Below are positions 1 to 64,000 of a DNA stretch of 64,000 nt, one piece after another. The position numbers and the translations under genes were made by a program. The notes beneath the pieces were generated by a model. It ran no database searches. It was not told where the DNA came from and saw nothing but the letters and a program-made list of their open reading frames with translations. Numbering within the stretch: the stretch's first letter is position 1; each line of letters starts with the position of its first letter. The stretch spans positions 19,879,406-19,943,405 of the forward strand of contig CM055908.1 of the NCBI GenBank assembly GCA_029582155.1, given 5' to 3'. Origin of the DNA: Panopea generosa. Taxonomy: Eukaryota; Mollusca; Bivalvia; Adapedonta; Hiatellidae.

Positions 1-50
1 TCGATGGCATAAAATGACGCTAAATATTCAATCAATCAATCAATCAATCT
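1..50 (+). repeat. 3' tail of SINE family B with ATCA-type microsatellite
   Basis: 'ataaaatgacgctaaa' followed by about five CAAT/ATCA units matches the end of the full SINE B copy near 55080-55120. The head lies outside the window. It is intronic, 60 bp upstream of the first Pde6 exon seen. Confidence 0.75.
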
Positions 51-112
51 TCTCCTGTATGTTTAACTTTCCTATGTTTTCCTACCAATAACAAAATAAT
101 ATTATTTTTCAG

Positions 113-222
113 ACTGGAAAACTGTTACCTGTGTTCAGTGAACTCGAGATATTGGCAATGATGGTGGCCTGTCTTTGTCATGATCTGGATCATAGAGGAA
201 CAAACAACGCATTCCAAGTCAA
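113..222 (+). CDS. Pde6: Pde6 exon a ([10 protein letters not shown] metal site)
   Basis: This 110-nt exon has acceptor tttttcag|ACTGG and donor GTCAA|GTATGT. It translates as [36 protein letters not shown] and a Lys split AA|G with the next exon. It carries the PDE signature His-Asp pair (residues 23-24 of the visible product). The last 12 exon bases and the donor are the first unit of the tandem array that fills the following intron. Confidence 0.93.
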
Positions 223-3200
223 GTATGTAGTGAGAATACATATTTGTTAATTTGATAGACCAATCATTCAGAGTCAAGTATGTAGTGAGAATACATATTT
301 GTTAATTTGATAGACCAATCATTTAGAGTCAAGTATGTAGTGAGAATATATATTTGTTAATTTGATAGACCAATCATTCAGAGTCAAGTATGTAGTGAGA
401 ATACATATTTGTTAATTTGATAGACCAATCATTCAGAGTCAAGTATGTAGTGAGAATACATATTTGTTAATTTGATAGACCAATCATTCAGAGTCAAGTA
501 TGTAGTGAGAATACATATTTGTTAATTTGATAGACCAATCATTCAGAGTCAAGTATGTAGTGAGAATATATATTTGTTAATTGGACAGACCCATCATTCC
601 AAGTCAAGTATGTAGAGAGTACATATTTGTTAATTGGATAGATGGATCCTTCCAAATTAAGTATGTGGTCAGGACATGCCTTTAACTTGTAAGGCCCATC
701 ATTTCAAGGCAAGTATGTCGTCAGGACATGCCTTTGTGAACTTGTGAGGCTCATCATTTCAAGTCAAGTATATAGTCAGGACAACCTTTGTTAACTCTTT
801 AGGCCCATCAATCCAAGTCAAGTAGGCAGTCAGGACACCCTTTGTTAACTCTTAGGCCTATCAATCCAAGTTAAGTATGTAGTCAGGACATCCTTTGTTA
901 ACTTGTAAGGCTCATCATTACAAGTCAAGTATGCAGTCAGGACATCCTTTGTTAACTCTTAGGCCTATCAATCCAAGTTAAGTATGTAGTCAGGACATCC
1001 TCTGTTAACTTGTGAGGCCCATCATTCCAAGTCAAGTATGTAGTCAGGACATCCTTTGTTAGCTTGTTAGGCCCATCATTCCAAGTTAAGTATGTAGTCA
1101 GGACATCTTTTGTTAACTTGTTAGGCCCATCATTCCAAGTTAAGTATGTAGTCAGGACATCCTTTGTTAGCTTGTTAGGCCCATCATTCCAAGTTAAGTA
1201 TGTAGTCAGGACATCTTTTGTTAACTTGTTAAGCCCATCATTCCAAGTCAAGTATGTAGTCAGGGCATCTTTTGTTAACTTGTTAGGCCCATCATTCCAA
1301 GTTAAGTAGTAGTCAGGACATCCTTTGTTAACTCTTTAGGCCCATTAATCCAAGTCAAGTATGCAGTCAGGACACCGTTTGTTAACATGTTAGGCCCAAA
1401 GTATGTAGTCAGGACATCCTTTGTTAACTTGTAAGGCCCATCATTCCAAGTTAAGTATGTAGTCAGGACATCCTTTGTTAACTTGTTAGGCCCATAGTAT
1501 GTAGTCAGGACATCCTTTGTTAACTTGTAAGGCCAAACATTCCAAGTCAAGTATGTAGTCAGGACATCCTTTGTTTACTTGTTAGGCCCATCATTTCAAA
1601 TCAAGTATGTAGTCAGGACATCCTTTGTTAACTTGTTGGGCCCATCATTCCAAGTCAAGTATGTAGTCAGGACATGCCTTCATTAAATTGTAAGGCCCAA
1701 CATTCCAATTCAAGTATGCAGTCAAAACATCCTTTGTTAACATCCAAAGCCAATTAATCCAAGTTATGTATGATAATGTAGTCAGGACATCCCTTTGTTA
1801 TCTTGACATCTAGTCTGGTCAAGCTCAGGGAATTTTGTGTCAGCAAACCGTGAATATGTTCTTTTAAAAAACCTTTAAGAAAGGCTTGATTTATATCTAT
1901 ACAGTTCCACATAATAATAATTTCAAGACAGTTTGTGTCATAGTTGTGTTGTCTGTTATAGGGTTGTATCACCACTAGCAATGTTGTACAGCACATCAGT
2001 CATGGAACATCATCATTTTGACCACAGCATTATGATTCTGAACAGTGAAGTGAGTATAGATTTAATTCTGTATTTTGATCGTTAGTTTTCCAGCCCCATT
2101 AGCTAGATAGATTGAGCATGAGTTTTCCAGTCTTGGGGTTTTGGGTTCACTTCCCGGGGCTCAGCAGGCAAAGTCAAAATACTAACAGTCATTCGGATTG
2201 GACTTTCAATTAAAATATATTTATAAACCCCTACCCAAATGTTATAAATAAATATCAAAATAAAAATTGTTAAAAATTGGTTATATTTGTGGCTTAAATC
2301 GTTCAATGTATCCATATCTATAAGACTGCAACAAAAATACCAGTGGTTTCTTAATAGAAATACTACTTCAGTTTAAGATACAAACTCTTAAACATGAAAA
2401 TCTGAAAACTCTCTGTCCAACATTCTTGATCAATATACATCAATAAACAAGTCCAAAATCTTAACTTGAATACCAATACCTCTTTGTTTGCATTGAAACT
2501 TTAAAGGGACACACAGCAATTTTAAACATTTTTTTCATTTAAATTATTTTTTAGAATAGCATATGTACAGGATACAAGAATGAAGTTGGAAAACTCCAGT
2601 ATATGAGGAGGCTTTTAATTTCTGTTTTATGTTGGAAAGGGGCGTAACTCTTGGACGTATTCTTGAAAATCATTATATTTCCAGTATTTGTGGACATATG
2701 ACAAAAGGTGTCAAAATGATTCAAAGGAAACATCAATTTGTAGTTTTTGAGAATTTTTACTCATATTTTCAAAACCAGCGTGACGCCACTAGCTTTGGAA
2801 CAGATAGATTTATTCTTGAATATATATATGTTATGAAATACAAGCAATTATCACAAATATATACAAATATTAAACCGCAGTTTAACATACATTATCAATT
2901 ATATAATGTTACTGTAATAATTAGGTATGTATATATTTACAACATATATATTACACTGGATAACCTATAAAGTTTTACTTATTTCCAACAGGATCCTTAT
3001 AAAAAAAAAATATCAAGGTCTCAAAATATTGCCCATACTAGCGTTATGGACCTAATATAAGAGAGAAAAGCTACACATTATGTTACTTAAAATAAAACAA
3101 CAAGAGGACAACTCTGACTATTTGTATTTCATTTAAGATTTCAAATTTCCTAACATTCATCTGTGTTCTTGTTATTACAGAATATATATCAAATATTTAT

Positions 3201-6200
3201 ATTTAAATTAATTTTCACAGAAAGTTTTGAATGATGACATACATATAACAGAAAAAAATCTTGAAAAAATTAATAATTTTTTAAATATGAAATTTTAGGT
3301 CAATATACATGGAGGGTAAATATTCATAGATTTAAAGATTGAATATATAGATAAAATGTGAGTAAAATTCCAACATTGCCGTGTGTTTCTTGAAGATTTT
3401 ATCCTTTATATCATGCATTGCAGGGTAACAACATTTTCCAGTCCTTGTCACCTGAGGAATACCGACAAGTTATAAAACAGTTGGAGTTCTGCATACTCTC
3501 CACTGACTTGGCCCTCTACTTCAGAAAGCGAGGAGACTTTAAAAAGTTGATTGACAGTGGATGTAAACAATTCACCAAGCAAGAGGATAAAAACTTGTTG
3601 AAGTTAGTTCAAATATTGAGTGTCACTTTTTCACGAATGTGTTTTTTTTTGTTTCATTTACTTTATTTATTTGGTTATGGCAACATTTATCATGTTCCTC
3701 TCATCCATATCTAGCAATCAACACAAAGGATAAAATATACTTATAAAATAGCATGCAAAGGCAAATTATTCATTCAGAAGTTGTTTTCATGCAAAATGAT
3801 CTTAAATAAAAACATTGCAGTTTGAAGCATAGCTTTTGTCATGGTAAATTGTCTGTTGTTTGTCCTTCTGTTAACCTTTTTATTGTAAGCACGCTAGCAC
3901 CTTTGTTTTAGTTCTACTGGCTTAAGGGGTCAGGAGGGGCCCCAAAAGGGTAAAAATTGGGAATTACAAAAATCGTTTTCTTAAGAACCGGTATGTCAGA
4001 TTTGTTCATATTTGGCATAAATTATCCCTATGTGTAGGGGTTTGATTGCAGATAAGAATTTAGAGGCTAAATTTACATTGGAATATTATAGGGAAAATCT
4101 GAAATTTTTCATTTTGCATCTATGTGTACAAAAAAACTTCTTTTTAAAATTTGAATCATTTTTGCTCATAACAAATTGCTAAGAGTGGTTGATTGAAGTT
4201 CTTACAAATTAAGGGGATTGATTGTATAAGGGCTTTGTACAGGGGACTATATTTTTTTACAGATGAATGGTATGGGAATTTAAAGTATTTCCTTTTTGAA
4301 GCAAGTAAGTTTTTGTTCAGTATTGGTGTGGTGGGGGTATTTATCCATAAGTTGTTAAGACAACCCCCAAAAGAGGGTAAATATTGTGAAATTTCAAAAA
4401 GTGCTATAGCCACTATGAGTCAGTAAAGCATCCTCAGGCTGTCTTCGGCCTCTTGTTCATTAAATTTCAACCAAACTTTTGCAGGAGTTTAATGATACAT
4501 GTATAATCACAAGATCTCTGATGAGCTCTTAAACCAGCGTGATAAATCCACAAATACCCCCCTGCTACAGGGCTAGCAAACAAATTTTAAGCAAACTTTA
4601 AAAAATAACATTTTCTCAAGTTCAAGACCTACATCTTAGATATATTACATGTAGCATTGCATGGAGGTCCCTTAAAACCTTTGTTGAAGTTGTGTCCCTG
4701 GGGTTAAACTGGGGGTTGCTACATGGGTCACTGTTTTACATAGAGTTATGTAGGGAATATGTTGTAGACACAATAGCACATTCATTTTTCCTTCAATCTC
4801 CACAGTAGTTATATAACCACAGGATCACAGACAAGTTCTTGAACCAGCCTGATTCGACCACAAATGCCTCCGCCAGAGGGCTCTATAGGCACATTTAAAG
4901 CAGAATTTTAGAAAACATTTTCTCTGAAAGTTCAAGGCCTAGACTTAAGCTATTTTACATGTAGTATTGCATGGTGGTCTCACAAGAGATTTAATAAAGA
5001 GGAACTTACAAAATACATTTCATGTTCATCTGTCCTTTTGTTACCAGTAGAGCGATTCAGGCCCCTTGTTTTTAGTTGTAGCATATAAATTTGGTAATCA
5101 TAAGTTCTTCAACAATTGATAATTTCATGCGTGAAGTAAAAAAAGCAATTTGTATTCTCCAGATCAATGGAAGAAAAATTTGCACAAATATGCGAGCGTT
5201 CACAAGACCTTGATCAGTTCCTTTTGCTTCCTTGCCATCAAAACTTTTTTTTATTTTATTAACCAACCTGCCAATTGAATGTGGCAGCACTTTGTTGTAT
5301 CTTGGGTATATACAGCTGATAATAATTGAATGACATTACATTGTAAATTAGTTATGTAGTTTTGCTCTTAGTGTCTGTATGATACTTTATGCAATAAAAC
5401 ATATTGAATTGAATAACATTAAACACCATACAGCATCACTAACATACATCATAATTATAAACAAATAATAATTGTTTTCATAAATTCACTCAATTATATT
5501 TGCTAATGTGACATGTACAGACTTTTGAACCATGTGGCCAACATTGTCTTTAAGTTACTTTTCATTGGTTTTCTTACCTTTCACCAGAGCCATGATGATG
5601 ACGGCATGTGATGTGGCAGCCATTACAAAACCATGGGAGGTACAACGGGAAGTGGCACAGTTGGTGGCTGGAGAGTTCTTTGAACAGGGAGATGTAGAGA
5701 AGACTCAGTTGGGAGAAACACCAATTGTAAGGGAAATCTAACTTCTGACATTATTAAAGGGAGTTTATCAGGATTATTCAAATTTTAAAAATTAGGTAAA
5801 AATATATATATATATAAACATGCCAAAATAATATTAACCCTTTACTTCATATAGACGCCTTTGAACACCTCTAATATAGAGACGCCTTTGGACACCTTAT
5901 ATAGAAGGCTTTTGAGTTATTGGGTGAATTATGTTTATATTAACTGACAGAATGGAAAACAGTGCAGGAAGTGTTCAGATTGCTTGTTACGAGCAATCTA
6001 AACTCTTCCTGCACTGTTTTCAAAGGCCTTCTGTGATTGGTGGCGGGAAAACGCGTATCTATGGAGTATAAGATTAAGGGATTTCCTAACTTGAGCTACG
6101 TGCCTAGGTTAGACTAAAATAGATGTATATTTTGTGACATATAAATTGGGTCACATGATTACATTTTGATTTCAATTTGATCTGTTATGAACAGGGGCAG

Positions 6201-9200
6201 ATCCAGGATTTCAGTTTAGAAGGGCTTGCACACTACCTGAACAGGCACATACATTTTTCAGTAGAAATACATTGTTTTTTTATAAAATATAGGAGTTTAT
6301 TTGGGGCATATGCGTTTTTTTTAGATATTAAATCCGCCATTGATACAGGCTTACATGTAGTTTAAATTGTTTTATCTTAGAATGACATCCAGCAGTATTT
6401 AAGGCGCTGTTTATTTTTAGAATTGGGATATCATTTCAAGTTTACCACTCCAATTTAGATATCGATTTTGTCACGTTTTGGTGGATTTAACATACCAAAC
6501 CATTTGGATTTTTTTTATAACTTTGTTACTTAACTTTCCAATGCAGTCGGTGCACTTCAGTCATGTCACTATAAAACCTGGCTTAACAGCAAGGGAGTTA
6601 GAAGTGACCTATGTACATACACATCTCTTATATGGAAAGTTTCTACATGTGACATAGCTTATACAATAATATAACCTCGCAATGGCACTGATAATAGGCC
6701 TTGATGTGAAGGGATATTGTTGAAAAAGAGAAATCCAGACTTGAACAAAGTACGGAATATAATAATATATGACATGAATATGAAAACCTGCTTTAAATAT
6801 GAGTTTGTCCTTTCTTGTTTTATTCAGCAGTTATTATACTAGATAAGCTAAATATTTTAAGAATTCACTAAAGATTGGTTTGAAAGGTCAAGTTGGATGG
6901 ATGTACCATTTTGAGAATGATTTTTTTTTTTTACTCAAAGTCACTTTATAGTGACATTATGTCAACATTCATATATCATATCCTAGTATCAAACCCGATT
7001 AAGGCAGATAAGAGAATGAGATAGTTTAAGATTATCAAAGAAAAAGTACATGTTTATTTACAACCTGATGTTGTCTTTTCATTGTTGTACATATGTATAA
7101 AAATAAATATCAGAACAAAGGAGTTGAAAAGTGAATGCTCCATTTTACAGGCAATGATGGACCGGGACAAGAAGGATGAACTCCCCAAGATGCAAGTGGG
7201 GTTTATTGATGCAATATGTCTACCAGTCTATGAGGTATGTTCACCATAATGAATATTGCTGTTTTGTGTTTCCATACCATATGTTATAAAACTTTCATTT
7301 TCCTAGATTTACAAACGTGCAAAATTTATATTAATGATCCCTAAAATTAAGGATCATCTTACGGTACTGGAAACAAGAAAATGCAAAAACCATTTCACCT
7401 TGTAAACACTTACCTTGTTTGAGATATCTTAAAAAAAAGACAATGCTAGCCAGTGGAGGGTATGTTTGCCATTCTTGGAGGGTGGGTCAAAATTCCCAAA
7501 GCTTTTCCTACGTATAACTCCAATACTTTTGCAAAACTTTGTACTGGTACATGTCAAGCTAGTGGTCTTGTACCTTTTGCTATGAGGGAGTCTTCATAAT
7601 TGGTTTATTGGACATTTCTAGTCCACATACCAGTCATATATATTTCTTGAAACGGACCTCCATGCTTAGTTGTATCATTTTTAATCTTTGTTTCTTGTGT
7701 ATATACTTGAAAAAGAAAGTCCTTCTTTCTAATTCACATGGTAGTGAGATTATAGGTCCCCTTGGGCCTCCTCTTACTCATGCATTAATCTTTAAACTAT
7801 CATCCACCCTAGTTATTATCTAAAATTTCATACTTTGTCAAAAATGTCGACAATGTGTTTTGTTTGAACCTCATCTTTTTTAATAAAAAAAAAGTTATTG
7901 TCATGACCCTATCATCACCATTGTCATATATGTTTGGTTTAAGTTTTATGTTTGACGCAGCTTTTTTTCTTTCCAAATAAACTGCTTCTGCTATAATGAC
8001 TGAACTTTATAAATGTATACATTATATGCTATACTAACAGTGAATGATAGTTACCAAGGTTTTCATAGTTTAGTCTAAAACTTAAGGTTAAAAGTTTTTT
8101 GTTTAGCTTGATGTTTGAATAATTGGTGATTTATTTAAATCTACATTGTTTTTCAGTAATAGTATTGATTTAGTAAACTAATCCTAATCATGTTAAAAAA
8201 GTTAATTTCACTGACATTGACCTACTTCATGGACTAGTTAATACTTAATTAAAGTTTTAATTCAGTTCATTTTTTCTCTATTTTTAACTTACTTCATGTC
8301 CATCCGTCAGTTACACATTGGTTTCTGTGCAATAACTTATGAATGCCTGAATCAAATCTTTTGAATACATGTTTATAATGACAAAACACAGGCTAAAATT
8401 GATTGTTAGGGTTGTGACCTTTGGCGTTGTAGGGTTGTGCCCCTTTAATTTGTGAAAAAATTTCGTCCGTCTGTCACATTTTTTAGGTTTTCCATGCAAT
8501 AACTTAAGAATGCCTGAATCAAATCTTTTGAAATTTTAATACAAAGTTTATAATGATAAAACACAGGCTAAGTCGATTTAAGGGTTTGTGGAATTTGTCA
8601 TACTACAGTTATGCCCCTTTAATTTGTGAAAAATTGTTTTGGTTTTTGGTTTCCGTGCAATAACATGTATCAAATCTTTTGAAAAAAGCGGGAAACATAA
8701 ATTCACTGAATTACTTGTATAGACTAAACTTGGTAAACATTTCCATATTATGTTGTACAAAAAATATACAATTCACATAATCTAGCAACTAGTTATTGTA
8801 TTTATTTGAAAATACATCAATTGGCATACTGGTTATATTATTTTTCTTGTTTCTCATAGTTCCTTACTATTTTGATTGTAGAAATGTGGGAGTGGGGTTA
8901 GTTAGTTAGTCCTACCTATTTATCAAATTTACAAAGACTAGTGTCTAGTAAGTGTTTTGCAAAACACGAAAGTACCTTTTACGTGTAATTTAAGTGTAAT
9001 TTACACTGCCCTTAGTAACTTTTGCAACATATTAATGGCAATAAAAGGCAAGTATCTGCACCCACTTGCAGTGTTCTAATTATCTGTTATTATAAAGTTT
9101 GATGGGATATATCAATTTGTGTTTTGGCTCCAGCACCATCATTGAGGAAACTTACCACCTCACATGACACAAACTGGTCAAAACTGGAAAAAATGAGGCT

Positions 9201-12200
9201 AATATGAACTTAAACTGGGCCAACACATTTTGTTGTTGACAAATGAAATTGTCATTAAGTTATATCATGTCAATATTTTTGGACTAATAACTGGGACAGT
9301 ACAACATTTATTGATAACGTTATATTATAAAACTTTCTGGTTATCTGTATTTCCTTACCAATAACTGGGACAGTATAACATTGATTGATAACATTATATT
9401 ATAAACCTTTCTGGTATATTTGAATCTCCTGACCAACAACTGTGGGACAGTATGACATTATATTAATAGTATTATAATATAAACTTTCTGATATATCTGT
9501 GTATCCCGTTATTTTATTTGGCTAGTTATATAATGATGATATTTATTTTCAGACAATTCTTCATCTTGTTTTTTCTTTTCTTATTTCTTATTTGCTTACC
9601 ACCGCCAGATGTTCTCTGGAATTTGGCCCACATTACAACCCATGTACAATGGCTGTTTGGATAATCGTAGAAATTGGCAAGATCTTGCAAAGCAAACCAC
9701 GTCAGAACCAGCGTCACCTGGTTCATAAGTTTATAATTGGATTACGTGTCTGATCTTTGCTCGCTTTAACATTCTTGTAAGCTTTATCTTGTGTGTGCAG
9801 TTTACATGGTGTTTTTGTCATCTTGGTCTTGTAGTAACCAGTGTTTACCTGCTTGTATGTATTGAAAGTCGCCTGTGAATTTGTAGTATGCATAAAATAT
9901 ACGTCACATACACATGTGTCACTGTTATATGCACATATGTTATGAAATATTACACTTGTATATGTGTCAAGGAAATACACATGATTTTACACTAAATTGA
10001 CTTGTATATAATTATGTGTCACACACATATTCTTCTGTATTTCATTTGTATATCACATTTTGTATACATATTATATACCATTCATATGTGTGTGTCACAT
10101 ACAAATTCATATTGTATTTCCATTACATATATTTCAGATATATACAAACATGTTTTTACTCATATGATTTTGTACCTCATATATGTAAACATTACACTAA
10201 TATTTACAAACATCACTTATGTTGACAAACATATAATTTTATACTCAATTAGTTATGTACCCCATATTTAAACATTACACTTATGTTTGGGTTACATAAT
10301 GTACATATACAGGTATTTACAAATGTGTATGTGTCTCGTATATATTTAATATATTTTGTATTGCAGTTGTATATGTGTCACATACAAATTTTAAGTGTAA
10401 TACACATATATATATGTGCCATATACCAGTTTGGTAACTCGTAGTTTAGTAATTATTAATGCTTTCATATTGCTAAGTCTTTTAAATAAGTGTTTAGTTT
10501 TGTAATTTTACTGTAATTGCATTTTAATTTTGATTTGTTGCATTTATTCAAAGTTCACAGAATTTCATATAAAATGAAACAAAGTCTTCAATTTCACTTT
10601 CAGTTGCAACTTGCATTTCATTTAAAGTATTCCAAACAACAACTTATTGGAAAAGAGTAAAAGTTTCAAAACTTGAAAGTATTGTCGTCTATAATACCAG
10701 TAATATTTTCTAAGTTTATACATTTCCATTAGTTTTACCAGACTCCACTCGATACCTTTACTTTTATGAACTTTAACAAAACTTGCAGCAGCTGCAAGGT
10801 GTGTCAGAATATATCATGGAAGCTTTAAATATCTTGTGAAATTATTTGGTCAAAGGTCAAGGTCATTGTAATACTGAGTGCCATAGGTGAGTGTTTCAGA
10901 TTCAGTAAAATTGACTTGTCCTCAATGGAAAACCACATACTAGAGTTGGTTACATTACTGCGTAATAATAACTCAACACACAAACTAATGTATTGCACTA
11001 ATGGCACAACCTTTCTAATGATTAAGGCTTGGTATGGGAGATAGATAAATTATGAATTTTAAGAAACAGTCAATGGTCAGATTGATATTTATACAATTAG
11101 TCAGTACATCAGTCATCATTACACAATCAGGTGTTTCTGTCTTTATGCCATCAAGGTTTGTTATTATTGTAGCTCAAAAATGTACTGAGGGCAGTACAGT
11201 TTGTACATGAAAATGAAACATTTTTGTTGCTTTCCTATTTATTTGATCAAAGGTCACTGTTACTGTAAATAGATAATTAGGGCATGGGGTGAAAGTGGGA
11301 ATGTTAATCTCTTAAGACTATTATCTTCTTGATTATTAGGGTTAACAATTCAGAACGGTTCGAGCCGGGTGGTAGTGCTGTGAATAGAGTGTTGGCCAAT
11401 CAGTCCGGGGTTCCATCCCAGCAATCTCTGAAAAACAATCATTACTGGTTCTTCTCAGGAAAAGGACTCATACTTTCTTTGCAGTTGAGCAAATATAAAT
11501 TAGTTCAACTAAATAGTTAATGTAATGGGGTATAGTAGTGTTGGTATTATGGTTGTTGCTATCATTTGATTTATCCTTGTAAATTATTATAATGGTTTAT
11601 TGACACTGGAAGTACATATTTTGTATTAACATTGACACCTGAAATACATATGACACAAGAAATACATATTTTGCATTAACATTGACACTAGAAATACATA
11701 TTTTGCATTGACATTGACACCAGAAATACATATAACACCAATAAATACATGTTTTGCATTAACATTGACACCAAAAATACATGTTTTGCATTAACATTGA
11801 CACCAAAAATACATGTTTTGCATTAACATTGGCACCAAAAATATATATATTAGGATAAACATTGACACCAGAAATACATATTTTGCATTAACATTGACAC
11901 CAGAGATATATATGACACCAGAAATACATATTTTGCTTAAACATTAACTATAATGTCCATCTTGTTAGTTCTGCATATGTACATGTATATACATACTGAC
12001 ACAATTACAAGAAATGAATCCCTCAATTGGATGTTCTGTTGTATTTTACAGATATTTGTTTTTTATGTGTTTTTTTGTTGCTTTTTCACCTAGTAAACTG
12101 TCACTTTTGTTCATGATTCTATGAAGCTACAATAGTATATTTTTTCAAGGAATTAGCCTATGAAAAAACAAATTGCTTTGTTTTTACTGTTGTACCTAGT

Positions 12201-15200
12201 CAGTAGATTTTGTGAACATGTTCGCTGTTTAAATACATTTATATGCTTTGCATAAACAGATGTGTTGTTTGGTATAGGTGCGTTGTTTTTTTTCTATTTA
12301 CATTTCATAAATATTTAGATGTTGTTATTTTTTCTGCATGCAGATGTTTGCCAATGTGAACCCCAATCTTGAACCCCTGTTTACAGGCGTGAAGAATAAT
12401 AAACAACACTGGCAGGAGCTGGATGACTTGTATCAAGCAGGTGATTCTATTCTCCCATTAATCACAACCACTTTGTTCACTGTTGATTATCATTGTTGTA
12501 TTTTTTAGGAATTATTACGAATTGGAGATGACTTTTTATGCTCCCCCAAAAACATTTTGGGGTGGCATATAGTAATAGCAGCATCTGTCCGTCCTTCCAT
12601 CCGGTATTTTGTGTCCGGCCTGTAACTTTGTCATGCATAAATGGATTTAAATGATACTTGTTACAAATGATCAACATAATATGACAACGTGTCGCGAGTA
12701 AAACTTACACCTGTACCTCAAAGGTCAAGGTCACAATTTAAGTTTGTTTCACAACACCGAGTCTGTGTGAGATTTCCTGTCCGACCTGTAACTTTGTCAT
12801 GCATTGATGGATTTTATAAATACTTGCTACAAATGATCAACATAATATGACGATGTGTCACAAATCCGACCAATACCTGTACCTCAAAGGTCAAGGTCAC
12901 ACTTTGAGTTTGCTTGACAACACTTTCAGTCTGTTTGCGATTTCGTGTCTGGTCTGTAAATTGTCATGCATAGATGGATTTTGTTAATACTAGCTACAAA
13001 TGAGCAATATAACATGAGGATTTGTCGGCGGTTACACCTAGATTCCCACTTAAAATGTCAAGGTCACAATTTAACTTTGATGACACTTTCAGTCTGTTTG
13101 AGAATTCGTGTCTGGCCTGTAACTTGTCATGCATAGATGGATTTTATTAATACTAGCTACAAATGAGCAATTTAACATGACAACATGTTGCATTTAATAG
13201 CCAGACTCCCACTTCAAAGGTCAAGGTCACAATTTAACTTTGTTTGATGACACTTTCAGTCTGATTGAGATTTTGTGTTCGGTCTGTAACTTTGTCAACT
13301 ATGGATAAATTTAAAAACACTTGGCTCAATTCATCAGCATGACATGACGTGTCACGCGTTAGACCCACATGTGTACCTCGAAGGTCAAGGTTACACTTTG
13401 AGTTTGTTTGACAACACTTTGAGTCTGTGAGATTTCATGTCTGGTTAGTAACTTGCCATGCATAGATGGATTTTGTTAATACTAGCTACAAATGACCAAT
13501 ACAACATGAGGATTTGTCACCGGTTACACCCAGATTCCCGCTTCAAAGGTCAAGGTCACAATTTAACTTTGTTTGATGACACTAAGTGTCACATGTAAGA
13601 CCCAGAGCCTTTCTGCAAACATCAAGGTCACACTTTCAATTTGTTTAATATTGCGTGTCTGGTCTGTGACTTTGTCTTTAACTTGGCTCAATTTATCAAG
13701 ATGACATGTCATAAGTAAGACCTAGACCCGTACCTCAAAGGTCAAAGTCACACTTTTAGTATGTATGACAACACTGAATCTGTTTGAGATTTCAAGTCCG
13801 TCCTTTAACTTTATCATACATGGAAGGATTTCAGAAACAATTGGCACAATTTATCAGTTGATCAGCAATTGATTTGTTACTTTGTCTTACATTTAGAGAT
13901 TATAAAATAGCTTGACACAAGTGATCAGCATGTCATGATGATGTTTCACCTGCATTTAACTGTTGAAATACCCAGATCATTACATCAGATGTCAAGATCA
14001 AGGTTACACAAAGGTCAAGGTCATGCATTAATGTAAAAAAAAACAACATGAAATTGCATGTCTAGTCTGAAACATCAGTCCATTACTATTGATATTCATG
14101 GATACATCGCTACCTATTATAACATATATTGTTATTTTTCACAGACCATTTGGGGGGCATGCCACACTTACCGGTGACATTTCTTTTTTTGGTAACATGT
14201 ATAGGGTGTTTCAAAATATATGTTACAGTTTCATGGGTTTATAATTTGCATTTTTTTTATATAAAAAAAACAGAAAACACAATTTTAAAGAGGACATTTC
14301 AAAATTTTATTACATATGCAATGTCAGTTTTGCTTGAAAAATGAGATGTTGGTCAGAAATTTCATAAAATTTAAATTTTAACGGACGTCACTTGGAAAAC
14401 ATCATCTTAAAATTAAATTTTATGAATGTTAGGTTTAGTATTGCCTTACAATGATTTTACATCTGTTAGGTTTAGTATTGCCTAACCATGATTTTACATC
14501 TGTTAGGTTTAGTAAATATTGCCTGGCAATGATTTTACATCAGGTAGGTTTAGTATTGTGTAAACATGATTTTACATTTGATAGGTTTAGTAAATATTGC
14601 CTAACAATGATTTTACATCTGGTAGGTTTAGTAAATATTGCCTAACAATGATTATACATCTGGTAGGTACAGTAAATATTGCCTAACAATGATTTTACAT
14701 TTGTTAGGTTTAGTATATATTGCCTTACCATGATTTTACATCTGGTAGGTTGTAAATTTTGCCTAACCAAGATTTTACATCTGTTAGGTTTAATAGTAAA
14801 TATTGCCTAACCATGATTTTACATCTGTTAGGTTTAGTAAATTATTGCCTAACAATGATTTTACATCAGGTAAGTTTAGTATTGCTCAAACAAGATTTTA
14901 CATCTGGTAGGTTTAGTAAATATTGCCAAACAAACATTGTTCCTGCTATACAGTTTGGTATTCTTCAGCCAAGTAGCCCATACAGAGGCAAACACTCACT
15001 TGGGGAGCATCCATCGGTTCCACCGATATTTTCTTGTTCAACCAAGTAGTCGGTACAGAGTCAAACACTCACTTGGGGAGCATCAATCGGTTCTACCGTT
15101 ATTTTCTTGTTCTCATTTTAGATATTATTTCAATTATCTTGAGTTTGGAACATTGTTTAGTCATAACAGTTGAGACTTTGTCCTTTAAAGGGGATTTAAT

Positions 15201-17708
15201 ATCTATAAAAAGGCAGCAGGGGCCCAAAAAGAGATTAAATTGTGAATTTTGAAAAAAACCTTCTGAACAAACTGTCCAGCCAAATTCATTCATATTTCAT
15301 ATAAAATGATCCCAATAAGTTGGGTTTTCATGTTTTTTTCAAGTGAAAGGGTTAGGATCTAGTTGGGTCGAGTAAGGAGACTAATTTTTTTATAGGAATA
15401 CTTTGGAAAAACAGTAAATTCTATTTTTATCAGTTATTCAATCATCTTGAGGTCTGGAGTATTGTTTAGTCATAGCAACTGAGCCCGAGACAGTTAAAGG
15501 GCATTTAATATAAAAAAAAAAAGGCCAGCAGGGACCCAAACGGATAAAAGGGTGAATAGTCAAAAATCTTGTTTTTAATGAGTTTTACACCTCCCTTTAT
15601 TTTATTTGTTTTGTTATTATTTCTGTCCAATAAGTTAATATGTATAGTATAACAAAAAAAGTGAATAATTGTATTAAAGTAAATATTTAACAATTAGTGG
15701 ACAAAATTTCCAGGAGTTGAATTAATCCCCCGTTTCCAAAGTATCTGTCTACCTATATATAACATTAGAATTTTTCTGATACATTGCTGACCAAAATGAC
15801 CAGTTCAAAGCTTGAAGTCAATACTTAAACTTGTCTTGATACTGCTATATGAGTTTTTATGCTCGCCAAAATGGGGGAAGCATATAGTTGCCGCTTGGTA
15901 TGTACGTACATGCGTCCCCAAGTTCTTGCCCGGGCTATTTCTCTACAACCTCTCATTGGAATTTTATGAAACTTGCTAGGATGCATCATTACCAAGTGCA
16001 GACGGCATATTATTGTTGTGTTCCAGTTCAATGATTTTTCACAGAGTTATGGCCCTTTGATTCTGTTTGTGACCAAATTTTTGTCCGCACTATTTCTCTA
16101 CAACCTCATGTTGGAATTTTATGAAACTTGCTAGGATGCATCATTACCAAGTGCAGATGTGCATATTGTCTTTGTGTTCTGGTTTGGTGATTTTTCACGG
16201 AGTTATGGCCCTTTAATTCTGTCTGTGACCAAATTGTTGTCTCTACAACCTCAGGTTGGAATTTAATGAAATTTGCTATGTTTGTGTTCCAGTTCGATGA
16301 TTTTTCATGGAGTTGTGGCCCTTTCATTCTGTCTGTGACCAAACTCTTCTCCACTCTATTTCTCTACAACCTCAGGTTGGAATTTTATGAAACTTGCTAG
16401 GATACATGATTACCAAGTGGAGATGTGCATATTGTCATCATGATGCTACTTCCTTACAACCTCTGGTTTTAATTCTGTAAAACTAGCTAGGATCTGCGCA
16501 TATTGTCAGTTTATTCTGGTTAAATGATTTGCAAATGACTTCTGTCAAGTGCAGAACCACATATTGTTCCTGCTATGCAGTTTGGTATTTTTCAACCAAG
16601 TAGCCATCAGCAATAAGGGAATACGGTACAGAGTCGAACACCCACTTGGGGAGCATCCATCGGTTCCACTGATATTTTCTTGTATTGAGTCTGTGACCAA
16701 ATTGGAATTTTGTGAAACTTGCTAGGATGCATCATTACCAAGTGCAGATGTGCATATTGTCTTTGTATTTCGGTTTGATGATTTTTCACAGAGTTATGGT
16801 CCTTTAATTCTGTCTGTGACCAAATTGTTGTCTGCGCTATTTCTCTACAACCCCATGTTAGAATTTTATGAAAATTGCTAGGATGCATCATTACCAAGTG
16901 CAGATGTGCATATTGTCTATGTGTTCCGGTTCGATGATTTTTCATGGAGTTATGGCCCTTTCATTGAGTCTGTGACCAAATTATTGTCTGTGCTATTTCT
17001 CTACAACCCTATGTTGGAATTTTGTGAAACTTGCTAGGATGCATCATTACCAAGTGCAGATGTGCATATTATCTTTGTGTTCCGGTTTGATGATTTTTCA
17101 CGGAGTTGTGGCCCTTTTACTCTGTCTGTGACCAAATTCTTGTCCACGCTATTTCTCTACAACCCCATGTTAGAATTTTATGAAACTTCCTATGTTTGTG
17201 TTCCAATTTAATGATTTTTCACGGAGTTATGGCCCTTTGATTTAGTCTAAGTTCTGTGAAGTGCAAAGCCACATATTGTTTCTGCTATGCAGTTTGGTAT
17301 TTTTCAACCAAGTAGCCAGTACAAAGTAAAACACTCACTTAGGGAGCATCCATCGATTCCACCGATATTTTCTTGTTTTGGAATACTACTGTGTAAGGAG
17401 TCTGCTTGAAATTAAGGGCAAGGGTCCATTGGAGTCCAGTAGGATGACTTTCACTTTACATGGACATGTTATGAGAAAACAGATAATTCTCATTTATTTT
17501 TCTCATCTACAACTATAACAAGTTCTTCATAGTGACATGTAAAGTCAGATGAGTAACTTAGGCCTCTTGTTTTTAAAGTTGTTTTGAAAGTTTTGCTATT
17601 GGTTAAAAAATAATCCTACAATATGGTAGGGTTAACTTCTGTGAGTTACTCAATTAAATTTTTTACTGCCATACTTTAATAAATATGCATATACATATAT
17701 ATTTATAT

Positions 17709-17748
<40 letters not shown>

Positions 17749-19611
17749 TTTATATTCAAATTATTTGTTACAGTTTAACAAACAGTCTACTCTGATTTGT
17801 GTTGGAAATTTATTATAACAGAGGTAGGCTATCAGTAACCAAATATTCAATAATTAATGGTCTGGCGCACTGAGACTGCTTTCAGAATTGATCACCTCTT
17901 TCTGTTAAGACCATGGATTTGATTCCTAACTCAAGACAAAATTTAAGTGATAAAGTTTGCCAGTAATTTACAGTAGAGAGGGAATTTTAGCATGCTTATT
18001 ATGTTAAAAGTATTTGAAAATAATGAACTGTAACCCTTTGTTTATTTCTAAATGTCATAAAGATTTGAATACATATTCCATAAAAACAAAAACAAATAAT
18101 GCAGACTTTCTTTGCATTGAAATGTTCCCTTCATTTCGTAAATTATAGTATTTCTGCCATTGACAAGTTTGGTCTTATCTATGTGTTTAATTAAATTATT
18201 AATGTTGGTACAACCTAAATTGTAGATGCAAAAATGAAACATAAACCTTTGAAACAATTTGCCTTTAAGCTGCCAGTTTCACATACTGTAATTGTGACGT
18301 TTCTGTTGTAGGTAAAACAGAGGAGCTTCATTGTGAGCTTAACAAACGGTCTTCAGAAGTGAGCTGTAACCAAGACGAAGTGAAAAATAACAAAGTTGAT
18401 AAACACAGTAATGGTATACTGCAGCGTAACAACAGAAACTCCAAGGTTTGATATTGTGGTTAGTTTCTGACCCTAGATTCATGAATTCTTTAAACACAGG
18501 AATTGAAATTTTTACTTATATTTCAAGCCCTTCAGGTATATAATAGTTTGCAAGATATTTGTCATATCACTTGTTGTTGTCTGCAAACTAAATAAAGGGC
18601 GACACTTGGACTTCTATTTGCCATCATTATATAAATCATTACAACCTAAGTCACACTTGCAAATCGACAAAAGTGACGTCAATTTGTAATTGATCTTTAT
18701 TTGTTATGAGGTTAATATTTCATTGTCAAGGTTGTAGTGATGCAACATGCAGGTTATGCTTATAACACAGCCACATTCACGACTCTTCACAGATGAAATA
18801 GCAAGACATGGGAACCTGATTACAAATATAAGGTCAAATTAGGTTATACTTGGTTATAGTTACCATGACTATTGTAGAAGTTTGTGACAAGGAAAGAATC
18901 ACTCACTGAGGCCACACTAGAAACTTCATATCTGTATTTGACATATTGATTACTTCAATAGCACGTTTCCAAAATGGTTAGGGTCGTAAGGACCCAACTA
19001 GGAATTTTATTTGGTTTTGTCGCCTTAATAACTCTTTCTGTCCTCGTCCTACTTCTAAGGATTTGGACAATAATATAATGCATGAAAGACATGTAAGACA
19101 TTTTCAATATTCAATAATTAACTAAAACCACCTCTTAACTCAAGTCCATACTAGGTCATTGTGGTTCATTTGAAAATCTAAATGAGATTTATTCCTGTGA
19201 TATGCTGTTTGTAACTTATGATAACTTTTAACCATAATTAGGTTTTAATAACTCACACAGTATCGCACATAAAGTTAACGTTTTATTGTATTTTGGAATA
19301 GTTTCTATTGACTTGTAACCTCAAAGCTGTAGAATGGCTACTTATGATTTTTTTTCAATAAAGACATTTTTGAGCGAATAAGTACTGTTCTTTTCACTAA
19401 TAGTCAATCCAATTAAAATCTTTCCACTAGCTTTGTTGGTAAAGCCTTTAGCAAATATTATCAAGAGATCAACTTGACTAAGGTGCGACTGGCTATCTTG
19501 TGTTTTATTTCTTTCCAGGCAGTTAAATTAAACAGTAAAGAGAAATCACAGAAGAAAAAGGGGAAGATAAATGACCCTACGGAGAAAACCAAAGTGTGCA
19601 CTCTAGTGTAG
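113..19611 (+). CDS. Pde6: cGMP phosphodiesterase, PDE5/6/11 clade, Pde6-like; 3' eight coding exons (5' part outside window)
   Basis: Eight exons with AG/GT borders (113-222, 1962-2049, 3424-3602, 5588-5726, 7151-7234, 12344-12440, 18312-18445, 19519-19611) join without a frame break to 924 nt, 307 codons plus TAG. They encode most of a class I PDEase catalytic domain, which hydrolyses 3',5'-cyclic GMP. Visible landmarks are [10 protein letters not shown] (metal-binding H23, D24), [24 protein letters not shown] (metal D134), ITKPWE and MQVGFID (purine-binding Q187, clamp F190). The spacings D24-D134 (110) and D134-Q187 (53) equal those of PDE5 D654-D764-Q817, recalled from memory. The sequence motifs fit insect Pde6 best, but PDE11 or PDE5 is also possible. 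The tail is lysine-rich and ends in a CaaX box (CTLV), as in prenylated PDE6. GAF domains expected in this clade are not in the window. Confidence 0.95.
211..1795 (+). repeat. 54/55-bp minisatellite (about 29 units) that starts inside Pde6 exon a and copies its splice donor
   Basis: Unit starts at 211, 266, 321, 376, 431, 486, 541 and 596 are exactly 55 bp apart and almost identical. Later units (about 700-1740) are a second subfamily of about 54 bp. The unit begins ATTCCAAGTCAA|GTATGTAGT, which is the true exon end plus donor, followed by 'gtcaggacatcctttg' and 'ttaacttgttaggccc'. Because 54 is a multiple of three, long repetitive reading frames run on both strands (952-1251 -, 1064-1309 +). 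They are not genes. The array fills most of the 223-1961 intron. Confidence 0.95.
1962..2049 (+). CDS. Pde6: Pde6 exon b (EHHHFDH)
   Basis: This 88-nt exon has acceptor gttatag|GGTTG and donor AGTGAA|GTGAGT. It completes the split Lys and encodes residues 38-66, including [20 protein letters not shown] and IMILNSE. Phase 1-2 in and phase 0 out match the neighbouring exons exactly. Confidence 0.93.
2050..3423 (+). other. Pde6 intron b, AT-rich, with a degenerate tRNA-like SINE head
   Basis: The stretch 2095-2165 holds 'gttttgggttcacttccc', a weak B-box, after a weak A-box, and looks like an old SINE head. The remainder is AT-rich with nothing recognisable. The short reading frame at 2629-2970 lacks any coding signature. 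Confidence 0.5.
3424..3602 (+). CDS. Pde6: Pde6 exon c ([10 protein letters not shown])
   Basis: This 179-nt exon runs from gcattgcag|GGTAAC to TTGTTGAA|GTTAGT. It encodes [19 protein letters not shown], then [20 protein letters not shown] and [20 protein letters not shown], with a Lys split AA|A into the next exon. [10 protein letters not shown] is a conserved catalytic-domain helix. Confidence 0.92.
3603..4450 (+). other. Pde6 intron c, left half: diffuse old repeat
   Basis: 'ggggcccaaaagggtaaaa' (about 3940) and 'acccccaaaagagggtaaa' (about 4363) suggest two decayed copies of a mollusc repeat that recurs at 15215 and 15535. No coding signal is seen. Confidence 0.4.
4455..4995 (+). repeat. 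two diverged direct copies (~340-bp spacing) of a dispersed repeat
   Basis: 4500-4680 and 4810-4985 share 'ataatcacaagatct/ataaccacaggatca', 'tcttaaaccagc/tcttgaaccagcc', 'cagagggct', 'caagacctaca/caaggcctaga' and 'tacatgtagcattgcatgg'. The remaining intron to 5587 shows nothing further. Confidence 0.7.
5588..5726 (+). CDS. Pde6: Pde6 exon d ([14 protein letters not shown])
   Basis: This 139-nt exon has acceptor cctttcaccag|AGCC and donor CCAATT|GTAAGG. It encodes [20 protein letters not shown], then [18 protein letters not shown] and TQLGETPI. Asp134 of MTACD is the metal-coordinating aspartate. EFFEQGD is a typical PDE5/6/11 block. Confidence 0.93.
5756..6190 (+). repeat. dispersed repeat 'X', split by a TTAA MITE
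   Basis: The left part 5756-5833 (gtttatcaggat ... acatgccaaaataata) and the right part 6078-6190 (gggatttcctaacttg ... ctaggttagactaaaatag) are contiguous in the relative at 29075-29325. They are inverted at about 21990-22225. The intervening 240 bp is the MITE at 5838-6073. Confidence 0.8.
5838..6073. mobile_element. TTAA-flanked MITE (piggyBac-like), copy 1, with internal hairpin
   Basis: It is flanked by TTAA at 5834-5837 and 6074-6077. The ends are CCCTTTACTTCATATAGA and tctatggagtataaga, imperfect inverted repeats. The internal palindrome 5955-6021 has 31-bp arms with about two mismatches around TTGTTAC. Copies 2 and 3 are at 24552 and 46739. It carries no transposase. The piggyBac assignment rests on TTAA target duplication and CCCTTT ends. 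Confidence 0.85.
6190..7150 (+). other. Pde6 intron d remainder, no recognised content
   Basis: This is AT-rich DNA up to the exon e acceptor. I see no gene, clear repeat or RNA. Confidence 0.5.
7151..7234 (+). CDS. Pde6: Pde6 exon e (invariant Gln / Phe clamp)
   Basis: This 84-nt exon (28 codons, phase 0 both ends) has acceptor ttttacag|GCAATG and donor TATGAG|GTATGT. It encodes [18 protein letters not shown] and [11 protein letters not shown]187 is the purine-binding glutamine and F190 the hydrophobic clamp. [12 protein letters not shown] is very close to Pde6/PDE5 family sequences. Confidence 0.93.
7235..8290 (+). other. Pde6 intron e, first kilobase, decayed repeat DNA
   Basis: A 'ggagggtgggtcaaaattccc' type fragment near 7476 and 'cctccatgcttagttgtatc' near 7657 resemble old dispersed repeats. 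No clear boundaries and no coding signal. Confidence 0.4.
8311..8700 (+). repeat. three diverged tandem copies of a ~170-bp mollusc repeat
   Basis: 'gcaataacttatgaatgcc', 'gcaataacttaagaatgcc' and 'gcaataacatgtatcaaat' begin successive units. Each is followed by 'gaatcaaatcttttgaa', 'acaaaacacaggct' and 'cccctttaatttgtgaa'. Confidence 0.75.
9230..9500 (+). repeat. three tandem units (~75 bp) with 'aactgggacagtacaaca'
   Basis: Units at about 9288, 9360 and 9437 share 'ctgggacagtacaacatt', 'gataacgttatattata' and 'aaactttctggttatctgt'. Confidence 0.8.
9880..10430 (+). repeat. cryptic AT-rich repeat with recurring 'tgtgtcacatac'
   Basis: TGTGTCAC(A)TAC-like words recur near 9905, 10016, 10094 and 10375 in a tatgtatata-rich background. 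The pattern is irregular and has no fixed period. Reading frames here (10002-10271) are composition artefacts. Confidence 0.55.
10440..11330 (+). other. Pde6 intron e, middle, nothing recognised
   Basis: AT-rich DNA. One isolated 'caaaggtcaaggtcatt' (about 10851) resembles the repeat element at 12.5-14.2 kb. Confidence 0.45.
11338..11515 (+). mobile_element. degenerate SINE family A
   Basis: 'gtggtagtgctgtgaatagagtgttggcc' carries an A-box-like part, 'ggggttccatcccagcaat' the B-box region, and 'tactggttcttctcaggaa' the SINE core. The tail is 'aatataaattagttcaact'. Confidence 0.6.
11601..11950 (+). repeat. 32-bp minisatellite, about 11 units
   Basis: The unit is 'gacaccagaaatacatat' plus 'tttgcattaacatt', with several shortened units ('atgacaccagaaatac'). 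It lies 400 bp upstream of exon f. Confidence 0.9.
12344..12440 (+). CDS. Pde6: Pde6 exon f (end of catalytic domain)
   Basis: This 97-nt exon has acceptor ctgcatgcag|ATGTTT and donor CAAGCAG|GTGATT. It encodes [19 protein letters not shown] and [13 protein letters not shown], with a Gly split G|GT. NxxHWQEL is the usual end of the PDE5/6/11 catalytic helix bundle. Confidence 0.9.
12535..14163 (+). mobile_element. nonautonomous mollusc element with eight ~165-bp internal repeats and CCCCCAAA/TTTGGGGG ends
   Basis: The left end is 'ttatgctcccccaaaa', the right end 'atttggggggcatgcc', together a short terminal inverted repeat. Inside, 'ctgtaactttgtcatgcat' recurs at about 12620, 12787, 12953, 13118, 13284, 13446, 13661 and 13805. 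Each unit usually carries GGTCAAGGTCAC. No transposase. It occupies Pde6 intron f. Confidence 0.8.
14432..14935 (+). repeat. 41-bp minisatellite, about 12 units
   Basis: The unit is 'taggtttagtaaatattgcc' plus 'taacaatgattttacatctg', with variants of 33-43 bp. It generates low-complexity reading frames (14451-14645, 14759-15049) that are not genes. Confidence 0.93.
14936..15112 (+). repeat. two tandem copies of the 3' end of the 15.85-kb element
   Basis: 'tgttcctgctatacagtttg', 'acactcacttggggagcatc' and 'accgatattttcttg' match the right end at 17270-17375. The last 70 bp is duplicated (15035-15110). Confidence 0.8.
15113..15853 (+). repeat. two diverged direct copies of a dispersed repeat
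   Basis: 15130-15260 and 15430-15570 share 'ttatcttgagtttggaa/tcatcttgaggtctgga', 'cattgtttagtcataacag' and 'cagcaggggcccaaa'. Nothing is recognised from 15600 to 15853. Confidence 0.65.
15855..17375 (+). mobile_element. nonautonomous mollusc element with tandem ~165-bp core repeats
   Basis: It starts 'ttttatgctcgccaaaatgg' and ends 'agggagcatccatcgat', then 'ccaccgatattttcttg'. About eight core units carry 'aaacttgctaggatgcatca', 'ccaagtgcagatgtgcata', 'tgatttttcacagagttat' and 'ggccctttgattctgtctg'. An internal copy of the terminal module (16555-16685) suggests two elements fused or unequal exchange. No coding capacity. Confidence 0.82.
17690..17746. repeat. AT dinucleotide microsatellite
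   Basis: An (AT)n run, uninterrupted over about 32 bases, in a longer tatata-rich tract. The rest of intron f to 18311 has a weak tRNA-like relic near 17870 but no other content. Confidence 0.9.
18312..18445 (+). CDS. Pde6: Pde6 exon g (hydrophilic tail)
   Basis: This 134-nt exon has acceptor ctgttgtag|GTAAAA and donor TCCAAG|GTTTGA. It encodes a low-complexity hydrophilic linker rich in K, N and E (starts [17 protein letters not shown]). The family shows little conservation here, so the call rests on exact phase joining (G|GT in, phase 0 out) and position. Donor GTTTGA is weaker than the others. Confidence 0.8.
18446..19518 (+). other. Pde6 intron g, nothing recognised
   Basis: Ordinary intron DNA, somewhat less AT-rich than elsewhere. 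I see no repeat family or gene signature. Confidence 0.5.
19519..19611 (+). CDS. Pde6: Pde6 last coding exon: polybasic segment plus CaaX box
   Basis: This 93-nt exon has acceptor ctttccag|GCAGTT and ends at TAG 19609-19611. It encodes [25 protein letters not shown] and VCTLV. C304-T-L-V307 is a CaaX box behind a lysine-rich stretch, the layout of prenylated, membrane-bound proteins. Known PDE6 members of vertebrates and flies carry C-terminal CaaX prenylation. Val at X leaves farnesyl versus geranylgeranyl undecided. Confidence 0.85.
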   Translation, partial: AVKLNSKEKSQKKKGKINDPTEKTKVCTLV

Positions 19612-21735
19612 CAGCATCACTGTTAGATTGTCATTCTTAGTATTCAGCAGTAAATGGACACGGGTGGGACCATCTGACACAGGGAAGGGACCACTTGCAA
19701 CACCACATGTGTGACTATCAGTCATGCTTTCATATTTTTTGCAAAAATTCTACATGATATCGGTATATGTATTGACCCCTGCGAGCGTATTGATATTATT
19801 GGCACACATTTTACATGTGCAAGTAGTAACATTGTCCTCTCAGGAGTTGATATATATATCAGTATTCTTTTCATATGATTCTACTACTCTTTAACAAGTG
19901 TCAATGAAAATGAAAAAAAAAACACAACTTTATTTCATTATAAACATGCCATTGTTTTAAATAGAAACTAATTTTCTTAATATTTTGGCTGTATTGATAT
20001 ATTGGGTGTCTCAATCAATATTTGTTTTCCGAAATCCATTTTTACATCTGATTGATTTTTTCCGAATAGAACCCCAAGATTTTTTTTTTTTAATCATGTA
20101 AAGGTTTTCTTACATGCTCCAAGTCTGGTTATTTGAATATATAAATGTTATGTACTGGTTATTTTTTCTTTGGCACTTGTACATTTTTAAAGAATATAAT
20201 TATTCTAATCTAAAACCAAATTTATAACACTATGAATTTAAAATAAAAATGATTGATGTTTAATTATACATTTTATTTTCATAAAATTAATAATGAAAAC
20301 AATTTGTTATCATGTCAGAAAAATGTGATGAATTTAGGTCTAGACTATTCATTAAATGTTTAAAACTGGCAAAAACTTCAATTAGTTTAATTTTGATTAA
20401 AAACATTTTAATATAATAATTTGTATATTCTGTGCACTCTTGCAAAATACCGAACTTGTAATGTGGTATTTTAACAGAGTATGTACATCACTGATATTTT
20501 GTTGATAAAAAAAAAGTTTCTGTAAAAGATGGAAATATTCAGACCAAACCTGCAACTTAATATTGGAATTATTGCCCTAGTGACATTTGTGATGTTTGCT
20601 TGTTAATATCACTACTTGACTGACAGATCAGATGTTGATTTCTTTCCAGGAACTCTTGTACATCTGTTTGAAAAGTAAATATTTCAGTTCAAACAAAATG
20701 TACTATTAAATAAAGATTGGATCTTTGACAACAATCTAACAAGAACTTAAATCTAAGTAATAATTGTGATCCCTACACATTTCTGTAACTAAATTATTAA
20801 CTGTTTAAGAGTTCTTTCTTTCCTAAGATCCCATCCTTACTTCAGTGGCAGGGCAGTAGTCTGCACGCAATACCTACAGAATTTTAGCAGTTACCTCTTG
20901 CCAAATTATGTTAATTTTTGTGGGAAAAGTACCTTCTATTTTTTTAATTACCTAAAATAGCATTTACATTTAAAAGAGATTATATAAAAAGAATCGTTCT
21001 AAATTTGAAAATAGAAAACAAGTTGCACAGACAGCTATGATTTTCAAAAGTAATATTTATTTCTGCATCTGACAGTGGAAAAACAAAGAAAGAGTCCCTG
21101 GAAATTTTGAACCATAGTAAAGTGTCCTTGTTCATTTTTACAGACAATAAGAGGTATATGCTGTTCTCCTGTCCTATATTGTGGCAGACATTGCATGTAA
21201 AAACAAGCGCATATCATGAAAGTTATATGAGACTCATTTTGTATTTATAATAAACTTCAAGGGGTGGGGAAGCTTAAAATGCACAGAATATGTCTGTGAA
21301 CTTTGTTGCTGTAATTATGTCCTGGTTCATAAAAAGACAGAATTTATCATTTCAATGTTATATATCACTTACAAATTATAATCAAATAAGAACTTTAATC
21401 ATAATACTGCTGTTTTGACGAGAGAATCTGGACAAGCAATCTAGGCACATGCCATTTGTAAACTGTGATATTAATTGTTATTTATGCTTCGGTCTGATAT
21501 GAAAATGCTCAACTCCTCTGTTTCACAAAGAATGTATATAATGTGTGAATATTTGTGTACTTGATCATTATAAAATGATATATATATATATATACAATGT
21601 AATTGTAAAAACATAGCAACTTTAAGCTCGTAAAAAATAAATTGCAATTCTATAGATGTATACGTATTTGCACAAATATTAGTGAAAATAGGCTCACAGG
21701 GCCTCTTTATAGAACAGATATTTGCTTCATCAAAA
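19612..21735 (+). other. Pde6 3' UTR and flank, poly(A) site unresolved
   Basis: AATAAA occurs near 20241, 20709 and 21249, so the transcript end cannot be chosen from sequence alone. No gene is recognised. Confidence 0.45.
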
Positions 21736-21739
21736 TACA

Positions 21740-22225
21740 CGATTTTCAGATTTAAAGGGGGTATATCAGGAAAAAATGCTATAAATGTCTTCATCATTTT
21801 TAAAATGGTTAAAATACATCTCATTATCATTAATAAATAAAATCCGTATGGTTTAGTATGTCAAATTAAGTAAAATGTGAAAAAAATCACTATTTAAATG
21901 GATTAGTTGACTTGAAACAAAATCTCCATTCTAAAAAAACGACAGCATTTAAATACTGCTGTCAGATTGACCTTCACATCGTCATTTAAATTGGACTCTT
22001 TCTAAGATGAAACAATTATTTACTATGTGTAAAAGTGTAATTTTAAGCAGGAAATCTATTTTAGTCTAACCTAGACACGTAGCCCAAGTTAGGAAATTCC
22101 TTTTCAAAATATTTTTTACAGATATTCTTTTGGTAATATGGGGTCAGTGAGTATATATAGGCATGATATATTGGTAAAAAATGTTTATAGGCAATTTTGG
22201 AAAATCCTGATAAAGTCTCTTTAAT
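21740..22225 (-). repeat. dispersed repeat 'X', inverted copy plus a second fragment
   Basis: Read on the - strand from 22222, 'actttatcaggattttcc' then (22110-22025) 'gaatttcctaacttgggc', 'acgtgtctaggttagac' and 'taaaatagatttcctgc' match copy 1. At 21758-21775 '+ggggtatatcaggaaaa' is another start module. Confidence 0.65.
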
Positions 22226-23226
22226 GTTCATTTTTCAGTTTTCAATATGTAACTACATCACTTAAAAACAGTAACCAAAATTTGCACCAGCATATTGCAA
22301 AGATTAGCAGTAAAAAGACAATCATTATCATTAATAATGTGTTTATATCATTTTAAGAATATAAAGCCTATTATGGCATTGCCACTGGTTATAATTTTAT
22401 AGCAGGCTGGCTAAAGATACTACTACACCTGTTGTGATAAACCTCAACATCTAGACATGTAGCCTGGTGCAGGAACAAGACCGCTTCTATTTGTCATAGA
22501 ATAGGTCAAAGTAACTTGGCTTAGAAAGATTTATTTTTCTTCAAATTTCCGATTCAAGAAACAATAATCTAACCAAACTTTTTTTAAACATGCACTTTGA
22601 TTTATTTAAAAACAGTTTTCAAAAGTGGGTTGGTTTATTGTTTTTATGCAAGTGTTGTCAGTAATCTCATCTTTGTTACAAAGTATTGCACCAATATTAG
22701 ATTTCATTGTTTGTAATGTGTTTGAATTTGAGCTAACAAAAATGTATAGTAATTAGGTAAAGATGCAATATCTTGGAAACCATTTTACCCTTATGGAATT
22801 TGTTTATTGATTTAATAAGTGTTGGAGGTTGTATCTTGAGGGGGTGGGGGGACTTTGAAATACAGTAACATTCAGATTTGAGGAAAATCAGTCAAATGAT
22901 AGTTGCCTGGCCTGGAACTTGTTACTTAATACCGATATACTGTCAAAACACAGTCTTGAACCGTCTTCAAATGTTCCTTATCAATGTATGTATAGCAGTC
23001 ATCAAATGATAAAAACAGGTTACTGCTTAACCTGTAATCTGCAGATGACTACTAAGTATTTGCTGATTACAGGTTAATCTGTAACTGACCAAATGCTAAA
23101 TAGAGGGAAATCTGCACTTGATCAACTGCTTAATACAGGGCACTATAAACATGGGATTTAGAAATTTGACCGCATGAGACAGGAGTCTGTTTTGTAGAGG
23201 TGATCACTGGTGTGTTTGGCTGTTTT
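22226..23226. other. intergenic, nothing recognised
   Basis: Unique-looking AT-rich DNA. A G-rich stretch 'gagggggtggggggac' lies near 22838. Confidence 0.45.
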
Positions 23227-23228
23227 TA

Positions 23229-24144
23229 CATGGAGTGATTCAAAAGTTTGTGGACAAATCTCATGAAATGAAAATGACATGTTTGACTTATTTGAAGTTT
23301 TCCAGGTGTTATAATTAATCCCAATGCAAACTGTATAGAAGATATCAAGTATTCAGTCGAGTAAACCATTCACATACATTACAAATATATCATGTGCAGC
23401 CATCCATTGCAGGTCTGATTTTTGTTAAGTCATCGAGATGTCACATTTTTTTGACGAAGATCTTCTGATTGTGTTACTCGTCACTTTATTTCATACTGTT
23501 TTAGCAGTCGAGAAAACCAAGTTAGCATATACATGTAGCTCAACCTTAATGATTTGGAGCACCGTACCGTAATCCATTTTCTGTTCTCAGTATATGTCAT
23601 GAATTGTGGTACAATTTGATCCTTGTCAGGTCTTTTGCCCAGTTGACATCACTTTTTCATGATTTTTTTCACAAAGCTACCACACCTGTTTTTATCCATT
23701 ATGATTTCTTTTCCTCACCTGTACAAGACCTCATACAGCAAGTGAATTTTCTTGAAATTTTTCTTGAAAGTCCATTGTCTAGGCGACTGTTTTGCTAATA
23801 TTGACACAAAAATGTATAGCCACTTGTTTTACTTTTTCTTCAGACACCATATTATTATGTATGAAGACTGATGACGTTAACATCAATAATAAACAAATTT
23901 TGGAAGGAAACTTTTATTATTTTTCACAGTGTTAGGTATCTAATTGTTTACTATTTTGAGATGCATCCCATGTGTGCATGTTGCTCTGGATACCAAAACC
24001 TTATTACTGACATAAGATGTGCAATAAAATACTGGATATCGATGAAATATACATCAATACTTAAACTTGCAAAAAGTAGCGATGTACTTGTATAAATGTG
24101 GATTTTATTAGATTTGTCCACAAACTTCTGGATAACCCCAAGTG
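23229..24144. mobile_element. Tc1/mariner-like TIR element, nonautonomous or decayed
   Basis: The left end CATGGAGTGATTCAAAAG + TTTGTGGACAAATCT mirrors the right end (reverse complement CACTTGGGGTTATCCAGAAG + TTTGTGGACAAATCT). TA dinucleotides flank both sides (23227-23228, 24145-24146). It is about 916 bp with no intact transposase frame. Confidence 0.75.
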
Positions 24145-24551
24145 TATAATGCATATTTCTTCCTGACAAAAACAAATAAATATATGAAATCAGTTTATAA
24201 GATTGTTCAAAGGTAAATACTAAGAGAGTGCTCTTGGATGGTGACATAATTTCATATTTTATCGTTACGCTACCTAAAATAGCATTATGGTAAGTGTTTT
24301 TGGGGTTTAGTATTTCATGACGTCATTTTGTGGTTTCTATGTTTCTATGTAATGTTGGACATGTTTGTATAATTTATTGACCCTAATGTGACAGTACAAC
24401 ATTATTATGTAACTTAGCTGCGTGTATGCTTGGGTGAAGGATTGTATGATGTTGTTTTTTTATGAAACTTGTATTATATTTCTTGATTGTAAAAGTAGAA
24501 GTAACGTTGATGTCATTTATATTTTATAACATATAACTCCTTCATCTTTAA

Positions 24552-24770
24552 CCCTTGACTTCATAAAGACGCCTTTGGACACCTCTAATATTGAAAACAT
24601 TAATTCACCATGTACCAGCAATGGGTGAATTATGTTAATATTAACTGACAGAATGGAAAACAGTGGAGGAAGTGTTCAGATCTGTTACGAGTAATCTGAA
24701 CTCTTCCATCACTATTTTCAAAGGCATTCTGTGATTGGTGCTGGAAAACGCATATCTATGGAGTAAAGGG
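24552..24770. mobile_element. TTAA-flanked MITE (piggyBac-like), copy 2
   Basis: TTAA at 24548-24551 and 24771-24774. Ends CCCTTGACTTCATAAAGA and tctatggagtaaaggg. The internal 'gaaaacagtggaggaagtgt' / 'actcttccatcactatttt' palindrome is diverged relative to copies 1 and 3. Confidence 0.88.
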
Positions 24771-24774
24771 TTAA

Positions 24775-25645
24775 ACATTTCTATTAGATACTTCTGACGC
24801 TGTTTATAAAGAACATTGTTTTTATCCCATACCTGGTTATTTAAAGTAATCGGTATGTTGTGTTGATCAGAAATCTTACATCAGCAGCACTTGAAAGCAA
24901 CTGAAAGGATTTTCAGGAGGTATACACAAATGTTAAGGGTAATGAGGTGTGAAGCTCACAACATTAATTTTAGTCTGTTAAATATCAAGGTGAAAGAAAT
25001 TTTTTTATCAAGTTTCACACAAATTTCAAGGATATCTATAAAGTGTTGCACACAGCATTCAATATTATACTTTCAATATCAAACTTTTAATAGATAGACT
25101 TTGTTAAAGGACTCAACATATTTTGCTCTGATTTAAAACTTCTTACTAACAATGGTACAAAGAAAAGAAGCTGCACAATGTTGTATAAACTACTATTGAC
25201 TGGACAAATAAATGAGGGTACACAGAGGTAAGATTTGGGTCTTACCTCACTTACAAAGAGTATAAGAGTTGTTCAAGAGTTCAATGCTCAGATAAAAAAT
25301 CCATCCCCAGGGATAACTACCGGTAATTTGGCTCATTCCAAAGGAAGTAGTTATCGCAAGGGATGGAAATTTCGGGGGTGGGGAATAAACCGGTGTTTTT
25401 CTTGCATACCATGCAAACACATTGAATAATCTCTCATTTAATTTATCTTCTTATTTTTTTTAACACAATCACTTTTACGATGTCAAATTATATAATATAC
25501 GCAGTTTGATTATGTCGCTCATCAAAGTAAGGAAGGTAGGAAAAGTACATGGAGTGGGTGTAGGATGAAATTTCCCTATCAGGTAAAAAACTTAGAAATC
25601 CATGTCTGGTATGCCAGAAACAGAGCTACATACCATGGTTGCTTT
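24775..25645. other. intergenic, one perfect small hairpin
   Basis: 25225-25248 is GAGGTAAGA-tttggg-TCTTACCTC, a perfect 9-bp stem with a 6-nt loop. The GAGGTAAG arm also looks like a splice donor. No other content is recognised. Confidence 0.5.
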
Positions 25646-25925
25646 TTAGCTCACTGGGTCGAAGTCCAAGGACAGCTATTGCCATGACCCCAGTGGCGGC
25701 AGCGGCGTCTGTAGACACCCAGGTTAAACTTTTGCATTTAAGTTTAAGATATCTATGCAACCACTCATTGAATGTGAATGAAACTTCACATGTGTGTTCA
25801 CCATCATCAATGGAACACACACAAACAAGAACCATAACTCAGGATTGCATTTTGGCACAGTTATGGCCCTTTTTGGACTTAGGCATCCAGAGGCGTGCTT
25901 TGTTGTCTTCCGACAACTCTTATTA
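25646..25925 (+). repeat. mollusc dispersed repeat ('tagctcactgggtcgaagtc')
   Basis: It starts 'ttttagctcactgggtcgaa', has a G+C-rich 'gtggcggcagcggcgtctg' block, and ends 'catccagaggcgtgctttg' with 'tcttccgacaactctt'. I recognise this terminal pattern from bivalve repeats. The 146-codon frame at 25639-26079 runs through it and is not a gene. Confidence 0.65.
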
Positions 25926-26876
25926 CTTTTGCACTGGCACACATCTTATAATTTTATACTCATTTCAAAATTCTAAAATTTTCCTGAGATTGTTAATGCC
26001 AGCATATCAAAATATCAACACCCTTTATAATGACAATCAAATCAAACAGTCGCAGAAGGTTATAAAAAGCGTTTTATAAAGCGTTTTAAATTTCAAGCTT
26101 CCCCGTTATTATTTGAGCACTGTAACTGTTGTATTCTACATTAATGCAATAAAATAACCTTTTCATGATACAAGTTTATGTTGCTGTGCTGTCTTTAATT
26201 TGTGAAGTATGTGCTGTATTTTATGTTGCTCTAAACTGAAATGTAATTTTTTTTTTGTAATGTTTGGAATTCAAAATGTTTTGTTTGAAATTACATTTTA
26301 TATATTTTGTTACTGTGATATTTTTATTAATTCTATTATCAAATATATGTGTTTTTATTGTTTTACATAGTCTTTTTAAACATTAAAAGTGTTTCCGTCC
26401 TGTTTTTTGTTTGTTTTTTTGGTTTTGTTATAATGGGTAGGTTGTTTCATAAATCTTGTTGTATTTCAATAAATAAAGCACTCCTGTACTGTTAGCCTTC
26501 AGCTATGTTAACTACGGTATATTTAGAGACTATAAATTTGCTTGAGTTAAAGCTTTTCATTGCATAATTACAGGTATTGTCTTTTCCATTTCATGACTCA
26601 CCTGTCTTTTTATCTCTCACCACTTTGTTCGTCAGTTCAAGTCCACTGCCGAAAAGTGAAAGGTTTTCGCAGTTACTTGCAGAAGGATGGTGGTTCTACG
26701 TAGATTCATTTGGAGGTTTTCCTCCACCGACAAATCTGGAAAGCCATAATAAGCAGTTATTTGTTGATAATGGCATTAAACAGCATTTAAAAAAATAGTT
26801 CATATGTACATTTATCCCAACATATTTAACCCATTGTAACAAACAAGACCCCCACTCACCATCTCGAGCCTTGGAT
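25926..26876. other. intergenic, nothing recognised
   Basis: AT-rich DNA with several AATAAA words (26149, 26468). The reading frame 26577-26798 (73 codons) has no recognisable family. Confidence 0.45.
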
Positions 26877-26935
26877 AGAAATATCATCTCAACCAGATTC
26901 ATTTATGAGAATCGGTTTGAGATAGTATTATTTCT
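26877..26935. repeat. imperfect palindrome / fold-back hairpin
   Basis: 'agaaatatcatctcaaccag' pairs with 'cggtttgagatag' + 'tattatttct' across a loop 'attcatttatgag'. It could be a cruciform or the core of a small MITE. Confidence 0.7.
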
Positions 26936-27259
26936 ATTTAACACAGATTTAGTTAAATTAATGGATAACAGTTTTACTATGGACAATATTAAATGAAAGT
27001 TTATGTGATACTATTATTGAAGAAATAAATAAATCAAAACCATGTAAACATACTTTACATAGCTGTTGTTGGTATTGTTTTTATTGTAAATACGAATATT
27101 GTTGATCTGTTTTACTATGAACTCATTAAATGGTATTACTAGCAAACACAGCATTGACTTTTGTTGCCATTACCATTATTATGGTTATGTTTTCATAAAA
27201 CACAATTAAAGTAGACCTTACTTTAGAGTTGCCTCCCCTTTTGTAATCTATTTCTGCTT

Positions 27260-27448
27260 AGTTTGTACTAATTTGTTTTAACTCGATTGTGATGAAATCT
27301 CAGAGCTTATATGAACCGCTCTCGAGTCCGCTTCCTGTGTAGAACCAGTACTGTTGTTTTATGAGAGGCATCAGGTCGACCGGGGGATCGAACCTGCAAC
27401 CTCTAGCGTGAGGGGCCAACACTCTATCCATTAGACTACTGCCCTGCT
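27260..27448 (-). mobile_element. SINE family A, full length, with target-site duplications
   Basis: On the - strand it reads: A-box region 'tagtctaatggatagagtg', B-box 'ggttcgatccc', core 'cagtactggttctacacagg', tail 'aaacaaattagtacaaact'. TATTTCTGCTT at 27249-27259 and 27449-27459 is a perfect 11-bp target-site duplication. The tRNA part does not fold into an intact cloverleaf. Confidence 0.9.
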
Positions 27449-27460
27449 TATTTCTGCTTG

Positions 27461-28003
27461 CCGGGGCATATCAATATACATAACTATACTTTATACTGGC
27501 ACTCCCCCAACAAATCTGGCCAAAATTGGTAAAAATATTTATGAGGAGTAGAGCTGGAAAAAATTGATATATATATATATATATATAAATTTACCATTAA
27601 AAATAATTAAAGGGCCATAACTAAGCCAAAAGCCAATAAACTGAAGCAGGATGACAATATGCCCAACTTCATACTGATACTACCTCAAAATTTTGGATAA
27701 AGTCAGTTAACACGTTTAAGAGAAATGAAGCTGACAAGAACATGTAAGGTTTACCATTAAAATAAAGGGCCATAACTCTGCTAAAAAAAGATGATGGATT
27801 GGAACACAGTGACAAAATGGGTAGTTGGACTACAAACCACACTTCCTATAAAGTTTGGTGACAATCGGTCTTATGTGCAACCTGTCATGTTATGTTGATC
27901 ATTTGTAGCAAATATTAATAAAATCTATCTTTACAGACTGGGCACGAAAAAGGATGGACATACACTGCAATTACTATATGCCACCCCCTGGCAAAATAAA
28001 TAT
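27461..28003. repeat. mollusc dispersed repeat with 'agggccataact' modules and AT microsatellite
   Basis: 'aagggccataactaagcca' (27609) and 'aagggccataactctgcta' (27766) are tandem modules. The ends 'ccggggcatatcaatat' and 'atatgccaccccctggc' form a rough inverted pair. An AT run sits at 27566-27587. Confidence 0.6.
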
Positions 28004-29070
28004 GGTATTTATATATAAAGAAATAAGAAGGCAAACACAATTTATAAAAAAATTTAATGCGCCATCAAGTACATTTCTCTACATAATTTCTATCATGCTC
28101 TGATTCATACATCACATAGTCCAACATCTATTCAATGAACAAATAAATTAAACAAGAACAAACTTTGTGTAAGTGCAAAACTAGCCCTAGCACTATATAG
28201 AGGAAGAAAGTGGATAGGTTAGTTCTGCACTAAAACATCAAAATATTGGTTACATTTTTATATGTTGATATAGCAAATGAAATTTAATAAGTATAAGATT
28301 TATTAATCACCTAAACTGAAACTGTAACATAACCATATTGATACATGGTGTTGAGGTCCTCGTGCCAGTTTTAGGAATGACCTACAAAACACATGTGTCA
28401 AAACACAATAATCGCACCCTTCTGATTTACTTGCATACTGAAATACTTATATATTTTGTATATGGGACTAGATGATTTCATCCCTGGAGTATCTTTGGAG
28501 GACAACCACCAGCTCAAAGGGAGGACTTCAAATTGCTCTATTTTGGGAGGTACTGTTTTTAAAATTAAATTTGAAATTATCCCCCCCCCCCCCCCCCCCA
28601 CCCAACCCAACACAAAAAAAAAAAAATTATTTTCTAAATAAAAATGCTGATTGGTTTAAGGAAGTAAAAATGAAAAGTAAAAAAAAATCATTCCATTTCA
28701 AAGTACCAATTTTGTTTTCTGTTCACATCAATTGCAAACATATTTGAGGAAAATGACATTACAACGTATATGCAATACTAAAACAACAAATAAATATGCT
28801 GCTAATATTTTAGTTTTATAACAACCAACTATAAATAAAGAATTTCTTAGAAATAAATCTTTATATGTTTTCCCTGACCTTCAGATTTCTCAGATTTTAC
28901 TGACCGACTGAATTTCCTGACCTTGAAAATATACATAATTTCCCTGTATTTCCACAACTCCTAATAATCAGGTTTCAAAATGAAACTTAACAAAAACAGT
29001 GAAAACAGTGGAATGATCATATCAGCTTCAGTGACTGCACCCATTAACATCAACAATTATATTCAATGTT
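28004..29070. other. intergenic, C19 homopolymer, otherwise nothing
   Basis: 28581-28599 is 19 consecutive C followed by 'acccaacccaac' and an A-rich run. Reading frames through it are proline artefacts. Confidence 0.6.
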
Positions 29071-29074
29071 GAAA

Positions 29075-29325
29075 GAAGTATATCAGGATATTTTGAAATT
29101 GGCAAAAAACGTTTTTTTCCAAAATAGTATGCATATATTTATTCACCTATTCCATATTGCATTAAGGATATATATTCAAACATGCCAAAATAATACATTG
29201 GAAATGGATTTCCTTACTTGGCCCACACGCCCAGGTTAGAAAAAAGTAGATTTCCCACTTAAAATTATACTATATTTTAGATATATCAAATGAGTCGTGT
29301 GATTTCATTCTGATCCGTCATAAGT
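29075..29325 (+). repeat. dispersed repeat 'X', copy without MITE (empty site)
   Basis: 'tatatcaggatattttgaaa', 'acatgccaaaataatacatt', 'gatttccttacttggcccac' and 'cccaggttagaaaaaagtag' align to both sides of the MITE insertion at 5834-6077, without the insertion. Confidence 0.75.
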
Positions 29326-30247
29326 TGCATGTTTTTGTCATTATTAAAACCAAATTGGGATGTTCTCTAAATAAACACTCTGGTTGTAGAATTTATTTCA
29401 AGTGTCCCAATGACGTGGTTAAGATTGTCAAGCAGTATTTGGCTGCCATCTACATCTATTTTAAGAATGGTGATTTCATTTCTATTTCACCACTGTTTAA
29501 AATATTGTTTTTTTTAAAGAATTTGAAATTGTAAATAGTATTTTATTTATTATTAAATGAGAAGTTGTTCTGTATCTACTGGCATTTCAAAACTAATTTT
29601 ATTTTCTGAGACATTATGTAAATTTTTCCAGATTTACTGCTTTTAACTAAAATACCAAATATAGTGTAAGAACAGAAACATTTAATCCACTGTACAATCA
29701 CATATTATCAAGCATTATAGCATAAAGTTTGACAGCAATTAATACAAGAAGCACATGAGCAAGACTGGTGAGACGGATTTCTGTACATAGTTAAGAAAAC
29801 AAATTAAACATAAATCTGTGGCACGATGAATCAAACTGCCAAATATTCTTTTTACCAGACTTCATCAGAAGAAAAATCCTGTTTCTTATTGACCATTCAT
29901 TCATTCTTCATTTTATGAATAATACAACTGACTTTTCTATCATACAATGTGCCACGCTTCAATCCCTCAAAGTTTAAATCTTTTATAACAACATGCTACA
30001 CAGAAATAAAGCTCGGCCACATCCCAAACGACTTAATAGTGAACATTTGAACTTAATCAACCTTTAATACTAAATGTAAAAAACATTTATACTAGAAATG
30101 TGTCTGTTGACACAAATGCCCCTGCTATTGATACGAAAAAGCAATTTTTTACCGAAAATTAAGTAAAAAGGGACCACAGCTCCAGTAAAAAATTCCTGAT
30201 GTTGATAGATATAAAACTTGACCTGTATTTTTATAATTATACAGGTA
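29326..30247. other. intergenic, nothing recognised
   Basis: AT-rich DNA without coding or repeat signature that I can name. Confidence 0.4.
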
Positions 30248-30731
30248 CACTCGGGTCCCATTATAACACAGTAGCCGGGATCCACGGAATGAAACCACAA
30301 TATATGCGGAACCGCCTTATTAATATCCCAAGTTGCACTGCGCTACATTATTTGGCAATACTGTTTCCAATCAAAGTACTATAAACAAACACGTGATAAT
30401 GTGTGATAAATATGACAGACCATTGTTTGTTGGCATAAATCAATCAAAACTGATGTTGTTTATAATAATAAGAACTCGTTATTCATTTCAGTCTGAATTA
30501 TCAAGATGTAATTGATGCACAAACACATAGTCAGTTTGAAAAATCGAAAGGAGCACACAAACAATTAATAGCGATTAAAATGAGATTTTTAGAACAATTA
30601 ATCAATTATTATACCGCAAGTCTTTAATAAATCTGGCTGAAAATATCAATTTTAAACTTGAGAGCCATAGAAAAACTGCATTATAATGAGTTTCGCATTA
30701 TATCGGACCATGTTATAATGGGATCTGAGTG
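30248..30731. mobile_element. short TIR element, pogo/Tigger-like MITE
   Basis: The left end CACTCGGGTCCCATTATAAC and the right end (reverse complement) CACTCAGATCCCATTATAAC differ at two of 20 positions. 'ttcgcattatatcggacc' just inside the right end is typical of pogo/Tigger-type MITEs. It is about 484 bp and has no transposase. Confidence 0.75.
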
Positions 30732-31364
30732 TGCATACTATACCTTTTAAGAAGTTACTGATCAGAAGCTTTTTCTTTTTTACGTCGGATGAACAAATTG
30801 ACAGACAGACAGACAGGGTTAACACTAAATGCCCCATCACAATTCTTCAAATGGCGAGAACACAAATACTTACTTGTATTGTTAGAAATATCAAAGAATA
30901 ACTGTTTATATATGAATGATTGGCACAGATAATAAAAATTACCATGAACAAAATGAAAATCATGCACCAATTTTTAAGATTCTTTGAACACAAACATAAT
31001 GCATAAGCATATTTTCAAAAAGGTCAACATGAAGGTCAACATGAATGGATGGAAGGCATATTTCATATACACTCAACCGCCACCATTTAGTTTTTAACTT
31101 TATGATACCCAAATATTCCATCACCCAGTTTTGGTACTACAATGTCTTCCATCAATTATGTCATGATGACATTTTCTTCAAAATAAAATCACAAAATATC
31201 TACAACTAAATCACAGAAATTATTGCCAGCAAGTGATTGCAGATTACCTAAATACAGTGTTCCTTTATCTATTTAAATAAAACAACACATATCTCGGATA
31301 TATCCCTAATGTTTTCTATCATTCACATATTTCCTGTATAAATTTGAATCAATTAATAGGGTTT

Positions 31365-31700
31365 TATGGCGTACCAACACATTACAGGTTATTTGACGTC
31401 AACAGGAATGAAAATTCCAGGTTCAACAAATGAATATGCAGAATGAACCTAGAACCTTGATACCTGCAGAACTGCAGAGTTTCAGCAAATTCTATCGTAT
31501 TACTCAAATTGTCGCTTCTTACGACATGCATGAACCACAGTGGTCCTATTCTTGCCATTACTCATATGGCTCCCTGAAACTACACAGGGGTTGATAATTT
31601 AACCACAATAGTGAACATGACAAAAAATGATAGAACATGAAGGAGGATTCCTACCCCTCTGCAGAGATCGGCAGTGATTCGATTCTTAGCCAGAACCATG
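31365..31700 (+). repeat. dispersed repeat 'Y', copy 1
   Basis: 'ggcgtaccaacacattacag', 'gaatgaacctagaacctt', 'tttcagcaaattctatcgt', 'cttacgacatgcatgaacc' and 'cctacccctctgcagagatc' recur in order at 42783-43150. The interval 30732-31364 holds nothing recognised. Confidence 0.85.
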
Positions 31701-31944
31701 CAGGCTCTGTATAAATTAGGAATACAATTGTTGCTTTCATAACAGGCCAATGCCACAACATAAAACAATTATGTTAAGCTAAGTAAAGTCAACAGCAGTA
31801 CCAAATAGTACAAAATCATTAGTTATGTTAGGCTATTCCAGCAAATATATACAAAGTCACTATTTCAAAATGACTAAAACAGATAAGAGATTATGTGTAT
31901 CTATTGCAACGTGAGTGAAACATGTTAGTCAATATATGGAACAA

Positions 31945-32150
31945 GTGGTCCAGTGGTAGAGCATCGACCCCATTATTGGAGGGTCATGGGTTCAATCCTC
32001 CTTCACAGCTATGTGTGGTGTCCTTGAGTAAGACACTTTTTCCACATACGCCTAGTACTGGTTCTACCCAGGATGACTTTGATCATGATTTGTCTAAATT
32101 GTAATAACTTATTTCACAATTGAAGTAAAATAAATAAATTTAAATTATAT
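31945..32150 (+). mobile_element. SINE family C
   Basis: tRNA-like head 'gtggtccagtggtagagcat' (A-box) and 'atgggttcaatcctcc' (B-box). Body 'gtccttgagtaagacac', core 'agtactggttctacccagg', A-rich tail 'gtaaaataaataaattt'. Partial inverted copy at 35832-35920. Confidence 0.85.
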
Positions 32151-32882
32151 TGCAATTTTAAAACTTCAGAAGGTCACTGACCATGTGTAGCTATTCTAAT
32201 ATGAGAAACATAATACTGAATATGTGGAACTATTTCAGCATTTGAATGTCACTGTTTTGCTATTTTAACATGAGTAAAACTGGACACTTATCATCCCGTT
32301 AAACAATAACGTACCAAGTATATTTAAAATAAGAAGACACTCGGTACCTGTTTGCACCAATGGGGCATTATGATGTGCACAGCAAGTAATTTCAATATAA
32401 CTGTTAACCAGGTTGCTGATTATTTGCCGTTATTTCAGTACATGTGAATGTTTTGTGAAACCAAACTAGCACTAATTAATTCAGTCACTGTGTAGTTAGT
32501 GAACCATGTCACAGCTTATGTATAACTACATGTATAAGTAAAGTTAAGTGACATTCATTTACCCGCCAACTTATCTGCCTTACTGCAAAAAAATAGTTAT
32601 CTACATATTCATGTTTTATGTGTATTCCTTGTAACCAAACATTTATATCTTTAACACCAAGTACAATCATCTGTGCTCCTAAGGTTTATGACTACCAAAG
32701 TATAAACTATCTGCACTCAAGAGCACAATGAAACATCCGTCCTTCGGAATCATCTTGGTCAAACATGGTCACCACTTCACTTCTGGCCTCAATGCTGGTT
32801 TTCTGAATGCAACTAATTCATAATCTGGGTAATCCAAATTTGGTTGAAAATCATCAAATTCATAAAAACGTAACAACTTTTA
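32151..32882 (-). other. PI4K2 3' UTR / flank
   Basis: 'accaagtatatttaaaataa' to 'tttgcaccaatggggcat' (32314-32370) resembles 43225-43280 near the second repeat Y copy. No polyadenylation site can be assigned. Confidence 0.4.
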
Positions 32883-52698
<19,816 letters not shown>

Positions 52699-52713
52699 AA
52701 TTGTTTCTTATCA

Positions 52714-53635
52714 GAAACCCCTTTTCTTTCCTATCACATGCTGGTTTTCATTTCTAATTGTCTGCTGCAAGTTGTTACATTATTATATTATGTAACACGA
52801 GAGAAATGAAGACATGTCAGTGAGTAGCAGTACTGTAACATTTATATGGATGATGAATAGGTATCTCCAAGGCACAAATCACACATATCAACAGCTGTGA
52901 CAAAAATCAACACAACTGAGTTATACAGTTGTTTTCTGGATGTTCTATTTTCAATAACCAATTGAATGAACAAGATAATTCCATGAATTTAAATGTCTCG
53001 TCTATGTCCCTTTATCAATGTGAAGATATGATAACCGATGACACAACCATGAATAAAATTTGCTGACACCAGGGTAAACAGTTTCAATGAAACGCTTAAC
53101 ACAAAAATCTGATATTTTGTAGGTCAAGTTTGTGGTCAAGGTCATCTAAAATAAATGCTGCATGTTTTTGAATAGTACTACCAATAACACAATTATTGAT
53201 AATTGATTAAGTTAAGTGATTCGGGGGCCAAGTTTCAGCAAGTTTCATTGAAATGCGAGTGTTGATTTCAGAAAAGAAGCACAGAAAAGTTTTTGTTCAA
53301 AGGATGGGAACATAACCATAACAAAAAAGTGATATGCACAGCTTGACCTCACACTCAAACTTCCCACCAAAGTTATCTTAATCTACTCACAGATTTCAGA
53401 GGAGTTCTCCAGACAAGATTTTGAAACAGATGGATGGACAAACAGAAAGCATTAAAAACAATATGTCCCCCAGAGAAATGGAGACATAAGTATTCTCAAT
53501 TTAGCTCTTAGCTTTTTATGAAAAAAATAATACAACTTAAAAAAATCTTATTTCATTATTATATCTTTAATACAGAACTTGGTATAATGTATGAGTGAGA
53601 TTCAAGACAAAAAAACAGAAGAAACTATACAACAC
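52714..53635. other. upstream of PI4K2: possible promoter region and a mollusc repeat
   Basis: No TATA box or CpG island can be assigned to PI4K2. 53085-53495 ends 'aatatgtcccccagagaaat' + 'ggagacata' and contains 'gtggtcaaggtcatc' and 'gatggatggacaaacag', a recognisable bivalve repeat end. Confidence 0.5.
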
Positions 53636-53912
53636 AATTAAACGACACTTCCTCAGATATATGACCACTTGATTTATTACAGATAAACGACACTTCCTCA
53701 GATATATGACCACTTGATTTATTACAGATAAACGACACTTCCTCAGATATATGACCACTTGATTTATTACAGATAAACGACACTTCCTCGGATATATGCC
53801 CACTTGATTTATTACAGATAAACGACACTTCCTCAGATATATGACCACTTGATTTATTACAGATAAACGACACTTCCTCAGATATATGCCCACTTGATTT
53901 ATTACAGATGTA
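53636..53912. repeat. 45-bp minisatellite, six nearly identical units
   Basis: The unit is 'ataaacgacacttcctcag', 'atatatgaccacttg' and 'atttattacag'. Differences are limited to a few positions (tcctcg/tcctca, tgcccac/tgaccac). Each unit has TTTATTACAG|AT on + (acceptor-like) and AATAAA on - (poly(A)-signal-like). Open frames 53567-53920 (-) are artefacts of the 45-bp period. Confidence 0.95.
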
Positions 53913-54548
53913 TAACACACTACATGTACGAATACGACAATCAGTTTATAACATGGCTGTATTCATTCCAATATCTGAGAGTCAACATTTGCTATGTCTA
54001 CTACAAACTGTTTATTTATACCACCCATCCCTTCTTCAAATTAATGTGAAAGTTTAACAGTAAGCGGCTCAAACCTTTCAACAAAATGATGTAATTAAAC
54101 ATTCAAGTCAATAATGAAAAAAAATACCTCATCTTCAGTAAAGAGAATGATTCCATTTGGCCATTTCTCCCACGACATCATCTCACTAATCAGGAGAATT
54201 TTGTCATTTTTTTACACTTGGCATGAAATATTACAACACAGTCTTACTGAATCCCTTGTCGCCCACACCAACGATATAGAATGTGACATGAGCTGATATC
54301 ACACGGCAACTTTCAATCAAAGCGATGATTATCACGGGCAGTGTGAACATCATTAGTCCACAACGGATAAATCATCATCATCATCATTTGCAGCTAAGTC
54401 ACTCAGGAGCATGATATACGTAATGATATTGGCCTTTACTGAGATACATTTTGTATCATCAATAATCATACCAGTAAATGTTGCGGTATCTTATTTTAAC
54501 ATAACCAAGTATTTTATACTTTATACTTTTATACTTTATTATGAAAGT

Positions 54549-54579
<31 letters not shown>
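54549..54579. repeat. G31 homopolymer
   Basis: 31 consecutive G. The interval 53913-54548 otherwise holds only a short CAT/ATC run near 54373. Confidence 0.9.
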
Positions 54580-54580
<1 letters not shown>

Positions 54581-54825
54581 CCTTTCTAAAATCATGAAAA
54601 ACCAGGACAAATGACAAATTGTTAATTGGAATGTTTTAATATTTACTCTTTTACAGAGATGTCTTCAATACCAACAAAGTGTTTGACTAGGATATATGGC
54701 ACTGTTGTTTGTCGATCAGTCAAGTTTTGTTTATTAATAACATTCTGTTTCCAGTTACCATGTGTTTTCTTTGTGACTGTTTTTATTTTATTGTGACCCC
54801 AAATAAGATTTAATTTAACAGAGCC

Positions 54826-55125
54826 GGGCCCGATCAGCTCAGTTGGTAATGCATCTGACTATCAATCCAGGGGTCATAAGTACAAATCCCTGCTCGGCTA
54901 CGGTCTCCTTGATGATTGATATACGACATTGCGTCTCATTATCACTTGTCTCCCACCACTGATTCAAGTGGAAAAGTTATTAGTTACTTACGGAGATGGG
55001 GTGTGCTTGAGTACTGGTTAACCTTCCAGGATCCCAGGAAACAGTGGTTAGGTTAACTGATCATCTGTTAGCCCTCAATGTTATAAAATGACGCTAAAAA
55101 TACATTCATTCAATTCATTTTCAAG
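54826..55125 (+). mobile_element. SINE family B, near full length
   Basis: 'gatcagctcagttggtaatg' (A-box), 'catctgactatcaatccag', 'gtacaaatccctgctcgg' (B-box), 'gcgtctcattatcacttgtc', 'actgattcaagtggaaaag', core 'gagtactggttaaccttcc', 'aggatcccaggaaacagtgg' and tail 'ataaaatgacgctaaaaat'. This is the best family B copy in the window. Confidence 0.92.
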
Positions 55126-55654
55126 CAGACAAATATTTAATGGACAAACCATCCTTCACCTAGTTTACCTAAAACTCTTATCACTAAAGCTTGCTGACCT
55201 GTTTCATTAAACACCAGTAACACATTTTATTGTATAAACCTGTAGGTTAAGTTCATGAAAAAGATCAAATAACTGTATAACATCTAAAACACTATTACTG
55301 TTGCCTTGAAACTTGATCAATATTTTATAGATATTTCATTTACTAGATCATATTAACATAACAAATAATGCGATAAAATGACAATAAATTGATGACACTC
55401 CATGCTCATGCATACAGGTCTAGATGAGAATGTTCGCTAGTTCTAATAACAAAGAGTCATATTTGATTATTTGATACCAAAAACTTAAATAATTATTCAG
55501 AACAATTTTCAAGCCATTGCAAAATGAATCGGCGAAACAACTTCCAGTGGTGACAAGCAAGGTTGAGTAGAACATGAAATACTCTGGTTAACTTGTTGGC
55601 AGTTAAAGGACCATAATTGTCAGTCATTTACATAAGGATCTATCTTAGTCTAGC
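55126..55654. other. intergenic, nothing recognised
   Basis: AT-rich DNA between two SINEs. Confidence 0.4.
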
Positions 55655-55975
55655 AGGGGACCATTGGGTGGTCTAGTGGTAGAGTGTCCGCCTCGAATGC
55701 AGAAAGTCGTGGGTTCAATCCCCGGCCGGGTCATACCAAAGACTTTAAAAATGGTACTAGAAGCATCCTCGCTTGATGCTCAGCATTTAGAGGAGAGTTC
55801 TAGGTCTGGTCGGCTCTGTGTCAGTATAATGTGACTGGGTGGGGTATCATACCATGTGTCTGCGGCATGATACTCCAGTGTGACAGCACTTAGAATACTG
55901 TCTCAAGTAGACACCGTCGCGATATGACTGAAAAATTGTTGAAAGCGACGCTAAACACCATACAACAACAACATA
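55655..55975 (+). mobile_element. SINE family D (tRNA-like head, tail 'gacgctaaacaccat')
   Basis: 'gggtggtctagtggtagag' (near-consensus A-box), 'cgtgggttcaatccccggc' (B-box), body 'ctaggtctggtcggctctg', 'gtgtctgcggcatgatactc', tail 'aaagcgacgctaaacacca' + 'tacaacaac'. The T-stem does not pair and no acceptor stem forms, so this is not a functional tRNA gene. Confidence 0.88.
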
Positions 55976-55984
55976 GTCTAGCAG

Positions 55985-58565
55985 GTCATACAGTACAGTA
56001 ACTGGCCAGTCATTTACAGAAGGACCTGCAGTACTCTGGTTTATCAATAATTTACAGAAGAACCTGCAGTCCTCTAGTTTGCTAGTTATTAGATGAAGGA
56101 CCTACGCTACTCTTGTTTGCCAGTAATTAACAGAATGACCTTCGGTACTCTAGTTTGTCAGTCATTTACAGAAGTACCTGCAGTCCTCTAGTTTGCTAGT
56201 TATTAGCAGAAGGACCTATGATACTCTAGTTTGCCAGTAATTAACAGAATGACCTTCGGTACTCTAGTTTGTCAGTCATTAACAGAAGTACCTGCAGTCC
56301 TCTAGTTTGCTAGTTATTAGCAGAAGGACCTACGATACTCTAGTTTGTCAGTCATTTACAGAAGTACCTACAGTACTCTAGTTTGTCCATCATTTACAGA
56401 AGTACCTACAGTACTCTAGTTTGCCAGTAATTAACAGAATGACCTTGGGTACTCTAGTTTGTCAGTCATTTACAGAAGTACCTACGGTACTCTAGTTTGT
56501 CCATCATTTACAGAAGTACCTACTGTACTCTAGTTTGCCAGTAATTTACAGAATGACCTTCGGTACTGTAGTTTGTCAGTCATTTACAGAAGTACCTACG
56601 GTACTCTAGTTAGTTAGTTTTAGCAGAAGGACCTATGATACTCTAGTTTGCCAGTAATTTACAGAGGGACCTTCGGTACTCTAGTTTGACAGTAATTTAC
56701 AGAAGGACCTACGGTACTCTAGTTTGCAAGTCATTTACAGAAAGACCTGTGGTCCACCAGTTTGCTAGTCATTTACAGAAGGACCTTCAGTACCCTAGTT
56801 TGCCAGTCATTTACAGAAGTACCTATGGTACTCTAGTTTGTCAGTCATTTACAGAAGTACGTACAGTACTCTAGTTTGTCAGTCATTTACATAAGTACCT
56901 ACAGTACTCTAGTTTGCTAGTCATTTACAGAAGTACCTACAGTACTCTAGTTTGTCAGCAATTTACAGAACAGCCTTCATTACTCTAGTCTGCCAGTCAT
57001 TTACAGATGGACCTATGGTACTCTAGATTGCAAGTAATTTACAGAAGAGCCTAAGTACCTCTAGTTTGTCAGTCATTTAGAGAAGGACCTCTAGTAGTCT
57101 AGTTTGCAAGCCATTAACAGAAGTACCTATGATACTCTAGTTTGTCCATCAATTACACAAGTACCTACAGTACTCTGGTTTGTCTGTCATTTACAGAAGG
57201 ACCTACAGTACTCTAGTAATACCTACAGTACTTTAATTTGTCCATCAATTACAGAAGTACCTACAGTACTCTAGTTTGTCCATCATTTACAGAAGTACCT
57301 ACAGTACTCTAGTGTGTCTGTCATTTACAAAGTACCTACAGTACTCTAGTTTGTCTGTCATTTACAGAAGTACCTACAGTACTCTATTTGTCCATCATTT
57401 ACAGAAGTACCTAAGGTACTCTAGTTTGTCCATCATTTACAGAAGTACCTACAGTACTCTAGTTTGTCCATCATTTACAGAAGCACCTACAGTACTCTAG
57501 TTTGTCCATCATTTACAGAAGCACCTACAGTACTCTAGTTTGTCAGTCATTTACAGAAGTACCTACAGTACTCTAGTTTGTGCATCAATTACAGAAGCAT
57601 CTACAGTACTCTGGTTTGTCCATCATTTACAAAAGTACCTACAGTACTCTAGTTTGTCAGTCATTTAGAGAAGGACCTTAAGTACTCTAGTTTACAAGTC
57701 ATTTTCAGAAGTACCTATAGTACTCTAGTTTTTCCATCATTTACAGAAGGAACTGTGGTCCTCTAGTTTGTCAGTCATTTACAGAAGGAAAAACGGTACT
57801 CTAGTTTGTTAGTTATTAGCAGAAGGACCTACGATACTCTAGTTTGCCAGTAATTTACAAAAGGACCTTTGGAACTCTAGATTGTCAGTCATTTAGAGAA
57901 GGACCTTCGGTTCTCTAGTTTGTCCATCATTTACAGAAGGACCTACAGAACTCTAATTTGTCTGTCATTTAGAGGACATTCAGTACTCTAGTTTGTCAGT
58001 CATTTACAGAAGTACCTACAGTACTCTAGTTTTGTCCATCATTTAAAAAGTACCTACAGTACTCTAGTTTGTCCATCATTTACAGAAGGACCTACTGTAC
58101 TCTAGTTTGTCCATTATTTACAGAAGGACCTGTGGTCCTCTAGTTTGTCAGTCATTTACAGAAGTACCTACAGTACTCTAGTTCTGTCCATTATTTACAG
58201 AAGTACCTACAGTACTCTAGTCTGTCCATCATTTACAGAAGGACCTGTGGTCCTATAGTTTGTCAGTCATTTAGAGAAGTAACTACTGTACTCTAGTTTG
58301 TCAGTCATTTAGAGAGAGACTTACAGAACTCTAGTCTGTCCATCATTTACAGAAGTACCTACAGAACTCTAGTTTGTCAGTCATTTAGAGAAGGACCTAC
58401 TGTACTCTAGTTTGTCAGTCATTTAGAGAAGGACCTACAGTACTCTAGTTTGCCAGTCTTTTGCACAAGGACCTGCAATCTTCTAGTTTGCCAGTCATTT
58501 ACAGAAGGACCTACTGTACTCTTGTTTGCCAGTTATTTACAGAAGGACTTACATTCTGCAAGTAT
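55985..58565. repeat. 38-bp minisatellite, about 68 units, 2.6 kb
   Basis: The unit is 'ctctagtttgtcagtcattt' plus 'acagaagtacctacagta'. Variant classes (gtcagtcat, gtccatcat, gccagtaat, gctagttat) alternate in blocks, with some 76- and 114-bp higher-order order near 56040-56640. There are no unique spacers. Confidence 0.96.
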
Positions 58566-58569
58566 ACCA

Positions 58570-58775
58570 GTCATTAAGTTTACACTAATTTATTTTAGCT
58601 TGATTGTGATGAAAGCTCACAGCTTATATGAATACCTCTTGAGTCCACTTCCTGGGTAGAACCAGTACTGAGTGATGTCAGCTACCTGGGTATAACCAGT
58701 ACTGAGTGTTGTCAGCTTCCTGGGTAGAACCAGTACTGAGTGTTGTCAACTTCCTGGGTAGAACCAGTACTGAGT
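58570..58775 (-). mobile_element. SINE family A tail with fourfold ~33-bp amplification of its core
   Basis: On + it reads as the inverted SINE tail 'gtttacactaatttatttta', 'gcttgattgtgatgaaagct' and 'cagcttatatgaat', then 'cttcctgggtagaacc' + 'agtactgagtg' four times (58650-58765). The tRNA head is lost. Confidence 0.87.
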
Positions 58776-60629
58776 GTAACCATATAATTGGTTCCTTCAC
58801 AATTTCATGAAGGAAATGTTATCCAATCGCAACGCTAGTTTCATACAAACTCCGTTGTGATTAGGCGTTAACATTAGCTATATTTTTTTCTGTTCTGTTC
58901 AAATACAACAACGCAAAGCTTACAGGTTATGGATGGAGAGTACCGGAACTGACACACGTGGGTATATGACAATGGCTTGTCCTCAGTATGTCTCATATAT
59001 ACAGATTAATTTATTTTTACTTGAATACTCTTTATTTTAATTTAACATAATCTTTCTGAAAAATTGTGTGCAAAATGACAAATAGATTTACATTATTGTA
59101 AATTCTGAAACAATCTTTTTACAGAAAATGAACAAAAGTAAAGATTTGTATTTTAAAGAGTCATTTTAAGTTAATATAAATGACATACTTACAATTATTG
59201 TATTCAAATTATGTTATTTAAAAAATGTATTAAAAATAAAAAAATTCTTCTGTATAAGAAAATTGCTTAACATAAGACAAAACAAAATATATCATGTGAT
59301 AAAATAATACGCTACCAATTACAAACTATACACAACTATACACAAAATACGGTTTTATGACCAATTTAATCTTACATGATGTAATCCACTAATAATCTTA
59401 AAATATCAAGTAACACCATCCAAATAAGCACAGTCATGCATTCAAATGCGCAAGATCAATACCAGTAGTTGAAAACAAAACATCCAGAATTAAATATACA
59501 ACTTATATTAAATAACACAATTCCGGCACATATGAACCAAAGTTTACTTGTACATATGCTGTGTATTTACACCAGCTGTCCAACTATCAATACACAAACT
59601 TATTGACCTTTCCATTGCCAGTAAATTATTCAATATTTTGCTGGAACACTGCACTCATTGTGTCTATTCTTAATAATTGCATTTAAGAAAATTTAAAACT
59701 TGCCAACACATCTAAGTACATGTAGTCAACAAATACCGAGCATGCTCAATGGGGATTTCCTGTGGCACTAAAGCGTGTGTGTGTAAACTTCAACCCAGTT
59801 CTATATTTAGAATAATATGACTATGTGTGAGCTGGCAAACTTATGCTATAAATAGAATTGTGTTTTTCCAATAATACATGGGAGATAATTCAGTATTACA
59901 CCTCCCCACACATATGATCTGTTTTTCCAAAACAAAACAATCTTTTGTAAGGTACTTGCAGATCCAATTAGGTGAGCACACATATCCAGTGTATGCCCAC
60001 TCTCGGCATAAAATAAAAAACAAACAACACCTACCATAACCTTTTTTTAAATAAAAATTTAAAGATTTATTTTTTTCTGACAAAATGAAGAAATTGTTGA
60101 TGTCAGCATTAACCTCAACACTGTAGGACCCGGGAGTCATCTAACATCTGACCTATTGGAGGAATAATTGTTGCCACATGTACAACAATGAAACACAGAA
60201 ACAATAAAAGAAAAAAACAACAAATACAAATCAATCCTGCAGAAAAAAAAACAGTCATAGATTCTCGGCCTATTTCCCCCCATAATACTGACATGGACAC
60301 TAAGTCTTGTCACTGGAGAACCAGTTATCTTGTATCTTGCCATCACTCAAGTAGCACCCAGCCAATCATAAAAGAAGAACTGTATGATACACTACTCTAA
60401 CTATTTTTTTCTGGGGTTTTATTGTCTTGGTGTCAAAAGTTTAGAACAATAGACAAGTAAAGTACTACACCACTTGAAATTAACACATCCACTCCAAATT
60501 TCTATCACAATATGCTCTCCATCAATCTCCTTCAATAATTTCCTTTGTACTATGTTGTGTGCGCTTCATGTGAGATTAATCTGACAAATAAGCATATGAT
60601 GAAGTTATAAATTTTGGTTGTATGAATGT
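58776..60629. other. intergenic, nothing recognised
   Basis: AT-rich, possibly unique. The 99-codon - strand frame at 59841-60140 has no recognisable family or exon borders. Confidence 0.45.
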
Positions 60630-60790
60630 ATACAGTAATTTATATGCCATTGAGGACTCACATACAATCAGTTAAGATAACCCTTTTTTCTTGAGATCAT
60701 GAAAGGCTAACCAGTAGTCGACCATCCCCTCTCGGCAAGTAACTGATAACTTTGCCACTTAAATGACAGGCCAATGACACGTGTAATTCC
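60630..60790 (-). mobile_element. SINE family B fragment
   Basis: Inverted: 'gccattgaggactcacatac', 'aatcagttaagataaccct', 'ggctaaccagtagtcgacca' and 'aagtaactgataactttgcc' parallel the body of 61500-61790. The head is missing. Confidence 0.75.
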
Positions 60791-61499
60791 ATCATTTTAA
60801 TTTCATAATAAGTCATCAAGTTCATATCTAACAACTCTCTTTCTCAGTAACTTCTTTAACTTTTCTTTATGGCAAACATTTCCCATCTCATTTTCTGCCC
60901 ATCATATCCTAACTTCCTGACCTATACTTCTTAACCTTCCGGCCTCCCTTTTCTTACTTTCAAGAATGTCCAGACTTATATTAAAGACGCTAAATGCTTT
61001 GATAAACAATAGGTCTTATTAAGTTTTAATATTTATCTCACAGCAGAGTCCCTCATTTAAGATCAACATTGGATGTGTGTATTTGAATAATGTACCCCAT
61101 TTCACTTTCTTCTGTCTTTCCTTATGAATATGTTTTATTGCCATCTTGATTGTTTTATGTAATAATTTGTTGTAAGGAAGGGCCAATTTTAATGTTGGAT
61201 AACTTGAGGCCCAACCATTCTGCTTTTCCATATAAAAAAGCAATAAAATATGTTTTAAGTTAGAAATACATACTTTCTTATTTTATAATCTGTCTTCCCA
61301 AACCCTTCCAATATTTAGTATCATTCAACTGTGTTCAAAAATCCCAAATCCTAATCCCTTGCTCTCATTGGTCTGTTTTACTCACTCAAACATCTTATTG
61401 TATTTTATAAGGCAAAAGACACCTGTGTTTAACGATCAACCCTAAAATTGAGTCCCAACACTAACAGAAAAAATACGAAAAAAATGCAGAATAGATTGA
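60791..61499. other. intergenic, nothing recognised
   Basis: 'ttatattaaagacgctaaat' (60975) is another SINE-tail-like remnant. No gene. Confidence 0.4.
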
Positions 61500-61790
61500 T
61501 TGATGATAGATTGAATATTTAGAGTCATTTTTATGCCATCAAACACTAACAGACAATCAGTTAACCTAACCACTGTTTCCTGGGATCCTAGAAGGTTAAC
61601 CAGTACTTCAGCACACCCCACCTCTGCAAGTAACTGATAACTTTCCCACTTGAATCAGCAGTGAGAGATGAATTATAATGAGACGCAATTTCGTAACCAT
61701 AACAGAGATTGTGGCCCGGCGGGGATTCAAACGACCCCTGGATTGATAGTCAGACGCACTAATGACTGAGGTAATTGGGCCTGGCTAAAG
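61500..61790 (-). mobile_element. SINE family B, near full length, inverted
   Basis: Inverted relative to 54826: 'atcagttaacctaaccactg', 'tttcctgggatcctagaagg', 'ttaaccagtacttcagcac', 'cacttgaatcagcagtgaga', 'gattcaaacgacccctggat' (B-box) and 'tgatagtcagacgcactaat'. Confidence 0.9.
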
Positions 61791-62422
61791 AATAGAAAAA
61801 CATGTCAAAATCAATTTGCTTATAAAAAAAGCTCATTATTACGTGACATCTTCTACATGACAAAGAAATAAGAAAAACAGAGAAGTATAATTACCTACCT
61901 ACCTCCCCTATTTTTTATGCATGGTCAAGTATCCCTAACACGGTCAATTTTTCCTGGCCTGGTACGAAATGTGTAATGAGTATGTGAGAGAAAGGGACTA
62001 ATATTTCAAGGATGTACAAATGTGACAACTCCGATTATAAGCTTATCTATTGGGGTCCATCTGGACATCTTGATCAAACTTCAAGTTGATCATATATAAG
62101 TGGTTAAGGAATTAATTTATTATATTTGAAAGAAACTTTTAAAATATAACAGTACAATTGTCATTTTTAAAAAAAAAATTAATATGTATACACAGTGACT
62201 TAATTACATGTTTGAATGTCTCTGGTGCCACCTGTGTTTCCTTTTATTTTATTACATAATTTCAACTAATTAATGTAACTATCTATAACATCTGTATGTC
62301 TCTATCATCCACTGCATCCAATCAGTGTTACATTTAAACCAGGTTGTCTTTTATTTTTGAGGCAAAAGCAGATTTTTACATTCTGGTAGTCTTTTTCTTC
62401 CATTCACTTTATGTAAAAGTAA
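61791..62422. other. intergenic, nothing recognised
   Basis: AT-rich spacer. Confidence 0.4.
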
Positions 62423-62613
62423 GCAGGGAGGAATTGTTATGGATAGAGTATTGGCAGCTCACGCCAGAGGTTGCGGGTTTGATCCCCTGATCGACCCAAT
62501 GCCTCTCTTAAAACAACACCCAGTACTAGTTCTACCCAGGAAGCGGATTCAAGAGCGGTTCTTATAAGCTCTGAGCTTTCATCACAATCAAGCTAAAATA
62601 AATTAGTATAAAC
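62423..62613 (+). mobile_element. SINE family A, full length, with target-site duplications
   Basis: 'ttgttatggatagagtattg' (A-box region), 'ttgcgggtttgatcccctg' (B-box), 'cagtactagttctacccagg' (core), 'ttcatcacaatcaagctaaa' and 'ataaattagtataaac' (tail). TAAAAGTAA at 62414-62422 and 62614-62622 flanks it. Confidence 0.88.
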
Positions 62614-62649
62614 TAAAAGTAAAAAGTAAAGTGTTTGTTTATTATACTA

Positions 62650-62885
62650 TAGGGCCAGCAACACTGGGCTTATGAGACACCTGTATATTGTACACAGTTA
62701 CTTCCCAAAAGCTATCATTGCCAGGCGTCAGGCTGTTAGACATTCGGTACCCCTCAATTTAACTAGCTGCTGGGTGAACAACCGGCCGCATCAGAAAAAA
62801 TCCAAGTGCTCCCACCGAGATTCGAACCTTCGACCTCCCACTTCCGAGGCCGATGCCTTAACCACTAGGTCATGGAAGACGCATT
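62650..62885 (-). mobile_element. SINE family E (tRNA-like head on - strand)
   Basis: On - the head reads 'gacctagtggttaaggcatc' (A-box) and 'cgaaggttcgaatctcggtg' (B-box). The acceptor strands do not pair. Body 'tagctgctgggtgaacaacc' and 'ccaggcgtcaggctgttag' (+). The + frame 62672-62941 is a by-product of this SINE. Confidence 0.8.
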
Positions 62886-63944
62886 TTTTTAATTTGTTGA
62901 ACTTATCTTACTATCAAAACATTGTATTGACATTTTTATGAACACACATAAAAAACTTTCAAATTTGGACAACTATAAATCAAGTCTAAAACATTTTTCA
63001 AAATATCAATATCGTATTCCTCTAACTTAATGGTTCTTGAAGTGTTACCATTTAAAAGGAACCTGTATTGTATTCATAATGCGTATATGTTTGGGAAACA
63101 ATTATCAAACAAGATTGTTTGTAACACACTTAGAAAAAAAGTAAAAAAATATTTCTCAGATCCAAATCAATGCCCCACTTAAAGGTAGAACGTAAGTTAT
63201 TAATTTTATCATTATAGATCTACTGTACGTAATACGAATTAAATAGTGTATATATATATTATATGATCTTATTTCACAGTACTATATGTGATTGTGTGAT
63301 TGTTCTTGTGTCACATGCTGGGTGTATGCGCGTGTGCGTGTGTTCGTGCTTGCATGCGTGAGCAAGTGTATATATATTATTGTAAAACAATCAAACATAT
63401 GGTTGCTTAACTAGCTCACTTGCATTTCATTTCATTTCTGTAAGATAGCCATATGTTAAGAAATTGAAATAGACAACAACTTGTTTTATATATACTATGA
63501 TTTAAATGTATTGCTGACTGATAAAAATATAACGATTAAGTTGTTTTCTTTGTACATATATGTATATGGTATCTATGTCATCATGATTTCATGTGTTTTG
63601 TTTATACTTTGTAATATTGAAATTATTTGTATATGCTTATACTGTTCATTACTTGTGAAATTAAACATTTAATAAACAAAGTTTGAAAAGGAAAATGTTG
63701 TTTATTCAGGAGAATAGGGTATCTCAATTATGCAACAAATACTAGAACAGTTGTGTCAAGGAACTTAATGATGCTTTTAGTCTTTTACACTGACAATTAC
63801 AATGCATCTGAATGACAACTCCTGACTGTGAGTAATAATGCATTTGTAAATTATAATTAGAGGACCAGATTGGCACTTAACACTCACCTGTGACTGAGGA
63901 GACAATGCTAAAGAAGGCAATTTTTGAAAATACAAGAATCTTAC
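62886..63944. other. intergenic, low-complexity GTGTGCG/TATATA stretches
   Basis: 63290-63375 is rich in gtgtgcgtgtg and tatata. AATAAA occurs at about 63672. No exon is recognised before the possible one at the edge. Confidence 0.4.
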
Positions 63945-64000
63945 ATGAGTGTGAGGTTCGGATACGGAAGGGACGGAATTTTCTATCTGAACCCAAAAGG
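63945..64000 (-). CDS. possible exon of a third gene cut by the window edge
   Basis: On the - strand an open stretch enters from beyond 64000 and ends at a fair donor, CACTCAT|GTAAGA (63945/63944). One open frame reads FWVQIENSVPSVSEPHTH. Another donor-like GGTGAGTG lies near 63888. The segment has more CpG than its surroundings. No family is recognised, two frames are open and only 56 bases are visible. Confidence 0.25.

What the first reader, a model, noticed from the sequence alone, without database searches (positions are those of the whole stretch)
205..1795. A minisatellite seeded by a splice donor: about 29 copies of an exon end plus 5' splice site
The repeat unit begins with the last 12 coding bases of Pde6 exon a and its donor (ATTCCAAGTCAA|GTATGTAG). 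The first seven units are spaced exactly 55 bp (211 to 541) and are almost identical. Two subfamilies (55 bp proximal, about 54 bp distal) imply at least two expansion rounds. Over 20 units keep GTATGTAGT, so the intron offers a ladder of decoy donors. Using any distal donor would read into TAA at 248-250, so the true donor must win or transcripts are truncated. Tandem copies of an exon-intron junction are rarely described.
Basis: partly seen in the sequence, partly recalled or inferred. Interest (0 to 1): 0.8.

Follow-up and report, generated by a model that had tools for sequence, protein, structure and literature searches.

The report
Minisatellite grown from a splice junction
In this animal genome the end of a coding exon together with its splice site has been copied about 30 times into the neighbouring intron, a structure already known from lancelets as a 'mirage', and the same thing has happened at several other genes of this genome.

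Summary
A wraparound alignment finds 29 full units and one degraded unit at 210-1805. The first starts exactly at base 210, inside a PDE5/6-like exon; the last 13 exon bases plus the donor are the start of the unit. Array DNA was matched only here in the 1.47 Gb genome. Two paralogues have the same intron position without an array there, so the junction came first.

(1) The kind is described: 'mirages', minisatellites spanning exon-intron boundaries, in amphioxus Adh3, globin, TnC and PGBD5 genes; a human case is IFI6. (2) It is not isolated here. Among 36 PDE exons, 5 of 72 ends are straddled by tandem arrays against 1.2 expected; one PDE9-like exon has arrays at both ends. A separate search led to an aminopeptidase exon.

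Most likely these are neutral by-products of tandem duplication in a repeat-rich genome, tolerated because the outermost copy still splices. Evidence that decoy donors are selected is absent or weak, and RNA structure does not hide them. Splicing was not testable. New member of a known kind, probably outside cephalochordates.

The parts
113..222 (+). PDE5/6-like exon ([37 protein letters not shown]), 110 bases, ends in phase 2 of the Lys codon
   Evidence: translation; PF00233 match; PDB search
210..1805 (+). minisatellite, 29 full units and one degraded unit; the first unit is 13 exon bases, the donor and the following intron bases (42 intron bases in all)
223..228 (+). authentic 5' splice site GTATGT, first of 29 copies (inferred from the reading frame, not from transcripts)
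   Evidence: sequence; frame with next exon
248..250 (+). in-frame TAA met by any transcript that uses a downstream donor
210..647 (+). proximal subfamily, units 1-8 (units 1-7 of 55 bp; units 2, 4, 5, 6 identical)
648..1754 (+). distal subfamily, units 9-29, mostly about 54 bp, weak two-unit periodicity
1755..1805 (+). degraded last unit
1962..2049 (+). next exon ([29 protein letters not shown]), in frame with 113-222
   Evidence: alignment to PDE5

Best explanation
A short tandem duplication about 55 bases long happened to straddle the exon-intron junction (13 exon bases, donor, about 42 intron bases in all). The outermost copy kept the reading frame and the donor, so the gene still spliced and the duplication was tolerated. 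Slippage or unequal exchange then amplified the unit in at least two rounds, outward into the intron, while selection on the coding bases held unit 1. It is a 'mirage' in the sense used for amphioxus. Shown: the anatomy, that matching DNA was found nowhere else in the genome, the same junction in paralogues, recurrence at other genes. Inferred: the duplication mechanism, neutrality, and that the first donor is the one used.
For: First unit begins inside the exon and matches exactly. Array DNA and its 20-mer found only in the window. Paralogues at C2:91735178 (FQIK) and C1:69897852 (AFQQK) both break at AA|GTAAGT in the same codon and phase, with no tandem array at that junction. Unit 1 intron part is 42/42 identical to units 2, 4, 5, 6, while its exon part differs from them at 2 of 13 and agrees with the distal consensus. 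About 18% of the PDE flanks examined is tandem array, so arrays are common here. Similar arrays straddle four further PDE exon ends and an aminopeptidase exon end. Within distal units the donor window -3..+6 ranks 27 of 54 in conservation.
Against: 5 of 72 PDE exon ends straddled against 1.2 expected (P 0.008; 4 of 71 without the window's own, P 0.03), and donor ladders 2.4 to 3.3 times more frequent than their reversed control, hint that junctions may be preferred rather than random birthplaces. Over all 29 units the donor columns are the best conserved of the three parts (0.96). The 2 of 13 against 0 of 42 contrast is weak (about 0.05 by hand) and could be one event. No reads, haplotypes or transcripts were available.
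Confidence: 0.8

Rival explanations
1. The repeated donors are functional: a ladder of U1 binding sites or alternative donors that tunes splicing or expression of the PDE gene through transcripts with a premature stop, in the manner of the human IFI6 minisatellite with its used donors.
For: GT is invariant in 29 of 29 units, donor columns average 0.96 identity over all units, and 13 of 28 decoys are identical to the true donor over nine bases. The IFI6 minisatellite supplies used splice donors (passage).
Against: Within the distal units the donor window is not the best conserved (27 of 54, or 11 of 54 one base on). All 28 decoys lead through a stop at 248. Reports on amphioxus mirages say regular splicing is not disturbed.
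Confidence: 0.1
2. Splice junctions are preferred birthplaces of minisatellites in this lineage, for example through co-transcriptional DNA breaks, rather than random hits that are tolerated. This would modify, not replace, the best explanation.
For: 5 of 72 PDE exon ends against 1.2 expected; donor ladders over reversed control 6910:2067, 5538:1907 and 3175:1325, while the single word AGGTAAGT is only 83262:74158.
Against: Counts are matches, not arrays: in the first 56 Mb of C1 the listings show 19 donor clusters against 9 control clusters, with dispersed repeat families in both; the AGGTGAGT ladders include several of the same dispersed loci and that word alone was not counted. Ladders of an acceptor word are barely enriched, 6528:5527, single word not counted. 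The exon sample is one gene family, the two PDE9-like ends share one exon, the window chose the family, and the null comes from partly overlapping loci.
Confidence: 0.3
3. The array is older and gave rise to the exon end, or the match is coincidental.
For: None found.
Against: The exon end encodes a PDE segment with the same junction in two paralogues, and 13 of 13 bases match where 94 of the 98 13-mers of the exon reach at most 9.
Confidence: 0.02
4. Assembly artefact.
For: Units 2, 4, 5, 6 are identical, so their number could be wrong in the assembly.
Against: 29 units with many private substitutions and indels and similar arrays elsewhere.
Confidence: 0.03

Closest known systems
Mirages of amphioxus (Adh3, globins BflGb6 and BflGb9, troponin C, PGBD5)
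   Same: [quoted passage not shown] donor or acceptor side; authentic exon at the edge of the array; edge units escape homogenization (PMC3087553, abstract and passages; PMC3902484, one passage).
   Different: More copies than the BflGb6 globin haplotypes (30 against 6 and 3) and probably a different phylum: 1.47 Gb, 19 large contigs, at least 150 C1q domains, no GFP match (control silent too). Splicing and instability untested here.
Human IFI6 (6-16) minisatellite with multiple splice donors (Turri et al. 1995)
   Same: A minisatellite at an exon end repeats a splice donor (seen as title, citation and one passage; the paper itself was not held).
   Different: There two downstream repeat units are used as donors and give isoforms; here every downstream donor would bring in a stop. 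The IFI6 unit length was not seen in any call.
Intron gain by tandem duplication of AG/GT proto-splice sites (Rogers model)
   Same: Tandem duplication involving splice signals (as cited in PMC3087553).
   Different: No new intron is created here; the intron position is shared with paralogues.

Membership tests
Mirage (minisatellite spanning an exon-intron boundary) | Tandem units containing exon end plus splice site | tested here: met
   29 of 29 full units hold the GT of the donor; 27 of 29 keep the exon-derived stretch, units 23 and 25 have lost most of it
Mirage (minisatellite spanning an exon-intron boundary) | The authentic exon forms the edge of the array and keeps its reading frame | tested here: met
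   Exon 113-222 joins exon 1962-2049 in frame as a PDE
Mirage (minisatellite spanning an exon-intron boundary) | Regular splicing is not disturbed | not testable with these tools
   No transcripts held
Mirage (minisatellite spanning an exon-intron boundary) | Length instability between haplotypes or cells | not testable with these tools
   One assembly, no reads
Mirage (minisatellite spanning an exon-intron boundary) | Cephalochordate host (the reports seen are from amphioxus; not part of the structure) | tested here: inconclusive
   Genome size, C1q and GFP searches speak against amphioxus, but the species was not identified
IFI6-type minisatellite with used donors | Downstream copies are used as splice donors | not testable with these tools
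   No transcripts; all 28 decoys examined would include the stop at 248
Intron gain from duplicated AG/GT | A new intron position | tested here: not met
   Same position and phase in two paralogues

The most novel reading that the evidence does not exclude
In this genome splice junctions are recurrent birthplaces of minisatellites, on both donor and acceptor sides, and such arrays move intron positions. The PDE9-like gene on C17, with junction arrays on both sides of one exon, has its downstream intron 7 bases further on than its paralogue on C1, which itself carries a two-copy duplication over its junction. That would be a live case of the model, proposed from amphioxus, in which mirages create new intron positions.
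Probability: 0.25. Interest if true: 0.75.

Novelty: new member of a known kind. Interest (0 to 1): 0.5.

Why it matters
Mirages have been discussed as a possibly general phenomenon of cephalochordates and as raw material for new intron positions. Finding several in one apparently molluscan genome, from two copies to dozens, suggests that they arise wherever tandem repeats are abundant. It also offers natural tests of how the spliceosome picks one donor among many identical ones and whether tandem duplication can shift introns.

Tried and rejected
Tried: decoy donors hidden by RNA structure. Local folding (one setting) gives the true donor P(unpaired) 0.005, and 23 of 28 decoys are at least as open, so rejected. 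Selection on the donors: higher identity over all units, not exceptional in distal units. Origin from a dispersed repeat family: a 234-base piece of the array matched only in the window. A search for a bivalve report (minisatellite, bivalve, splice site, tandem, intron) found 0 papers with all five terms; mirages with minisatellite and intron found 3 papers, of which I read passages of the two lancelet ones and not the third, on pines; the wider searches were read as listings only, apart from the papers named. Near-exon arrays that, on reading the sequence, do not straddle the junction: C3:52695659, C17:10208807, C5:29040742, C13:38837110 and the two weak ones at C8:46617422 and C1:69892074. 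Of the 19 donor-ladder clusters in the listing, I read short stretches of 4: one starts at a clear aminopeptidase exon, one at a possible short exon, two are unclear. More could not be fetched.

Full report
What is there. The window starts inside a cyclic-nucleotide phosphodiesterase gene. Exon 113-222 encodes [37 protein letters not shown] and joins exon 1962-2049 in frame. The piece joined from three exons is closest to PDE5A (E 8e-34) and the cone PDE6 subunit (4e-33) among solved structures. From base 210, still inside the exon, runs a minisatellite of 29 full units and one degraded unit, to base 1805 (TRF 210-1741, 28.8 copies). The unit begins with the counterpart of the last 13 exon bases, followed by the donor GTATGT; 27 of 29 units keep the exon-derived stretch and 29 of 29 the GT. 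Among the 98 13-mers of the exon only the last matches the distal consensus perfectly; 94 score at most 9.

Which came first. The exact 20-base junction occurs six times in the 1.47 Gb genome, all in this array, and a 234-base piece of the array matches only the array. Two paralogous genes have an intron at the same codon and phase, both AA|GTAAGT (C2:91735178 FQIK, C1:69897852 AFQQK), and no tandem array over that junction. The junction is therefore taken to be older than the array.

History of the array. Units 1-7 are exactly 55 bp; units 2, 4, 5 and 6 are identical; distal units are mostly about 54 bp with 0.82 mean neighbour identity and a weak two-unit periodicity (0.86 at lag 2). The intron part of unit 1 equals that of units 2, 4, 5, 6 (42 of 42 bases), but its exon part differs from them at 2 of 13 and agrees with the distal consensus. 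This fits coding selection holding the exon while the array was homogenized up to the donor. It is only weak evidence (about 0.05 by a hand calculation).

Splicing. Of 29 donors 14 are identical at -3..+6, the true one among them, and all 28 downstream donors examined lie behind an in-frame TAA at 248-250. Neither match to the donor consensus nor predicted RNA accessibility favours the true site. Its advantage would have to come from position, that is, the short 110-base exon and being transcribed first; this is inference. Over all 29 units the donor columns are somewhat better conserved (0.96) than the exon-derived (0.87) and other (0.86) columns; within the distal units the figures are 0.95, 0.87 and 0.91, and the -3..+6 window ranks 27 of 54, the window one base on 11 of 54. 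I see no clear sign of selection for decoys. The distal 54-bp units read open in the codon phase of the exon end (FQVKYVV, ORF 1016-1309), which a unit that is a multiple of three gives easily; the 55-bp units between break that frame.

Not an isolated case. A Pfam search found 39 PDE-domain matches in the genome. One is an array copy and two were not held, so 36 exons with 72 ends were examined, looking for arrays within about 60-70 bases of the match; ends far outside the match could have been missed. Five ends are straddled. They are the window's; both ends of a PDE9-like exon on C17 (a 49-bp array holding the inferred acceptor plus about 24 exon bases, which runs over 4.5 kb to the edge of the fetched region, and 63- and 84-bp units of exon end plus donor, with 16 exact CAGGTA copies and a few altered ones); the acceptor of a paralogue exon at C2:91740554 (75-bp units); and a 2.1-copy, 27-bp duplication over the donor of a PDE9-like exon at C1:54415694. 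Expected from array edges in the flanks: 1.2 (Poisson P 0.008; without the window's own junction 4 of 71, P 0.03). The null used 30 partly overlapping loci and includes the observed arrays, and the two C17 ends share an exon, so these P values are rough. A genome-wide search for ladders of AGGTAAGT led to a further case, an M1-type aminopeptidase exon ending in LWLNEG (1 clear case of 4 stretches read).

Are junctions preferred? Donor ladders outnumber their reversed control 6910:2067, 5538:1907 and, for AGGTGAGT, 3175:1325, while the single word AGGTAAGT is only 1.12 times as frequent as its reverse (83262:74158). Against this, these are match counts swollen by dispersed repeat families, shared between the searches; in the first 56 Mb of C1 I count 19 donor clusters against 9 control clusters in the listings, and acceptor ladders are 6528:5527. 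I leave preference open.

What is known. [quoted passage not shown] they are said not to disturb splicing, to show length instability, and were proposed as a source of new intron positions (PMC3087553, abstract and passages; PMC3902484, one passage). The human IFI6 minisatellite supplies several used donors (passages and citation). My searches showed no mollusc case, in a library that lacks most subscription papers.

The host. 19 large contigs of 42-101 Mb, the next being 8.6 Mb, at least 150 C1q domains (150 of the 150 scored, 621 candidates) and no GFP match (whose control genomes were silent too). From recall, 19 chromosomes and a huge C1q family fit a heterodont bivalve, and amphioxus has about 0.5 Gb; that it has 16 GFP-like genes is in an abstract listed. 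The species was not identified.

Noticed in passing
G000:C17:10208600-10214999 (L050), minus strand: A PDE9-like exon lies between an acceptor-derived 49-bp array that reaches the edge of the fetched region (over 4.5 kb) and about 20 donor-derived units (16 exact CAGGTA copies); both junctions of one exon have seeded arrays.
   Followed up: partly
L050 (C17) and L013/L014 (C1), PDE9-like genes: The intron after GYNN lies 7 bases further downstream in the C17 gene (NNAYQ|INAK) than in the C1 gene (NNT split AC|A, then YQINAR): possible intron sliding at a junction with tandem copies.
   Followed up: partly
window 43861-44127 and 52426-52707, minus strand: Translations look like a type II phosphatidylinositol 4-kinase ([18 protein letters not shown]); the name is recalled, not searched.
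   Followed up: no
G000:C1:28957012, 28978112, 41582918, 47250401, 51920953: A dispersed minisatellite family with TGTGTCAAGGTAAGTTT-like units occurs at several places of C1 and inflates donor-ladder counts.
   Followed up: no
G000:C1:41817900-41818600 (L074) and C1:56270631-56276810: Arrays whose units hold TTACAG|GTAAGT, acceptor-like and donor-like signals back to back, resembling recursive splice sites in tandem.
   Followed up: no
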